From positions 1 to 53,997 of the forward strand of contig NZ_JASISV010000005.1 in the NCBI RefSeq assembly GCF_030063305.1: DNA of 53,997 nt. Reading direction: 5' to 3'. Numbering within the stretch: position 1 is the first letter of the stretch; every line of letters begins with the position of its first letter. Below are positions 1-53,997 of the stretch, one piece after another. The stretch is from Salinibacterium sp. G-O1. GTDB lineage: Bacteria; Actinomycetota; Actinomycetes; Actinomycetales; Microbacteriaceae. The notes below the pieces were generated by a model that worked only from the letters and a program-made list of their open reading frames with translations, searched no databases and was not told where the DNA came from. The translations under genes were made by a program, and so were the position numbers.

Positions 1-127
1 AAGCTCACGGCCAGCGACCAAGGCCCGATACCGGAAGGGCAAGATCCGGCCCGTCGGGATCAGCTACGACCGGGCGCTGCAAATCGCGATGAAGATCATC
101 CGGTAGCCGGGCGCGGCTATGCCGCGG
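1..127. repeat. Terminal direct repeat, copy 1 (circular contig overlap)
   Basis: These 127 bases are identical to the last 127 bases of the window. An exact end overlap of this odd length is typical of a circular assembly graph path with k=127. The overlap falls inside a coding region, the 3' end of the 215-aa gene, which supports an artificial cut rather than true terminal repeats of a linear molecule. Confidence 0.95.
2..106 (+). CDS. C-terminal end of the 215-aa plasmid protein (cut by the linearisation)
   Basis: Reading from base 2 gives the last 34 residues of the 215-aa protein whose complete copy lies at 53329-53976, ending in the same TAG stop. It is not a separate gene: it is the same DNA seen twice because the circular molecule was opened inside this gene. 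The tail is strongly basic (KARYRKGKIR). Confidence 0.93.
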   Translation, partial: SSRPATKARYRKGKIRPVGISYDRALQIAMKIIR

Positions 128-151
128 TGAGGGGGCGCACTGCCCCCTCAC
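127..151 (+). terminator. Hairpin terminator after the 215-aa gene
   Basis: A perfect 10-bp stem, GTGAGGGGGC (127-136) and GCCCCCTCAC (142-151), with a 5-nt loop lies 20 bases after the TAG stop. No T run follows, so it is either a GC-rich actinobacterial-type terminator or an mRNA 3' stabiliser. Confidence 0.6.
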
Positions 152-252
152 GCTCCCCCGCTTGCCAGGTTGTCCACAATCCCCGTCAACTCTCGGGCGC
201 GACGCGACGTTGCGCGTACGGTCGAGCAGATTCGCTCTGAGAGAGGAACACG

Positions 253-594
253 ATGAACTTCATCAAGCTGGCCGTCACCACCTACCAAACCGGATCCACC
301 CGACCCCAGATCGGCGCCGACGACACGTGGATCAACCTCGAGCAGGTCGTTAGCGTCGAGGAACGCCTGGGCAGCAACACATTCGACGAAGCAGTGCTCG
401 CAGGGTCGAAAACAGAGGAGTTTTATCCCTGCGTGCTGCTGCACACCACCGACAGCCACAGCCATTTAGTGCCCATCGGGGTGTATCCCGATCAGGGCTC
501 CGCGTTTCAGGCTCTGGTTACCTTCATGCCCCTGGTGATCGCAACCCCCGCCACCACACGCTGGGATGACCCGAGCGCCGCGGGTCTGGTCTGA
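253..594 (+). CDS. Hypothetical plasmid protein, 113 aa
   Basis: The ATG at 253 follows a purine-rich GAGAGAGGAAC ribosome site with good spacing. The protein has no membrane segment or signal peptide and no motif I recognise. Its middle (DDTWINLEQVVSVEERLGS, then VLLHTTDSHSHLVPIG) resembles a small beta-rich fold. It lies between the 215-aa gene and the partition operon and reads the same way, so it is probably a backbone gene. Function unknown; that it is a real gene is fairly sure from its start signal and from the absence of a better frame on either strand. Confidence 0.65.
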   Translation: MNFIKLAVTTYQTGSTRPQIGADDTWINLEQVVSVEERLGSNTFDEAVLAGSKTEEFYPCVLLHTTDSHSHLVPIGVYPDQGSAFQALVTFMPLVIATPATTRWDDPSAAGLV

Positions 595-720
595 ATGGTG
601 CGCGTGTCGCGGCCCTGTGTTCGGGCCCGAGGCCTGGCTTTATTCGGCCTTGAGACTTCGGTCAGAATACGGACGTGCGATTTTCGCGCAAGCTGCTGCA
701 CTACCAGCGCCGTCCAAAAT

Positions 721-832
721 AATAGTGCCATTAAATATAATGACGCTATTAGGGTTTATAGTTACAATCACGGCAAACACACCAATACGGTCAATGCAGT
801 GAATACCCGTAATGCCGGTAATAGCGTTATTG
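721..832. repeat. Repeat-rich AT island upstream of parA: candidate partition centromere/operator
   Basis: This stretch is much more AT-rich than its surroundings. It contains related short elements: AATAGTGCCATT at 721-732, AATGACGCTATT at 739-750 (its complement is AATAGCGTCATT) and AATAGCGTTATT at 820-831. Between them are offset AAT-N6-AAT units (AATACCCGTAAT at 802, AATGCCGGTAAT at 811, 9 bp apart). Small ParB-type centromere-binding proteins usually bind short repeats directly upstream of their parA, so this is the likely parS/operator and probably contains the par promoter. The binding role is inferred. Confidence 0.6.
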
Positions 833-859
833 TAGGTTTCATCCCGGAAGGATCACCTG

Positions 860-1807
860 ATGCCTAAGACGCTCAACCGCTCAGCGCTTGATCGAGTCAT
901 TGCTGTCATTAACGGCAAAGGCGGAGTACTGAAAACAACCCTCACCGCCAATATCGGCGGGATGCTCGCCGCAAGTGGGTACCGTGTCCTCCTGGTCGAC
1001 CTCGACCCGCAGGGAAACCTCGCGGAGGACTTGGGCTACACAGACGATGAACGAGGCGACGACGGTGCAGCGCTTGCGCGCGCGCTGATGTTCGGTGGGG
1101 GAGTAGAGCCCATCAAAGGCATCCGTCAGAACCTCGACGTTTTCGCGGGTGGTCTCCAACTCGACAAAGCGACCGGCGGCCTCGCTGTTATGGCCAACAA
1201 AGATCCCGACGAGGCGAAGCTTGCCGTGGCGCGCATCCTGGAGCCGATCGCTGCGAATTACGACATGATCCTTATCGACTGCCCACCAGGAGACGAGACA
1301 CTCCAGACTGCTGCGGTCGCCGCCGCCCGTTACGCGCTCGTACCAGTGAAAACAGATAAGTCCAGTCGAAAAGGACTCACCGCAGTTGCTGCACGCCTCG
1401 ACGCGGTGCTGGACATCAATCCCACCCTCGACCTCCTCGGGGTTGTCCTGGTGGACGTGGGCACCCCAAGCCAACGTAAAAACAGGATTGTCTTGCGCGC
1501 TTCAGAAATTGATGCACGCAAACACATCGCCGAACTGTTCAACTCCGATCACGACGTGGTTCTGACAGCCACCGTGCGCCACTCCGAAGCCACAGCACAC
1601 GCCACCCGCGAAAAGGGACTGCTCGTCTATGAACTCGACGAACACGTCCGCAAAGGACCGAAATGGTTCGAGATCCGGCGAGGGGACGCCGAGGCGAGCA
1701 CCCTCGCCCCCCAGGCAGCAGGGTCCGTCGCGGACGACCTTAAAGCGATCACTGACGAAGTCGTTGCCCGAATTACCGCGGCCGAAACACAGGAGCAATC
1801 AGCATGA
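860..1807 (+). CDS. parA: ParA-family partition ATPase
   Basis: This is a 315-aa Walker-type partition ATPase that would form nucleoid-associated gradients to position plasmid copies. The deviant Walker A is at residues 20-27 (KGGVLKTT, where the usual G before K is L). The switch region LLVDLDPQGN is near residues 45-55 and the Walker B-like MILIDCPPG near 137. There is no long N-terminal HTH, so it is of the short ParA type that relies on a partner for DNA binding. The ATG has a GAAGGA site at 846-851. The stop overlaps the parB start by 4 bases (ATGA), which implies translational coupling. The upstream AT-rich repeats are its likely centromere and autoregulatory site. Confidence 0.93.
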   Translation: MPKTLNRSALDRVIAVINGKGGVLKTTLTANIGGMLAASGYRVLLVDLDPQGNLAEDLGYTDDERGDDGAALARALMFGGGVEPIKGIRQNLDVFAGGLQLDKATGGLAVMANKDPDEAKLAVARILEPIAANYDMILIDCPPGDETLQTAAVAAARYALVPVKTDKSSRKGLTAVAARLDAVLDINPTLDLLGVVLVDVGTPSQRKNRIVLRASEIDARKHIAELFNSDHDVVLTATVRHSEATAHATREKGLLVYELDEHVRKGPKWFEIRRGDAEASTLAPQAAGSVADDLKAITDEVVARITAAETQEQSA

Positions 1808-2241
1808 GCGATGCACCGGACCGCACAATCGTCGGACTTACCCCACGCGCCACCCCTGACCTGTCACGAATGCAGGCTCGTAACAGGCCCATACCGCCCG
1901 CCGAAGAACCACCGGCAGCGGGAAAGTCAACTGTCGAGCCCGCGAAAGCGGCTTCTGCTGTGAAGAGCCAAGCTGTGGGGCGGATGCGCGCGGCGAAACA
2001 AGCCCCGCAAGCTGTCGCCGGCCCTAATGACCGGGTAAACGCCTACGTTTCCCCGGATCTCCACGAACGCGCCAAAGCTACGTTCAAAGCGACCCGGCAC
2101 CTCGAGGGCGACATCAGCTGGTCCCAATATGTGGAACGGGCCATCCTCGCTGAAACCCAACGCCGCGAAGCTGAACATAACGCGGGGCAGGCATACCCCA
2201 GCAGCGGCACTCGACTGTCAGCTGGACGGCCCCTCAAATAG
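1804..2241 (+). CDS. parB: ParB-like centromere-binding protein (small, RHH-type C-terminus)
   Basis: This 145-aa protein has a disordered, proline/alanine-rich N-terminal half and a compact C-terminal domain from about residue 75. That domain contains NAYVSPDLHERAKATF and a second helix with SWSQYVERAILAE, matching the pattern of actinobacterial plasmid ParB-like centromere-binding C-terminal domains of ribbon-helix-helix type. It overlaps parA by 4 bases and should bind the repeats at 721-832, recruit ParA, and repress the operon. It is too short and lacks the motifs for a canonical CTPase ParB. Confidence 0.82.
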   Translation: MSDAPDRTIVGLTPRATPDLSRMQARNRPIPPAEEPPAAGKSTVEPAKAASAVKSQAVGRMRAAKQAPQAVAGPNDRVNAYVSPDLHERAKATFKATRHLEGDISWSQYVERAILAETQRREAEHNAGQAYPSSGTRLSAGRPLK

Positions 2242-2266
2242 CATCGAAGCCAAGGGAGGTGACCGT

Positions 2267-2371
2267 GTGACCATCCCAAGCTTCGCGGCAGAGATGATTC
2301 CAGAATCCTCTCGGGATCATCAGCGCCCCGACTCAAGTGTCCGGAGGGTCCGAGATAGGTCAAACTGCTGA
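2267..2371 (+). CDS. Small ORF, 34 aa, behind a near-perfect Shine-Dalgarno
   Basis: A GTG at 2267 starts a 34-codon frame ending in TGA at 2371. It is preceded by AAGGGAGGTGA (2252-2262), one of the strongest ribosome sites in the window, with about 7 nt between GGAGG and the start. It lies 25 bases after parB and could be the third cistron of the par operon. The peptide is polar, with a basic tail (SSVRRVRDRSNC). I recognise no family. It could be a real microprotein or a leader peptide for what follows. Confidence 0.45.
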   Translation: MTIPSFAAEMIPESSRDHQRPDSSVRRVRDRSNC

Positions 2372-2433
2372 CGACTGCAGAGGCGAGCGGAGCGAGACCG
2401 AGCCGCCGCCGCGGCGCTGTTGTCCGAGAGACA

Positions 2434-2585
2434 TTTTTTCGTCTGTCTGGCCGGTCATCGTAGTTCGCTACCGCACCTTCGCTTCGGGCTTTCGCGGCAT
2501 ATCCTCACGATGTTCCGGTATTCCACGACCCTTCACTTCGGTGCTTCCGCTCTCAATCGATGCTCTTGCCAGACAGGCAAAAAAA
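2434..2585 (+). promoter_or_regulatory. Structured leader 1, upstream of the dprA-like gene
   Basis: This is the first of four related leaders. The left arm TTTTTTCGTCTGTCTGGC (from 2434) is nearly complementary to the right arm GCCAGACAGGCAAAAAAA (2568-2585), so the ends of a stretch of about 150 nt can pair. The inside carries blocks shared with leaders 2 and 3: TAGTTCGCT, TTTCGCGGCATATCCT and CCGGTATTCCACGA. The A7 run lies just before the ribosome site of the next gene. It may act as an mRNA leader or as a single-strand promoter of the Frpo type; the role is inferred. Confidence 0.65.
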
Positions 2586-2609
2586 TCAGTTGACCAAGGG
2601 AGAAACACC

Positions 2610-3551
2610 ATGACCGACACCACCACCACCGAGCTGCAGGGCCTCGAGGATCTCACCGCGGATGCGATCGCACGCGCGACGCTGTCGTGCCTGCTCGAGC
2701 CTGGAGACACCGACGCCGGAAGACTGGTCACACAGTTAGGTGCCGCCGACGCGCTGCGGGCGATCCTCAACACCGACACCGACACTGACGACGACGAGAG
2801 CAACGGTGGCGGCGGTGCGGGTGTGCCGGAGCAGTTGCGGGCTCGTGCGCAGCACCGGTTCACGCCGGGCACTCTCGCGATGGCTTACCGTGCGGCGGCC
2901 CAGTTCGGGGCAACGCTGGTGACTCCGGAGCACCCGCACTGGCCCACCCGTATGAACGACCTCGGGGACGCCGCCCCGTTCGCCCTATGGGTGCGCGGAG
3001 ACAGCGAGATTCTGACCGATACCACCACCACGGCGATCGTCGGGGCGAGGGCGGCCACCGGGTACGGGGAGCACATCACGATGGACATCACCGCGGGGCT
3101 CGTCGCACGCGGGCACACGGTCGCGTCGGGTGCGGCGTATGGGATCGATGGGATGGCCCACCGGGCAGCCCTCGCCGCAGGGGGTCGCACCGTCGCCTAC
3201 CTTGCCGGGGGAGTGGACCGGTTCTACCCATCCGGCCACGACGCCCTCCTAACCCGCATCGTGGAGCAGGGTGCTGTCGTGTCCGAGTTGCCGTGCGGGG
3301 CGATGCCCACCCGCTGGCGGTTCCAAGCCCGAGGCCGCCTCATCGCCGCCAACAGCACCGCGGTGCTGGTCACCGAAGCCGGGTGGCGCTCGGGGTCGCT
3401 GAACACCGCCCACCACGCACAGGCTTTGGGGCGTGGGGTCGGGGCGGTGCCGGGGCCGGTGACCAGCGCCGCCAGCGCAGGATGCCACCGCCTCATCCGC
3501 GACCACCACGCCACCCTCATCACCTGCGCCGAGGAAGCAGCCGAACTGTAG
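2610..3551 (+). CDS. DprA/Smf-like DNA-processing protein, 313 aa
   Basis: DprA proteins bind single-stranded DNA and load RecA. This one has the DprA Rossmann-fold series in order: AIVGARAATGYGEH, then SGAAYGIDGMAHRAAL, AGGVDRFYPSGHDALL, VSELPCGAMPTRWRFQARGRLIAANS, EAGWRSGSLNTAHHA and VPGPVTS. I place the start at the ATG at 2610, after AAGGGAGAAA, because the open frame upstream of it covers the repeated leader. A plasmid copy next to ssb suggests a role in handling incoming single-stranded DNA during conjugation rather than natural transformation. No C-terminal winged helix follows the fold. Chromosomal DprA and plasmid DprA-like proteins share this core, so the exact activity is not certain. 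Confidence 0.88.
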   Translation: MTDTTTTELQGLEDLTADAIARATLSCLLEPGDTDAGRLVTQLGAADALRAILNTDTDTDDDESNGGGGAGVPEQLRARAQHRFTPGTLAMAYRAAAQFGATLVTPEHPHWPTRMNDLGDAAPFALWVRGDSEILTDTTTTAIVGARAATGYGEHITMDITAGLVARGHTVASGAAYGIDGMAHRAALAAGGRTVAYLAGGVDRFYPSGHDALLTRIVEQGAVVSELPCGAMPTRWRFQARGRLIAANSTAVLVTEAGWRSGSLNTAHHAQALGRGVGAVPGPVTSAASAGCHRLIRDHHATLITCAEEAAEL

Positions 3552-3681
3552 GGGCAGGGAGGCGGCGGCCGGCCTCCCGGGGCCGGCCGCTCGCCCCGGG
3601 CTCGTGCCTCACCAGGCGCGAGCGAGAAGACCAGGAAAGCGTGCGGAGCCGCCGGTGGCGGCGCTGACTGTTGAGAAGCCA

Positions 3682-3844
3682 TTTTTTCGTCTGTCTGGCC
3701 GGTCACCGTAGTTCGCTTGCGCACCTGACGTTTCGGGCTTTCGCGGCATATCCTCACGCGCTTCGCTTGCTCCGGTATTCCACGACCCTCACACTCTCGG
3801 TGCTTCCGCTCTCAATCGATGCTCTTGCCAGACAGGCAAAAAAA
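3682..3844 (+). promoter_or_regulatory. Structured leader 2, upstream of ssb
   Basis: This is close in sequence to leader 1 over its whole length, with small insertions inside. The left arm TTTTTTCGTCTGTCTGGC starts at 3682 and the right arm GCCAGACAGGCAAAAAAA is at 3827-3844. The internal blocks TAGTTCGCT, TTTCGCGGCATATCCTC and CCGGTATTCCACGA are kept, and the last block before the right arm (TGCTTCCGCTCTCAATCGAT) is identical to leader 1. The ssb ribosome site follows directly. Confidence 0.68.
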
Positions 3845-3870
3845 TCAGTTGAGCTAGAGGAGCAGAACCC

Positions 3871-4335
3871 ATGACCGACACCATCACCCTCACCGGGCTT
3901 GTCGCCACCACACCGAGGAAGATCACCACCAGCGAAGGGCTTGATATCGCCTCGTTCCGCCTCGCCAGTACCACCCGCCGTTACGACCGGGGCACGAGCC
4001 GTTGGGTGGACGGGGACACCAACTGGTACACCATCACCGCATTCCGTGGCTTGGCCTGCAACACCGCCGAGTCCATCGACAAAGGACAGCGGGTCATCGT
4101 CACCGGAGCCTTGCGGATCCGCGAATGGGAGAACGGGGAGAGAACCGGAACAAGCATCGAGGTGGAAGCCGACGCCATCGGCCACAACCTCACCTTCGGC
4201 ACCACCCAATTCACCCGCACACCCGCACCCGTCACCAGCGAACCAGAGCCTGCCGCGGAGGAGACAGGTATGGAGGAGACAGGCGTGGAGGAGGCGGATA
4301 TCGCCGAGCTGCGGGCGAAGCTCGCTGGCGAGTAA
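3871..4335 (+). CDS. ssb: Single-stranded DNA-binding protein, 154 aa
   Basis: This is a plasmid-encoded SSB with an N-terminal OB fold (residues 1-115): ITLTGLVATTPRKI, FRLASTTRRYDRG, the conserved NWYTITAFRGLACNTAESIDKGQRV and VTGALRIREWENGERTG. The tail is acidic and proline-rich (EPEPAAEETGMEETGVEEADIAEL), although the extreme C-terminus (KLAGE) is not the usual DDDIPF-type tip, so partner binding may differ from chromosomal SSB. The ATG follows AGAGGAGCAG. Many conjugative plasmids carry ssb in the leading region to coat the incoming strand. It is the middle gene of three that follow related leaders. Confidence 0.93.
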   Translation: MTDTITLTGLVATTPRKITTSEGLDIASFRLASTTRRYDRGTSRWVDGDTNWYTITAFRGLACNTAESIDKGQRVIVTGALRIREWENGERTGTSIEVEADAIGHNLTFGTTQFTRTPAPVTSEPEPAAEETGMEETGVEEADIAELRAKLAGE

Positions 4336-4762
4336 CCGACCTGGGTCGGCCTGCCCAGCAGGTCGGCCCACCAGGGGCGGCCCGCCCAAGGCAACAGCGC
4401 GCCGCCCGGCGCGGGAGGCGCTGTTGCTGGGTACGACGCTTGGCGCGTCCGGCGAGCCGGCCGCGCGGCGCATCATCGCCACGTACGCCCGGACGGGTGT
4501 CCGGTCTGATTCGCGCCCGCCGATGGCGGGGGAGCGGACCCCACCCAGGATTCGTGACGCTGACCAGCTCGTCGGTTCGGCGGCTGTCAACGATCATCGT
4601 GCCGCCGCTGGAGGGCAGGATCTCAGCGTCGAGCTCACCCGCGCACACCCGGCAGGGTGGCTCGGCAGGGTGGCCCCCGCCACGCGACAGCCCCATCAAT
4701 TCCCACGAGCGCCGACGATGGGGGAGTAGGCGGGAGCGTCGCAGGAACTCTCCCCAGCGCTT
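4336..4762. other. Gene-poor stretch between ssb and leader 3
   Basis: No convincing gene is seen. A perfect CCGACC/GGTCGG hairpin lies just after the ssb stop and could end its transcript. The minus strand holds an open frame (to 4699) with an early CRVCAGELDAE segment that resembles half of a zinc ribbon, but it has no ribosome site and degenerates into arginine-rich noise, so it may be a relic. Confidence 0.5.
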
Positions 4763-4901
4763 GCCTTCCGGAAGAGGCGATCTTAGTTCGCTGCGCGGCT
4801 TACGTTTCGACCTTTCGCGGCATATCCTTCGCTACGCTTCCGGTATTCCACGAGTCGCCACTTCACCGCTTCACTCGGGGCGACCTCTCTCGCCGGAAGG
4901 C
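4763..4901 (+). promoter_or_regulatory. Structured leader 3, upstream of the 55-aa CDSCQ gene
   Basis: The internal blocks TTAGTTCGCT, TTTCGCGGCATATCCTT and CCGGTATTCCACGA are shared with leaders 1 and 2. The terminal arms have a different sequence yet remain perfectly complementary: GCCTTCCGG at 4763-4771 and CCGGAAGGC at 4893-4901. Such exchange of both arms together is evidence that the pairing itself is selected. The A7 run of the other leaders is missing here. Confidence 0.65.
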
Positions 4902-4924
4902 ACACACCAGACAGGAGAGAGCAC

Positions 4925-5092
4925 ATGAACACCACCCACCAGAACCCCGCGATCATCGCCCAGGTCACCAAAACCGACCTCCACCCGGACGGGACCACCG
5001 AAACCACCGACAGCTACACGATCGCCTCCGTCGACGGGTACACCGTCCCCATCGACCCGATGGACAATCTCGAATGCGACAGCTGCCAATAA
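4925..5092 (+). CDS. Small CDSCQ-tailed protein, 55 aa (paralogue A)
   Basis: The ATG follows ACAGGAGAGAG. The protein has a polar core with an evident beta pattern (IIAQVTKTDLHPDGTTETTDSY) and ends in DPMDNLECDSCQ. A second protein of 59 aa at 31558-31737 shares the layout and the ending PxDPMDxLxCDSCQ, so the frame is under selection. The C-terminal CxxC could bind metal or be redox-active. Both paralogues lie in operons behind the related leaders, which suggests a shared early or transfer-linked role. No known family is recognised. Confidence 0.8.
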   Translation: MNTTHQNPAIIAQVTKTDLHPDGTTETTDSYTIASVDGYTVPIDPMDNLECDSCQ

Positions 5093-5177
5093 CTGCAAGC
5101 GCTGACCGGGCACCACTGCACTGTCAGGGGTGCGCGGTTGGATCTGAAACACCACCCACCAGACAAGGGACACCACG

Positions 5178-5543
5178 ATGGCCGTCAATGAGCAACACCG
5201 CCAGCTGCATGTAGCCGTGGAGCTTGCAGAGCAGGCGCGCACTCTCGCGCACTCGACACGGACCGTGCCGTCACCACCGGACTCCTATGATCTGCTGGCA
5301 GAGCTCGTCGGTACCCTCGACAGCCTGCAGCTGGTCTGTCAGCAACTCGCCGCCTGGCACACCGACACGGTCGACGGAAAGCACTACCAGGGCGAGGACA
5401 GCACCGGCGACGGAGCAACGGGAACCGTTGCTGCCGCCGCGAAACTCGACCAGGCCGCGGACGCGATCGCCACCGCGTCCGCCGCGGTCAGCGCCGCGCA
5501 CACCGCCAACGGTGTCGTCCGCTGGTTCGACACCCCCCGCTAG
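5178..5543 (+). CDS. Hypothetical alpha-helical protein, 121 aa
   Basis: The ATG at 5178 follows an ACAAGGGACACC ribosome site, 85 bases after the CDSCQ gene and in the same direction, so the two are probably co-transcribed. The sequence is rich in alanine and leucine with heptad-like runs (ELAEQARTLAHS, LLAELVGTLDSLQLVCQQLAAWH, AAKLDQAADAIATASAAVSAAH), giving a predicted helical bundle without membrane segments. No family is recognised. It is the last backbone gene before the cargo region. Confidence 0.68.
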   Translation: MAVNEQHRQLHVAVELAEQARTLAHSTRTVPSPPDSYDLLAELVGTLDSLQLVCQQLAAWHTDTVDGKHYQGEDSTGDGATGTVAAAAKLDQAADAIATASAAVSAAHTANGVVRWFDTPR

Positions 5544-5765
5544 GCGCGTGCGGAGCATCGCGACGAACGCAGGGCCCCGACAGGATCAGCGTTCGGGGCA
5601 CCTCAGCTCGTGCGTTTCACGCCCGGCCATCGGGCAGTTTCTCGGGGCACCTAAACGGGCATCCACAAGCCTGGCGGTGCCGCGCCGCCGATAACGGCGG
5701 GGGAGTGTTCGCGGATCGTCCGGCTACCGGGCGTTAGCACGAAGGGCATGCTGCGACAATCGGGG

Positions 5766-6596
5766 ATGACCATTCACAGCCTGACTCAGGAAATCACGTG
5801 GCAGGGAAGAACAGTCAAGTGGGACCGTTACGGTGATGGCCCAGCCCTGGTGCTTCTCCATGGAACGCCGTGGTCGTCGGCGCTGTGGCGGCCAATTGCT
5901 GACGCGCTCTGTCGCCAGTTCACTGTCTATCTTTGGGACATGCCCGGCTATGGGTCGTCTTCGAAGGACGCACCGCACAGGGTGGATCTTGGTGTCCAAA
6001 GTGAGATATTTGCGTTCTTGTTAGACCACTGGGGTCTCGATCGGCCCCACGTCATCGCACACGATTTCGGCGGAGTCGTCGCCCTTCGCGCCCGATTGCT
6101 CCTCGGCGCGAGCTACGCCTCTCTGTGCCTTGTTGACGTCGTCGCGCTCTCACCATGGGGATCACCGTTCTTCAACCTTGTGAGGCAGAACGCTGCAGTC
6201 TTCACCCAGCTACCACCCGCAGTGCATCGGGGCGCGGTGGAGGCGTACATCCGTGGAGCCAGCCACCGGGGTCTTCGAGAGGATGACCTCGAGATGTTGG
6301 TCTCTCCATGGATGAGCAACGAGGGTCAAAGAGCGTTTTACCAGCAGATCGCAGAAGCGGACGAGCGGTTCACCGATGAGGTAGAGCCGCTATACGAGAA
6401 TCTAAGTGAACCGGTACACATTGTCTGGGGTGCTGAGGACACGTGGATACCGAAGGATCGCGCCGACCGGCTGCGTGCAGTGATTCCCCATGCTTCCATC
6501 TCGCTAATCCACGATGCCGGCCATCTCATTCAGCTCGATGCCCCTGCGGCTCTTTCCGCAGAACTCACCAGATGGCTTGCAGCCGGATTGGCATAA
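5766..6596 (+). CDS. Alpha/beta hydrolase (haloalkane dehalogenase / epoxide hydrolase type), 276 aa
   Basis: This is a cytosolic alpha/beta hydrolase with HGTPWSS (oxyanion loop), an aspartate nucleophile in AHDFGG, a second acid in WGAEDTWIP and the catalytic histidine in DAGHLIQLDAP. An Asp rather than Ser nucleophile points to the dehalogenase/epoxide hydrolase branch. I chose the second ATG (MTIHSLTQEITWQG) because the family pattern begins there; an ATG at 5748 in the same frame is possible. There is no adjacent regulator. It opens the cargo region. The substrate cannot be told from sequence. Confidence 0.85.
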   Translation: MTIHSLTQEITWQGRTVKWDRYGDGPALVLLHGTPWSSALWRPIADALCRQFTVYLWDMPGYGSSSKDAPHRVDLGVQSEIFAFLLDHWGLDRPHVIAHDFGGVVALRARLLLGASYASLCLVDVVALSPWGSPFFNLVRQNAAVFTQLPPAVHRGAVEAYIRGASHRGLREDDLEMLVSPWMSNEGQRAFYQQIAEADERFTDEVEPLYENLSEPVHIVWGAEDTWIPKDRADRLRAVIPHASISLIHDAGHLIQLDAPAALSAELTRWLAAGLA

Positions 6597-6780
6597 ACCC
6601 CGTCCTGTGCCCCTAAGCGCGCGCGGTCCAGGATTGTTTGTCTTGCGGGTAAGTCGACTCACTCAAGGTCGGACCTGGCATGGGTCTGCCCGAAAGACGT
6701 TCCCGTTACGAGCATCATCGAGTGCTCGAGAACGAAGTGCCCGATAGGCGATCGCTATTCGTGCGCGGTGAGCGGACCCC

Positions 6781-7053
6781 TCAGCGTCCGAACTTCCCGG
6801 TCGTGCGCTTGGACTCCCAACGGTCAAGCTGGTGCAGTTCCTCCCGTGAATGACCGACTGCCGACATGGCTTCCTTGATGCGGGGGAGCGAAAGACTTTC
6901 TGAGGCTGCGCTTTCAAGCAGCTTCGGCATCATCTCATCGGTCTGCCCATTCCGATCCCACCCGTTGTTGCCGATGAAGTGCAGCGTTTCGAGGAGATCG
7001 TGCTGTTCCTTGGTGAAGCCGATCCAAGAAAGATTCGCGGGCGGAGGCGTCAT
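6781..7053 (-). CDS. Conserved small protein, 90 aa (inverted duplicate A)
   Basis: This protein of unknown function has the core SWIGFTKEQHDLLETLHFIGNNGWDRNGQTDEMMPKLL and ends in LDRWESKRTTGKFGR. It is nearly identical to the 90-aa protein at 30040-30312 on the other strand. The similarity extends upstream (GCAGAATTGAGGCATGACG spans both starts) and downstream (GATCGCCTATCG), so a whole gene unit was duplicated. The charged, histidine-containing sequence is soluble. No catalytic motif is evident. Confidence 0.82.
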   Translation of the reverse strand: MTPPPANLSWIGFTKEQHDLLETLHFIGNNGWDRNGQTDEMMPKLLESAASESLSLPRIKEAMSAVGHSREELHQLDRWESKRTTGKFGR

Positions 7054-7280
7054 GCCTCAATTCTGCTACTCGCCCTTCTCGCCCGTTAGTCGATCGTCTA
7101 ACTAGCGTCTGCATAGCGCTCCCTGAGTGTTCCACTGTCTCATAACCAAAGTGCCTCGAAACCCATGGGATGCAACACAGTATTTGTAGTGTGTGCGCGG
7201 CGAGACCTCTTCTTTTCCTTGTGATTCGAGACGTAGCCGTAGCGGTGTACCTGCGGGGAGAAGGCTCACGATGGCTATCA

Positions 7281-7862
7281 CTAAGTGCGATGGGGAGGTT
7301 GCGGCGTGCCTCGCTTGGTGCGGTCGAAGTACCGGGATGACTTATCCCGGCTTCCGCATGTTGCCATGTTGCACCAACGTCGCTTGCCGTTACGTGAAGT
7401 ATCGAGAAACAGCCAGCCGCATGAGGGGCATTGCCCGAGCCTGCTGAGCGGCCCGCTCTGCAAGAGTTGAACGGCTGAAGCGGCAACCAAGTCTGGGATT
7501 TGTGAGGGATGCACCAGACTCCAGCCAGGGATCAATCGATCATCGACCATTTCCCAGGTCGCGCTTGACAGTGCCGCTGCGTGCCGGCTGACGATGCTAG
7601 TAAGAGGTCCGATCGGCATGGGCATCCCTCGTGCAACGTCGTGAAACACCGCGTACACAAGCTCCCGGAATTCTCGAAGTTCCGCGAGAACGGGAGGTTC
7701 AGCACTGGGCACGTGTCCATGGTCAAGCCCTGACGCTTTCAGCCAGGCGCTAAGACCTTCTGGGGTTTCCAGAAGGTCGCGTTTTGCCGTGGGCCGGGCG
7801 TTCACGGTGTTTGTGAAATCAAGACATAGCGAGTTCCCGGCCAGTTCGAAGGTCAACTCCAT
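7281..7862 (-). CDS. CGNR zinc-finger (ABATE-domain) regulator, 193 aa, module 1
   Basis: The N-terminal ABATE-type domain begins MELTFELAGNSLCLDFTNTVNARPTAKRDLL. The C-terminal CGNR-type zinc finger is LGQCPSCGWLFLDTSRNGKRRWCNMATCGSRDKSSRY, with four cysteines, where CGNR appears as CGSR. I chose the internal ATG at 7862 because AAGGAG lies just upstream and the family starts there. It is divergent from an MFS exporter, with an inverted repeat between them, so it probably represses or activates that exporter in response to its substrate. Confidence 0.83.
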   Translation of the reverse strand: MELTFELAGNSLCLDFTNTVNARPTAKRDLLETPEGLSAWLKASGLDHGHVPSAEPPVLAELREFRELVYAVFHDVARGMPMPIGPLTSIVSRHAAALSSATWEMVDDRLIPGWSLVHPSQIPDLVAASAVQLLQSGPLSRLGQCPSCGWLFLDTSRNGKRRWCNMATCGSRDKSSRYFDRTKRGTPQPPHRT

Positions 7863-7940
7863 GACTGAACTCCTTGCGTGATGATATGTCAGCGTATCAC
7901 CGCTAAAGCGGCGTTGACTGGTGATCGGGCGCCCGTTAGT

Positions 7941-7970
7941 CTCACTAGTGAAACTGGTTTTGATAGTGAG
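7941..7970. promoter_or_regulatory. Candidate operator between CGNR regulator 1 and MFS exporter 1
   Basis: CTCACTA (7941-7947) and TAGTGAG (7964-7970) form an inverted repeat in the divergent intergenic region, 16 bp before the exporter ATG. Its position would let it control both directions. Confidence 0.5.
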
Positions 7971-7985
7971 AAAGTGGTGTGATCG

Positions 7986-9272
7986 ATGCGGGCAGCATCC
8001 CATGACCCCCAGTTGAGCGGACCCTTTCGCTGTCTATGGGCTGCAACAGCCTCCGCGAACCTTGCGGACGGTACGATCTTGACTCTTCTCCCGCTTCTGG
8101 CACTGACCATCACCGACGCTCCAGGAGAGGTCGCAGCGGTCACAGTTTCAGGCACCGCAGCATGGGCGATCTTTGGCCTCCCTGGAGGGTGGTTAGTTGA
8201 CGTCGTTGACCGCCGCCGTTTGCTCGTAGTCGTTAACGTGTCCCGAGCGCTTCTTTTGCTTACGCTGATGGCAGTTTGGTCTGTTCTCGGTGGCAGCCTG
8301 CCGATTCTTATATCGCTCGCACTGCTTCTCGGTATGGGCGAGGTTCTTGCCGACAGCAGCTTCACTGCGCTGGTCCCCGAGGTTGTCCCACCTGTGCTGC
8401 GCGGGCGCGCCAATGCGCGAATTGAAACCACAATTAATGTACTCAATCAGCTAGCCGGACCGCCACTTGCGGGCCTTCTGCTCGGGTTCGGAGTGATAGC
8501 GGCAAGTGGCCTGCCTGCAGCGTTGTACCTGCTTGCAGTACCGGCGCTACTTCTCATGGGACGCCGAGCGGGCTCCCCGCGGATCGGACCACGTGACCGC
8601 GGGCGAAGGCACGCCAAACGCGGTGCATGGCACGCCGAGCTGACTTCGGGAATCCGGCTTCTCTGGCGCATCCCCATGCTGCGCTCCCTCACGGTACTCA
8701 CCGCAGGCATGAATTTGGTGTGGGCGACATGGGGCGCATTGTTCGTGATCTACGCTGTTGGCCCGGGGGGCCTCGGCCTGACATCGATCGGCTATGGCGT
8801 GCTGCTAGGGGGAATGGCTTTGGGCGGGGTCCTCGTGGCGCCAGTCATCGATACCGCAGTTCGGAGAGTGGGCGTTCGGTGGGTGCTCTTTGCAGATCTG
8901 CTCGGCACGATATTCCTCGTGGCACCAGTTGCAGCGGGTCTCGGTCTCGCCCCGGTGGCGATCGGCCTAACTATCGCGGGCGCAGGGGCAACCGTGTGGC
9001 GCACGGTTGTGGCAACACTGCGCCAGAATCTAGTTCCACAGGCGTCTCTCGGTCGCGTCTACGCCGCCTCGAGGCTGCTCAGCTGGGGCGTCATACCCAT
9101 AGGCGCAGCGGCGGCCGGTCTAATCGCAGAAGGCTTCGGGGTGCGCGTCGCATTCTTTGCGGCCATGCTCGTGGCTGTATCTGTGCTCTGCGGCTTCCTG
9201 CTGAGCCTCCGTCACACCGACCTGGAGAAACCATATGTGAAAGCGCAAGACGAGGAGGAACCGGAGGGGTGA
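7986..9272 (+). CDS. MFS exporter 1, 428 aa
   Basis: This is a major facilitator superfamily permease with about 12 hydrophobic segments. Recognisable features are the LPGGWLVDVVDRRRLLVVVNVSRALLLL motif-A region (loop 2-3) near residues 60-90, the central basic loop (GPRDRGRRHAKRGA) and a second LLGGMALGGVL half. The DHA-type layout fits proton-driven drug efflux. It is divergent from a CGNR regulator, as in a second, non-identical pair at 13.5-15.4 kb. The substrate is unknown. Confidence 0.88.
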   Translation: MRAASHDPQLSGPFRCLWAATASANLADGTILTLLPLLALTITDAPGEVAAVTVSGTAAWAIFGLPGGWLVDVVDRRRLLVVVNVSRALLLLTLMAVWSVLGGSLPILISLALLLGMGEVLADSSFTALVPEVVPPVLRGRANARIETTINVLNQLAGPPLAGLLLGFGVIAASGLPAALYLLAVPALLLMGRRAGSPRIGPRDRGRRHAKRGAWHAELTSGIRLLWRIPMLRSLTVLTAGMNLVWATWGALFVIYAVGPGGLGLTSIGYGVLLGGMALGGVLVAPVIDTAVRRVGVRWVLFADLLGTIFLVAPVAAGLGLAPVAIGLTIAGAGATVWRTVVATLRQNLVPQASLGRVYAASRLLSWGVIPIGAAAAGLIAEGFGVRVAFFAAMLVAVSVLCGFLLSLRHTDLEKPYVKAQDEEEPEG

Positions 9273-9418
9273 CCCGAAACTGCCCGTTGGCCGTCCCGCT
9301 TGCGGATGGTGGTGACCGGATCCAGTGCGCTGAGTCTGTAGTTCCTTCCAAAGCGGACGGATTGGCTCCGCTGAATGGCTCTGAGCAACGGTGTCGGTTG
9401 ACAGCCGCCCGTCGTTCT

Positions 9419-10375
9419 TCAACCCATGTCGGCGATGGCATAGCGCTGCATGAGTTCCGCACCGAGCCGAGCTAGGTGGGTTTTGACCGAATCCGGTTCG
9501 ATCACCTCAACCGCTGCGCCCCAGCCGGCGAGTTGTTCTGCGATGGATAGAGGCATCGGCGCCGTAATGCGCACCAGCGCGCGTCCGTCGTTGTCTAGGC
9601 CCAAGTCTTCGAAGTGTCGTCCAAATTGTGCGCGAAGGGCAGATGTCAGGTGGGAGTTGATAAGGATCGTTGCCGTCGCAAGCGATCGGTGCCGTTCGAC
9701 CTCGACGACAATCAGCCACCATTCGCGGTTTAACTCGAAGTCGTCCGGCCGGTGATAGGCGACTTCGGAGGACTCCACTGCTGAGATGCGGTCGATTCGG
9801 AATGTCCGCTTTCCGGCCTCGGTCCCCGCGATGAGGTACCAGATGTTGTACTTACTAATCACACCCCACGGATCGACCAGCCGTCGCGTTTTCTGATGAT
9901 CGCGATTCTCGTAGGCCAGCAAGACCTTGCGTCTGGCTGCGACGGCGTTTTGGAGTTCCGTGACCCACTCGGGGCGGTCGCGGACATCTTCTCCCCACTT
10001 AGTGTGGTCGATCGCAACGGCCGCGGCGGCAGCGTGAGCATGCTCGCGGAAGGTTTCCGGCAGAGCTTGGACTAGTTTTCGCAGCGCGGATCTCGCTCCC
10101 GGGTCGATGGACATTGCAGAGCCGGTTAGCAGGAACAGAGCCTTCACTTCGCTGGCGTTCAGCCCGGTCAAGTCGGTACGGGCACCGCCAACCAGGGACC
10201 AGCCTCCACCCCGCCCGGATTGCGGGTACACCGGGACACCTGCAGCGGATAGCGCCTCGAAATCACGCCGGCTGGTGGCCACAGACACCTCGAGTTCCGA
10301 GGCAACTTCGGCGGCAGTGACCCGCCCGCGAGCCTGCATCAGCAACAGGGTTGCCACCAAACGGTCCGCTCTCAT
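9419..10375 (-). CDS. WYL-domain transcriptional regulator (YafY/DeoR-like), 318 aa
   Basis: The N-terminal HTH is RADRLVATLLLMQARGRVTAAEVASELEVSVATSRRDFEAL. The central WYL domain contains the expected KYNIWYLIAG followed by RTFRIDRISAVE, and a C-terminal WCX-like region ends near AEQLAGWGAAVEVIEPDSV. I use the ATG at 10375, where the HTH begins; upstream codons in the frame overlap the divergent promoter. It is divergent from a VOC/DUF3052 operon that it is likely to control, with direct and inverted repeats between them. Confidence 0.87.
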   Translation of the reverse strand: MRADRLVATLLLMQARGRVTAAEVASELEVSVATSRRDFEALSAAGVPVYPQSGRGGGWSLVGGARTDLTGLNASEVKALFLLTGSAMSIDPGARSALRKLVQALPETFREHAHAAAAAVAIDHTKWGEDVRDRPEWVTELQNAVAARRKVLLAYENRDHQKTRRLVDPWGVISKYNIWYLIAGTEAGKRTFRIDRISAVESSEVAYHRPDDFELNREWWLIVVEVERHRSLATATILINSHLTSALRAQFGRHFEDLGLDNDGRALVRITAPMPLSIAEQLAGWGAAVEVIEPDSVKTHLARLGAELMQRYAIADMG

Positions 10376-10394
10376 ATTCAGAAGTCTTCCACTG

Positions 10395-10419
10395 AAAGTG
10401 CTCACATGGTGCTCACTTT
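10395..10419. promoter_or_regulatory. Candidate WYL operator
   Basis: GTGCTCAC occurs twice, 11 bp apart (10398-10405 and 10409-10416), about one helical turn, and AAAGTG/CACTTT flank the pair as an inverted repeat. It lies 20 bp before the regulator start and about 65 bp before the VOC start. Confidence 0.5.
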
Positions 10420-10482
10420 GGGTGGGAATACTTGAAGTTGTACAGCGGAGGTCGCGCCTCCGACCCAACTGAAGGAGTGTCA

Positions 10483-10902
10483 ATGTTTCAAGGAATAGCA
10501 ACGATCAGCTTTTACGCAGATGATGTGGCTGCAGCAGCGGACTGGTACGCAAAACTGCTGGGTATCCGTCCCTACTACGCGTTTCCGGCGCTGCCGGCGC
10601 CCGCAGCATATGTGGAGTTTCGGGTGGGCGATGATCAGGACGAACTTGGCCTCATCGATCGCAAGTACGCACCCCCAGGTGCAGCTAACGCCCCCGGTGG
10701 CGCAGTGACATTCTGGCATGTGGACGACCTGACCGAGACGGTTGAAAAGTTAACGGCGATGGGTGCCACACAGTACGAGGCCCTGACCGAGCGGGAAGCC
10801 GGCTTTACGACCGCGTCATTCATTGACCCATTCGGGAACATCCTGGGGGTCATGCACAACCCGCACTATATGGACATCGCGGCAGGCAGGAACTCCTCGT
10901 GA
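10483..10902 (+). CDS. VOC superfamily protein (glyoxalase/bleomycin-resistance fold), 139 aa
   Basis: Two beta-alpha-beta-beta-beta units: IATISFYADDVAAAADWYAKLLGIRP at the start, and TFWHVDDLTETVEKLTAMGATQYE with SFIDPFGNILGVMHNPHY near the end, the usual VOC metal-site layout. The ATG follows GAAGGAGTG. It is the first gene of an operon divergent from the WYL regulator and overlaps the next gene by 4 bases (GTGA). It could be a binding/sequestration protein or a small-molecule-modifying enzyme. Confidence 0.85.
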   Translation: MFQGIATISFYADDVAAAADWYAKLLGIRPYYAFPALPAPAAYVEFRVGDDQDELGLIDRKYAPPGAANAPGGAVTFWHVDDLTETVEKLTAMGATQYEALTEREAGFTTASFIDPFGNILGVMHNPHYMDIAAGRNSS

Positions 10903-11360
10903 ACGGTGTCGCCTCCACCCAGAAAGCTGCAAAGCGACCGACAGAACGAACAGTCGCGCAGAAGATGGGGATCAAACCCGGAACCCGCGCTTATCTGGTG
11001 GCTGCCCCACAACTCGCCGTGTCGGCCATGCAACTGCCGCCGCTCGCCATCGCACGTGAGCTCGCCGGCCAGTTCGACTATCTGCACCTATTCACAACGA
11101 CTCAAGCGGAGATGGACGACCACTTCCCCAAGTTGAAGGAGAATCTGGCGCCCTCGGGGATGATGTGGGTGTCCTGGCCGAAGGCAAGAAAACTCAGCAC
11201 CGACCTCACGCTTCCGACAGTAATAAGGGTCGGGTACTTCCACGGCTTGGTCGAAAGCACCTGCTTGAGCGTGAACGATACCTGGTCTGCGCTCAAATTC
11301 ACCCACCCAAAGCCGGGAAAGCCGTATAACAATAGCTACGGAACACTCTTCACGCGCTGA
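10899..11360 (+). CDS. DUF3052-like protein, 153 aa
   Basis: This starts at a GTG that overlaps the VOC stop. The core GIKPGTRAYLVAAPQLAVSAMQLPP, the central FDYLHLFTTTQAEMDDHFPKLKENLAPSGMMWVSWPKARKLSTDLT and the end LSVNDTWSALKFTHPKP match the pattern of the DUF3052 family. The biochemical role of the family is unknown to me. Its coupling to a VOC gene under a WYL regulator suggests a stress or small-molecule response unit. A similar pairing is seen for DUF3052 proteins in soil bacteria, from memory. Confidence 0.72.
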   Translation: MNGVASTQKAAKRPTERTVAQKMGIKPGTRAYLVAAPQLAVSAMQLPPLAIARELAGQFDYLHLFTTTQAEMDDHFPKLKENLAPSGMMWVSWPKARKLSTDLTLPTVIRVGYFHGLVESTCLSVNDTWSALKFTHPKPGKPYNNSYGTLFTR

Positions 11361-11543
11361 GACGAGTGGATACCGCGGGTCGGTGCGGATGTGACCGGCA
11401 TCAATTTTTCGAGTAAGTCCGTCAATGGCGCACACGCCCAATGCTTACCGCACAAACGTGGGTGGGCACTTCCCAGTAAAATATTCCGGTCGATTTCGAG
11501 CAAATGGCAGGGACTCGCAATCAACCGTCGATATGGTCGACCG

Positions 11544-11927
11544 ATGAGCGGATCCTTCGGGCGAGAACTCACCGATCATGAGCGCGCGATTCTGCAGATG
11601 GCGATCGACACGATGCCAGTCGGTCGCGAGCAGGCGCATGCTCAACTCACGGTAGCGAAACATGGACGCCCCGCGCATGCGGGGACGCACCCGTGCTTCT
11701 TCATCACTGTGCCGAACGCGGTCGATCTAATACCTCCGGGATCGGAGCATCCATTGACACTTTATGTGGCACCGGATGAGCACACGGTTGGCACTATCGA
11801 GTTGTTCATCGAAGACGGCCGCCTCGACTCACTCGATTGGTCAGAAGTATCGCTAACTGACAATGCGCCAGAGGTCACCGAGTTTCCATCGCTGGCCCGA
11901 ATCTTCACCGAAATGAATCTGGGTTAG
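11544..11927 (+). CDS. Hypothetical protein, 127 aa
   Basis: The likely start is the ATG at 11544 (MSGSFGRELTDHERAILQMAID); the frame is open upstream, but its composition changes there. The protein contains HPCFFITVPNAVDLIPPGSEHPLTLYV and an acidic C-terminus (ELFIEDGRLDSLDWSEVSLTDNAPEV). The pattern of a glycine-rich middle followed by DG.L..LDW resembles small proteins often found beside contact-dependent toxin systems as immunity-like proteins, but no toxin gene lies nearby. Function unknown. Confidence 0.6.
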   Translation: MSGSFGRELTDHERAILQMAIDTMPVGREQAHAQLTVAKHGRPAHAGTHPCFFITVPNAVDLIPPGSEHPLTLYVAPDEHTVGTIELFIEDGRLDSLDWSEVSLTDNAPEVTEFPSLARIFTEMNLG

Positions 11928-12055
11928 TCCATCCTCAGAACAGTCCGCAAGATGTTCCCCTGAGACACGGGTCACGCTCCGCATAGGTTTGGAATTTCTG
12001 TGCGTGTGCTGCGTCGCTGATGGTTCGCGAGCCTCCCCCAGTATGCCGCTGACAG

Positions 12056-12499
12056 TTACGGCCAGGTCAGGCTTTGCGCGAGTCCGAGGAGGATTCCCTC
12101 GGGACCACGGATGTAACAGAGCCGGTATACGTTTTCGTACTGCACAACTTCGTTGCTGACGAGTTGTGCACCGTGCTTGTACAGACGATTCAGTGTCTCG
12201 TCGAGGTCGTCCACTTCAAACATGACGCGGAGGTAACCCAGCGTGTTCACCGGGGCTCTTCGGTTGTCGGCGATGACGTGTGGCGTGAGGAAGCGAGAGA
12301 GTTCGAGGCGGCTGTGACCGTCCGGAGTGCGCATCATGGCAACCTCGACCCGCTGATCGCCGAGACCGGTCACATGCCCCGCCCACTCACCCTCGACCAT
12401 TGCTCGACCTTCGAGTTCGAGGCCGAATTCGATGAAGAACTCGACCGCTGCGGTGAGATCCTCGGCGACGATGCCTGTGTTGTTCATGGTGATTGCCAT
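12056..12499 (-). CDS. VOC superfamily protein, 147 aa
   Basis: The VOC fold starts MNNTGIVAEDLTAAVEFFIEFGLELEGRA, with a central MMRTPDGHSRLELSRF, the second module RVMFEVDDLDETLNRLYKHGAQL and the terminal IRGPEGILLGLAQSL. The family is broad: glyoxalase, dioxygenase, or antibiotic-binding. It is the last gene of the minus-strand ArsR-SRPBCC-VOC operon, starting 4 bases after the stop of the reconstructed SRPBCC frame. Confidence 0.85.
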   Translation of the reverse strand: MAITMNNTGIVAEDLTAAVEFFIEFGLELEGRAMVEGEWAGHVTGLGDQRVEVAMMRTPDGHSRLELSRFLTPHVIADNRRAPVNTLGYLRVMFEVDDLDETLNRLYKHGAQLVSNEVVQYENVYRLCYIRGPEGILLGLAQSLTWP

Positions 12500-12502
12500 G
12501 AT

Positions 12503-12971
12503 TCAGGCCAGTTCCTCACCGGCAAGACGCCGACCGATGTTCGTGAGGGCTTCGTCCCAGCCGTCGTAAACGAATCCATCGCCGGGCTTGCCGTCATATC
12601 CACGCAGATGGAATAAAGAGGTCTGTGCGTTCGCCCTGTGGAATGAGGGTGAGCGTGATCACCGGAGTCCCCTCGATGGGCGCATCAGGTTCGCCCCAGG
12701 TGAAGACGAGCCGATCGATAGGTTCCACTTCGAGGTACTCGCCTCCGGTCGGGAACTGCTCGCCGGTGTCCGCGTTCGTCATTGTGTAGCGGTATTGCCC
12801 GCCGACGCGAACGTCGAACGAGACGGAACCGGCGGTGACTCCGAACGGGTGTAGCCATTGCGCCAACTCGGCCTCCTCTGTCCAGGCTCGCCACACAAGC
12901 TCGCGCGGTGCGTCAAAGGTGCGGGTGATCGAGAACTGGAGAGCGTCGGGTGACGTGTTTGTCGTGTTCAT
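12503..12971 (-). pseudogene. SRPBCC/AHSA1-family protein, frameshifted near 12615
   Basis: The first 120 residues are a good AHSA1-type SRPBCC protein: FSITRTFDAPRELVWRAWTEEAELAQWLHPFG, then GGQYRYTMTNADTGEQFPTGGEYLEVEPIDRLVFTWGEP. After GERTDLF the frame ends early at 12594. Shifting by one base at the AAA run (plus strand 12615-12617) restores FHLRGYDGKPGDGFVYDGWDEALTNIGRRLAGEELA, the normal family ending, up to a TGA at 12503. Either the gene is broken by a one-base insertion or the base is an assembly error. It is co-operonic with ArsR and VOC, a common arrangement. Confidence 0.8.
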
Positions 12972-12975
12972 TTTC

Positions 12976-13317
12976 TTACTTCCTGGGATTTGTGGTCTTC
13001 ATGGTTTCGAGGTGGGTTTCCAGTGCGTCGAGGCGTAGATTCCAGTCGCGGCGATGCTTCTCAACCCAACCTGAAGCCTGGTCGAGAGATTTCGCCTTCA
13101 TCGAAAGGGTTCGCCATTGGGCGTGAGCAGTGCGGGTCACCAGCCCTGCGCGCTCCAATACCTTCAGGTGTTGGGAAATGGCAGGGGCGCTCACCGCGAA
13201 CGGCGCCGCCACCTCACCAACGGTCGACGGCCCTTGCGCGAGCCTCGACAGGATTTCGCGGCGGGTCGGATCGGCGAGCGCAGCGAAGACGAGACTCAGG
13301 GAGTCCGAAGCAACCAT
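12976..13317 (-). CDS. ArsR-family winged-helix repressor, 113 aa
   Basis: A small wHTH protein: FAALADPTRREILSRLAQGPSTVGEVAAPFAVSAPAISQHLKVLERAGLVTRT covers the ArsR DNA-binding domain, and the C-terminal helix carries WVEKHRRDWNLRLDALETHL. There are no metal-binding cysteines, so it belongs to the ArsR-SRPBCC group that senses organic ligands or stress. It is the first gene of the operon. The AT-rich imperfect repeat TTAAATAAG...CTTTATTAGG just upstream (about 13330-13356) is a plausible operator. Confidence 0.9.
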   Translation of the reverse strand: MVASDSLSLVFAALADPTRREILSRLAQGPSTVGEVAAPFAVSAPAISQHLKVLERAGLVTRTAHAQWRTLSMKAKSLDQASGWVEKHRRDWNLRLDALETHLETMKTTNPRK

Positions 13318-13499
13318 TTCACATACTGCTTAAATAAGACATGGCTTTATTAGGCACTAAGGCAGCGTAGATGTCAAGCGGGAGGTTCGGGATGGAAGTC
13401 GCCCGCACCATGTTTCCCTGCGATCACTCCTCGAAGATGGATCGCGCTTCTGTGTGTGGCGGCAAGGCGGCTGTGGTGCTTATCGAGGATGCGTGGGGC

Positions 13500-14756
13500 T
13501 CAGGCTCCAGGCGGGCGCACCTCGTCTATCGAGACGATGCGGCGCACCGGCGACAGTGCGACAGGCAGCGATGCGATTGCCATCACTGCTCCGCCGAGCA
13601 CCGCGGCCGACCACGGGCCGAGTGCTGTCACGAGAATCCCGCCAGCGATTGCGCCCACCGACAGCGCACCCCAGGAGACCAGGCGATATCCCGCGTTCAC
13701 CCGCGCTCGGAGCTCAGGGGCGACCGCGAGTTGCCGCAAGCTCACCGCCTGCGAGTTCGCGATTCCGATACCGATACCGGATACGAGGAAGGAAGCTGCA
13801 AGCGCGCCGATGCTCAGCGCCGTCGGGGTTGCTGCGGCCAGCACTCCGATCAGCGGCGCCGTGTTGCCCAAGAGGAGGGCTGCGACAAGCGACCGGCCGT
13901 AGCCGAAGCGGGCCGTGAGCCGACGGCTGAGGGTGCTGCCTATGAAAGCACCGAGTCCGCCGCACATCAGGATGATCCCGAGCACGAGAGGCCCGAAACC
14001 GTAGGTTTGCAGCACGAGGATTGTGAGCGCAAGGATCAGCACCTCGTTGCCAAGATTCCAGATGCTCGCCTCTGTCATAAGAGTCCGGAGCACGCGGTGG
14101 CGGGCGAGCAGCGCCATACCGACGCGAGCCTCGCCGAAGGCAGACCTGCGTTGCTCGCGGGGTGCTGGTGGGTCGTCAACGTGCACTCGGGCGATGAGGA
14201 TACCGGATACCAGGTACCCAACGGCATTGACCAGTAGAGCGAATGGTGCCGTGAGCAGTTGCACGAGGGCACCACCCGCACCGGCGCCCGCGACGCCGAT
14301 CGCGGACTGCGCAGCAGTGATTCGGGCGTTCGCATCGATGAGCTGGTGCTCGTCGACCACGAGCGGAATGAACGAGAAATCAGCAAGCGTGTACAGCACG
14401 GCGAGAGCTCCGATCAAACCCGCGACGGCGATGAGCATGGGGATGGTGAGCCACCCCGCGATCGCGAACCAGCACACCAACCCGAGCAGCAGCGCTCGCC
14501 CGAGGTCAGCGCCGATCATGAGGGGACGACGTGGATGTCGGTCGACGAGCACCCCGAGCCACAGGGTGAGTATCAGGTACGGCAGCAGCAACGCCGCACG
14601 GACGAACGACAATTCCGTGGCAGACGCACCCAGGGTCACGAGTGCGAGGACGGGAATGGCGAGCTCGCCGATCTCCGCGCCAAGGGCCGAGATCGCTCCG
14701 GCTCCCCAGACCCGTCGGAAGGGCGGACTGCTCCACGCGCTAGTAACCGTCGTCAT
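13500..14756 (-). CDS. MFS exporter 2, 418 aa
   Basis: A 12-helix major facilitator permease beginning MTTVTSAWSSPPFRRVWGAGAISALGAEIGELAIPVLALVTLGAS. The loop 2-3 motif is LGVLVDRHPRRPLMIGADLGRALLLG. I use the ATG at 14756, where the conserved N-terminus starts. It is divergent from the second CGNR regulator. It is not a duplicate of MFS 1, as the two share layout but little sequence by eye. Probably a drug efflux pump of unknown substrate. Confidence 0.87.
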   Translation of the reverse strand: MTTVTSAWSSPPFRRVWGAGAISALGAEIGELAIPVLALVTLGASATELSFVRAALLLPYLILTLWLGVLVDRHPRRPLMIGADLGRALLLGLVCWFAIAGWLTIPMLIAVAGLIGALAVLYTLADFSFIPLVVDEHQLIDANARITAAQSAIGVAGAGAGGALVQLLTAPFALLVNAVGYLVSGILIARVHVDDPPAPREQRRSAFGEARVGMALLARHRVLRTLMTEASIWNLGNEVLILALTILVLQTYGFGPLVLGIILMCGGLGAFIGSTLSRRLTARFGYGRSLVAALLLGNTAPLIGVLAAATPTALSIGALAASFLVSGIGIGIANSQAVSLRQLAVAPELRARVNAGYRLVSWGALSVGAIAGGILVTALGPWSAAVLGGAVMAIASLPVALSPVRRIVSIDEVRPPGA

Positions 14757-14815
14757 ACTGAAGAAGGTTACGAGAGCGACCGGCATTAGCGCAATGGCGG
14801 TTATATGCTGGGACG

Positions 14816-15361
14816 ATGCAAACCTCAACGGTGGCTGCCGCGCCCGGCGAACTCGAGTTCGTGCGCGCATTCGTCAATACCTGGGATATTGAGTCGAACG
14901 TCGATCAACTCGGAGATCTTTCCCGCTGGCGCGTATGGGCGGCTACGCACGGCATCGGAGGAAGCGCATCCGCGGACGAGCTCGCCTTCGCCCGACACCT
15001 GCGCGAGGCGCTACGCGCGGGGATGCTCGCCAACCACGAGCGCGCTCCAATGCCCCACCACACTGCCGTCGCCCTCACGGAGGCAGCCACCCGAGGGCAG
15101 CTCTCGCTGCGCTTCGACACGACCGGAGCACGATTCGTCGGTGCGGGCAGCGGCGTCGACGGTGTCCTCGCGCGAGTGGCATCCGCCGTGGCATCCGCCG
15201 TGAATAATGCGAGCTGGTCGCGCCTCAAAGCCTGCATCAACGACCGCTGCCAGTGGGGCTTCTACGACCACTCCCGCTCTCGAACCGGTCAGTGGTGCTC
15301 GATGGAGATCTGCGGCAATAGGGCAAAGCAAGCGCGCTGGCGCGGGTCGACTCAGCGGTAA
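14816..15361 (+). CDS. CGNR zinc-finger regulator, 181 aa, module 2
   Basis: The N-terminal ABATE-like domain is ELEFVRAFVNTWDIESNVDQLGDLSRWRVWAATHGIG. The C-terminal finger is LKACINDRCQWGFYDHSRSRTGQWCSMEICGNRAKQARWR, with the family signature seen as CGNR. It starts 59 bp from the divergent MFS 2 start. With module 1 it makes two independent copies of the same regulatory logic on one plasmid. Confidence 0.87.
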   Translation: MQTSTVAAAPGELEFVRAFVNTWDIESNVDQLGDLSRWRVWAATHGIGGSASADELAFARHLREALRAGMLANHERAPMPHHTAVALTEAATRGQLSLRFDTTGARFVGAGSGVDGVLARVASAVASAVNNASWSRLKACINDRCQWGFYDHSRSRTGQWCSMEICGNRAKQARWRGSTQR

Positions 15362-15581
15362 ATATTCCCGTTTGGCACCCGTCGCCGCGCCGCTATATAG
15401 AGTCCGCTTCCCTATTCGAATTGCGTCGCCGGACGTTCCCTTCTGGCACACTTTAGGACCCACGCTTCGTTTGCCGTTTGCGCGCTCGACCTGCGGCGCG
15501 ACCTTGCTGTCCGAGCCCCGCTAGCCCAGGGTTGTTCGCGGTAGTAGAGCGACATGGCGGGCGATTGGCTCTGCCAATACC

Positions 15582-15998
15582 ATGTCAAAGATGACGTCCT
15601 CAAAGTCTCCAGTAATAGCGATCTCAGGCGTAGATCACCTCGTGATCTACGCGAGCGACGTTGCGCGCACAGTCGATTTCTACACGACCGTTCTGGGCAT
15701 GTCGCATGTCATCTTCGAGGGCAGCTACCACGCCCTACGGTTTGGCGATCAAAAGATCAACATCCACGACGCCGCGCACCCGTTCGAGCCTCACGCCGCT
15801 CGAACGAACGCGGGTGGGCTTGATGTCTGTTTGCTAACCCAGATGCCGATTCTCAAAGTAGTTGAGCGGCTCCACGAGTGTGAGGTCGCCGTCGTCGAGG
15901 GACCCTGCCAACAAACTGGCGCACGAGGCACCATAACGTCGGTCTATATCAAGGACCCAGACGGAAACCTCATCGAGATCGCCACCTACTCGACATAG
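15582..15998 (+). CDS. VOC superfamily protein ('virulence protein' type), 138 aa
   Basis: The frame ISGVDHLVIYASDVARTVDFYTTVLGMSHVIFEGSYHALRFGDQKINIHDAAHPFEPHA, then TSVYIKDPDGNLIEIATY, has both metal-site halves of the VOC fold (H in DHLV, E in LIEI). The second ATG, three codons later, is an alternative start. No regulator is adjacent. It is the third VOC gene of the cargo. Confidence 0.85.
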   Translation: MSKMTSSKSPVIAISGVDHLVIYASDVARTVDFYTTVLGMSHVIFEGSYHALRFGDQKINIHDAAHPFEPHAARTNAGGLDVCLLTQMPILKVVERLHECEVAVVEGPCQQTGARGTITSVYIKDPDGNLIEIATYST

Positions 15999-16200
15999 AT
16001 TGCGAGCACGCGACGACACCTTTTCTCCGCGGCCTTCCTCAATGTTCGACGTGGGCCGCAGAAGGTCCCGCTACTGGTTCGCTTGTGCGCGCGATTGGTG
16101 CGTAGTCATGGACGACGCTTGCGGAACTGCTCGGGACAAGCAATCCGTCGCTGCCTCCCAGGCGAGCAGCGTCTGGCTTGACCATCTCGTTTCACCACCT

Positions 16201-16239
16201 GTACGGTACGTACCGTACGAGCGTACCGTACGAGCGTAC
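16201..16239. promoter_or_regulatory. Palindromic operator array for the TetR gene downstream
   Basis: GTACGGTACGTACCGTAC (16201-16218) is a perfect 18-bp palindrome. Its right half continues as a 13-bp tandem repeat CGTACCGTACGAG (16209-16221 and 16222-16234), followed by a partial third unit. It ends 17 bp before the ATG of the membrane protein/TetR operon and so overlaps where the promoter must be: classic autorepression geometry. Confidence 0.75.
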
Positions 16240-16255
16240 ACATACGGAGATGGGC

Positions 16256-16459
16256 ATGAGTATGAATAAACATGGTTGGAAATTTGCTATTGGAGCAGTC
16301 ATGGTCGTCGGGGGTCTGGTGTTGTTCTTCGCCTTTCTCAATATTGAAACCCCAGTGGTCGGTCTGCGTCAGGCGGGTTTGGTGATCGCGGTGCTTGGCG
16401 TGATTGAGCTCGCTGTAACTGCGTGGTCGATGAACCGCGCGAGACGATCGCAGAGCTAA
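16256..16459 (+). CDS. Small two-helix membrane protein, 67 aa
   Basis: Starts MSMNKHGWKFAIGAVMVVGGLVLFFAFLNIETP, with a second hydrophobic segment GLVIAVLGVIELAVTAWSM and a basic tail (NRARRSQS). The start at 16256 has GGAG a few bases upstream. Its TAA overlaps the ATG of the TetR gene by one base, so the two are translationally coupled. It could be the effector controlled by the TetR, or a ligand-transport accessory. No family is recognised. Confidence 0.75.
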   Translation: MSMNKHGWKFAIGAVMVVGGLVLFFAFLNIETPVVGLRQAGLVIAVLGVIELAVTAWSMNRARRSQS

Positions 16460-16977
16460 TGTCCGCCACTCGCTTGCTCGACGGTGTGCTGACCGTGCTC
16501 GCCGAGCAAGGAGTTGGAGCGCTCAGCGTCCGGAGCGTGGCCGCTGCGGCAGGCATTTCGAAGGCACAGGTGCAGTACTACTACCGGACTAAGAGCGAAC
16601 TGGTGCGTGCAGGCTTCGACCATGCAGAAGAACAGTTCCTCGCAGACGTCCTGGCCGCGCAGGCCACGACCCTGATGGGCGTCGTGCATCAATGGCTCCC
16701 CCTAGACGATCGGCGCGAACGCCGTGCTCGCGTCTGGATCGCGTACGCCGCCATGTCGGCCGTCGATGCGGAACTGGCCGCGACTTCGGCGCAGCTCGAT
16801 CAGGAACTTCGTCGATGGTTCACAGACCAAGGTCTCTCGGACCAAGCGGCCACGCAGCTCTTCGCGCTGATCGACGGCGTCACCATCCAGTGCCTCATGC
16901 TGCCCCTATCGGAACGTCGATCATTTGTTGAGCAGACGATCGTTCCATTTGTCTCGGGACTGCCAACATGCGCTTGA
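16459..16977 (+). CDS. TetR-family regulator, 172 aa
   Basis: The N-terminal HTH LLDGVLTVLAEQGVGALSVRSVAAAAGISKAQVQYYYRTKSELVRAG is a clear TetR DNA-binding domain (YYYRTK in the recognition helix). The ligand domain follows, with RVWIAYAAMSAVDAELAATSAQLDQELRRWF. I use the ATG at 16459 for its one-base overlap with the upstream gene; a GTG at 16423 is possible. It probably binds the GTACGGTACGTACCGTAC array and represses itself and the membrane gene. Confidence 0.9.
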   Translation: MSATRLLDGVLTVLAEQGVGALSVRSVAAAAGISKAQVQYYYRTKSELVRAGFDHAEEQFLADVLAAQATTLMGVVHQWLPLDDRRERRARVWIAYAAMSAVDAELAATSAQLDQELRRWFTDQGLSDQAATQLFALIDGVTIQCLMLPLSERRSFVEQTIVPFVSGLPTCA

Positions 16978-17129
16978 GGCGCGACTCGGCCGTTCGTAGG
17001 CTTGCGCACGAACCGACGATCCCGCACGGGTAGCAATTGCTGAATGCTTACCCTTGAGCGCCTCTTCCAGCGCGCTGACCCGGTAGCGGTTCTGCTGCGG
17101 ACGCAGGCCGGGGGTGCTGAAAGGATGGT

Positions 17130-17294
17130 GACATCGATCCCATCTGGCTGCTCGTTGTGCTCATCCTCGTAGTCGCGTTCGCGAGCATCAGCATCGTCGG
17201 CGCCCTTCACCGAATTCGCGATGCGAGCGAAAAGACACTCGCAATTCTCGAGGCGCAGACTGCTTCCCAAAACCCTGGGACGCCATCTCACTGA
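17130..17294 (+). pseudogene. Remnant of a small membrane protein lacking a start codon
   Basis: The open frame reads DIDPIWLLVVLILVVAFASISIVGALHRIRDASEKTLAILEAQT, a convincing one-helix membrane protein with a charged helix, ending in TGA at 17292. No ATG, GTG or TTG is available: the nearest ATG, after GAAAGG, is in the wrong frame because of two apparent extra bases (ATGGTGACATC where ATGGACATC would fit). Either a broken gene or one using a rare start. Confidence 0.45.
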
Positions 17295-17329
17295 AGGTTC
17301 CACTTGCGGGCCGCACCGCCTGCACGGTT

Positions 17330-17371
17330 TCTCGTATCCCGTGGGTTACGAGACACTTCGGTTACGAGACA
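17330..17371. repeat. GGTTACGAGACA tandem repeat with an inverted partner
   Basis: GGTTACGAGACA occurs at 17344-17355 and 17360-17371, 16 bp apart. TCTCGTATCC (17330-17339) is a near-inverted copy just before. A single CTCGTAACCC lies at 22799-22808. Such short directed repeats are common in recombination sites or regulatory regions; no gene overlaps. The rest of the 16,978-17,508 interval holds only the remnant ORF. Confidence 0.4.
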
Positions 17372-17508
17372 GTGGACAGCCCCAATTCGGGTCGGCCGGA
17401 GTAAGTACGGCCCGCAAGCGGTACGAAAGCCGGCGCGATTCAGCACGAGAGCGGCCGTTACATCGCGGCCCACATTGTGTGTTAAAAGCCGCACCTCAGG
17501 GCCGCGGC

Positions 17509-18570
17509 TTAAGTGTCAGTCGGTACCAGGACCGCAGACGTTGCGGGACTCACGCGAAGCCGGTTCCTTATCGCTGCCAGTGCTCTCTTCTCGACTAGAT
17601 GCCAGGAGGCCCACGCGACGGCGAGAGTGAGCGCCACGACGATAATCAGGTCCGTTACTAGAGCGAGGTTCGGCCAGGCTTGCCAGACAAGCTGCTGAAT
17701 GAGGTAGCCCCAGAGGTAGACGCCGTAGGAAACATCGCCAAAACGTCCCGCTCGTCGGACGAATGGTGTCGCCCGGGAGCCCAGGCACAGCACCAGATAT
17801 GGGAGGGTAATCCAAGTCATCACCTGTGCGAATTCTGGCGTCAGTGCACCGCCAAGCAGCCACGCCGGGATAAGAACCGCCGCTGGCCACAGGGGTAATC
17901 GATGCAAAGGTAGCTGCGATACAGCGGCTCCAATAGCAAAAAAGACCATCGCTGTCAGCGCTGGTCGCGGCCCATCGAACGATTCGAGGGGGAGGCTGCT
18001 TACGATCGCAAGCACAACTCCGACAACTGCGAATACGGCGGCGCGTGTGAATTCGTGTCGCGCCCGAAGAGCAACCGCGACGGTCGCCACAACCATCACC
18101 CCGACGTAGCAAAGAAACTCGGGTCCCAACGTCCATAGAACTCCGTTGACAACCGGTCGCGGGTTGGCCGCGAACACTCCAGGAAGTTCATACGACGCGA
18201 CCAGGGTGACGTTTGTGAGATAGGTCCACGTCTGAGCGGACGTGAAGTAGTCGAGAAGGGGGAGCGCTGTCGCCAACGGGCCGAGCACAAACGTGGTGAG
18301 TACAACGACGACGATCAAAGCGGGAAAAATGCGTGAGGCTCTGCGGGCTAGGAACGGGAGAAGGCGCGGATCTCGTACCCAACTTGTCCCGACGAGGTAG
18401 CCACTTAGGGAGAAGAAGACGAAAACTGCGAGAGTGAACAGTGGGATCCCACCGATTCGAGGCGCGTGGCTTAGCCCCGTCAGCGGCCATGCGTGACCGA
18501 CCACGACGGCCACCGCTGCCACCAGGCGGACAGCATCAAAATTGTTGTCGCGATTCACTTCGGCTCGCAT
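17509..18570 (-). CDS. Acyltransferase family 3 membrane protein (OafA/YrhL type), 353 aa
   Basis: A multi-helix integral membrane acyltransferase that moves acyl groups onto surface glycans or other exported molecules. The N-terminus NNFDAVRLVAAVAVVVGHAWPLTG carries the conserved R and H, followed by FVFFSLSGYLVGTSWVRDPRLLPFLARRASRIFPAL, the family hallmark. About ten hydrophobic segments follow, including GDVSYGVYLWGYLIQQLVW. It is monocistronic. In a cargo of resistance-like genes it may modify the cell surface. Confidence 0.9.
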   Translation of the reverse strand: MRAEVNRDNNFDAVRLVAAVAVVVGHAWPLTGLSHAPRIGGIPLFTLAVFVFFSLSGYLVGTSWVRDPRLLPFLARRASRIFPALIVVVVLTTFVLGPLATALPLLDYFTSAQTWTYLTNVTLVASYELPGVFAANPRPVVNGVLWTLGPEFLCYVGVMVVATVAVALRARHEFTRAAVFAVVGVVLAIVSSLPLESFDGPRPALTAMVFFAIGAAVSQLPLHRLPLWPAAVLIPAWLLGGALTPEFAQVMTWITLPYLVLCLGSRATPFVRRAGRFGDVSYGVYLWGYLIQQLVWQAWPNLALVTDLIIVVALTLAVAWASWHLVEKRALAAIRNRLRVSPATSAVLVPTDT

Positions 18571-18947
18571 GCGATCACGTTATCTCGCCACGCGCTGCGA
18601 ATCGCAGTGCGAATCGCAAGGGGCTCCTTCCAGCCCCGCTTTAGCGAGCTGCATATTCAACAAGGCTCACAAACCTAGATCACCCACCTGGCTGCAACAT
18701 CGGGCCGGAGCTTCACCGAGTCGAAGCTGTAGCTGGCCCACTGATCAATCATTCGAAGTACGGCGTCGCACGCGAATATTCGCCGGCCGCTCGAGACATC
18801 GCCGAGCAAGTTCGGCAGCAGCGATGAGCCGCAACGGTGAAATGATATGCACCATTGCGGCGACACGCCTTAGCCTGAATGACGGAATACTGTGTCTGGC
18901 TAAACCGATCTGCTACGGTGTTCCTTGTTGAAAGGTAGGGACACACT
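18571..18947. other. Intergenic region upstream of the protease module
   Basis: No gene is seen. CGAATCGCA is repeated (about 18597 and 18609). A plausible promoter for the next operon lies before 18930: TACGGT as a -10 near 18912, followed by a GAAAGGTAGGG ribosome site just before the ATG at 18948. Confidence 0.4.
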
Positions 18948-19688
18948 ATGGAAGAGCCAGAGCGCCCCGATTGGCGTGCGGAGTTCTCGGACAAGCAAAT
19001 TTCCGCCATACGCAGCGCCATCCCCACGGCTATCCATGACAGTCAGGAGCGCTCGGCGCGGGCGCACACCGAATACGCCGATCCTGACGGAGATCAGGAT
19101 GTCTACGGCGTCGGGATGTCCCGGGGCGCGCAGAAGGAATTGCAGGCGGCGCTCAAGAGCCTCGAGGGCTACCGCGAGCAGCGCGTGGAGGGGACGCGGC
19201 GATCGCTGACCTACGTCGGTGACGCGCTCATTTTCTTGCAGCGGGTTGGCAAAAAAATGCCTCGCAACCACCGCCGCTTCCGGTTGAGCTATCTGCCGGA
19301 GCAGCGTCGTGAGTTGCTCGAGACGACTAGCAACGTGAAGTACACCGAGCCTGGCTTGTTCGATCTGCCCGAGGAAGAACCGGATGAGGCGGCCAACCTC
19401 TCCGACGTGCTGGATATCGTGGGCGACCTGGGCCGTGTGACGCTGTTCGTGCCGTACTACAGCAGCACGCCGTTTGCTGTTGGTTCGATGTTTTGGGCGC
19501 CGGCCCGGCTGCGCGGTCACCATCTCGAATTCACTGACCCCGAGCGTCTGACCTACGTGAAAGAGCCCGTCGCGAAGGAAACCAAGCGCGAGGCACCGCG
19601 CCCGGCGGGCGGCTTCGCCGAGGGAGATCGACCCCGTACCTCCGCCAAGCTCCGACCTCGTCCAGAAGACAAGGAGGGCCACAACTAA
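18948..19688 (+). CDS. Unknown protein, 246 aa, partner of the XRE-ImmA/IrrE gene
   Basis: Soluble, charged protein with no recognised domain. The N-terminal half is helical (MSRGAQKELQAALKSLEGYREQRV); the C-terminal half is beta-rich and hydrophobic (VLDIVGDLGRVTLFVPYYSSTPFAVGSMFWAPARLRGHHLEF), followed by a disordered charged tail. The ATG has a GAAAGGTAGGG site. Its stop directly abuts the ATG of the protease gene, so the pair is an operon. By analogy with XRE-ImmA/IrrE operons that act as toxin-antitoxin or derepression units, it may be the protein controlled by the protease. That is inference. Confidence 0.72.
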   Translation: MEEPERPDWRAEFSDKQISAIRSAIPTAIHDSQERSARAHTEYADPDGDQDVYGVGMSRGAQKELQAALKSLEGYREQRVEGTRRSLTYVGDALIFLQRVGKKMPRNHRRFRLSYLPEQRRELLETTSNVKYTEPGLFDLPEEEPDEAANLSDVLDIVGDLGRVTLFVPYYSSTPFAVGSMFWAPARLRGHHLEFTDPERLTYVKEPVAKETKREAPRPAGGFAEGDRPRTSAKLRPRPEDKEGHN

Positions 19689-21107
19689 ATGGCTGAGCAA
19701 TGGGCAACCCCGCAGCCAAGCCTTACCGATGTTGCGCGCTTGTTTGATCCGGCACGTCTCACCCAGGCTCGTCAAGTCTGCAAGATGAGTAAGACCGAGC
19801 TGCACGAGGCAGTCGGTGTTTCTGCTGCTGCGATCGGGCAGTATGAACGCGGCGAGATGAAGCCGCGGGCCGAGACGATCGCCCTGCTTGCCAACGCCCT
19901 CCGTGTTCCTCCGGGGTTTTTTGCGCATGGTCGGCCTCGAGCGCAAGTCGATATTGCAGAGGCGTCGTTCCGTCGGCTGCGGGCGACGTCACTTGCCCAG
20001 CAGCAGCAGGCGACAGCCTACGTCGAGCAGGCTTGGGAACTCGGCTGCTACTTGGAAGAAAGCGTCGAGTTCCCTCCACTTGATATGCCGGACTGGGCGC
20101 TTGTAGATTCGCAGGACACTCCGGATCCGGTGACCGCGGCGCGCGCTATGCGAACGCACTGGGAACTAGGGCAGGAGCCGATCAAGCACCTCGTTTACGA
20201 GCTGGAGCAGCACGGCATCCTCACTGTCTTCTTCACCATGAAGCAGGAGGGTGCTCCCGATGACAAAGGTCGCATCGACGCCTTCTCGACGACTGCCCTC
20301 CCGCGGCCAATGATCGTGCTCACCCCGGATAAGGCTAACGACGTCATGCGTCACCGTTTCTCTGCGGCGCACGAGCTCGGGCACATCGTGCTGCACCACG
20401 GTAGGCAGGGCACCGACAGCCAGATGGAGCGTCAGGCAGACATGTTCGCCGCCGAGTTTTTGACTCCGAGGGAGATCATCGGCAATCAGCTTCCTCGACG
20501 TCTCAACTTCGACAAGTTGGAAGAAATCAGTCAGTGGTGGGGCGTCTCTGTTCACTCGCTGGTGTACCGGTCCAAGGAACTGGAGTTGATCTCCGAGTCG
20601 ACCGCTCGTCGCGCCTACATAACGTTAAGCAGTTCGCCGCGTCGGCCACTGTCGATCCGGGACTTCCCCGGCGAGCGTCCGGAGCTGCTAAAGAACGCCA
20701 TCGAGCTCTTGGACACGGTAGACGTCACCTTGACGCAGATCGCCGCTGATCTGCAGATGACCCCGAAGCACATCCGGCGCCTGGCCGACATCGACGACCC
20801 ACAGCCCAAGCTCACCCTGGTGGGCAACACAGACGACCGTCGGCAGACAAATCCGGCGGCGACTCGTGGAGATTCCTCCATGAGTGACATCCAAAAGGAA
20901 GGAGCCGATATGGCTCACCGTTCCGCAATATCAGGCCGCTACATTTCCACGGCAGCGGCCGCCAGGCACCCGAGGACGAGCGTCACCGAGACCGGTGGCA
21001 ACAAGTCGAGTGGCGTGCACAACCGGTCCGCGATCAGCGGAAAGTACATCTCTGACGCTGCGGCCGCGCGTCATCCAAACACCAGCGTCACAGAGCGCGG
21101 CAAGTAG
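19689..21107 (+). CDS. XRE-HTH plus ImmA/IrrE metallopeptidase with C-terminal tandem repeats, 472 aa
   Basis: Three parts are visible. The XRE HTH is at about residues 20-70 (KTELHEAVGVSAAAIGQYERG). The ImmA/IrrE zinc peptidase has HELGH at 228-232 and a downstream acidic ligand in MERQADMFAAEFLTP. The C-terminal tail holds two copies of a unit of about 26 residues (RSAISGRYISTAAAARHP and RSAISGKYISDAAAARHP, each followed by xTSVTE). Such proteases usually cleave a repressor or partner to switch genes on. The tail is unusual for the family, and an internal start can produce it alone. The gene ends at a strong terminator. Confidence 0.88.
   Translation: MAEQWATPQPSLTDVARLFDPARLTQARQVCKMSKTELHEAVGVSAAAIGQYERGEMKPRAETIALLANALRVPPGFFAHGRPRAQVDIAEASFRRLRATSLAQQQQATAYVEQAWELGCYLEESVEFPPLDMPDWALVDSQDTPDPVTAARAMRTHWELGQEPIKHLVYELEQHGILTVFFTMKQEGAPDDKGRIDAFSTTALPRPMIVLTPDKANDVMRHRFSAAHELGHIVLHHGRQGTDSQMERQADMFAAEFLTPREIIGNQLPRRLNFDKLEEISQWWGVSVHSLVYRSKELELISESTARRAYITLSSSPRRPLSIRDFPGERPELLKNAIELLDTVDVTLTQIAADLQMTPKHIRRLADIDDPQPKLTLVGNTDDRRQTNPAATRGDSSMSDIQKEGADMAHRSAISGRYISTAAAARHPRTSVTETGGNKSSGVHNRSAISGKYISDAAAARHPNTSVTERGK
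20910..21107 (+). CDS. In-frame nested small protein, 65 aa, two RSAISG repeats
   Basis: The ATG at 20910 lies in frame inside the 3' end of the protease gene, 6 nt after AAAGGAAGGAG (20894-20904), a near-ideal ribosome site that has no reason to exist inside a long ORF. The product would be only the repeat tail: MAHRSAISGRYIS, a linker GGNKSSG, then HNRSAISGKYIS. Another ATG at 20880 is also in frame but without a good site. A separately made tail could be a regulator, degron or substrate of the protease. Confidence 0.55.
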   Translation: MAHRSAISGRYISTAAAARHPRTSVTETGGNKSSGVHNRSAISGKYISDAAAARHPNTSVTERGK

Positions 21108-21124
21108 TCAACCTCGCGAATGCG

Positions 21125-21167
21125 AGAGGGCGTTCGATCTCACTGGTATTGAGATCGAACGCCCTCT
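21125..21167 (+). terminator. Strong hairpin terminator after the protease gene
   Basis: AGAGGGCGTTCGATCTCA (21125-21142) pairs perfectly over 18 bp with 21150-21167, with a 7-nt loop, 15 bases after the stop codon. It is followed by TCTCC rather than a clean T run. The rest of the gap to 21,435 holds no gene. Confidence 0.85.
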
Positions 21168-21304
21168 TCTCCCTCCTACTGTAGCGATTCGACCGCCAGT
21201 ATCCTTTAGTCGCTAGGCGGACTCGTGCGTCAGTTTGCGGTACATCGCCGACTGCTTCGTTACATCGGAAGGAGTGCTCCCGATGCGTGTTGTGAGCAAT
21301 GTCT

Positions 21305-21317
21305 CATATCCCTAGGG
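21305..21317. repeat. 13-bp repeat CATATCCCTAGGG, left copy
   Basis: The reverse complement occurs at 22808-22820, so the two copies bracket the TetR/reductase module. A 13-base match can arise by chance in a plasmid of this size. Confidence 0.3.
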
Positions 21318-21435
21318 AATCGACGCGTCTCGCCCTGCGCCTGCTGTCGGCGGTCTGGCCCAGACGCGCTGAATCTCATCTGTTTCGAGGCGCTCCGGTT
21401 ATGCGACGTTCTGGCCCGCCTTTTGGCGATTGAAG

Positions 21436-22035
21436 CTAGTAACTCCCCCTGGTGCCGGGAATGATCTGCACGCCTGAGGCGAGGTGTTGGGCTGCTTCTT
21501 TAGCGGTCGCAACGGGATCGCTGTGGGGATCAAGGGGAATCGTGAGGTGATCCAGGAGAATGCCGTTCACTAGATGGTGAAGGAGGATGACGACCCGCGG
21601 GTTCGCGCCAAGGCCCCTGACCTGGTGGAATTCGAGGTCGTCGCTCAGTCCTTGACGGAGGAACGGTGCCAATGCGTCGTGCACTTCGTGATCGCGTGAG
21701 GCTTCGAGGCGCAGTTCGATGAGGGCTCGTGCCATATCAGGATTCTTTGTAAGGCGCTCGACGACGTAGCCGGCGTATGACGCTAACGCTTCCTCCTCCG
21801 TCACCTGCTCGAGTTCCGTGAGGCGATTGCCGGCGGGCTCGAGCCGGTCAAATATTCGCTTAGCCATGGCGAGCAGGAGTGTCGCACGGGTGGGAAAGTA
21901 ATTCGCACAGGTTCCTGACGGGATGTCAGCCAACGCATCCACTGCCCGGTGAGTTAGGGCGCGCCCACCGTCACGTCCGAGGATGACTAGAGCGGCGTCC
22001 GTGACGACCGCTCTGCGTTCCGGATTCGAGGCCAT
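21436..22035 (-). CDS. TetR-family regulator, 199 aa
   Basis: The HTH is AALVILGRDGGRALTHRAVDALADIPSGTCANYFPTRATLLLAMAKRIF (NYFPTR in the recognition region). The C-terminal ligand domain carries LVNGILLDHLTIPLDPH. I use the ATG at 22035 (MASNPERRAVV); six upstream codons are possible. It is divergent from the reductase gene with a large inverted repeat between them, so it very likely represses both. Confidence 0.9.
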   Translation of the reverse strand: MASNPERRAVVTDAALVILGRDGGRALTHRAVDALADIPSGTCANYFPTRATLLLAMAKRIFDRLEPAGNRLTELEQVTEEEALASYAGYVVERLTKNPDMARALIELRLEASRDHEVHDALAPFLRQGLSDDLEFHQVRGLGANPRVVILLHHLVNGILLDHLTIPLDPHSDPVATAKEAAQHLASGVQIIPGTRGSY

Positions 22036-22050
22036 GAAGACATGATAAGT

Positions 22051-22103
22051 CAATCAATACAGGTGTTGTAGATTGGAGGCGACTACAACAGTTGTATTGA
22101 TTG
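22051..22103. promoter_or_regulatory. Long inverted repeat operator between TetR and reductase
   Basis: A 21-bp arm at 22051-22071 matches the inverted arm at 22083-22103 in 19 of 21 positions. Each arm ends in an ACAAC/GTTGT type half-site, and the right arm contains its own palindrome TACAACAGTTGTA. The position overlaps both promoters. Confidence 0.85.
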
Positions 22104-22112
22104 GAGTACTTC

Positions 22113-22697
22113 ATGCGCAAACTTGTCTACTTCGTTGCCGTGTCGATCGACGGCTTCATCGCCGACCTGGCAGGCGACTTCTCTCGCTTCCCGGTCCATC
22201 CGGAAACGCTGGCGAACTTGTTCGCCCGGTACCCCGAAACGTGCCCGGCGCATCTGCGTGAAGTGCTAGGCGTGACCGGCAGGCCTCGCCGCTTCGATAC
22301 GGTTCTCTTGGGTCGCCGCTCCCACGCCCCGGCGTTGGAGGCCGGTCTGACCGACGGCGCATACTCACATCTACGGCAGATCGTCGTCACGCATCAGGAC
22401 TTACCCGAGTCACCCCAGGTCGAACTCATGGGTGGTGACATCGCCCCACGCATTGCTGAACTCAAAGCCGAACCTGGCCTCGACATCTGGCTATGCGGAG
22501 GCGGCGAGCTCGCTGCTCAGCTCGTAGACCTCATCGACGAGATCCAGCTGAAGATCAACCCCGTTCTCCTCGGCAGCGGAATCCCGCTATTTGGTGACGG
22601 CATCCAACCCCGCAGCTTGCAAGCCACTAATATCGAGCAGTTGCCAGGTGGAATCACCCTCGCGACTTACCGAAATGCAATCGAACAGTCTCACTGA
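22113..22697 (+). CDS. RibD C-terminal / DHFR-like reductase family protein, 194 aa
   Basis: Starts MRKLVYFVAVSIDGFIADLAGDFSRF, the family N-terminus (nucleotide-binding strand and SIDGFIAD loop), with a central FDTVLLGRRSHAP and C-terminal WLCGGGELAAQLVDLIDEIQLKINPVLLGSGIPLF. Proteins of this type (YwjB/YyaP-like) are NADPH-dependent reductases of mostly unknown substrate. The start at 22113 has GGAG 6 nt upstream. Controlled by the divergent TetR. Confidence 0.88.
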   Translation: MRKLVYFVAVSIDGFIADLAGDFSRFPVHPETLANLFARYPETCPAHLREVLGVTGRPRRFDTVLLGRRSHAPALEAGLTDGAYSHLRQIVVTHQDLPESPQVELMGGDIAPRIAELKAEPGLDIWLCGGGELAAQLVDLIDEIQLKINPVLLGSGIPLFGDGIQPRSLQATNIEQLPGGITLATYRNAIEQSH

Positions 22698-22807
22698 GGT
22701 GCGGGGGCTTCTCCATCCTCAGACTTCTTGGTACGAGCAACTACCGCCGAGCGGGGTTCGACCGAACGATTCCCGAGGTCATTTGCGCGTAAAGGCGTGC
22801 CTCGTAA

Positions 22808-22820
22808 CCCTAGGGATATG
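22808..22820. repeat. 13-bp repeat, right copy (reverse complement of 21305-21317)
   Basis: CCCTAGGGATATG. See the left copy; it adjoins the likely recombination site of the serine recombinase. Confidence 0.3.
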
Positions 22821-22823
22821 GGA

Positions 22824-22948
22824 TGTCCCACAGGCGCCCGAGTTCGCGAGACCATTTCCCGGCTTTTCGGCACACCTCGATTCCCATAACTATGTACCAA
22901 AAGGTTCTGGTTGAATCGAGGTAGTCATTAACGGTTTTGGGACACCTG
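22824..22948. promoter_or_regulatory. Possible res/att region of the serine recombinase
   Basis: TGTCCCACAGG at 22824-22834 and, inverted, GGGACACCTGG at 22939-22949 flank about 100 AT-richer bases directly before the recombinase gene. The same TGTCCCACAGG also occurs at 29362-29372. Resolvase genes usually lie next to their res site; no subsite structure can be proven by eye. Confidence 0.4.
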
Positions 22949-22957
22949 GAGGCACTA

Positions 22958-23548
22958 TTGGGCAAGTTGATCGGATACGCGCGCGTCTCGACCAAACAGC
23001 AGGCCACTGACCGGCAGGAGGCCGACCTTTTGGCGGCCGGAGTGCGCCGAGACGATCTCTATGTCGACCATGGGGTGTCGGGTGCGCGTGTGTCGCGGCC
23101 GGAGTTCGATCGCGCTTTGAATGCGATCCAGGACGGGGACACTCTGGTCGTAGCGACGCTCGATCGTCTTGGTCGCTCGACGCAGAACATGCTCTCTTTC
23201 GCGGAGGGGCTGAGGTCGCGGTCGGTGGGCCTTCGGGTGTTGAACCTGGGTGGGGGAGACGTGGACACATCGACCCCGATGGGGGCGATGGTGTTCACGG
23301 TGATGTCGGCTCTGGCGCAGATGGAGCTCGACATCAAGAGGGAGCGCATCACCGACTCGGTGGCCAAACGGCGCACAGCTGGTGGGGATCTCGGCGGGCG
23401 GCCTAAGACAGTATCCGACCGGCAGATCCGCAACGCGCTGCACCTTATCGAGGAAGGCGCGTCGACGGCGCAGGTCCTCAGGGATCTAGGGCTGACCCGG
23501 TCCACGTTCTACCGCCGCGCTCAGGAAGCCTCTCGTGCCAGTTCCTGA
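22958..23548 (+). CDS. Serine recombinase (resolvase/invertase family), 196 aa
   Basis: The catalytic domain starts GKLIGYARVSTKQQATDRQ, with the serine of ARVS at about residue 10, followed by VVATLDRLGRSTQNM (conserved arginines) and FTVMSALAQMELDIKRERI, the E-helix. The C-terminal HTH is STAQVLRDLGLTRSTFYRR. I choose the TTG at 22958 because GGAGG sits 5 nt upstream. It is the size of a Tn3-type resolvase; no transposase is present. The next gene overlaps its end. Confidence 0.9.
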   Translation: MGKLIGYARVSTKQQATDRQEADLLAAGVRRDDLYVDHGVSGARVSRPEFDRALNAIQDGDTLVVATLDRLGRSTQNMLSFAEGLRSRSVGLRVLNLGGGDVDTSTPMGAMVFTVMSALAQMELDIKRERITDSVAKRRTAGGDLGGRPKTVSDRQIRNALHLIEEGASTAQVLRDLGLTRSTFYRRAQEASRASS

Positions 23549-23870
23549 GACCGACCTGCGACGCATCACGAAGTGGTGCACTAAGCAGACATCCCCTCTC
23601 CACGCCGATCAAGTCCGCGTCGAAGCCGACGTGACGACTACGGCGGTCACCATCGTGGAAACGCGGCCGCCATGGGATGATCCGACGGGGGAGTGGACAA
23701 GGTTTCCCATCGCACGACTGCGGTACACCGCCACAACGGGTGAGTGGACCCTCTACTGGCGGGATCGGCACCTCCGATTCCACCGCTATGATCAAACACC
23801 ACCATCACGACAAGTGCAGGCTCTGCTGGATGTCGTCGCGGACAGCGGCGATCCAATCTTCTGGGGCTGA
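23535..23870 (+). CDS. DUF3024 family protein, 111 aa
   Basis: A GTG start overlaps the recombinase by 14 bases. The core RPPWDDPTGEWTRFPIARLRYTATTGEWTLYWRDRHLRFHRYD is the DUF3024 pattern. Function unknown; small proteins of this family often lie beside resolvases and nucleases on actinobacterial accessory DNA, from memory. The 230 bases after it, to the DUF4238 gene, contain no gene I can support. Confidence 0.8.
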   Translation: MPVPETDLRRITKWCTKQTSPLHADQVRVEADVTTTAVTIVETRPPWDDPTGEWTRFPIARLRYTATTGEWTLYWRDRHLRFHRYDQTPPSRQVQALLDVVADSGDPIFWG

Positions 23871-24100
23871 CGCCAGAAAGTCTCTACCGATAACGGTCGA
23901 CAAGCCGTTTCGACTCACTCCGGTTTCGGTGGGTAATTTCGGTGCACGATTGCGCGGCGTGTCGCGACCTGGTGGCGAAATCCCGACGTCGCTCGAAACC
24001 GCTCGTTATCCGTGGACACAATCACCGTCCTCCTCGACCGCCAGGGGTGCGCGGCCGCGGAACACCGCACACTCGTGATCCGCCCTTGGGTCGTTGCGGT

Positions 24101-24841
24101 TCAGCCTTCAGGTCGAGCCGCAACAACCGCAACTTGGTCTAGGGCGAGCTTGCCCCGCTCTGCCACGATCCACCGCCTGCTGTTCTTTGCGAGCAGGTTA
24201 TTGATGGGAACGCCGTCAGGGAGATCTTGTCCGATCACGAGCAGTTGTGTGGGGGATAGCGGGAAGGTGACTGTGCATATGTCGGCGCCGTCGGTTGGTC
24301 GCCAGAGGAGAACCGCGCCGTCTCCGGTTGCGAGGTGCTGCTGATCCCCGATCACGTGCCACGGCCATTGTTCGAGACCGAGCGTGGCCACCCTGATGAC
24401 ATCCTGCACTGACCTTGATAGGAGCAATCTGTCGCCGAGGTTCAGCTCGGCATCTTCGACCTGGCCCCCGATCTTTAATAGAAGGGCTGGGATGCGGACG
24501 TCGGTCTGGTCCGCGTACCGCCCCCGATCGAGATGCATGTCGAGGAAGGCGATTATCGCGCTCCGTTCGACAACCGTCAATGTCGTGTGTCCGTCGCGAA
24601 GTTTGAGGATTACCGGGATGCCGCTGTGTTCAATAGCGGCGTAGTCGCTCTCCAGATCGTGGGTGAGGACCGCGGGGTCGTAGGCGTAGCTAACGACTGT
24701 GGCGTTCTCGATCGCTGAGGGGAAGCCTCGACCGTGTTGAATGTCGACGACGTCGACCCGATTCCTCGCGTCCGCCCACGCGCGCAGGTAGCCCTTCGAC
24801 ACCATGTGTGCGCGCTTAACCGCCATCCCGGGACCTCTCAC
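24101..24841 (-). CDS. DUF4238-like protein, 246 aa
   Basis: Starts near VKRAHMVSKGYLRAWADARNRVDVVD, close to the KxHxVPKxYLRxF opening of DUF4238 proteins, and continues with VERSAIIAFLDMHLDRGRY. The family is uncharacterised, but members are found in defence-rich loci. Its ATG overlaps the stop of the endonuclease gene by 4 bases, so it is the third gene of the restriction-modification operon and probably assists or supplements it. Confidence 0.65.
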   Translation of the reverse strand: MRGPGMAVKRAHMVSKGYLRAWADARNRVDVVDIQHGRGFPSAIENATVVSYAYDPAVLTHDLESDYAAIEHSGIPVILKLRDGHTTLTVVERSAIIAFLDMHLDRGRYADQTDVRIPALLLKIGGQVEDAELNLGDRLLLSRSVQDVIRVATLGLEQWPWHVIGDQQHLATGDGAVLLWRPTDGADICTVTFPLSPTQLLVIGQDLPDGVPINNLLAKNSRRWIVAERGKLALDQVAVVAARPEG

Positions 24842-25926
24842 CCTTCGACAGGGCCGCCGTTCCCGTCCGCTGCCACCGCGTTCTTGCGCCGTAGTCTGGC
24901 CTCTTTGTGGAGGTTGATGGGTGTGCCGTCGAGCGCACGGTTGACGATAGTGGCGATGAATGGCGCCGCTCGAAGATGGTCTTCAACAAGGTCCTCCTGG
25001 ATGACAACCCGTGGGAGTGCGGTCAAGGCTGCGTCCACTTCGTCGGCGGGAACGTCCTCGATTTCCTCCTCACCGTCAGCCTCGGGCTCAGCACCGACGT
25101 CAGCGAGCGGGTTCTCGGGTTCTTCTTCGTCGTCGTCGTCCTCGTCAACCAGGTCATCGCCATATTCCATTAGCAGCAGCGCCGTCGCGTGGTAGGCGTC
25201 GTCTTCTTGGCCTAGCTTCCCGACAAGGTCTGTGAGCCAGTCAAAGATGAGAGGTTCCTTGACTCGTACATCGGAGCGCAGCGCGATCAGAAATCCGAGG
25301 GATGCCATGGGGTGCCGGAGGCGAAGGTTCTTCGCATCCCCGTACGACTCTTCGACCCGGTTAGCGGCGTTTTTGCCGTAAGACGAATCCATCCGTTTCG
25401 TCGATATGAGAATTTCCGGGCCAGTTGCCCAGTCCGTCATGATCACGTCAACTTGTTTGAGGTAGTTCTTGCCAAGGATCGAGGCGCTGGACGAAGTGAC
25501 TCCCGGGATCGCGGTCTTCTTCGTCAATCGCTGCATGAGCTTCACGCGGTCGGCTTTGGGGAGAGCGTCAAGCAGATTTGTGATCGGAACCGGAAGGATC
25601 CGTGGATGGCTGGCGCGGGGCCAGACCGCGTCCGCTTCGAAACCTGCTCGCCGCAGCTCATAGGCCAGCCACACATCGAGCGCGAGAGCACGCACGCCAG
25701 ATCGGACCGTTGCCCGCAAGTACAACGGAACTCCGAGAAGTCGTTCGAGCGTTGCAATGTCCGGCACGTATTCCCGTCTGTCGCCGATGAGACGCCATGG
25801 GTTCGTGTGGAACCCTTCTGGTGTTGCATCAGCGATTATGCGGTCGAATATGACCCAGGCCTTGTCTTTAGCGGTCGGCGCGGCCACTTTTGCCTCTCGT
25901 CGTGCGTCTTCGAGTGAGTTCGGCAT
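24838..25926 (-). CDS. Probable type II restriction endonuclease (XamI-like), 362 aa
   Basis: Soluble protein encoded with a class N6 methylase. The region KQVDVIMTDWATGPEILISTKRMDSSYGKNAANRVEESYGDAKNLRLRHP (about residues 172-222) looks like a PD-(D/E)xK-type active site with D and a terminal STK, followed by SLGFLIALR. A very acidic stretch (DDLVDEDDDDEEEPENP) near residue 255 may separate domains. Resemblance to XamI-type enzymes is from memory and moderate. The gene starts 59 bases inside the methylase end. The recognition site cannot be read from sequence. Confidence 0.65.
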   Translation of the reverse strand: MPNSLEDARREAKVAAPTAKDKAWVIFDRIIADATPEGFHTNPWRLIGDRREYVPDIATLERLLGVPLYLRATVRSGVRALALDVWLAYELRRAGFEADAVWPRASHPRILPVPITNLLDALPKADRVKLMQRLTKKTAIPGVTSSSASILGKNYLKQVDVIMTDWATGPEILISTKRMDSSYGKNAANRVEESYGDAKNLRLRHPMASLGFLIALRSDVRVKEPLIFDWLTDLVGKLGQEDDAYHATALLLMEYGDDLVDEDDDDEEEPENPLADVGAEPEADGEEEIEDVPADEVDAALTALPRVVIQEDLVEDHLRAAPFIATIVNRALDGTPINLHKEARLRRKNAVAADGNGGPVEG

Positions 25927-27562
25927 GAGCTGCTCGAACTCCCTCGATTTCGTCGGATGTCACTTGACCGGCGTCGAGAAGAAGCACTTGGTCCACTAAT
26001 CGGACAGCGTCCGTCAGGCGACCAGCCTGCAGCTTTCTGGCGACCTGATCGCGGATCCCGCGGAGCTGGGTCGCGCGAGAGCGCACCAACTCCGGGGAGG
26101 GCATCATCCATCGGTCGGCCTCTCTGGGTTCGAGTTTCAGGATGCCACCGCCGTACGCGCGGCCGACCATCTCCGCATTCAGCAGGGTGATGGAGTTCAA
26201 TGAGGCCAAGGGGAGAAGTTCGGCACCGATTTCACGCAGGTCGTTCTTGAGGAACACGCCGTGGATTGAGTTCAAGTGATAGACCCCGGCGAGGTTGGTG
26301 GTCAGTCGCGGTGTGTCGGCGTTCATGCATGTCAGCAACAGGTCCGCCGGTTTGACCAGTGGGACCCGGTACCAGTTCTTGCGGACGCGGCATTTGTACG
26401 CTTGGTCGACTCCGGCCGCGTGGCCGGCATCGATGTATGCCTGCGCTTCGGCAGAGGGCTCGGAACCGGGGTGAAATAGGCGGGTTTCTTTGCCGTTCTG
26501 CCCCAGTCGGGTGAGCATGTATTGGGAGAGCACCAGGCCTCGCAAGTGCGTGCTGCCGGGGGGTGAGAGCGGCAGCAGTTCGTTGCGGGGTAACCCCAAC
26601 TCTTTGACTCGCGAAGGAGACAGCGCGAAGTAGCGATTGTTGCCGGTCACCATACCGAGGGTCGTATCGCCCCATGTCTCAAGGTCTGAATATGATCCGG
26701 CCGCGGTAAGCCGGGCGAGGGGTATATGAGCGGCCGGGGGAACGACCCCGGCGCCGGTCCATTTGCCAGCCGGATCGATCGGTGACCATTGCATTCCAAG
26801 TTCGAGTTCCGCGAGGTTGGCAGCGTTCTTGGCCTGCCGGATCGTTGCGTGGTCTGTGGGCCCCAGGCCGTACCCATCGGCGAGAAGCAACACAACGTCC
26901 GCCTCCGCTTCGGGGAAGACTTGCTCCTCAAACAGCACGATTTCGAGGTTGCGGAAGTTCTCGAACAGGAAGCGTCGAACAGGTGCCGCGTAGTTCACTG
27001 ACAACAACTCGGCCGGGAGCACCAGACCGAGGCGACCTCCCTCACGGAGGATCGAAGCGCTTTGGACGACAAAGGCGGCCCAGCTGGACGCGAGACCGGT
27101 CAGAGAGACGCCTGCCCGCAGGGCAGCCTCTCTTGAGCGAAGTCGAGCGTCCCCGGACCAGTCTTGGTAACGAACGTAGGGCGGATTTCCGATCGCCGCG
27201 GTGTACTTTCGATTGGAATCGACTCGAAAAAAGTCGTTAACCTCGATTTGAGGACGGCCCCCAGCAGCCCGAACGCGACCGCGGCCAACTCGCGCACTGT
27301 GCTTGTGTATCTCGACCCCGTGAACCACTGGCGTGAATGTCGGATCGCCACTGAGCGCACGAAGGCGCCGAACGGATTCCACTAAAAACTCGGCGTCGCC
27401 GGCCGACGGTTCGAACACGGAGTCGGCTGCATCCCGGAGGGCCCAGTCGGCGATGAACCGGACAATCGGCTGAGGAGTGAAGAAGGCACCCCGCGCTTTA
27501 CGCAGCTCAGGCGTGTCGGCAGGGTTCAAGGGCGCCAAGGTCACACCCATATTGTCTCGCAC
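25868..27562 (-). CDS. Type II N6-adenine DNA methyltransferase (Eco57I/TaqI-like), 564 aa
   Basis: The methylase motifs are in the gamma order: ARGAFFTPQPIVRFI (motif X, 23-37), FEPSAGDAEFL (motif I, 50-60), and GNPPYVRYQDW (motif IV, 125-135, catalytic NPPY). A long target-recognition region and a helical C-terminus with LRGIRDQVARKLQAGRL follow. It would protect the host from the endonuclease in the same operon. The start is a GTG at 27562 or the ATG at 27550; neither has a clear ribosome site, so leaderless translation is possible. Confidence 0.9.
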   Translation of the reverse strand: MRDNMGVTLAPLNPADTPELRKARGAFFTPQPIVRFIADWALRDAADSVFEPSAGDAEFLVESVRRLRALSGDPTFTPVVHGVEIHKHSARVGRGRVRAAGGRPQIEVNDFFRVDSNRKYTAAIGNPPYVRYQDWSGDARLRSREAALRAGVSLTGLASSWAAFVVQSASILREGGRLGLVLPAELLSVNYAAPVRRFLFENFRNLEIVLFEEQVFPEAEADVVLLLADGYGLGPTDHATIRQAKNAANLAELELGMQWSPIDPAGKWTGAGVVPPAAHIPLARLTAAGSYSDLETWGDTTLGMVTGNNRYFALSPSRVKELGLPRNELLPLSPPGSTHLRGLVLSQYMLTRLGQNGKETRLFHPGSEPSAEAQAYIDAGHAAGVDQAYKCRVRKNWYRVPLVKPADLLLTCMNADTPRLTTNLAGVYHLNSIHGVFLKNDLREIGAELLPLASLNSITLLNAEMVGRAYGGGILKLEPREADRWMMPSPELVRSRATQLRGIRDQVARKLQAGRLTDAVRLVDQVLLLDAGQVTSDEIEGVRAAHAELTRRRTTRGKSGRADR

Positions 27563-27855
27563 AGAGAACCGTTTTGGCCTCAGCTCAAGTTGCCAGAAAT
27601 CCTGGTGGCGGTTTTGGTGGGTTCGAAATTTCGCCGCACTCCGCGCATGGACTGATCTGCAAGGTGATCGCCGCGGCCGGATGGCGCACTCGCCCGTCTT
27701 GGCCAGCCTGAAATAGAAGACAACAACCGCCGTTATGTGCAGTAGGCGTCATTCTGATTGCCGTTTCTGCAATCAGAGTAGAACCGGGCAATGCCCCGAG
27801 CCCTGGTCGGCGTTCTTCGCTGCGCACGAGCACCGCTGCGGCTAGTGTTTCCGGC

Positions 27856-28158
27856 ATGACTGTTCTGGATTCCCGCACCGCTCTCTATGCGGCTCTCAAG
27901 TTCCTGCCTGAGGGCACCAAGGTCACGGTCTACACGCGCGATCAGGGTAGGGCGCGCACAAACATCGTGGCGGAGTTGAGGAAAGAACCTGGCGGTGGCT
28001 GGCACGATTGGCAGATCCTCAAGCGCCCCGCGTCAGCTGACCCCTCACTTCTGCCAGCGACTTGGCCGAACGAAAGCCCAGCGGTTATTCACTCGCAGGC
28101 GCTTGCGGAGACGTTCGCGAACGATCCGAATCTCTGGGCAGAGGTCCACGACGAGTAG
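27856..28158 (+). CDS. Hypothetical protein, 100 aa
   Basis: Starts MTVLDSRTALYAALKFLPEGTKVTVYTRDQGRARTNIVAELRK. Soluble, no recognised domain; a mixed alpha/beta fold is likely. Divergent from the methylase with about 290 bases between them, which carry both promoters. It could belong to the defence block or be an independent insertion. Coding is supported by codon-position bias and by the absence of a better frame on the other strand. Confidence 0.55.
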   Translation: MTVLDSRTALYAALKFLPEGTKVTVYTRDQGRARTNIVAELRKEPGGGWHDWQILKRPASADPSLLPATWPNESPAVIHSQALAETFANDPNLWAEVHDE

Positions 28159-28197
28159 GCGCTTCCTGCTAGGTCTGATGCGCGCTGCAACCGGTTC

Positions 28198-28749
28198 TCA
28201 GCTCGCGTCCGCTCGCCCTCTACCGACCCAGGCTTTGTGGGTCGACGCAACATGGAACCCTGTGTGCAGTCGGCCCTGAAGAATGCCGATGCGCATCCGT
28301 CCCTCCACGAGTCGGAGGCCCACCTCGTCACGGTTCAACAGCTTCAATTCCAGCAGTAGCGGTGCCGTCATCCATGTTCCCTTGAGCTCCCACCCATCTC
28401 GGATTGGCGCCGGCCTTAGCCCGAGGTAGTGAAAGTGGTGCATGGCTACGCTCTCGAGGAACTTCTGCTCGGACGGGCCGGTGCGGATGACCTGCAGGGA
28501 AGCTGCCGGCACGTCTTCGAGCGTCCAGGTGATCGCGCTAAGATCCAGGTCGCGATAGTCGACCTGAAACGCTTCGTGGGCGCCGTGGTCAAACAGCCAG
28601 TCTTCGACTACCGCGTCCGGCCACCCAAGGCGAGCGATAGAGGGGAGGGCGATGAACTCGGCGAGACTGCCGCCGCGGTCGACCATGTTGCGGTCTGGGT
28701 CCGCGGTCGGAAGATCCACGAGGAATACCGACTGGCCTGCGTCTCCCAT
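28198..28749 (-). CDS. Hypothetical protein, 183 aa
   Basis: Soluble, with QSVFLVDLPTADPDRNMVDRGGSLAEFIALPSIARLGWPDAVVEDWLFDHG at the N-terminus, and KFLESVAMHHFHYLGLRPAPIRDGWELKGTWMTAPLLLELKLL later. No family is recognised. Thirteen bases separate it from the 118-aa gene upstream, so they form an operon that points away from the HNH gene and toward the convergent 100-aa gene. Confidence 0.6.
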   Translation of the reverse strand: MGDAGQSVFLVDLPTADPDRNMVDRGGSLAEFIALPSIARLGWPDAVVEDWLFDHGAHEAFQVDYRDLDLSAITWTLEDVPAASLQVIRTGPSEQKFLESVAMHHFHYLGLRPAPIRDGWELKGTWMTAPLLLELKLLNRDEVGLRLVEGRMRIGILQGRLHTGFHVASTHKAWVGRGRADAS

Positions 28750-28762
28750 CCCTTCGCGCGGG

Positions 28763-29119
28763 TCAGCTAAAGTTGGCGGTTTGGTCGCCGTAGGGACTGA
28801 CTAAGAATACGTTTACGGCAATCGAGGAGAGCCACAGCCACCCGTTGGATTCGTAGGACAAGAGGTACTTGTGGCTGTCAACGGCGTTTGTCCATCGGGC
28901 GAACATGTCCTCTAGGTCCTCGCGCGCCGTTCCGTCCGCGAAGTACAACTCGAACATCGACGTTTCGAGGTCGTGTTGCCGCAGCTTGGCCAGGAATGAG
29001 TCGACGAACCCGGCCTGGGCGACACGTGCCGCATCGTGGACGGTGTACTCCGGCTCCCTCGCCGCAAGGGCATTGAGGTTGTAGATGAGCATGCCCGCGC
29101 GGCCGTTAGTGAAGGTCAT
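28763..29119 (-). CDS. Hypothetical protein, 118 aa
   Basis: Starts MTFTNGRAGMLIYNLNALAAREPEYTVHDAARVAQAGFVDSFLAKLRQHDLETSMFELYFADGTAREDLEDMF and ends in a hydrophobic, beta-like SNGWLWLSSIAVNVFLVSP. No family is recognised. First gene of a two-gene operon beside the restriction locus. Confidence 0.58.
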   Translation of the reverse strand: MTFTNGRAGMLIYNLNALAAREPEYTVHDAARVAQAGFVDSFLAKLRQHDLETSMFELYFADGTAREDLEDMFARWTNAVDSHKYLLSYESNGWLWLSSIAVNVFLVSPYGDQTANFS

Positions 29120-29160
29120 GCACGAATGTTAGCTCTCCTCTGGAACTGGAAGGACGTGAT

Positions 29161-29274
29161 CTATTTGATGGGGGTGTGGCCCTCGTAGCGATTCCAGCTC
29201 TCGTGGGCGGCGTTTAGCAGGTGAGCTGTCTGGAGCGCGAACGTCGCCACGGACTCAGGGTTGGAGTACACCAT
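29161..29274 (-). CDS. Small ORF, 37 aa, possibly the tail of a lost gene
   Basis: The frame MVYSNPESVATFALQTAHLLNAAHESWNRYEGHTPIK is protein-like (amphipathic helix) and is open for 20 further codons upstream without a start. No ribosome site is visible. The remaining 29,120-29,460 stretch holds nothing else, apart from TGTCCCACAGG at 29362, which matches the sequence beside the recombinase. Confidence 0.3.
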   Translation of the reverse strand: MVYSNPESVATFALQTAHLLNAAHESWNRYEGHTPIK

Positions 29275-29460
29275 CGGCTCCCCCGCTGGCCCGGCGGCGC
29301 GCTCAGTTGGCTCACGGCGCTCAGCGAGCCATGAGCACTGTTACTCGTGATTGTTTATGGCTGTCCCACAGGCCCATCGAGACTGATCGAGGCGAACGTC
29401 GTAATAAATGTCGCGAAAGCAGCGGCCGACGTTACGGGCAGCTGCAGCAGACCCCACTAT

Positions 29461-29793
29461 CTAGCGTGAAGACTTTCGCCGTGCGTTCCGTGCGTTTTTA
29501 GTTGTCTCCCAAAGCCCGTTCAAAGGTGCCTTGGGATCAGCGTCGTGACGGCGGTGTACCTCTGCATGGCAGGGAGCGCAGAGCGGGACGAGATCCATCA
29601 ACCTCTCAGCGCCGAGGTTCTTGTAAGTGCGGTGGTGAAGGTGCATACCGGGATGCTTAGGAGCGTCGCACACGTAGCAATTTTTGGGCATCGCGGATGC
29701 CCAGTACCGGTTTCGAACACCACGCCACGCCGTCGACTGGATGTATTCACGATACCCGGCGCGGGTGACCGTGGACTTACCCGGAATACCCAT
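29461..29793 (-). CDS. HNH endonuclease family protein, 110 aa
   Basis: Zinc-binding HNH fold: CYVCDAPKHPGMHLHHRTYKNLGAERLMDLVPLCAPCHAEVHR, with CxxC, the catalytic HH, and a second CxxC then H. It is small enough to be a stand-alone nuclease domain, such as a homing or phage-type enzyme or a defence effector. The N-terminal GYREYIQSTAWRGVRNRYW matches the usual lead-in to such domains. Confidence 0.88.
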   Translation of the reverse strand: MGIPGKSTVTRAGYREYIQSTAWRGVRNRYWASAMPKNCYVCDAPKHPGMHLHHRTYKNLGAERLMDLVPLCAPCHAEVHRRHDADPKAPLNGLWETTKNARNARRKSSR

Positions 29794-30039
29794 CAGCCTG
29801 AGACCATGAGATGAGAACGCTCGGGGGTAAGGCCTTGCGCGTCGGTGGAGGCTCGCCTGTATCCGATAAGTATCCCCGTCATGACGGCAGTCTCACATAG
29901 CCCCCGGCCCCGGAACATATTTCGGACGGTTCTGACGGACCGTGCCGTGTCTCGCTATTCCTGGCGTGTAGATCGTGCGGGGGAGGGGCCGGCCAGCGAT
30001 CGACTAGCCGGCACTCAGGGGGAGCAGCAGAATTGAGGC

Positions 30040-30312
30040 ATGACGCCCCCGGCCGCGAATTTTTCTTGGATCGGTTTCACCGCGGAACAGCACGATCTTC
30101 TCGAAACGCTGCACTTCATCGGTAACAACGGGTGGGATCGGAATGGGCAGACCGAGGAAATGATGCCGCGGCTGCTTGAACGCGCAGCCGCAGAAAAGCT
30201 CTCACTCTCTCGCATCAAGGAAGCCATGTCGGCAGTGGGTCATTTACGGGAGGAACTGCATCAGCTTGATCGGTGGGAATCCAAACGCACGACCGGAAAG
30301 TTCGGCCGCTGA
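30040..30312 (+). CDS. Conserved small protein, 90 aa (inverted duplicate B)
   Basis: Nearly the same sequence as the 6781-7053 product, with about a dozen mostly conservative changes. The differences favour third codon positions and similar residues, so both copies appear to be under selection. The 45 bases before the start and a block after the stop (GATCGCCTATCG) are shared too. It lies at the right edge of the cargo. Confidence 0.82.
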   Translation: MTPPAANFSWIGFTAEQHDLLETLHFIGNNGWDRNGQTEEMMPRLLERAAAEKLSLSRIKEAMSAVGHLREELHQLDRWESKRTTGKFGR

Positions 30313-30375
30313 GGGATCGCCTATCGAGACTGCCCAGATCGCGCCCGACGTCGACCCCCGCTGACCGCTATTCAG

Positions 30376-30705
30376 CTAGTAGCAGTTGGCCAGGCTCAGC
30401 GCCTCGAGAATGTACCCCATCAGCACACTGTTACCGTGCCCGGTGCGCTCTTGCGTAAGTGGGCTATTCGCCTCGGCGATATCGAACTCCCCTTGAAGGC
30501 CAGAGCAATCGCCCGCGAAACCAAGCTCATCGATGCGGGTTTTCACGCTCGGGTCATAGTCGGCCCATTCGACCGCCGTACGGCTCGTCTCGGCCTCAGC
30601 GGCGGGCGCCAGAGTCTCGGGCACGGTGGGCCGATCTACACGCGCAGCTGACGACGCACACCCGGTAAGTGCAACCAGCAAAAGCGGAACCATCAGAAAG
30701 CGCAT
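30376..30705 (-). CDS. Small lipoprotein, 109 aa
   Basis: MRFLMVPLLLVALTGCASSAARVDRP is a lipoprotein signal with lipobox LTGC. The mature part is acidic and carries two cysteines (AGDCSGLQGEFDIAEANS...LANCY). Start chosen at 30705, where the signal begins. It ends near the duplicated 90-aa gene and points away from the LPD29 leader. Surface-anchored and of unknown role; exclusion-type lipoproteins on conjugative plasmids look alike, which is only a guess. Confidence 0.72.
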   Translation of the reverse strand: MRFLMVPLLLVALTGCASSAARVDRPTVPETLAPAAEAETSRTAVEWADYDPSVKTRIDELGFAGDCSGLQGEFDIAEANSPLTQERTGHGNSVLMGYILEALSLANCY

Positions 30706-30812
30706 GCGGCACAGCATGGCAGGGTTTTGCGATTCTGCGGAAGTCGAGCGGCCGGCCACTCGAAACTCCCTGTCGAGCCCAGGCGCAGAGCGTTCTTCTA
30801 TGAGCAACGTTG

Positions 30813-30992
30813 TTGCTTTTCGTCTGAGGGATTATTCACTGCGGTGTACCAGCGTCAAGCCGTCGTCGCAGTTTCGGCAAAACTTCTTCCCCCGCTGCGC
30901 TCCGCCAGAACTTTGGCCTGCCAACCGTTCCTTGGGGCTTGACCCCGGCACCCCTTTCGTGAGGGCGGAACGACCGCCGAAAGGCAAAAAAA
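30813..30992 (+). promoter_or_regulatory. Structured leader 4, upstream of the LPD29 gene
   Basis: TTGCTTTTCG (30813-30822) can pair with CGAAAGGCAA (30978-30987) with one G-U pair. TTTTCGTCTG on the left and AGGCAAAAAAA (A7 at 30986-30992) on the right echo leaders 1 and 2. The interior differs from the other leaders, apart from its length and C-rich loops. The ribosome site GGAGGAGAG follows. Confidence 0.5.
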
Positions 30993-31006
30993 TTGGAGGA
31001 GAGATA

Positions 31007-31561
31007 ATGACCGACTACATCAGTACCAAGGACACCGCCACGTTGGTTCGCGTGGCATTGAAGAGTGCATTTCCGGGCGTGAAGTTCAGTGTTCGGATGA
31101 GCACCGGCACCGCCTCCGCGTGGATGCGCGTGCGCTGGAGCGACGGCCCCACGACTCGCGACGTGGACGCGATCACCGCCCGCTACGAGGGCCGGAAGTT
31201 CAACAGCATGACCGACGGGTACGACGACGCCGGGAGCGTGCTCATCGCCGGGGAGGGCAACGACATGCCCCGCGAGATTCGTTATTGCTGCGACGGGATC
31301 AACACCCAACGCGACTACACCCCCGCCGGGTTCGCGGTCGCGCAGAAGATCATCAGCACCGACAGCGACCACAAAGACCTCACCATATTCTCCCCCGAGG
31401 GCGAGAAGATCGCCGGGGCGATCATGCCCGATTCGATCCACGCAAACGGCCACTACCACGACTACATTTACAGCCCCGAGGATCTCGCGCGGGTCATTCT
31501 TCACCACGTGAACCTCTGCACCGTCACCACGGCCAGCAACGAGAGAAAGGCGAAACAATGA
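31007..31561 (+). CDS. LPD29-domain protein, 184 aa
   Basis: KDTATLVRVALKSAFPGVKFSVRMSTGTASAWMRVRWSDGPTTRDVDAITARYEGRKFNSMTDGYDD is the LPD29 (large polyvalent protein associated) pattern, here as a small stand-alone protein. Such domains occur in plasmid and phage proteins delivered with or acting on incoming DNA. The ATG follows GGAGGAGAG. Its TGA overlaps the ATG of the CDSCQ gene (ATGA). It sits within 3 kb of the probable oriT and reads toward it. Confidence 0.82.
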   Translation: MTDYISTKDTATLVRVALKSAFPGVKFSVRMSTGTASAWMRVRWSDGPTTRDVDAITARYEGRKFNSMTDGYDDAGSVLIAGEGNDMPREIRYCCDGINTQRDYTPAGFAVAQKIISTDSDHKDLTIFSPEGEKIAGAIMPDSIHANGHYHDYIYSPEDLARVILHHVNLCTVTTASNERKAKQ

Positions 31562-31737
31562 CCGACAACACGAATACCGCACGCGCGGTCGTGTCGATCG
31601 TCGCCCAAGTGTCGAAGATCGATCTTTACGAGGACGGCGCGACTAAGACCACCGGGGGCTATCCGGTCGCCGCGATCGAGGGTTACATCGTGCCCAGCGA
31701 TCCAATGGACGACTTACAGTGCGACAGCTGCCAGTAA
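31558..31737 (+). CDS. Small CDSCQ-tailed protein, 59 aa (paralogue B)
   Basis: Starts MTDNTNTARAVVSIVAQVSKIDLYEDGATKTTGGYPVAAIEGYIVPSDP and ends MDDLQCDSCQ. It aligns along its whole length with the 55-aa protein at 4925-5092 (IIAQVTKTDL versus SIVAQVSKIDL, and the shared PxDPMDxLxCDSCQ end). Translationally coupled to the LPD29 gene. The strictly kept C-terminal CxxCQ suggests metal binding or attachment chemistry. Confidence 0.83.
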   Translation: MTDNTNTARAVVSIVAQVSKIDLYEDGATKTTGGYPVAAIEGYIVPSDPMDDLQCDSCQ

Positions 31738-31741
31738 CAAC

Positions 31742-31779
31742 CGTGAGCAGCTGAACCAAATTTGGTTCAGCTGCTCACG
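31742..31779. terminator. Perfect 38-bp palindrome, bidirectional terminator
   Basis: CGTGAGCAGCTGAACCAAA is followed at once by its exact reverse complement, centred between 31760 and 31761. It lies between two convergent genes and even contains the stop codon of the minus-strand hydrolase gene. AAA/TTT at the centre gives a tight loop. Confidence 0.85.
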
Positions 31780-32858
31780 TTCAGCGGCCCGTCAGTGAAG
31801 AGGAAATCTATGTGCTGGTGGTTGCAGCTGTCCGCAATTTGCGTGATGTTCTGCCAGGTGCGAACCGGTCGGCAATTAGCCTGACCGGCTCGCGTGCCAG
31901 CCGGCACGACTGCAGAAAGAAGATCCAGCAACGCGAGGTTATCCGGCGTCGCGCCGTCGAGTGCGGCACCATTCAGGCTGTAAAAATCGACGGCGTTACC
32001 GCCGCCCTTCGCCCAGTGGGCGAGGGTGCCGAGATTGTCGCCAGCACATTTCCGGTTGAGGTCAGATACTCCGACGCGCGGGAAGTGGTTGAGGACGAGG
32101 GTGATCGTTTGCAAAACCGACACGTCGATTGTGCAGTCCGCAGTGGCGGTGCCGTTGGCCATGTTCGTGATCTGGGAGGCGTAGCGCGGCTCGAGGAGGG
32201 TCAGGCTCCCGTTTTCCATGGCAACGACTAGCCCTTGTGCGAGTACGACAGCATTACCGGATACCCGGCATCCGTCGCTGCCCCCGGCACCGGGGGAGAG
32301 GGTGGCGAGATAGCTGGTGATCGCAACGGCAATCGCTCGGTATTGCGTGTAGTGGTACGGGTCGGCATTGATCTGCACGCTGCTAATCGCGATCGACGGG
32401 TCAAGAGTTTCCCAGTTGGGGACGGCCGCGAGCCGCTGGAAAAATAACACCGCCGCGGTGCTCGGGTCGAGGCGCTGCGCGGCGGTTCCCCAGGAGCTTT
32501 GTTGCTGAAAAAGACCGATCGAGTCAGCCGTAGAGCCGTCCGGGTTCATCGCCTGGTCACCGTAGTTGAGGTTCACCAGGGATGATTCCCCGATCGCTGC
32601 CTGCACCCCGAGGGCTTGGGCCGCGGCAGGCAGCTTTGCTGCGGCCGCGGCGTTGGTGATCGCGGCGGCGTTCAGCAGCTGCTCACGACCGAAGCCGCCG
32701 ACCGTGGCGTCGGCGGGAATTGTGACCCCGTCAACTGTTCCAGCTGAAGGGGTGCACGCGCCGGCTGGGGCACCGAGGGAAGTTACAGCGAGCACCAGCC
32801 CGAGGATGAGAGCCATGGGGAAGGCGATCACCCCAAAGATCACACCACCTGCATTCAC
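31767..32858 (-). CDS. Secreted VirB1-like peptidoglycan hydrolase / conjugation protein, 363 aa
   Basis: An N-terminal membrane anchor or signal (IFGVIAFPMALILGLVLAVTSLG) is followed by a transglycosylase-like region, AAQALGVQAAIGESSLVNLNYGDQAMNPDGSTADSIGLFQQQSSWG, with catalytic Glu in GESS and the SxGLFQQ motif. A second domain, CAGDNLGTLAHWAKGGGNAVDFYSLNG...NHQHIDFLF, is found in actinobacterial hydrolases of transfer operons. It would open the wall for the transfer machine. Coupled by ATGA overlap to the lipoprotein gene. Confidence 0.82.
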   Translation of the reverse strand: MNAGGVIFGVIAFPMALILGLVLAVTSLGAPAGACTPSAGTVDGVTIPADATVGGFGREQLLNAAAITNAAAAAKLPAAAQALGVQAAIGESSLVNLNYGDQAMNPDGSTADSIGLFQQQSSWGTAAQRLDPSTAAVLFFQRLAAVPNWETLDPSIAISSVQINADPYHYTQYRAIAVAITSYLATLSPGAGGSDGCRVSGNAVVLAQGLVVAMENGSLTLLEPRYASQITNMANGTATADCTIDVSVLQTITLVLNHFPRVGVSDLNRKCAGDNLGTLAHWAKGGGNAVDFYSLNGAALDGATPDNLALLDLLSAVVPAGTRAGQANCRPVRTWQNITQIADSCNHQHIDFLFTDGPLNVSS

Positions 32859-33376
32859 GAGGGGGCTGCCATCCGGTCGACACGGAACCCATCACTGGTA
32901 GCCGCTCGAGTGACGTAAGCCTCATACGTTCCGGTATCGGTGGGCACGTTCACCCTGAACGTGTAGGCCCCGTCGCCGTCGCGAATGTTCGTGCCCGGCA
33001 GGGTCGACGTGCACGGGACCGTGGCCGGGTCGACGGTCCCGTATGCCAGTACCGCCGAGTCGGTCAGGTAGACGGAGAGATCGGCCATCCATTGGCCTTT
33101 GCTGGCGCCGGGTCGGCAGTAGGCCGACACCGCTGCTATCGCAGCGACTATCGCGTCTGCGGCCGGGTCGCCGGTTACCTCTGGCGTCGAGTCCCGGACG
33201 GGCGATTCGGTTGCCGCCGGGGAGGGCGTCGACGTTGCCGAGGGCGTGCCGCTAGGTAAGGCACTCGCCGGTGGGGTGGGGGAGGAGGCCACAATATTCG
33301 GGGTGCACCCAGTCAGGCCGCAGCAGGCCACCGTTAGCGTTGCCGCAAACGTGCCGGGGTGCGCCCTGAAGGTCAC
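32855..33376 (-). CDS. Conjugation-associated lipoprotein, 173 aa
   Basis: The signal GTFAATLTVACCGLTGCTPN has lipobox LTGC, then a Ser/Thr/Pro-rich linker (SPTPPASALPSGTPSATST) and a small C-terminal domain (DPAADAIVAAIAAVSAYCRP...GDGAYTFRVNVPTDTGTYEAYV) of an NTF2/VirB8-like size and pattern. It overlaps both neighbours by 4 bases, so three genes form one operon ending at the palindrome terminator. A wall-side T4SS component is likely. Confidence 0.7.
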   Translation of the reverse strand: MTFRAHPGTFAATLTVACCGLTGCTPNIVASSPTPPASALPSGTPSATSTPSPAATESPVRDSTPEVTGDPAADAIVAAIAAVSAYCRPGASKGQWMADLSVYLTDSAVLAYGTVDPATVPCTSTLPGTNIRDGDGAYTFRVNVPTDTGTYEAYVTRAATSDGFRVDRMAAPS

Positions 33377-33651
33377 TTGCTCAACCCGGACTCAGGGTCG
33401 TTGCTGACGGGTTTGAGAGGGGCGGTGCGCCGTGGTGAACGTCCGCGAGAGGCGAGCCCAAGGCTTCGCAGTTCTGTCTCGCTCCATCCAGCTTTCATCG
33501 CCTGACGCCGTGCTGTCGCGGCGTCACTCGCGCGCGCGGCGAGTTCTCGCTGTGCCCGGTGAACCGCAGCGACAGCTGTCTCTAACGCTTCGCCTGCTGC
33601 GATCTTCGATGCAATTTGCTCGTGTACGAGCTGCTGAATTGTCTTTGGCAT
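33373..33651 (-). CDS. Small basic helical protein, 92 aa, possible relaxosome accessory
   Basis: KTIQQLVHEQIASKIAAGEALETAVAAVHRAQRELAARASDAATARRQAMKAGWSETELRSLGL is mainly helical and positively charged. Its gene lies divergent from the relaxase across the probable oriT and leads the hydrolase/lipoprotein operon. In many plasmids such a gene encodes a DNA-binding mobilisation auxiliary. No family is recognised with certainty. Confidence 0.6.
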   Translation of the reverse strand: MPKTIQQLVHEQIASKIAAGEALETAVAAVHRAQRELAARASDAATARRQAMKAGWSETELRSLGLASRGRSPRRTAPLKPVSNDPESGLSK

Positions 33652-33668
33652 TCTCCGAGACTACAGAG

Positions 33669-33682
33669 TTGCGGTTCCGCAA
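33669..33682. promoter_or_regulatory. Shared palindrome site 1: TTGCGGTTCCGCAA
   Basis: Near-perfect 14-bp palindrome, 17 bp from the start of the accessory gene, at the left edge of the oriT region. The same element is found at 46222 and 49799. Two of the three sites have TTGCGG placed as a possible -35. Confidence 0.7.
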
Positions 33683-33845
33683 GTAAACGATCTAGAAGAA
33701 CTTCTTCGAGTAGGAAGAGATCGGTTATCGAGCTCAATGAGTCTCAGACATAATCGACCTTCGATGAAGACACTTCTTACGATCTCAACCAAGATCAGAA
33801 ACTATGCACGTATGCTACGACGCTGCGTCGTAGTACGGTGAGGGT
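33683..33845. other. Probable oriT region
   Basis: An AT-rich noncoding island directly before the relaxase gene, with several small inverted repeats: GAAGAA-C-TTCTTC (33695-33707), GATCT...AGATC (33781-33796) and a perfect 8-bp hairpin CTACGACG-CTG-CGTCGTAG (33815-33833). MobF relaxases bind a hairpin next to nic. The exact nic site cannot be assigned. The last hairpin may also control relaxase expression, as it ends 12 bases before the GTG. Confidence 0.6.
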
Positions 33846-36800
33846 GTGCGAGGCGGTCTGGTGTTCTTTCGGGGGGCGGGCGCAGCTGCGCGCGCCTACT
33901 TGGAGTCGGATCACTCGAACGCAGACGAGTACTACCTCGAAGACGGTGGCGCTGTTGCCGCCTGGTCGGCGTGGGATGGGAGCGGCTCGCTGACTGCTTC
34001 CGCATCCTTGGATGGCGAACAGTATCAGGGGTGGGTTGACTGGAAGGATCCCGAAACGGGACTGCTTCGGGGGGTAGCGCGTGAGGAAACGCGCATCACT
34101 CGCGATGGCGAGCTGGTCGCAAGCCCCGCATCGCCGCGGTTCGTTGAGATGACGGTCAACTGCGACAAGAGCCTGTCGGTTGCGGCCGCGCTCAGCCCGA
34201 GCGTGTCTGCGGCGCTGGACGAGGCTCAGGCGGCAGCGGGGGAGGCCATGAAGAGGTACATGGCCCAGAACTCGGTGACCCGAGTAGGGGCCCGCGGGAG
34301 CCAACGTTTCGTGCCGGTCGAGCGGATGGAGAGCGTGTCGGTGGTTCACCGTTCCTCACGCGCCGGGGATCCGCACCGGCATGTGCACGTGCAATGGAAT
34401 GTGCGAGTGATGGCTGAGGGGAAATGGCGGGGCCTTCACACGGCCGCGACCTTGAAGCAGCAGGGCGCGCTCCGTGGAGTCGGGGAGGCGGCGATCAACT
34501 CCAACGCGCGTCTGCAGGCGGAGCTTGCCAAGGCGGGGTTCGTGTTTGATCCGGCCACCGGGGCGGTGACGAACCTGCGGAAGCAGGCGCGCGCGCTGAG
34601 CAAGCGTGCGGTGCAGATCCAGGGCAACACTGCTCGCCTCGAGCGGGCATGGCGGGCGGAGAACCCGGGCTGGGAACCCGACGCTGCCACACGGCGTGAG
34701 TTCGACCAGAAGGCGTGGGCATTCGAGCGTCCCCGGAAGCGACAGCAGGCCGGCTCGGCACAGTCGGTATCGGCAGAGTCGAAGTGGGTGGGGGAGCTGC
34801 GTCAGCAGCTCTTACCGGTCGAGGGGTTCACGGCTTTGGCTACGCCCGCCGCCTCGAGCTTGCAGGAACTTGATCGCACCGCGATCGCCGAGCAGGTGGT
34901 GACCGTTGCGGGCGCCAAGGCGTCCGCGTGGTCGCTGGCCGATCTGGAAGGTCATGTCGGGGTGCTGGTCGGCCGCGCGGGGGTGCGGGCCCTGCCGGAA
35001 GAGGTGACTGTGTACGCGCGGTCGGTCGCGGCCGAGATCGCTGCGACGCTGCCGCGACTGCGGATGGACGTGCCCGGCCAGGTGCCAGGGTGGGTGCGGC
35101 ACCTGACCTCGGAGCGGGTGCAGCGCATCGAGGCGCAGCTGCAGGCCAGCTTTACCGCGCGCGGTCTGAACTCGGGGCTTACGTTCGACCCGGCAGCGGT
35201 GAACCTGTCGGGGCTGAACGCGGAGCAGTCCATGGCCGCGCGAGCGTTGGCGACCGCAGCGCCGCTGGTTGTCATCGAGGGTGCCGCCGGCGGTGGGAAG
35301 ACCACGATGCTCGCAGCCGCACGCGGGTTGGCGGGCGAAAGCGGAATGAGGTTCATCGTCTTGGCGCCGACGTTGCGAGCCGCGAACGAGGCGGCGGCTG
35401 CGATCGGCGCTAACGCATCCAGCGCCCACAAACTCGCCCACGAGCACGGATTCCGGTGGGACACCGACGGCAGATGGACCCGGCTGAGCGTGGGGCACAT
35501 CGACCCATCAACTGGGGCTGTGTTCGACGGACCCAGTGAAACGTTCCGCGTCGACGCGCTTACCCGCCTGGTCATCGACGAGGCGGGGATGCTCGACCAG
35601 GATCTCGCCCACGCGGTACTGACCATCGCCGACGAAAGCGGCGCACCACTGGCGTTGATCGGGGACCGGGCGCAGCTTCCCGCGGTCGGTCGCGGGGGAG
35701 TGCTGGACATGGCTGTCGCCTCCCACCCTCGCCCGCTGGACCTGTCGGAGCTCTACCGGTTCCGAGAGCCCGGCTACGCGGAGCTGACCTTGAAGATGAG
35801 GGACCGCACGGAGCCGGCGGCGCTCTTCGATGACCTCGAAGCACGCGGCAACATCATCCTCCATGCGAGCGGAGATGAAGCGTGGGCGGCGATCACCCGC
35901 GATGTGTCCGGGCGTGCTGCAGTCGGCGCAAGCGTCGCCGTTGCGGTGGCCACGAATGAACAGGCCGCGGAGCTGAATGCGCTGGTTCAGGCAACCCACG
36001 CCGAGGCGGGTCGCACCCGACAGCCGGCGCTCGATGTCGCAGGCTCCGACGGGCTGTCGCTGCGTATCGGGGACCGGGTGATGACCCGCCGGAACGACAA
36101 AGAGTTAGGTGTCGCCAACCGGGACACCTGGACTGTTGACCGGGTGCACCGGGACGGGACGGTGACCGTCACCGGCAGCAGCCGGCGGGTGCGGCTCCCG
36201 CGCGACTACGTGGAGGAACACACGCACCTCGCTTACGCCTCAACGGAATACGGGGTGCAGGGCGCCACCGTGGACTATGGCCACGGTGTGGTCACCGACT
36301 CATCCTCCGCGCAGGCGGTCTATGTTGCCGCGACTAGGGGCCGAGAACACAATGCGCTTCACATCGTCGCCGGCGACCGGGACGAAGCGCGTGGGATGTT
36401 CACCGCCGCGTTGAACCGTGAGGCCGGCGACCGCGGCACCGAGGCTGCGAGGGTTGTCGCCCACCGGGACGTTGAGGGTGTCATCCTCCCGACGCTCGAG
36501 CACGACCCGACCGTGCGCACGGCTCGCCTCGCTGCTGAGCACCGGCGGTACGACGGAGAGGTGCGCAACTGGGAGAGCGCACGTCAGCGGTGGCAGGACC
36601 GTAACCCTGACCTGGCTGCGGCAGATCACGCAGCAGCCTCGACTGCCGCTGACGGCGCAGCGGAGCAGGCGAGATCCGCGCGCGAAATCCTCGAGCGGGG
36701 CACCGCGGCCGCAGCGGGCGTGTCACCCACGCTGGACGCGGCACGCGCAGTGGAGCGCCGTGCACTCGCGCTCCGGGACCGGTTGAAAGCCGATCCGCCT

Positions 36801-36983
36801 CTTACGATCACTCCAGTGAGCCCAAGGCCGGGAACGGCCGAGCAGGAAGCGTCGAAAGACGCTGCCTACCAGGCCCGGCATGGCGCTGATGCTTTCCAGC
36901 AGGCACAGGACCGCGGCGCCACCCTCGCCCGCGAACGGCAGCAGCCGAGCATGGTCGACCGCTCGCCCACACCGGAGCGTTAA
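33846..36983 (+). CDS. traA: MobF-family relaxase/helicase (TraA/TrwC-like), 1045 aa
   Basis: Nicks oriT and unwinds the transferred strand. The N-terminal relaxase domain has tyrosines at about 18 and 29-30 (AYLES...ADEYYLEDG), FVEMTVNCDKSLSV and the three-histidine metal motif DPHRHVHVQWN (175-185). The helicase part has Walker A GAAGGGKTTMLAA near 478, TRLVIDEAGMLDQDLA, ALIGDRAQLPAVGRGG and late SF1 motifs including STEYGVQGATVDYGHGVV and YVAATRGREHNALHIV. The GTG start is the first in frame after the hairpin. Its stop overlaps that of the convergent DUF4913 gene. The disordered C-terminal tail is typical. Confidence 0.95.
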   Translation: MRGGLVFFRGAGAAARAYLESDHSNADEYYLEDGGAVAAWSAWDGSGSLTASASLDGEQYQGWVDWKDPETGLLRGVAREETRITRDGELVASPASPRFVEMTVNCDKSLSVAAALSPSVSAALDEAQAAAGEAMKRYMAQNSVTRVGARGSQRFVPVERMESVSVVHRSSRAGDPHRHVHVQWNVRVMAEGKWRGLHTAATLKQQGALRGVGEAAINSNARLQAELAKAGFVFDPATGAVTNLRKQARALSKRAVQIQGNTARLERAWRAENPGWEPDAATRREFDQKAWAFERPRKRQQAGSAQSVSAESKWVGELRQQLLPVEGFTALATPAASSLQELDRTAIAEQVVTVAGAKASAWSLADLEGHVGVLVGRAGVRALPEEVTVYARSVAAEIAATLPRLRMDVPGQVPGWVRHLTSERVQRIEAQLQASFTARGLNSGLTFDPAAVNLSGLNAEQSMAARALATAAPLVVIEGAAGGGKTTMLAAARGLAGESGMRFIVLAPTLRAANEAAAAIGANASSAHKLAHEHGFRWDTDGRWTRLSVGHIDPSTGAVFDGPSETFRVDALTRLVIDEAGMLDQDLAHAVLTIADESGAPLALIGDRAQLPAVGRGGVLDMAVASHPRPLDLSELYRFREPGYAELTLKMRDRTEPAALFDDLEARGNIILHASGDEAWAAITRDVSGRAAVGASVAVAVATNEQAAELNALVQATHAEAGRTRQPALDVAGSDGLSLRIGDRVMTRRNDKELGVANRDTWTVDRVHRDGTVTVTGSSRRVRLPRDYVEEHTHLAYASTEYGVQGATVDYGHGVVTDSSSAQAVYVAATRGREHNALHIVAGDRDEARGMFTAALNREAGDRGTEAARVVAHRDVEGVILPTLEHDPTVRTARLAAEHRRYDGEVRNWESARQRWQDRNPDLAAADHAAASTAADGAAEQARSAREILERGTAAAAGVSPTLDAARAVERRALALRDRLKADPPLTITPVSPRPGTAEQEASKDAAYQARHGADAFQQAQDRGATLARERQQPSMVDRSPTPER

Positions 36984-37327
36984 GGGGTGGGCGGCGGCTT
37001 CACCGCGTCCAACTGCGCGTGAGTGCTGTGCCGGCCCTGCCCGCACCGCCGGAACGAGCCTTTTTCCCGGTCGACCAGCATCGGCAGGTGATAGTCGAGC
37101 ACGTCCCGCAGGAACCCGTGCAAGGAGGCGTCGGGGCTTTCGAGCATGTGGGACCACTCGTCGCTTATTGCCGCCAGGCGGTGCACCGCGTCGGGGTGCT
37201 CGCCCCACTGGGAGCACCAGATGGTGTCCTTCGGCTGGCCCGCTGTCAGGTGCGGCAGCAGAACTCCGTCCACGAACGCGCGGACTGAGTCGGGGATGTC
37301 TGTCAGGGGTAGCAGTTCAGGTTCCAT
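36980..37327 (-). CDS. DUF4913-like protein, 115 aa
   Basis: IWCSQWGEHPDAVHRLAAISDEWSHMLESPDASLHGFLRDVLDYHLPMLVDREKGSFRRC follows the DUF4913 pattern (W..W..HP.A..RL..L...W, then W/L.D..D.H...L). The family is common in actinobacterial conjugation clusters and has no known biochemical role. Last gene of the tra operon, overlapping the coupling-protein gene by 11 bases. Confidence 0.78.
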   Translation of the reverse strand: MEPELLPLTDIPDSVRAFVDGVLLPHLTAGQPKDTIWCSQWGEHPDAVHRLAAISDEWSHMLESPDASLHGFLRDVLDYHLPMLVDREKGSFRRCGQGRHSTHAQLDAVKPPPTP

Positions 37328-39035
37328 CGTCGCCCGTCCGATTGGCGGATATGGCGGCAGCGTTCAGTTTGGTGAGGGCCTTGTCTTTCCACCACGGGAT
37401 AGACCGGACCAGTGCTGGCCGGCACCCGGAGGCGAACACCACCATCCGTCCTAGCGTGAGCGAGGCGAGGTCGGAGACATCCATGATCCGCTCCGAACGG
37501 CGGGAGGTATTTACGGTGCGTTTTCCATCGTGAGTGGAGGTCGATCGTTCGGTGTACTCGTAGTCTCCTATCAGCTCTGACAGGTCCCGCAGGAAGCTGT
37601 TGGAGGCGTTGCCGCCACCGAAGACCCGCACCGTGGAGGATGCCCACAGCTGGCCGAAGCCGGTCTGCCCCCACACCTGCTCACCCTGCTCCTGAGTCTG
37701 CAGAATCGTAATGGGGATAATTCCGCGCGAACCGTAGTGCGTGTATTTCTCGGGCAGGTCGGGGATGCGGCAGATGTTGCCGGCCTCATCAAGGATCGCC
37801 ATCAGCGGGACGGGCAACCGGCCGGAGGGTTCCCTTTTTGCGGCGTTCTCTGCCGCTGACAGCACCGCGCGTGTGAGCGCAGCTAAAAGCGGCCCCGCCG
37901 AGCCTGGCCCTTCCTCACTGAATAGGTACAGGGTGTCTGCGCGGGCGGTGACGAACTCTTCGGGGTCGAACTCGGGTCGCCCTTCTCGGGGCTGCACCCA
38001 GCAGCGCACTGATTCGCTGGCCAGGAAGCTGAGGGCTTCGCGCGCGTACGCGAACACCCCTGATCGGGTGCGTTGTGTCACCGCTTGGGCGGCGTCGACG
38101 TCGTCGGCCAGGTGCGGGTAGCTCTCTTCGAGGATCCGCGCCGGCGTCGAGTCGGTCTCGTCGGTGAGCCACTGAAGAACGGCTGGCAGGTACAGTTTCT
38201 CGACGGATGCTGCGAACAGGTACCGGGAGATTAGCGTGCGCCCGGTCGAGGAGAAGAAGGCGTCATCATCGGCTCCGGTGCCGTATGTTGCTGCGGTGAA
38301 CACGGCGGCCAGCTTGTCGCAGTCCTCTACCGAGGTGATACGCGCTAGAGGGTTCCACCAGCAGCTGTAATCGTCGTAGGCGCCAGCAAGGCGCTGCGGG
38401 TCGAACAGGCGCACCGTGCCGGCGGCGGCCCTTACGGTGAGGGTTTCTGCCAGAATGTCCGGCTTCACGGACGTTGCCAGCAGTGTGCCGGGGGCGGCCA
38501 GAATGTTCGGGATGACGATGGACGCTGATTTGTTCCGGCGCGGTCCGGCAATGACCGACACAGTGTCCTCGTAGGACGCCCGCAGCGGCAGGCGGCCGGC
38601 GACGGTGTGGCCCACGGTCACGCCGAGAAACTGTGGCGGGATACCCATGCGGTTGTGACGTTTACGCAGAGTACCTGGGAGTAGCGGCGCGATGTCCCGA
38701 CCGGTGCCCATCTTCGGGGCGGCACCGTCCGCCGGTGACCGGTCCCGCCCGCGCCGAAGCACCACGACGAGCACCATGGCGATGACAGCCACGATCGCTG
38801 CCCCAACCAGCACCGCTGCGGCGGTATGGGTTGTTGTCCAGGGGGCGCCGTCCCGGATCGCCTCGGCCGGGTTCACGAATCCGCTCGAGGATCCTGACCA
38901 CCAGCCGGCGATCGTCCACACCGACACCGCACCAGCCAGCACCAGCACGATTACCCCCAGCGCGAGCAGCGGTGTGATGGAGTCGGTGCGTCTGGTGACG
39001 GCGGACACCTCAGACCGCCACTCGACGGTCGTCAC
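37317..39035 (-). CDS. VirD4/TraG-family coupling protein, 572 aa
   Basis: Brings the relaxase-DNA complex to the secretion channel. Two N-terminal membrane helices (LLALGVIVLVLAGAVSVW and AAAVLVGAAIVAVIAMVLVVV) precede the ATPase. The Walker A is unusual: AGPRRNKSASIVIPNIL (about 163-179) replaces GPxGSGKT with GPRRNKS, a form seen in actinobacterial TraG proteins. Further motifs are ATSVKPDI, a Walker B in PLMAILDEAGNICRIPDLP and TILQTQEQGEQVWG. Overlaps the VirB4-like gene by 26 bases. Confidence 0.9.
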   Translation of the reverse strand: MTTVEWRSEVSAVTRRTDSITPLLALGVIVLVLAGAVSVWTIAGWWSGSSSGFVNPAEAIRDGAPWTTTHTAAAVLVGAAIVAVIAMVLVVVLRRGRDRSPADGAAPKMGTGRDIAPLLPGTLRKRHNRMGIPPQFLGVTVGHTVAGRLPLRASYEDTVSVIAGPRRNKSASIVIPNILAAPGTLLATSVKPDILAETLTVRAAAGTVRLFDPQRLAGAYDDYSCWWNPLARITSVEDCDKLAAVFTAATYGTGADDDAFFSSTGRTLISRYLFAASVEKLYLPAVLQWLTDETDSTPARILEESYPHLADDVDAAQAVTQRTRSGVFAYAREALSFLASESVRCWVQPREGRPEFDPEEFVTARADTLYLFSEEGPGSAGPLLAALTRAVLSAAENAAKREPSGRLPVPLMAILDEAGNICRIPDLPEKYTHYGSRGIIPITILQTQEQGEQVWGQTGFGQLWASSTVRVFGGGNASNSFLRDLSELIGDYEYTERSTSTHDGKRTVNTSRRSERIMDVSDLASLTLGRMVVFASGCRPALVRSIPWWKDKALTKLNAAAISANRTGDDGT

Positions 39036-40563
39036 TTCGGCGGCTCTGGGCGCGGAAACGTTCGTCGGTGATGTGAAACCCCTTCTGGGTGGGCGTCTGA
39101 ATCATCTTCACCGCGACTCCAGGTCGGCCCTCAACCTTAAACAGCACCCGGCCGGCACCGGGAGGGGCCGAACTCGCGTCGCCGGTTCGTGCTTTCGCAC
39201 CCCACGACTCGGCCGCGTTGAACTGCGACACCATCGCGATCTCCTTGTCCGTCAGCGGCTTGATTTTCGCCAGCTCCTCGAGGTCCGGCACCGTCAGCGC
39301 CATCAGACCAAGAAGGCCACTTCGTTCGGCAAGACCGCGCGCTTTCTCGCGATCCTCTGCATTGGGCAGCGACATCATGTCTTTGGGTGAGTGGGTGATC
39401 TTCATCTCCGCCGTGCCAACTGACCGGTTGGAGCGAGAGAGCGCATCCACCCGGTCCACGATGCCGGGCGCTGCCCGCATCGGATACCAGAACTCGTCCA
39501 TCAGCGTCGTGTAGCCGCTCCACGTCACCGCCGGCACATACGTCTCACCCTCAGCCGCTGCAGCCGCGGCTTTGCTGGCTTCGTGCTTGGCCAGCTCCCA
39601 GTGCGCGTCGATCGAGTCCATACCCAGCGACCAGGACATCAGCATGGCGGTGGACAGTAGGGTCGTTGCGCTTTGCGGGATCGAGGACGTGTCGAAGCAG
39701 AATCCGCCGCGGTTGCCGGCGTCGATCTCAATCGACTCTGTACCGCCCAGCAGGCGCCCCAGGTCGCCGGACAGCATTGCCTCGATCGAGTCCCCCAGCG
39801 CGTGATACTTCTCCTCGAAACGCTCTGGGGTGTGCGTGCGCGTCAGCGACAGCACCGCCTCCGACGGCTCCCGGAACGCATGTCGCAGATCCCGCGTCAC
39901 CGGAGAGGCGCTGCGGGCGAGGATGCCCTGCACCAACGCTTCCACGACCGCATCTTCCATGTCGGTCAGCGGGTTGCCGCGGCTGACACGCAACGCCAGC
40001 TGCGCCTGCTTGGTGATCTTCCACATTGCCAGCTCGTAAAGCTCTTCACCCACTGCGCCTCCGATCTGGGCCGCGGCACGCCCCAGCGGGCCCACCGACA
40101 GCAAGTTCAGCTGGTGGCGGGAGTTCGGGCCGAACTCGAACACCGAGCCGCCGGCCTGCTCCACCAGTGGTGTGTGTTCGCCCTTCTTCAACGGGTTGAA
40201 AACAGCCGGAATCATTCCCCTGGCCATCATCCCCAACGTCATCGTCTGCGCCGTGGAGCTCTTTCCCACCCCGTTGATGCCGAACAGGAACATCGATGGT
40301 GAGGAGATCACTCCCTCCACGTAGAAGGCGTAGTGGTCGAGGGCCACCGCCGTTCGGGTCAACAGGTCCGTGCCGCACGGAGCGCCGGACACAGGGCGGG
40401 CCGTTCCCGCGGTGAACGGGTAGATCCCGTTGGCCTGCACCGAGGAGCCGTACCACAGCGGCGCCGCCGGCACCCGGCTCCACCGGCCCCCGCCTCGGCC
40501 CACGTACCCACCAGGGGTGAGTACTCGAGGTCGTGAGCGTGTCCACGCTGCCGGGAGCTTCAT
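39010..40563 (-). CDS. VirB4/TraE-like conjugation ATPase, 517 aa
   Basis: Motor ATPase of the type IV secretion system. Walker A is in SMFLFGINGVGKSSTAQTM; FNPLKKGEHTPLVEQAGG and FEFGPNSRHQLNLL are the usual following blocks, and VTWSGYTTLMDEFWYPMRAAPGIVDRVDALSRSNRSVGTAEMKITHS contains the DEFW of the second half. Because it lacks the N-terminal VirB4 domain, which seems to reside in the SCO6880-like gene before it, the two together equal one full VirB4. ATGA overlap with that gene. Confidence 0.88.
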   Translation of the reverse strand: MKLPAAWTRSRPRVLTPGGYVGRGGGRWSRVPAAPLWYGSSVQANGIYPFTAGTARPVSGAPCGTDLLTRTAVALDHYAFYVEGVISSPSMFLFGINGVGKSSTAQTMTLGMMARGMIPAVFNPLKKGEHTPLVEQAGGSVFEFGPNSRHQLNLLSVGPLGRAAAQIGGAVGEELYELAMWKITKQAQLALRVSRGNPLTDMEDAVVEALVQGILARSASPVTRDLRHAFREPSEAVLSLTRTHTPERFEEKYHALGDSIEAMLSGDLGRLLGGTESIEIDAGNRGGFCFDTSSIPQSATTLLSTAMLMSWSLGMDSIDAHWELAKHEASKAAAAAAEGETYVPAVTWSGYTTLMDEFWYPMRAAPGIVDRVDALSRSNRSVGTAEMKITHSPKDMMSLPNAEDREKARGLAERSGLLGLMALTVPDLEELAKIKPLTDKEIAMVSQFNAAESWGAKARTGDASSAPPGAGRVLFKVEGRPGVAVKMIQTPTQKGFHITDERFRAQSRRSDDRRVAV

Positions 40564-42077
40564 ACGATGCCCTTCATGGCTGTCTCGATCTGGGTTTCAT
40601 GAAGCCACGGCAGGATCCCCAATGGCAACGTCGTGTGAAAGGCCGGCCCAGCGTCGTACTCGCAGAACCGGTAGGACAGCGAGGAGGTTTCCAGCAGTGA
40701 CTTCAGCTTCAGATGCGCCTCCCGGTATGCCCTGGCGTCCGGCGCGAAGGTGACGGTGACGGCCATCCCGAAGCGGGTCACCGCAGCGCCGTCGACGACT
40801 TCCTCCTCGAGCTTCTTGGCTTTCTTGATCCGATCCCGATCCGAGGCGGTCGATCGCGCCTTCGCGGTCGCAGCGGTGTTCGCTCGCGCATCCATTCGCT
40901 CCACGAGCTGCACCGTCCGTGACGGGGACACCGGACGGTAAAAAATCGCCACCCGCTTACGCAGGAACCGCTCAGACGGCCGGAACAAGGCCGCCATCGT
41001 GTCCTCGGTGATGTGAAGCCGTGGCGGGGCGAGCACCAACGTCGTCATCGACGCGACCCCATCGTGCAGGCAAATGCGTTTCTTGCCGTCGTCGAAGTAG
41101 TCCGGGCCGGCCTCCGTCACCCGAAGACCGGAATCCTGCCCCCGGAGCGCATCGCTTGCCACCTCGGCAGAGCGATCGGGGCTGTACGCGACCCGCACGC
41201 CCTCAGCCAGCGTCCTCGAGGTCGCCACGGACACCGAGCCTCCCCCCGCGTCGCGAAGCGCGTCGACCTGGTATGGCAGCTTCGCCGCCACCTCCGCGAC
41301 GGCATCCTCTAACGCCTCCGCCAGCGACGGGACCGACCAGGTCAGTGTCACCCAGGTGGACACTTCCGAGTAGCGGGCAGGCAGCTGCTCCCCCGCCTCG
41401 AAGCTATGACGCCGCGCGATCTCCGGCGCGTCCGGGTCAATATCGGCGATGATGCGCTCAACCAAGGGCCCCTTATCGCGCAGCGCCGAATCGACCACTA
41501 CAGTCGCGCCCGCCAGCGCATCATCCTTCGACATCGACGCAATCCACCCGCCATAAACAGCGACGTCGCGGTCGATCGCGGCCTGGGTGCGCATGTCCGT
41601 ACCGTCCGCGTTGCAGGACAGCACTGCCGTCAGGGTCTTGTTGCGCGGGTTGTGGAGCAACGTGAACGGACGCCCGAAACCGTCCGTCCCGTCGATCTCG
41701 CGCAGGTTCGCCAAAATCCCCGGCAGTGACGTCAGAGCCTCAGCTGGGAGGGTCGAGAACAGCCCGGAGTTGAACGTCGATTCGCCGCGCTCAGTCCGGC
41801 CGCTGGCCGCGATCGCGCCCGAGAGCCGATCAGCGATCGTGCGCCCGGTCTGGTCGCCGCCGAAGCGGATGACGAACACCAGCTCGAACAGGAGCGTTAC
41901 CGCCAAAGCGATGAGGCCTAGAGCGAACCAGCCGCGGGTGAAGGTCATCACCATGAAAATCAGCCCGCCCAGCAGCACCCCCCAGCCCGGCAGCGTCAGC
42001 CCTCCGAGGGTTGCTCGGTTCGTGGGCAGCCACACCCCGAACCGGACTCTTTGCGGTTGTTGCGTCTGGTCATTCAT
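40560..42077 (-). CDS. SCO6880-like conjugation membrane protein (VirB3/VirB4-N type), 505 aa
   Basis: The N-terminus has two adjacent membrane helices (LPGWGVLLGGLIFMVMTFTRGWFALGLIALAVTLLFELVFVIRFGGD), as in PrgI/VirB3-like fusions, followed by a large soluble region with AVLSCNADGTDMRTQAAIDRDVAVYGGWIASM and VSTWVTLTWS. This is the layout of the SCO6880 family, regular partners of the ATPase encoded next. Acts at the inner face of the channel. Confidence 0.86.
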   Translation of the reverse strand: MNDQTQQPQRVRFGVWLPTNRATLGGLTLPGWGVLLGGLIFMVMTFTRGWFALGLIALAVTLLFELVFVIRFGGDQTGRTIADRLSGAIAASGRTERGESTFNSGLFSTLPAEALTSLPGILANLREIDGTDGFGRPFTLLHNPRNKTLTAVLSCNADGTDMRTQAAIDRDVAVYGGWIASMSKDDALAGATVVVDSALRDKGPLVERIIADIDPDAPEIARRHSFEAGEQLPARYSEVSTWVTLTWSVPSLAEALEDAVAEVAAKLPYQVDALRDAGGGSVSVATSRTLAEGVRVAYSPDRSAEVASDALRGQDSGLRVTEAGPDYFDDGKKRICLHDGVASMTTLVLAPPRLHITEDTMAALFRPSERFLRKRVAIFYRPVSPSRTVQLVERMDARANTAATAKARSTASDRDRIKKAKKLEEEVVDGAAVTRFGMAVTVTFAPDARAYREAHLKLKSLLETSSLSYRFCEYDAGPAFHTTLPLGILPWLHETQIETAMKGIV

Positions 42078-43191
42078 CGATCAGTTCCCCCACTCCGCGG
42101 CTACCAGTGGGCAGCATGTGACCCACCTCACGGGCCGCATCCCAGCCCGACCGTCCTGACCCACCTGACCGAGCGGCCGTCGACGCGCCAGAAGAACCAG
42201 TAGTGCCAGCTGCCCCGGCAGCACCAACTGAACCCGCAGCGCCGACAGATCCAGTCGCGGCAGCCCCGGCAGTAGCAGCCCCAGCGGCGGGCGCAGACGC
42301 GCCCGCCGTCATCACTACCGAACCCGCTGCGACACCGGCAACCACTGCGGTCCTAGCCGCGCCGAACGCCAACCCGCCAGCACTGGCACGGCCCACCGCC
42401 GACGTGATGGGCACTACGAGCTTCATCAGCGCCGGCAGCGCGAAGATGGCCAGCACGAACACGGCTAGGCCGACCATGGCCCCCTCGACGCCATCGCCGC
42501 CGAGCCGGAACCGGATGGACAGGCCGTAAAGAGCGGCCGCTACCGGGGAATAGAGCAGGAACGCAAGGAGCCACCCGGTCGTTTTCTCGAACATTGCCTC
42601 GTACTTGTCGAACATCGCGCCCGCCGCCGCGATCGGCCAGAATGGTACGAGAACCGAGATTGCTACCGCACGCAGGATCATGATGATCCATTGGATCCCG
42701 ACCACAAGCAGGCCGAGGAGCCCGAAAACTAGGGCTATCGCGATGTTGTTGCTGAACGTCAGCGCCTCAAAAACGGGCGATGGGGGCTGGCCACCGTTGG
42801 CCGAGTCGAGGATGAACTTCGCCAGAGCATTCGTGCCTGCTTGCAGGGCGGTGAAAAACGCGACACCCGCCACCGAGATGAGGATCGCCCGCAGAAACTT
42901 TCGGCTCGCATCCGCCGCCACGTCACCGCGTGCCGACAGAGCGATGCGAATTCCGGCGACCATCAGCCCGAGGGCCAGTAGCAGTGCTTGGACCGGTAGC
43001 GCCACGCCCGAGAACCAATCAGCCGTCGACCCACCGATGACCCCGTCCAGGCCCCCCGCGATCCAGCCCGTGAAAAACCCGTTCCACAGGTCGTTCGCGC
43101 CCTCAATAAGCTGTTGCGCGAACTTCTCCAGCTCCTCCTGAGCGATCGTGGAAATGTTGCACCCTAGATTCAGTCCACACGGCTCAGCCAT
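42070..43191 (-). CDS. VirB6/TrbL-like polytopic membrane protein, 373 aa
   Basis: MAEPCGLNLGCNISTIAQEELEKFAQQLIEG opens the protein; about six membrane segments follow (LPVQALLLALGLMVAGIRIAL, FLRAILISVAGVAFFTAL, IALVFGLLGLLVVGIQWIIMIL and others). The tail is low-complexity Ala/Gly/Ser-rich (GSVGAAGSVGAAGAAGTTGSSG). I use the ATG at 43191, whose 8-base overlap with the upstream stop (ATGGCTGA) suggests coupling. Forms the channel core in the membrane. Confidence 0.85.
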   Translation of the reverse strand: MAEPCGLNLGCNISTIAQEELEKFAQQLIEGANDLWNGFFTGWIAGGLDGVIGGSTADWFSGVALPVQALLLALGLMVAGIRIALSARGDVAADASRKFLRAILISVAGVAFFTALQAGTNALAKFILDSANGGQPPSPVFEALTFSNNIAIALVFGLLGLLVVGIQWIIMILRAVAISVLVPFWPIAAAGAMFDKYEAMFEKTTGWLLAFLLYSPVAAALYGLSIRFRLGGDGVEGAMVGLAVFVLAIFALPALMKLVVPITSAVGRASAGGLAFGAARTAVVAGVAAGSVVMTAGASAPAAGAATAGAAATGSVGAAGSVGAAGAAGTTGSSGASTAARSGGSGRSGWDAAREVGHMLPTGSRGVGELIDE

Positions 43192-43912
43192 TGCTAGCCA
43201 CTGTCCAGTATGTGAAATCGCCGTCGGTTTCATCAGACGCTTGACCCGTGGAGCCGTTGTCCAGCAGTTTCACCTTCCAGTCACCGTCGACCCACACCAT
43301 CGGTGCTGGATAACCACTGAAGCCGGTGACGCTACCCGGCACTCGAAGCACAATTCGTATGACGGCGCGATTGCCGTCATACTCATCGACTTTGAAGCCG
43401 ACCACCGAGATCCCGTTAGTTTCAATCTGCTTCTTTAGCTGCGACACAGAATCATCATTGAGCTCTGCGAGAGCGGCATCCCGGCCGGGAGATTCAGCGA
43501 GGTAGAAGTTCGCTGTGTCCAGCGGCGAATGGTCTACTTGGGCGAACAGAAACGACACTGCCGCGAGGGACGCACCGACGGGTGAATGTTCGAAGCAGGC
43601 GGGGAATCCTTCTGTTGTTGTTGTCGGGCCGGTGGAGTCCGACACCGGCCAGGTGATGCCCTGCGATGCGGCCCAGCGCAGATCGCTCGGCACTTTCCGA
43701 TTGTCGCTCGGGGGTGCTTTGCAGCCGGAACCCGCCGCGCCCGGATCCGGGCTGTTCGTTCCCGGCGCCGGCGATGCTGTCGGTGACAGGGTCGGGGTTG
43801 GGTCGGTCGAGGGCAGTAAGAAGATCACAAGCGCAGCAATAATCGCCAGCGCCAGAACGCCGAAGGACGCGTACAGGGTGATCTTGCTCGTACGGGTGCT
43901 CTCGGTGGCCAT
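43184..43912 (-). CDS. Single-span conjugation protein with exported domain, 242 aa
   Basis: One membrane helix (ITLYASFGVLALAIIAALVIFLL), a Pro/Thr/Ser linker (PTPTLSPTASPAPG) and a C-terminal exported domain: DLRWAASQGITWPVSDSTGP, HSPVGASLAAVSFLFAQVD, GFSGYPAPMVWVDGDWKVKL. The layout matches small actinobacterial T4SS proteins, sometimes likened to VirB8. It lies between the pilin-like and VirB6-like genes. Confidence 0.78.
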   Translation of the reverse strand: MATESTRTSKITLYASFGVLALAIIAALVIFLLPSTDPTPTLSPTASPAPGTNSPDPGAAGSGCKAPPSDNRKVPSDLRWAASQGITWPVSDSTGPTTTTEGFPACFEHSPVGASLAAVSFLFAQVDHSPLDTANFYLAESPGRDAALAELNDDSVSQLKKQIETNGISVVGFKVDEYDGNRAVIRIVLRVPGSVTGFSGYPAPMVWVDGDWKVKLLDNGSTGQASDETDGDFTYWTVASNG

Positions 43913-43921
43913 GATTATCTC

Positions 43922-44230
43922 CTAGTTGGGGATGCAGTTGCTGTCAGGGCTGAGAAAAATTGCCACGATGCCAGATGCGGCGGCGATGAGGACAACGCCG
44001 CCAATCCACCAGCCCAAGGACTTGATCATCTCGCCACCGTCGCCGCGGCGGGATGAGAAGAACATGCCTATACCGATCAGAATCAGTGCGACGATCGCCA
44101 AGGCGACCGCGATTAGCTGCGTCCAGAACTTTGCGGTGTCCAACGCGTTCACTGCGTCAGCCGGTAGGCAGTAAGGAGCCATCGGAACCGTCGGGATCGC
44201 GGCGGCGATGGAGTGAAGCAGCTCGATCAT
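43922..44230 (-). CDS. Pilin-like / VirB2-TrbC-like membrane protein, 102 aa
   Basis: MIELLHSIAAAIPTVPMAPYCLPADAVNALDTAKFWTQLIAVALAIVALILIGIGMFF, then a charged loop SSRRGDGGEM and a second helix WWIGGVVLIAAASGIVAIFL. Small two-helix layout of a VirB2-type major subunit. I use the ATG at 44230, which has AAGGAAAC upstream and overlaps the previous stop by 4 bases; the longer open frame upstream is a shadow of the neighbour. Confidence 0.78.
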   Translation of the reverse strand: MIELLHSIAAAIPTVPMAPYCLPADAVNALDTAKFWTQLIAVALAIVALILIGIGMFFSSRRGDGGEMIKSLGWWIGGVVLIAAASGIVAIFLSPDSNCIPN

Positions 44231-44907
44231 GTTGTTTCCTTCCATGTGCCGCGGATACTCGCAGCGATCTTGGCCGCAGCTTTTGCTACAGCGGGGGTGT
44301 GAGAAGCGGTCATCGTGCCGCGAAGCGCCGCCAACCACGGGACACGAACGAGAGGTGCCGCTCCGGACAACACTCGAATCCCGCGCCTGACATCTGCGGG
44401 GAGCGTGCCTGGCGCATCCGCCACCATCAGGACCGCGCCCGCGCGGTAGGTAAGTGTCTTTGCTTGCTCGATGCCGCCCAGTGTCGTGCGTGCGACGAGG
44501 AGTAGACGCCCACTGCTCGCTTTCGGGTCGCCAATCTCGGTGCCGTCGAGCAAGTTTGCCCAAGTGGTCGCTCCAGATCCGTGATGCAGCCCGAACAGCG
44601 TCCACCCGCCCTTAATGGTCGGCTGCGGCACCAAGGGCGTGACATTGTCCGAGCGTGCGGGGCGCAGCCACTGCAGGATCTGTGGGTCGGCGATCGACTT
44701 CGCCGTCACCGACCCGTCAGCGCCGAGCGTCAGCGTGAACGGCTGCTGCTCAGTAGGGCGCACGGTAACCTCCCGCTGGCCGAGCTCGACGCTTCGGACC
44801 CGCAGCAGGTCGGTGATGTACTGGGCCGGGAGGATCCCTGCCGGCACTTCGAGGGCTTGTCCACCTACGGTCCAGATTGGGCCGTTCAGCTGTGCGACGG
44901 CGACCAC
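44227..44907 (-). CDS. Conjugation-operon protein of unknown role, 226 aa
   Basis: GTG start two bases after the ParA-like stop. It has a soluble N-terminal half with IWTVGGQALEVPAGILPAQYITDLLRVRSVELGQREVTVRPTEQQPF and a second half, GRLLLVARTTLGGIEQAKTLTYRAGAVLMVADAPGTLPADVRRGIRVLSGAAPLVRVPWL, that looks like the back part of a P-loop-related or receiver-like fold, without a P-loop. Always between a MinD/ParA-like gene and the pilin in such operons, from memory. Role unknown. Confidence 0.7.
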   Translation of the reverse strand: MVAVAQLNGPIWTVGGQALEVPAGILPAQYITDLLRVRSVELGQREVTVRPTEQQPFTLTLGADGSVTAKSIADPQILQWLRPARSDNVTPLVPQPTIKGGWTLFGLHHGSGATTWANLLDGTEIGDPKASSGRLLLVARTTLGGIEQAKTLTYRAGAVLMVADAPGTLPADVRRGIRVLSGAAPLVRVPWLAALRGTMTASHTPAVAKAAAKIAASIRGTWKETT

Positions 44908-44909
44908 GA

Positions 44910-46130
44910 TCAGAGCCCGTCAACGATCGCTGCAGTGGCCGCGAGGTAGGCCCGCTGCGTAGCTGGTGCCAAGTTCTCGAACACGACCTGCGAACCGTCC
45001 GCGAGAGCTTCGTCGTAAGGCACCGTGACCACATGGCGCACGTAGTGGCGGAAGTGATCGACAGTCACCCCGCGCTGCTCGTCACTGGCTTTGTGTCGGG
45101 CACTGCATTTACGAGCCGGTCTGGCCGGTTCGGTCAGGACCAGCACACCTCGAGCAAGCTTGGCCTCCAGGCCCTGAGATATCAGGGTGTCTACCGTCGC
45201 GGCAAGTTTTTTCGCCGAGTCGCGCTTATTGAGCGCCACCAGCACGATCTCGTCCGCGATCTCTACGGCCGCCCGCCAAGTACTCGCCGTCGCAGCGTTG
45301 CCGGTATCGACAAGGATCAGATGATAGAACTGGCGCAGCATGCCGTGCAGCTGCGCAAAGGCACTCCCGTTGATCACTTCCTGATTGGAGGCCTTATTCT
45401 GCGACGCGAGAACCGAGAAGCGGTTCCCTCCTTGCGGACGCATGTAATTCATTAGCTCTGGCGAGTTCGACGAAACCGCGAATCGATCGATGTTCGCGAA
45501 GAGATCTGTCGCGGTCAGGTCGTGAGAGGCAGGCATGGCCAGGTCGCCAAGGGTTCCCTGGTTCTCATTGTTGTCCCAGGCGAGCACGTTTCCGCCACGA
45601 ACGCGCCCGAGGGTGGCACCCAGCAGGTAGGAGGCTGTGGTCTTGGTCGACCCACCTTTCAGGTTCACAACGACAACGGTCTTATGGCCGGCGAGGCCGC
45701 GCTGCGCAGCCGCACGCCACTGGCGATCTTTCAACTCGTCCACGGCTGGACCGAGACGTAGACCCAAGGAGTTCAGAACACCGCGCCACCCTTGCTCCGC
45801 GGGATGGGTTGCTGGCTCCGGGGCGTTTGCACCAAAGTCGGCGGCGGACGGCTTGCGGGGCGGTACCAACGCTGGCACCGGCTCGTGCATATGGGCGTCG
45901 CGCCCCCCAGGTGGGTCTGCCAAGGCCACCGTCCCATCGACGGCCACCGTTACCCATGAGTGGCCGTCCTTCCCGGTGGCACGCACGAGCACAGGAGCAC
46001 CCTGCTTACGGGCCTCCCGAGTGAACAAGTCGATCGCCGCGCCGTATGCATTTGCGCCGGCGGCTTCGTATACCTGCGCTCCATCGACCAAGACCGCGCC
46101 GTCGTCTTCGATAGCGAATTCTCGCCACAT
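44910..46130 (-). CDS. MinD/ParA-like ATPase of the transfer operon, 406 aa
   Basis: First gene of the tra operon. It has a unique N-terminal domain of about 145 residues, a Pro-rich linker, then a MinD/ParA domain with deviant Walker A NLKGGSTKTT (residues 156-165), VLAWDNNENQGTLG and a LILVDTGNAATA Walker B. Related ATPases localise secretion or pilus machines to a cell position. ATG after GGAAAGGATCACC. The promoter region upstream holds the shared palindrome. Confidence 0.85.
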   Translation of the reverse strand: MWREFAIEDDGAVLVDGAQVYEAAGANAYGAAIDLFTREARKQGAPVLVRATGKDGHSWVTVAVDGTVALADPPGGRDAHMHEPVPALVPPRKPSAADFGANAPEPATHPAEQGWRGVLNSLGLRLGPAVDELKDRQWRAAAQRGLAGHKTVVVVNLKGGSTKTTASYLLGATLGRVRGGNVLAWDNNENQGTLGDLAMPASHDLTATDLFANIDRFAVSSNSPELMNYMRPQGGNRFSVLASQNKASNQEVINGSAFAQLHGMLRQFYHLILVDTGNAATASTWRAAVEIADEIVLVALNKRDSAKKLAATVDTLISQGLEAKLARGVLVLTEPARPARKCSARHKASDEQRGVTVDHFRHYVRHVVTVPYDEALADGSQVVFENLAPATQRAYLAATAAIVDGL

Positions 46131-46221
46131 GGTGATCCTTTCCAGCCCTCATGCCGTCTTCGTCGGATGGCGCGGGACAGATCGTCGCCCTGTGCCATTA
46201 AATCATGAGTCTTGTCTAAAT

Positions 46222-46237
46222 ATTGCGGAATCGCAAT
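46222..46237. promoter_or_regulatory. Shared palindrome site 2: ATTGCGGAATCGCAAT
   Basis: Near-palindrome between the tra operon and the divergent wHTH gene, with an additional half-site CCGCAAT at 46259-46265. Matches the sites at 33669 and 49799. It is placed to control transfer gene expression. Confidence 0.7.
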
Positions 46238-46294
46238 CACGGGCTATGCCGATTCGTCTCCGCAATTGGGCTGTACAGACGGTTGAATAGCTAA

Positions 46295-46615
46295 ATGGAA
46301 GACGACGCTACCCTCGCCCAGACCTCGTTAGAGGCCAGCTTCGCCATCCTGAACGGTGTTCCGCGACATTCGATCCTGAAGGCCCTTCTCGACCTCGGGA
46401 GGGCGACAGTCGCGGAACTGGCGGAACATTCCGGCGTGGGGTCCGCCACGGTGGCCCGCCACATCACAGAGCTCGAAGATTTGAACATTGTCACGGTCGA
46501 TCTTCCGCGAGGCTCCCGGCGGGGGCGGGCGGCGAATATCTCACTCAACCGCGACCGGTATAGCGCGGCTCTCTCGACATGGATAGCCGAGATGAGCCCC
46601 CAGAAGTCTGTGTGA
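46295..46615 (+). CDS. Winged-helix regulator, 106 aa, divergent from tra
   Basis: ILKALLDLGRATVAELAEHSGVGSATVARHITELEDLNIVTVDLPRGSRRGRAANISLNRDRY is a winged HTH of ArsR/MarR-like type with a basic wing (RGSRRGR). The gene is divergent from the tra operon, with the shared palindrome between them, which makes it a strong candidate to bind that palindrome at all three sites. No ribosome site is clear, so it may be leaderless. It is convergent with the XRE regulator gene. Confidence 0.82.
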   Translation: MEDDATLAQTSLEASFAILNGVPRHSILKALLDLGRATVAELAEHSGVGSATVARHITELEDLNIVTVDLPRGSRRGRAANISLNRDRYSAALSTWIAEMSPQKSV

Positions 46616-46622
46616 GATCCCC

Positions 46623-47090
46623 CTACTCGCTTCCGAAATCTCTCGCCATTTGAGAATCGATCATTTGCGAAATTGCTTGAAGGCTTTCCGGGGTGAGTGG
46701 CCCAAGAGATCGCGCAGCCACCCTAGTCAGCTTGTTGCGACGCAGGGTCTGGACCAGCTCGCGCTGCGCCAGTATCCGAGCAGGCAACTGAGGATCATCC
46801 CAATCCAGGAGGAACGATGGGTCGACCTCAAAGACTGCCGCCAATTCGGTGAGCAGCTTTGAGTCCGTCGTCAGGGGACCATCGCCACTGAGCATGTATG
46901 TCCAACGGCCCTCTGAGAGATTCACTCCCCGAAGTGAGAGGTTCTCCCGCAGCTCACTGAACCCGAGAACTCGATCGCCATGCCCACTCGCATAAGCGTC
47001 TTGAAGCAGATTGAGACGGCGCGCAAGCTCGACGGCGCGCGCGCGAACTATGACAGAGGGCTGGTCTCCTCCAGCTTTGCCGTCGTTCAT
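46623..47090 (-). CDS. XRE/EspR-like helix-turn-helix regulator, 155 aa
   Basis: LGFSELRENLSLRGVNLSEGRWTYMLSGDGPLTTDSKLLTELAAVFEVDPSFLLDWDD is a divergent XRE-type HTH, and SLGPLTPESLQAISQMIDSQM a dimerisation helix as in EspR-like regulators. I use the ATG at 47090, with GGAAGGGG upstream; the longer frame lies in the hydrolase gene. Last gene of the four-gene protease operon, hence the likely target of its ImmA-like protease. Confidence 0.78.
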   Translation of the reverse strand: MNDGKAGGDQPSVIVRARAVELARRLNLLQDAYASGHGDRVLGFSELRENLSLRGVNLSEGRWTYMLSGDGPLTTDSKLLTELAAVFEVDPSFLLDWDDPQLPARILAQRELVQTLRRNKLTRVAARSLGPLTPESLQAISQMIDSQMARDFGSE

Positions 47091-47124
47091 TTCACGCGCC
47101 CCTTCCTGGTCGACCCTAACGCGT

Positions 47125-48297
47125 TCATTCGTTTCCCAACTGCCGGCTACGATCATGCAGCAAAGCAGAGGCCCACGTCCGAAGGGTCTCTTCAAACTTT
47201 TTAGGCTCCACATTCCACTCCATTGCATGAGGTGATTCCTCAAAAACTACCAACTCCGTGTGTTTGGAGTTGCGTGCCACATAGGCGGCAACCGTGGAAA
47301 ACGGGACCAAGTCATCGCCCGGGTTGTGTATCACCAGCGTGGGAACGGGCCGCGTATGGTTCGTGGAGACGCTCTCAAGCGCACCGAGGGAGACCGGTGT
47401 GGAGAGACCGGCAAATCTACTCAGGACGCGATTGCCCAGAGCCACTTCCACTCCCCAGGCAACTGCTGCTGGTAGACGCGCTGCGCGGATGGCACGCTTG
47501 ATGACTGCCCGCCAACTTGTCACGGGGCTGATGAGTACCATTCCTGCCACGCGATCGCGGAAACGCGACCTCTCCATCAGCAGCCGGGCGATAGTTGCTC
47601 CCATCGACCATCCGATGAAGATAATCGACTCTGCGCCAGAAGACATGACGAACGCGATAGCAGCCTCGACGTCGCGCCACTCCTCTTGCCCGAGAAAACT
47701 CGTTCCGTTTGCCGTCTGGGGCCCTTCCGTATCGCCTCGCCAAGAAACAACTAGCGACGTGATTCCTAGACCGCTCAGTGCTAGTACCCCGGGGAGGACA
47801 ACTGAGCGTGTTGTGCGGATCCCATGAAGGTGAATTGCCCACACGGTCGAGTAGGATCCACTTCCCGGCGTCACTACCCACGCGGGTGATGTGCCCGCGT
47901 CGGAAACGATATCGACATTCTCGAACGGAAGTCCCAGGGCGGCAGGCGTGCGGTACACGTCTCGAACGAACGCCCCTTCCCCCTGGCGAGGAATCGCGGT
48001 GCCCGTTACTGAACTAAAAGCCCGAATAACGAACCCCTGTTCCGCCCCGCCATCGATGACTGAGCCAATACGGGCGTGACCACGGCCATTGTCGTAGATA
48101 AGGCCATATTCGCCCGGCAATACCGTCTGCGGGGTAACAGGAAACCGCACGGCATCACTCTGATGCAGCTCGAACGCGAGTTGTTTAGGCGCGGGTGCCG
48201 CCACGAGCTGCCGAGCGGCCATTACCGACACCCCAGTAAAGACAATGCAAACAAGGACGGCAATAGCCAACCCAACGATCAGAACCGTACTCATCAA
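47125..48297 (-). CDS. Membrane-anchored alpha/beta hydrolase, 390 aa
   Basis: An N-terminal membrane helix (VLIVGLAIAVLVCIVFTGVSVMAA), then a serine hydrolase fold: IHLHGIRTTR (oxyanion region), nucleophile elbow FIGWSMGATI with Ser near 231, acid in VIHNPGDDLVPF and histidine in ESPHAMEWN. The active domain probably lies outside the membrane. An enzyme of this type in a regulatory operon could degrade or mature a signal molecule; that is inference. ATGA overlap with the upstream membrane gene. Confidence 0.82.
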   Translation of the reverse strand: MMSTVLIVGLAIAVLVCIVFTGVSVMAARQLVAAPAPKQLAFELHQSDAVRFPVTPQTVLPGEYGLIYDNGRGHARIGSVIDGGAEQGFVIRAFSSVTGTAIPRQGEGAFVRDVYRTPAALGLPFENVDIVSDAGTSPAWVVTPGSGSYSTVWAIHLHGIRTTRSVVLPGVLALSGLGITSLVVSWRGDTEGPQTANGTSFLGQEEWRDVEAAIAFVMSSGAESIIFIGWSMGATIARLLMERSRFRDRVAGMVLISPVTSWRAVIKRAIRAARLPAAVAWGVEVALGNRVLSRFAGLSTPVSLGALESVSTNHTRPVPTLVIHNPGDDLVPFSTVAAYVARNSKHTELVVFEESPHAMEWNVEPKKFEETLRTWASALLHDRSRQLGNE

Positions 48298-49244
48298 GCC
48301 CTCACCGACCCCGGAACCGCACTCACTTGTTCAAGTTCACCTTCGGACTCCGCGAGCTGCCTCATGTGCTCTGGACGCAAAGTGATTCCATCCAGATACT
48401 GAAGGTTTCGCAGCGCGATCGCCGCTTCGTACGTCTCGTGTACTGGATCCAGGCCGATGCTGGACCGGAGGGCTTCCGCGACCGGAGAGCGTGTCGCGTT
48501 GCCGCTGTAACTGCCCAAAGCGCGACGTAGGCGCGCGGCGCGGAGGCGCCACTGAGCAAGTACCAGAGCGTCTCGTATTGTGATTGCGACGAAGCCGGCG
48601 ACAGTCAGCAGAATGCCGGGATAGAAGAACACGTTAAACAAGACCCATGCGAGGTCGCCAGAAACCGGCTCGATAGCGCCGGCCAGGATTAGTCCGCAGT
48701 GAATGACAAGGGCCACCCCACCGACAATCGTCATGAGCGCGCCGACCTTGAAGGGGACGAAGTGTCTTCCGCGAAATGGAAGAAGCTGCGAAAAGATCCC
48801 AGCTGAGGTCCAGATGACGGCGGCGACGTAGACACATGCCCACAGGAAGGCGGCCGGATAAATCATGTGCTCGTCGACAAAGTAGATATTGGTGGTCCCA
48901 CGGTCGGGGATCATGATAAAAAGCAGCACTTGGACGGCAAGCAAGGCCCAGAGAATGGCGCGCCCGCGGCGGGGGCTCTCCTTGCCGACTTGCACCGCGA
49001 CCGCTTCGCGGAGGTACCAAAACGCGATCACGGGAAGCGCCGTGCGCAGCAGAAATAGGAGATTCACTCCACCGAGCCACGAATCTGCCAGCGGAATCGG
49101 GATGATCACACCAATGCTTAAGAGTGCTGCGATTCCTGTACCTGAGGCTATCCACGCAGGGCGCGCCTGCGGGCGGCGGAACGCCACCGGTGCTCGCGCC
49201 AGGAATAGGATTCCCAGCGCGATGACGGTCATCGTGTTTATCAC
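48294..49244 (-). CDS. MAB_1171c/DUF6545-like membrane protein, 316 aa
   Basis: Seven or so membrane segments (MTVIALGILFLARAP, IASGTGIAALLSIGVIIPIPL, GGVNLLFLLRTALPVIAFWYL and others), then a cytoplasmic helical tail, ALVLAQWRLRAARLRRALGSYSGNATRSPVAEALRSSIGLDPVHETYEAAIALRNLQYL. This is the layout of the MAB_1171c family of putative transporters, which in actinobacteria are encoded beside ImmA/IrrE proteases and XRE regulators (from memory). A sensor or signal exporter is possible. Confidence 0.75.
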   Translation of the reverse strand: MINTMTVIALGILFLARAPVAFRRPQARPAWIASGTGIAALLSIGVIIPIPLADSWLGGVNLLFLLRTALPVIAFWYLREAVAVQVGKESPRRGRAILWALLAVQVLLFIMIPDRGTTNIYFVDEHMIYPAAFLWACVYVAAVIWTSAGIFSQLLPFRGRHFVPFKVGALMTIVGGVALVIHCGLILAGAIEPVSGDLAWVLFNVFFYPGILLTVAGFVAITIRDALVLAQWRLRAARLRRALGSYSGNATRSPVAEALRSSIGLDPVHETYEAAIALRNLQYLDGITLRPEHMRQLAESEGELEQVSAVPGSVRA

Positions 49245-49720
49245 AGTCCGAACGCACTCTCACGGCCATGCGACCCACTGATGAGTTTGCGCGCAAGTGC
49301 GTACGCAACGGCCTCGGCCATCAGCTCATGCTCTCCAACTTCCAGTCCGCGCGCCGCGGACCTCACGATTGCCTCGCGCATCCCAGCGGCTTCAACCAGG
49401 TCTCGAGGTATGAGGTCGAGAATGTCGCACTCCGTTTCTTCTGCCAGCATGTGTCCGAATTCATGGAATATCGAATGCTGTTGATACAGAGTCGAAGCCG
49501 CTGTCGGGTACAGGATGAGTACCTTCGTCTCAGACTCAAGGAGAAGGGCTGTAACAGCCTCCCACTCCCCGTAATCGAGTGGCACGAGCTGAATCGTCTT
49601 TCCTGAACGGGTCTCGATTCTTTCGATAATCGAACCCCAGTCGGGGCGTGACGGGAGATCCAGACGATCTACAATCGCCTGAGCTGACCGCTCCCGAACT
49701 CTGTGTTCTCGTGACGTCAT
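49241..49720 (-). CDS. ImmA/IrrE-like metallopeptidase, 159 aa
   Basis: HSIFHEFGHMLAEETECD gives the zinc motif HEFGH at residues 86-90, and ELMAEAVAYALARKL the third ligand near 136. It has no HTH, so it is a free protease like ImmA of ICEBs1, which cleaves the repressor ImmR to start transfer. First gene of the operon; ATGA overlap with the membrane protein. The promoter region is shared, divergently, with rep and contains the palindrome. Confidence 0.85.
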   Translation of the reverse strand: MTSREHRVRERSAQAIVDRLDLPSRPDWGSIIERIETRSGKTIQLVPLDYGEWEAVTALLLESETKVLILYPTAASTLYQQHSIFHEFGHMLAEETECDILDLIPRDLVEAAGMREAIVRSAARGLEVGEHELMAEAVAYALARKLISGSHGRESAFGL

Positions 49721-49798
49721 TTCTGGCCTTCCGTCTTACGAAAGTCGTGCGATCTGCCGGTTTGTCCGCAATCATCGCGATACTCTCGCATGGCGAAG

Positions 49799-49814
49799 AT
49801 TGCGGTTCCGCAAT
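49799..49814. promoter_or_regulatory. Shared palindrome site 3 overlapping the rep promoter
   Basis: ATTGCGGTTCCGCAAT. TTGCGG (49800-49805) is separated by exactly 17 bp from AATAAT (49823-49828), giving a good promoter toward rep whose -35 is inside the palindrome. A half-site CCGCAAT lies at 49766-49772, and the imperfect inverted repeat AATCATCGC...GCGAAGATT surrounds this area. A repressor bound here would block rep transcription. Confidence 0.72.
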
Positions 49815-49951
49815 AGTAAGGCAATAATCATGATCTGATGATGCTTACAAACACCTTGCCCTGTCAGGACTTTACGCCGTGGCGCACCTCGATCTCAATG
49901 CGCACGGCGCGCCTGCCCTTAGCGCTGGCGTTAAGTGGCAAAACTTCTCAC

Positions 49952-50200
49952 ATGACGAGCAATGCAGGGATCAAGAGAAATCGACGCCCCCGTGTAGGTC
50001 TTCCCATCGTACGAACAGAAATACGACTATCCCCTGAGACCGACGCCAAGCTTGGCGCGGCTCGCATTGCCTCCGGCCACCTGTCGCTTTCGCTCTACAT
50101 CGAGCGACTTGTCGCGGGCCTCGAAGCCGAGCACGGCAGCCTGCCAGTGCTCAACCCCGAACTCGATGGCATCCAGGAGGTCACCACGACAGCCGCTTAA
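49952..50200 (+). CDS. Small RHH-like DNA-binding protein upstream of rep, 82 aa
   Basis: RPRVGLPIVRTEIRLSPETDAKLGAARIASGHLSLSLYIERLVAGLEAEHG reads as a ribbon-helix-helix protein: a beta strand with charged residues, then two helices. I choose the ATG at 49952 (MTSNAGIKRNRRP); the frame is open to 49838, where an ATG lies almost at the predicted transcription start. Small RHH proteins before rep often control copy number. Confidence 0.65.
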   Translation: MTSNAGIKRNRRPRVGLPIVRTEIRLSPETDAKLGAARIASGHLSLSLYIERLVAGLEAEHGSLPVLNPELDGIQEVTTTAA

Positions 50201-50209
50201 ACGAAAAGA

Positions 50210-50229
50210 CCCGCCGCTGTCGCGACGGG
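50210..50229 (+). terminator. Hairpin between the RHH gene and rep
   Basis: CCCGCCGC (50210-50217) and GCGACGGG (50222-50229) pair with one mismatch and a 4-nt loop, ten bases after the RHH stop. There is no T run. It may attenuate transcription into rep and so set Rep level. Confidence 0.5.
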
Positions 50230-50263
50230 CCTTCCAAGTTTCGTAGCTCAAACCTTCTCTTGC

Positions 50264-52336
50264 TTGCCGGCGGTAGAGGTTCGAGCTAATCAAAAGATCC
50301 GGATGAACCGGAGCTTTTGCCATACCAGAAATAAATTCCCGGAGAGGATGGCCCCAATACTAACCGATGCAGACGTTTTTGGCACGCCCTCTTCGCGAGA
50401 GCGTGTCGCAGGCGTAACCCAGGAACACTCCACGGCGTGGGAGATCACCCGCCGGGTGAGTCCACGCGACCAGGTGCGCGTGATGAAGCGAGACGCCTAC
50501 GGTCGTCTCGACGAGAACAGCTACCCCACTGCGCACCGTGTCGGCCCGCACTGCCCCACGACGCCGTGGGCCATATACCTGGCCGATGACCACGGCATAT
50601 TCCGCGTCCTGTGCTTCGATTTCGACGGCAAAGACAAGTACGGGGTCGATGCCGACCTCATGGAGGTGGCCCACGACGAATGCAACGTCCTATCGGGGGT
50701 GCTTACTCAGCTCGCGATCGCGCACGTTGTCTGCAAGTCGTCCGGCACCGGCGGCCGACACATCTGGGTTGCCCTGCGTTCCGGCGCGGCCGCCGCGCAG
50801 GTTGCCGCGGTCGCCACGGCTGCTCGGGCGAGTTTCCGCACCCTGGATCACGGGATGCTCCACAACAGTCGCACGGGCGCGGCGCGGCCGCCGCTTTCGC
50901 CTCACAGGGACGGCAGCTACTCGACAGTGCTGCTCGGTAGCCTCGACACCCTCATCGAGCCGTCGACGACCGTCGCCGACCTCGCCGCCCTCGCCGCCCT
51001 GCTCGAGCAGCTGCGGCCGGCGTCGCGGGCGGCCGACACCGCCCCGTCCGGGCCGGTCGACGCCTCACACCAGGCGCACCGCACGCTCAGCCGCGCAGGT
51101 ACCGCCCACATGGCCACGATCGACGGCGGCAGCAATCCGAGCTGGACCGGGTTCATGTGCCTGCTCGCAGCAGCCAACGCTGGCTGGAGCCTCCGCGACG
51201 TTGAGCATGCCGTCAAGACCGCGCCGGGCATGGAGCATTACCGCACGAAGAACACCGGCCGCGGTGGCCGGCGGGCACGTAGTGCGTCGGAGGCCCGCGC
51301 CCGGCTTGAGCGTCAGTGGGACAAAGCCCAGCAGTACGCGGCCATACAACGACCGCTGCCAGCCGATCGGGAGCCCCGAGACCTCACGGAACTCACTACC
51401 ATCGTCCACGACGTCGACGACGTCCTAAACCGCTTCCGGGTCTCCCCCGGCCGGTGGGGACGCACCGAGAAGGCGCTGTCCCAGCGCACGATCCTCACCG
51501 CTTTGGCCTATCTCACCCTGCAGACCGGCAAACGCGTCGTCGCAGCCTCCATCCGCGACTTGGCACTAATGAGCGGCCTCGGCCGCACGACCGCGGCAGA
51601 TGCCCTCAGGGCGCTCTCAGAGGCAGGTTTCGCCGAGCAGGTCACCGGAAGTGACGGCGGCAACGCCGCCGAATGGCGGTTGACCCCACACTTTTCCACA
51701 GCCTCCAACACCATCCGGTCACAACCACTCAATAACCCCCGCCCCCCTTCCGAACTTTTCACTGTCCGCATTGATCTAATTGCAACCCTCGAGGAACAGT
51801 TGACCGATCAACGTCACGACCTTTTCACACGCGCGGGTCTTGGCCATCTGGCGGGCAAGGTTTATGCGATGCTTCGCCAATTTCCCGGCCTAACAGTTGA
51901 TACGGCTGCGCGGATCCTGGGGGTCTCCCCCAGGCATACCGCCACGGTTCTCAGCAGACTCTGGCACCACAGGCTCATCGTCAAACACCCTGACGGATGG
52001 ACTCGGGCGAAACGGGATCTCCGTGACCACGCAGCTCGAGCGCTTGGAGTTGCCGGGACTCTCGTCGATCGAGCCGAACGATATCGAGCCGAACGTGAAG
52101 TGTGGGCGTGGTGGCAGGCAGAGGTCGCGACGATGATGACAGCGCCAAGGCGCCGCCCTCGACGTCCACATGTTTCGAGCCGTACCCTCGAATTCGTCGA
52201 TGAACGTCCCGGGGAGCGCAGCTGGCCCCGCTACCCCCGGGCAGCGGACGGTCGAGGTGACCATCGAGAAGCGAAATATTGGGCCCAGAATGGGATGCTT
52301 GCCCCGGATAGCCTCTGGTGGTCAGCCGCGGCCTAA
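50264..52336 (+). CDS. Replication initiator with archaeo-eukaryotic primase domain, up to 690 aa
   Basis: The N-terminal AEP-type primase core has the hhDhD motif FRVLCFDFDGKDKYG (about 114-127) and SSGTGGRHIWVAL (159-171), as in actinobacterial plasmid Rep proteins. Two winged-helix regions follow: ASIRDLALMSGLGRTTAADALRALSEAGFAEQV and LTVDTAARILGVSPRHTATVLSRLWHHRLIVKH. No P-loop helicase is present, so a host helicase is needed. The true start is unsure: GTG/ATG options exist at 50264, 50303 and 50348. It binds an origin probably nearby, within or beside its own gene. Confidence 0.85.
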   Translation: MPAVEVRANQKIRMNRSFCHTRNKFPERMAPILTDADVFGTPSSRERVAGVTQEHSTAWEITRRVSPRDQVRVMKRDAYGRLDENSYPTAHRVGPHCPTTPWAIYLADDHGIFRVLCFDFDGKDKYGVDADLMEVAHDECNVLSGVLTQLAIAHVVCKSSGTGGRHIWVALRSGAAAAQVAAVATAARASFRTLDHGMLHNSRTGAARPPLSPHRDGSYSTVLLGSLDTLIEPSTTVADLAALAALLEQLRPASRAADTAPSGPVDASHQAHRTLSRAGTAHMATIDGGSNPSWTGFMCLLAAANAGWSLRDVEHAVKTAPGMEHYRTKNTGRGGRRARSASEARARLERQWDKAQQYAAIQRPLPADREPRDLTELTTIVHDVDDVLNRFRVSPGRWGRTEKALSQRTILTALAYLTLQTGKRVVAASIRDLALMSGLGRTTAADALRALSEAGFAEQVTGSDGGNAAEWRLTPHFSTASNTIRSQPLNNPRPPSELFTVRIDLIATLEEQLTDQRHDLFTRAGLGHLAGKVYAMLRQFPGLTVDTAARILGVSPRHTATVLSRLWHHRLIVKHPDGWTRAKRDLRDHAARALGVAGTLVDRAERYRAEREVWAWWQAEVATMMTAPRRRPRRPHVSSRTLEFVDERPGERSWPRYPRAADGRGDHREAKYWAQNGMLAPDSLWWSAAA

Positions 52337-52468
52337 CGTGGTCAGACCTATCGAAGAACCGACCGGGTCGGGGCGGCCACGGGGGTAGCTCGTAGAGTAT
52401 GAACGGATGCTCTCACCCCAGCAGAGCAGCCGCTACACGCGTGGCCGGACGCCCTACCTGGAACAGTC

Positions 52469-52843
52469 ATGGGCTCGAATAAACGTTACGCCGAGGCGAT
52501 CGACCGGCGGATGGATCAGAAGATCCAGAACCTCGCCGACCGGCCGCCGGTGCCACCTGCGGTGGTACGGCAGTGGCGGCCTCCATGGCCGCCGATCCGG
52601 TTCGGGGAGGATGAGTGGTTTCTGATGCGTGACAGCAACCGGGAGCCGGCCGCTATTATCCGAAAGCTCCGCATGGGCCCACGCAGCGAGACTTACTATC
52701 GGGTCGTGACCTGGGCGCTACAGTCCGCAGATCGAAATCTCGTGGGCTACTTTGCGACTCTCGAGGAGGCCGACCGGTCGGTGCTGTTCGTCCCCGACAA
52801 CCCGCAGGTGCCAGGGGCATCCCGGGGGCCGAACGGCCTCTAA
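52469..52843 (+). CDS. Hypothetical plasmid protein, 124 aa
   Basis: MGSNKRYAEAIDRRMDQKIQNLADRPPVPPAVVRQWRPPWPP is followed by FGEDEWFLMRDSNREPAAIIRKLRMGPRSETYYRVVTWALQSADRNLVGYFATLEEADRSVLF. Soluble, with a Trp/Pro-rich N-terminus. I recall similar small proteins on actinobacterial plasmids, without known function. It reads the same way as rep; the ribosome site is weak. Confidence 0.7.
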   Translation: MGSNKRYAEAIDRRMDQKIQNLADRPPVPPAVVRQWRPPWPPIRFGEDEWFLMRDSNREPAAIIRKLRMGPRSETYYRVVTWALQSADRNLVGYFATLEEADRSVLFVPDNPQVPGASRGPNGL

Positions 52844-53009
52844 CTCGAAGCGGGGCATCCCGCTCGAACGGATCGATGAGGGCGACCGCGCCGTGGCGCG
52901 GACAGGTGTAGGCGACCGCCCGGGGTCCGCCGCCGGCGAGTGGTTCGGCGTCGAGCTCACGCCCACACATCGGGCACTCGGGGCCGGTCCACCCCAGGTC
53001 ATCGCTCAC
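52656..53009 (-). CDS. Possible small zinc-ribbon protein on the opposite strand
   Basis: From a GTG at 53009, VSDDLGWTGPECPMCGRELDAEPLAGGGPRAVAYTCPRHGAVALIDPF looks like a real zinc ribbon (CPMC...YTCPRHG). The frame then runs antisense through the end of the 124-aa gene and looks less natural there, so the true end may have been lost. No ribosome site is visible. The rest of 52,844-53,328 contains only the terminator and the leader below. Confidence 0.35.
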   Translation of the reverse strand: MSDDLGWTGPECPMCGRELDAEPLAGGGPRAVAYTCPRHGAVALIDPFERDAPLRVRGRSAPGMPLAPAGCRGRTAPTGRPPRESQSSPRDFDLRTVAPRSRPDSKSRCVGPCGAFG

Positions 53010-53092
53010 CCGACCCAGTGTGGCCGACGACCGTGCCTGGCGTCGGGAGTTGTGCACAGACACGGTGTGGTGCCGCGCGGCGGCGCTGCGCT

Positions 53093-53113
53093 CGGGCCAG
53101 GGCCCGGTTTTTT
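53093..53113 (+). terminator. Rho-independent terminator
   Basis: CGGGC-CAGG-GCCCG (53093-53106) is followed by G and six T. It points along the plus strand and would separate the rep/124-aa transcript from the 215-aa gene. Confidence 0.7.
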
Positions 53114-53291
53114 GGCCGTGAAGCCTTCGGCAGCATACGGTCGGCAGGCCTCCGCGCAAGCAGCTGCGCTGCCAGGTCCGCCGACAAGTGCGGCACGCGG
53201 TCGCATGCTCCCTTATTTCGCGCCGCACTTCTCTCCCCACCGCCCTGGCGGGTTGCACTACGACCAGCTCTCCCTAGCGGCGGTTACCCGC

Positions 53292-53314
53292 CTTCACGGC
53301 AAAAAAACGTGAAG
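53292..53314 (+). promoter_or_regulatory. A7-loop hairpin before the 215-aa gene
   Basis: CTTCACG (53292-53298) and CGTGAAG (53308-53314) enclose GCAAAAAAA, so the GGCAAAAAAA box found before dprA, ssb and the LPD29 gene appears here in a hairpin loop. The ribosome site AGAGAGGGAGAAG follows at once. The long-range arms and inner blocks of leaders 1-3 are not seen. Confidence 0.5.
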
Positions 53315-53328
53315 AGAGGGAGAAGATC

Positions 53329-53976
53329 ATGTCCGGGTTCATCACTACACGACCGCAGCGCACCAGTGACGAGATCGCGGCAGACCGTAAAGAAGCCACC
53401 ACGTTTTTCGCACGGTTCGACCGACCCAACACCATCACCAAACGCGATGTCGCCCGACTCATGAGCTACTACGCCCACGATTGGCGGCTGCTGCGGTGCG
53501 ACGTCGAAGCTCACGTCTGGAGCCAGCGGGTTAGACCCAACGCGGCGCAGGTCAGGCAGGCCCGGAGCCGACGTGAGGCGACGGCTCAGGCTGCCGAAGA
53601 AGTCGCGCGCATCCCGCCACGCGGCGACGCACCGCTACGCCGGTACGCGCACCCCGTGACTCGCCGGATGCTCCCCGAAAGCTCGCTGCACTCCGTCAGC
53701 GCTGGAGAACGGCTGGAGGCTCAAGGCCAAGCCGCGAGATTCTGGCGACTTTGCGCAAGCTCACCGTCATTCGGTCGCCAGTTGCTGCGCGCTCAGATCC
53801 CGTTCCCCCAATGGCTGGCAGCACACCCCGACTACGGGCCGCTGAGGGACGCTCCCGAGGGTTACACCGGAAGCTCACGGCCAGCGACCAAGGCCCGATA
53901 CCGGAAGGGCAAGATCCGGCCCGTCGGGATCAGCTACGACCGGGCGCTGCAAATCGCGATGAAGATCATCCGGTAG
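53329..53976 (+). CDS. Hypothetical plasmid protein spanning the circle join, 215 aa
   Basis: MSGFITTRPQRTSDEIAADRKEATTFFARFDRPNTITKRDVARLMSYYAHDWRLLRCDVEAHVW starts after AGGGAGAAG. Strongly basic, Arg-rich, no membrane segment. The tail, KARYRKGKIRPVGISYDRALQIAMKIIR, suggests nucleic-acid binding. It follows a leader with the A7 box seen before ssb and dprA, and reads toward the probable oriT like them. No family is recognised. Confidence 0.75.
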   Translation: MSGFITTRPQRTSDEIAADRKEATTFFARFDRPNTITKRDVARLMSYYAHDWRLLRCDVEAHVWSQRVRPNAAQVRQARSRREATAQAAEEVARIPPRGDAPLRRYAHPVTRRMLPESSLHSVSAGERLEAQGQAARFWRLCASSPSFGRQLLRAQIPFPQWLAAHPDYGPLRDAPEGYTGSSRPATKARYRKGKIRPVGISYDRALQIAMKIIR

Positions 53977-53997
53977 CCGGGCGCGGCTATGCCGCGG
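53871..53997. repeat. Terminal direct repeat, copy 2
   Basis: Identical to bases 1-127; see there. Removing one copy closes a circle of about 53,870 bp. Confidence 0.95.

What the first reader, a model, noticed from the sequence alone, without database searches (positions are those of the whole stretch)
2434..4901. Family of structured leaders with co-varying arms in front of dprA, ssb and CDSCQ genes
Three regions of about 140-165 nt share the blocks TAGTTCGCT, TTTCGCGGCATATCCT and CCGGTATTCCACGA, and their ends pair. In leaders 1 and 2 the arms are CTGTCTGGC/GCCAGACAG; in leader 3 both arms changed to GCCTTCCGG/CCGGAAGGC and still pair. A fourth, looser copy precedes the LPD29 gene (30813-30992), and the A7 box also precedes the 215-aa gene. 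All these genes read toward the probable oriT, the orientation expected if the transferred strand is the template. This fits single-strand promoters like F-plasmid Frpo, which express ssb and anti-defence genes before the second strand is made; none is known to me from actinobacteria. A repeated riboregulator is the alternative.
Basis: partly seen in the sequence, partly recalled or inferred. Interest (0 to 1): 0.88.

Follow-up and report, generated by a model that had tools for sequence, protein, structure and literature searches.

The report
Folded single-strand promoters before plasmid genes
Short DNA segments in front of protective genes on this bacterial plasmid look like promoters that form only when one incoming DNA strand folds on itself, and the same folded signal turns up in plasmids of very different bacteria and in thread-like phages.

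Summary
In detail: three leaders (about 2434-2587, 3680-3845, 4760-4905) share an identical core and outer arms that changed together.

The core TTTCGCGGCATATCC-N-GGTATTCCACG occurs in Actinobacteria, Bacillota and Proteobacteria, in plasmid NR1, one base pair changed in F and ColIb-P9, and in 27 IMG/VR contigs, 12 with a filamentous-phage Zot match.

Four lines of evidence say that the genes' template strand folds:
- In gene sense, the P2 stem has 50 A.C and 8 G.T mismatches.
- The element is antisense to Zot in 10 of those 12 records (2 ambiguous).
- A -10 box TANNNT sits at a fixed place on the folded strand's 3' arm in 70 of 144 flanks (other flank: 2 of 144).
- Gene-directed -10 boxes are nearly absent: 1 against 27.7 expected (42 leaders).

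I read the leaders as single-strand promoters that work like Frpo, without detectable Frpo homology.

Against: 10 of 43 scorable copies (window and relatives) have the wrong strand relative to the relaxase, a microvirus copy is reversed, nic is unmapped, nothing was assayed.

Leader 4 and the leader before the 215-aa gene have the promoter shell without this core; the latter carries a second conserved core.

The parts
2434..2587 (+). Leader 1 (before dprA). T-run 2434-2439, P1 arms 2443-2451/2568-2576, A7 box 2579-2585. The folded strand is the - strand
2490..2527 (+). Core of leader 1: TTTCGCGGCATATCC (2490-2504) and GGTATTCCACG (2517-2527)
   Evidence: R1 45.4 bits, E 3.4e-10
2457..2462 (-). 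Predicted -10 of leader 1, TACGAT on the folded strand
3680..3845 (+). Leader 2 (before ssb). P1 arms 3691-3699/3827-3835, core 3739-3753 and 3774-3784
   Evidence: R1 57.1 bits, E 1.7e-13
3705..3710 (-). Predicted -10 of leader 2, TACGGT on the folded strand
4760..4905 (+). Leader 3 (before CDSCQ gene 1). P1 arms 4763-4771/4893-4901 (changed pair), core 4813-4827 and 4842-4852
   Evidence: R1 43.4 bits, E 1.3e-9
4780..4785 (-). Predicted -10 of leader 3, TAAGAT on the folded strand
30813..30987 (+). Leader 4 (before LPD29/CDSCQ2): promoter shell without the core. P1 30813-30824/30976-30987, P2 30854-30861/30936-30943, on - strand TTGACG (30853-30858) N16 AATAAT (30831-30836), A7 box
   Evidence: sequence, read by eye; no core by R1
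53115..53300 (+). Leader before the 215-aa gene: type-B shell. P1 53115-53125/53290-53300, on - strand TTGCGC (53154-53159) N16 TATGCT (53132-53137), with second core about 53192-53224
640..700 (+). Half of a type-B shell (TTGCGC and TATTCT on - strand) upstream of parA; no convincing partner arm
   Evidence: by reading
2610..3551 (+). dprA-like gene
   Evidence: PF02481 E 1.9e-63
3871..4335 (+). ssb-like gene
   Evidence: PF00436 E 6e-18
4925..5092 (+). CDSCQ gene 1, 55 aa
   Evidence: no Pfam family
31007..31561 (+). LPD29 gene
   Evidence: PF18847 E 1.6e-27
31558..31737 (+). CDSCQ gene 2, 59 aa
33846..36983 (+). TrwC-type relaxase with helicase domains; oriT presumed just upstream of it
   Evidence: PF08751 E 5.3e-33; oriT inferred from position only

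Best explanation
The leaders are single-strand DNA promoters. During transfer the - strand of the window (template of all these genes, presumed transferred strand) folds each leader into a long hairpin: apical loop, conserved core with a bulged A and mismatches, P2 stem, an open -10 bubble, and P1. The 3' arm supplies a -35-like box and a TANNNT -10 as the non-template strand; the 5' arm is the template. Host RNA polymerase can then start near P1 and run into dprA, ssb and CDSCQ1, whose start codons follow P1 by 23-35 nt. In double-stranded DNA the same boxes point away from the genes, so expression would be brief and limited to newly entered DNA; the transcript could also prime second-strand synthesis. 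The same core would serve filamentous phages and rolling-circle plasmids as a complementary-strand start signal. Shown here: sequence, distribution, covariation, which strand folds, position and direction of the -10. Inferred: RNA polymerase as reader, entry of this strand, transient expression, priming, and the role in phages.
For: Covariation: 58 representatives, 92.0% of cells paired vs 74.0% shuffled, score 0.431 vs 0.128 shuffled and at most 0.078 slid (the representatives were chosen for a good P2 and an exact core). Outer stem P1: 30 leaders, e.g. one pair GC 15/UA 15. Strand that folds: over 96 unique well-paired arm pairs A.C 50, G.T 8, where shuffled arms give 113 and 90; apical stems A.C 46, G.T 12. 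A.C exceeds G.T in all five taxon groups. Phages: element opposite to Zot in 10 of 12 records with a Zot match, 2 ambiguous, 15 of 27 records without a match. -10: 70 of 144 unique flanks vs 2 of 144 on the other flank vs 5.1 shuffled; 15 of 48 flank clusters vs 1 vs 2.3. Gene-directed -10: 1 vs 27.7 expected in 42 leaders. Downstream ORFs, 42 scanned: ParB_N 5, DNA methylase 4, DUF932 3, ArdC 2, SSB 2, DprA 1, besides transposases and others. Same element upstream of a DNA methylase in F, NR1 and ColIb-P9; in F, two other elements, Frpo1 and Frpo2, were shown to be required for early expression of downstream genes (PMC9849209, passages).
Against: No assay. 10 of 43 scorable copies lie on the same strand as the nearest relaxase gene; on three multi-copy contigs this is the copy 0.9-1.4 kb from the relaxase. 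The microvirus copy is gene-sense, opposite to the prediction. 74 of 144 flanks have no TANNNT at the fixed place; the joint two-box score barely differs between flanks (6.88 vs 6.63 of 12; shuffled 5.39), so the -35 part is weak evidence. DNA folding energies are modest (- strand z -1.49, -0.95, -2.29; + strand -0.94, 0.39, -1.54). In many Lachnospiraceae loci the element lies behind transposase-like genes, not before establishment genes. The MobV plasmid copy points with mobV and lies upstream of an oriT-like site (motif recalled), which does not fit the simple transfer-strand rule. The cluster-level wobble excess is smaller (16 vs 6 in 27 clusters). The core's invariance in my alignments is by construction, since instances were found by an exact core pattern.
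Confidence: 0.8

Rival explanations
1. The core is a priming or primosome-assembly site (ssi/pas type, read by DnaG or PriA) that only starts second-strand synthesis; the nearby genes are expressed in some other way.
For: The core occurs letter for letter across phyla and in small phages and rolling-circle plasmids that need priming and not gene expression. It is swappable: leader 4 and the type-B leader lack it.
Against: A -10 box lies at a fixed distance from the core in several taxon groups. Actinobacterial leaders abut start codons and have almost no gene-directed -10 box of their own. Shells without this core keep the -35/-10 spacing (by reading).
Confidence: 0.12
2. The leaders are mRNA leaders: a repeated riboregulator.
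For: They end just before start codons, and the arms pair.
Against: If the RNA folded, G.U pairs would be tolerated in gene sense; instead A.C exceeds G.T 50 to 8. The element is antisense to Zot in phages. No Rfam family reaches its gathering score.
Confidence: 0.03
3. The conserved boxes are an ordinary double-strand promoter pointing the other way, driving a leftward transcript; the inverted repeat is a regulator site.
For: TTGAC-like and TANNNT boxes are on that strand. In phages this strand is the gene-sense strand.
Against: Leftward transcription in the window would run antisense to the preceding + strand genes. Pairing of both P1 and P2 with covariation over about 150 nt is not needed for a duplex promoter.
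Confidence: 0.03
4. A recombination, packaging or partition signal that is recognised as a cruciform or as folded single strand by a plasmid protein.
For: Conserved core of unknown reader; association with transposase-like genes in Lachnospiraceae.
Against: The contexts seen (inovirus-like contigs, MOBF and MOBP plasmids, transposase loci) suggest no common plasmid protein, though I did not search for one; the -10 position is unexplained.
Confidence: 0.02

Closest known systems
Frpo1/Frpo2 of plasmid F and ssi2/ssi3 of ColIb-P9 (Masai and Arai 1997, not seen, cited in papers; Couturier 2023 PMC9849209, passages seen)
   Same: Leading region, hairpin on the transferred strand, -10/-35 rebuilt in the fold, in front of ssb and other leading genes
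   Different: No detectable homology by model R1: in the 22-kb F stretch one strong hit, at 53998-54071 before a DNA methylase (E 3.1e-17), and nothing else better than E 0.33. This family reaches Actinobacteria, Bacillota and phages. Folds were not compared directly
Single-strand origins (ssoA, ssoU, ICEBs1 sso1; PMC4595007, passages seen)
   Same: Orientation-specific element on single strands of rolling-circle plasmids and ICEs; the passages mention RNA-polymerase-sso interactions
   Different: No sso was compared by sequence here; the passages I read do not describe sso as promoters for downstream genes
Complementary-strand origins of filamentous phages
   Same: The element lies on the virion (gene-sense) strand in inovirus-like contigs
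   Different: Not found in M13 or Pf1 (nothing better than E 6.5)
EGeRS1 of pLS20-family plasmids (PMC8708921, passages seen)
   Same: Structured repeats before establishment genes of a Gram-positive conjugative plasmid
   Different: 400-600 bp; its authors judge a single-strand promoter highly unlikely, on length, lack of an identifiable promoter, and the nicked strand (the passage was cut before that argument ended)

Membership tests
Frpo/ssi single-strand promoters | Stands before establishment or anti-defence genes | tested here: met
   Window: dprA, ssb. Of 42 scanned downstream ORFs: ParB_N 5, DNA methylase 4, DUF932 3, ArdC 2, SSB 2, DprA 1; also transposases and others
Frpo/ssi single-strand promoters | Folded strand is the strand that also templates the relaxase gene (proxy for the transferred strand) | tested here: met
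   Window 3 of 3; window and relatives together 33 of 43 within 60 kb, 10 exceptions
Frpo/ssi single-strand promoters | Nic site and transferred strand mapped so that the leader enters as template | not testable with these tools
   oriT placed only by position next to the relaxase gene
Frpo/ssi single-strand promoters | Folded strand rebuilds a promoter | tested here: met
   Covariation and a -10 at a fixed place on the 3' arm in 70 of 144 flanks; the -35 box is weaker evidence
Frpo/ssi single-strand promoters | Sequence homology to Frpo1/Frpo2 | tested here: not met
   R1 with filters off on the F leading region: one strong hit at 53998-54071, others no better than E 0.33. So it works like Frpo but is not shown to be of that sequence family
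Frpo/ssi single-strand promoters | RNA polymerase transcribes it as single strand and not as duplex | not testable with these tools
   needs in vitro transcription
Inovirus complementary-strand origin | Active fold on the virion (gene-sense) strand | tested here: met
   10 of 12 Zot-bearing records, 2 ambiguous; function not tested
RCR plasmid sso | Known conserved sso sequence blocks | not tested
   no sso sequence was compared
Structured mRNA leader / riboswitch | The RNA-sense strand folds (G.U tolerated in gene sense) | tested here: not met
   A.C 50 vs G.T 8 in gene sense
Structured mRNA leader / riboswitch | Match to a curated RNA family | tested here: not met
   No Rfam 15 match at gathering in the window and ten related loci; two chance-level matches off the leaders at E 2.8 and 3.6

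The most novel reading that the evidence does not exclude
There is a widespread bacterial single-strand DNA signal, a strongly conserved core of about 26 bases, used alike by filamentous phages, rolling-circle plasmids and conjugative plasmids. In conjugative plasmids it is set into promoter shells whose boxes point away from the gene in duplex DNA and toward it only when the entering strand folds, so these genes are expressed only while DNA is single-stranded. Cores can be exchanged for a second type within one shell, so an as yet unnamed, widely conserved host factor reads the core. The minority copies on the retained strand next to oriT may be expressed in the donor during transfer.
Probability: 0.35. 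Interest if true: 0.93.

Novelty: new variant of a known kind. Interest (0 to 1): 0.86.

Why it matters
In the passages I read, single-strand promoters are searched for by similarity to five known Frpo/ssi sequences and by boxes plus fold in a few islands (PMC11541004), and a Gram-positive candidate was argued against (PMC8708921). A family with a strongly conserved core, traceable from Actinobacteria to plasmid F and to phages, would give a handle for finding early-expressed anti-defence genes in many more plasmids. It makes an open question directly testable: how do Gram-positive conjugative plasmids express protection before the second strand exists? It also gives plasmid F a further candidate element besides Frpo1 and Frpo2, and a testable link between phage replication origins and plasmid gene expression.

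Tried and rejected
Rfam search for a known RNA family: nothing at gathering, chance-level only at E up to 10. Full-text search for core strings: nothing for the 15-base core; 32 papers held at least one of four other strings, 20 listed, judged by title to be primers in unrelated work, none opened.

I first took the right-hand TTGAC arm in gene sense as a -35 with a -10 further right; the columns showed no -10. The box is on the other strand's 3' arm.

Leader 4 as a core member: rejected. Individual folding energies are not persuasive. M13 and Pf1: no match better than E 6.5. Second core, strict form, in viral contigs: 0. Prevalence across the phylum: 1 of 296 genomes, the own one (stricter filters; 17 candidates scored per genome).
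Full report
WHAT IS THERE. The window looks like a circular plasmid: its first and last 127 bases are identical. Three leaders precede genes for DprA, SSB and a 55-aa protein. Each has, in gene sense, an outer arm (P1), a box that holds TAG, the core TTTCGCGGCATATCC-loop-GGTATTCCACG, the second outer arm, and a start codon 23-35 nt later; leaders 1 and 2 also have a T-run before P1 and an A-run behind it.

HOW FAR IT REACHES. BLAST of leader 1 gave 135 plasmid records (40 listed): actinobacterial plasmids first and then, over the core alone, plasmids of Arsenophonus, Pseudomonas, Escherichia, Vibrio, Pasteurella and Providencia. By record titles the former come from Microbacteriaceae and other Actinobacteria, Lachnospiraceae and Bacillales, alpha-, beta- and gammaproteobacteria, a Desulfovibrio MAG and one MAG labelled Bacteroidia. 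Some labels may reflect contamination. The own genome has only the three window copies; 28 of 199 genomes of its family, the own one included, have a match, but no other of 296 sampled genomes of the phylum. That patchiness fits mobile elements.

IT IS A STRUCTURE. I extracted 165 distinct instances from 145 sources, all by the exact core pattern, so the core is invariant in these sets by construction. Of 162 that could be scored, 139 have a good P2 stem beside the core. An alignment of 58 representatives, chosen for a 2-base spacer and a good P2, has 92.0% of cells paired against 74.0% when partners are shuffled, and a covariation score of 0.431 against 0.128 shuffled and at most 0.078 slid. 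The choice by P2 quality inflates the paired percentage; all ten P2 pairs have changes on both sides. In 30 full-length actinobacterial leaders the outer stem covaries too, and the region of the -10 box is left open in the consensus. In F and ColIb-P9, found by the covariance model R1, one core pair itself changed on both sides.

WHICH STRAND FOLDS. A G.T wobble on one strand reads as A.C on the other. Scoring both kinds alike, 96 unique well-paired arm pairs give 50 A.C and 8 G.T in gene sense; shuffled arms give 113 and 90; apical stems give 46 and 12. By group: Actinobacteria 25/5, Clostridia 10/1, other Bacillota 3/1, Proteobacteria and others 4/0, viral contigs 8/1. Reduced to 27 clusters it is 16/6. 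So the strand complementary to the mRNA folds. Independently, in filamentous phages the strand that exists single-stranded is the gene-sense strand (established knowledge), so the element should be antisense to phage genes. Among 27 IMG/VR records 12 have a Zot match; in 10 the element is on the opposite strand; two are ambiguous (one with Zots on both strands; one 80-kb contig whose Zot is 73 kb away on the same strand). A RepL plasmid of Vibrio agrees. A microvirus record disagrees.

WHERE THE PROMOTER IS. On the folded strand, reading on from the core's ...GCGAAA, a TANNNT hexamer begins 24-28 bases later in 70 of 144 unique flanks; the opposite flank has 2 of 144 and base shuffling gives 5.1. 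Among 48 flank clusters it is 15, 1 and 2.3. The window's are TACGAT, TACGGT and TAAGAT. Examples elsewhere, by reading: TTGCGC-16-TATGCT in type-B leaders, TTGACG-16-TACGCT in a Desulfovibrio MAG, TTGATG-16-TACACT in Paenibacillus. The joint two-box score does not separate the flanks well (6.88 against 6.63 of 12; shuffled 5.39), perhaps because the P2 arms are inverted repeats. This geometry means that in duplex DNA the boxes point away from the gene, and only in the hairpin, where the 5' arm is the template, do they point at it. The gene-directed strand of 42 actinobacterial leaders holds 1 TANNNT in 95 bases each where base shuffling gives 27.7.

SHELL AND CORE ARE SEPARATE. Leader 4 has no core but has P1, P2, TTGACG-16-AATAAT and the A7 box (by reading). 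The leader before the 215-aa gene aligns with type-B shells and carries another core with CTCCCTTATTTCGC. That second core fills shells in a Mycetocola plasmid before ParB, ArdC and DUF3846 genes, and a shorter form ending CTTATTTCGCCC stands before its DprA and NrdH genes. The 14-base string is in 6 of 173 loci held. A BLAST query with shell and second core hits 64 plasmid records, 25 listed, some matching mainly the second core and some mainly the shell. Its strict form was in no viral contig.

GENES SERVED. A script took, for non-viral instances, same-sense ORFs of at least 150 aa starting near the core: 42, two of which I replaced by the window's dprA and ssb ORFs. Pfam matches at E 1e-5: ParB_N 5, N6_N4 methylase 4, DUF932 3, ArdC 2, SSB 2, IS110-type transposase 2, and one each of DprA, Mob_Pre, an ISL3 transposase and others. 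Many of the 42 have no match and some are probably spurious in GC-rich DNA. In F, NR1 and ColIb-P9, and in Aeromonas and Burkholderia plasmids, the element stands before a DNA methylase. A paper on such methylases speaks of an Frpo upstream of ecoGIXM in pESBL (PMC7736820, passages); I could not tell whether it means this element.

POLARITY. The model wants the folded strand to be the transferred one. Taking the relaxase operon's template strand as proxy (recalled from F, R388 and RP4), the window fits 3 of 3. Of 67 copies in 28 genomes (window included), 43 lie within 60 kb of a PF03432 or PF08751 match on the same contig: 33 fit, 10 do not. On three multi-copy contigs the misfit is the copy 0.9-1.4 kb from the relaxase. 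In the Mycetocola, pTZC1 and Cryobacterium records the leaders share the relaxase gene's strand, as wanted, except one Cryobacterium copy before a glutaredoxin gene. The Herbiconiux plasmid has copies on both strands and no annotated relaxase; of the Microbacterium plasmid I saw 50 of 72 kb, two copies on one strand and no relaxase.

MECHANISM. I think host RNA polymerase reads the folded strand, as for Frpo in F (PMC9849209, passages). What the core does is open: if the -10 is right, it lies upstream of the -35 region, and its conservation suggests a conserved reader.

NOVELTY. Known kind (single-strand promoter), new family by sequence, new phyla, and a core shared with phages. Papers seen: passages of PMC11541004, PMC9849209, PMC7736820, PMC4595007 and PMC8708921; listings otherwise. 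Subscription papers, including Masai and Arai 1997, were not readable here, so earlier notice of the F element cannot be excluded.

Noticed in passing
L016, L025, L028, L034, L042, L075, L081, L082 and others (Lachnospiraceae): The element sits 3-41 nt from the stop codon of a DDE transposase-like gene (of 30 convergent ORFs scanned, 17 match rve_3 and 16 DDE_Tnp_IS240). Why such a locus would carry a single-strand promoter or origin is unexplained.
   Followed up: partly
window 6775-7096 and 29997-30318: 322-nt inverted repeat, 88% complementary, flanking a 23-kb region that separates leaders 1-3 from leader 4; it may be a cargo insertion that split the leading region.
   Followed up: no
window 4925-5092 and 31558-31737: Two similar small proteins of 55 and 59 aa, both ending in CDSCQ, one directly behind a leader and one behind the LPD29 gene that follows leader 4; no Pfam family.
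   Followed up: no
L022, L053, L125, L052: Some type-A leaders are followed not by a nearby start codon but by a shared stretch with GGTCTGGGACTGGCTG; in L053 and L063 two copies lie in opposite orientation.
   Followed up: no
L152 3165-3362 and MobV plasmids (L009, L010): An IMG/VR contig with Zot and a replication protein shares 198 bp at 99% identity with E. coli and Vibrio plasmids; the stretch holds the element and is near-identical in the MobV plasmids.
   Followed up: partly
L074, L089: Contigs labelled Vibrio cholerae 35D carry a flank of the type otherwise seen in Arthrobacter loci; possibly contamination of the assembly.
   Followed up: no
window 31742-31779: Perfect 19-bp inverted repeat with no loop right behind CDSCQ gene 2; possible terminator or protein site.
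   Followed up: no
L165 5999-6072 (F plasmid 53998-54071): Further candidate single-strand element in F besides Frpo1 and Frpo2, with a compensated core pair.
   Followed up: partly
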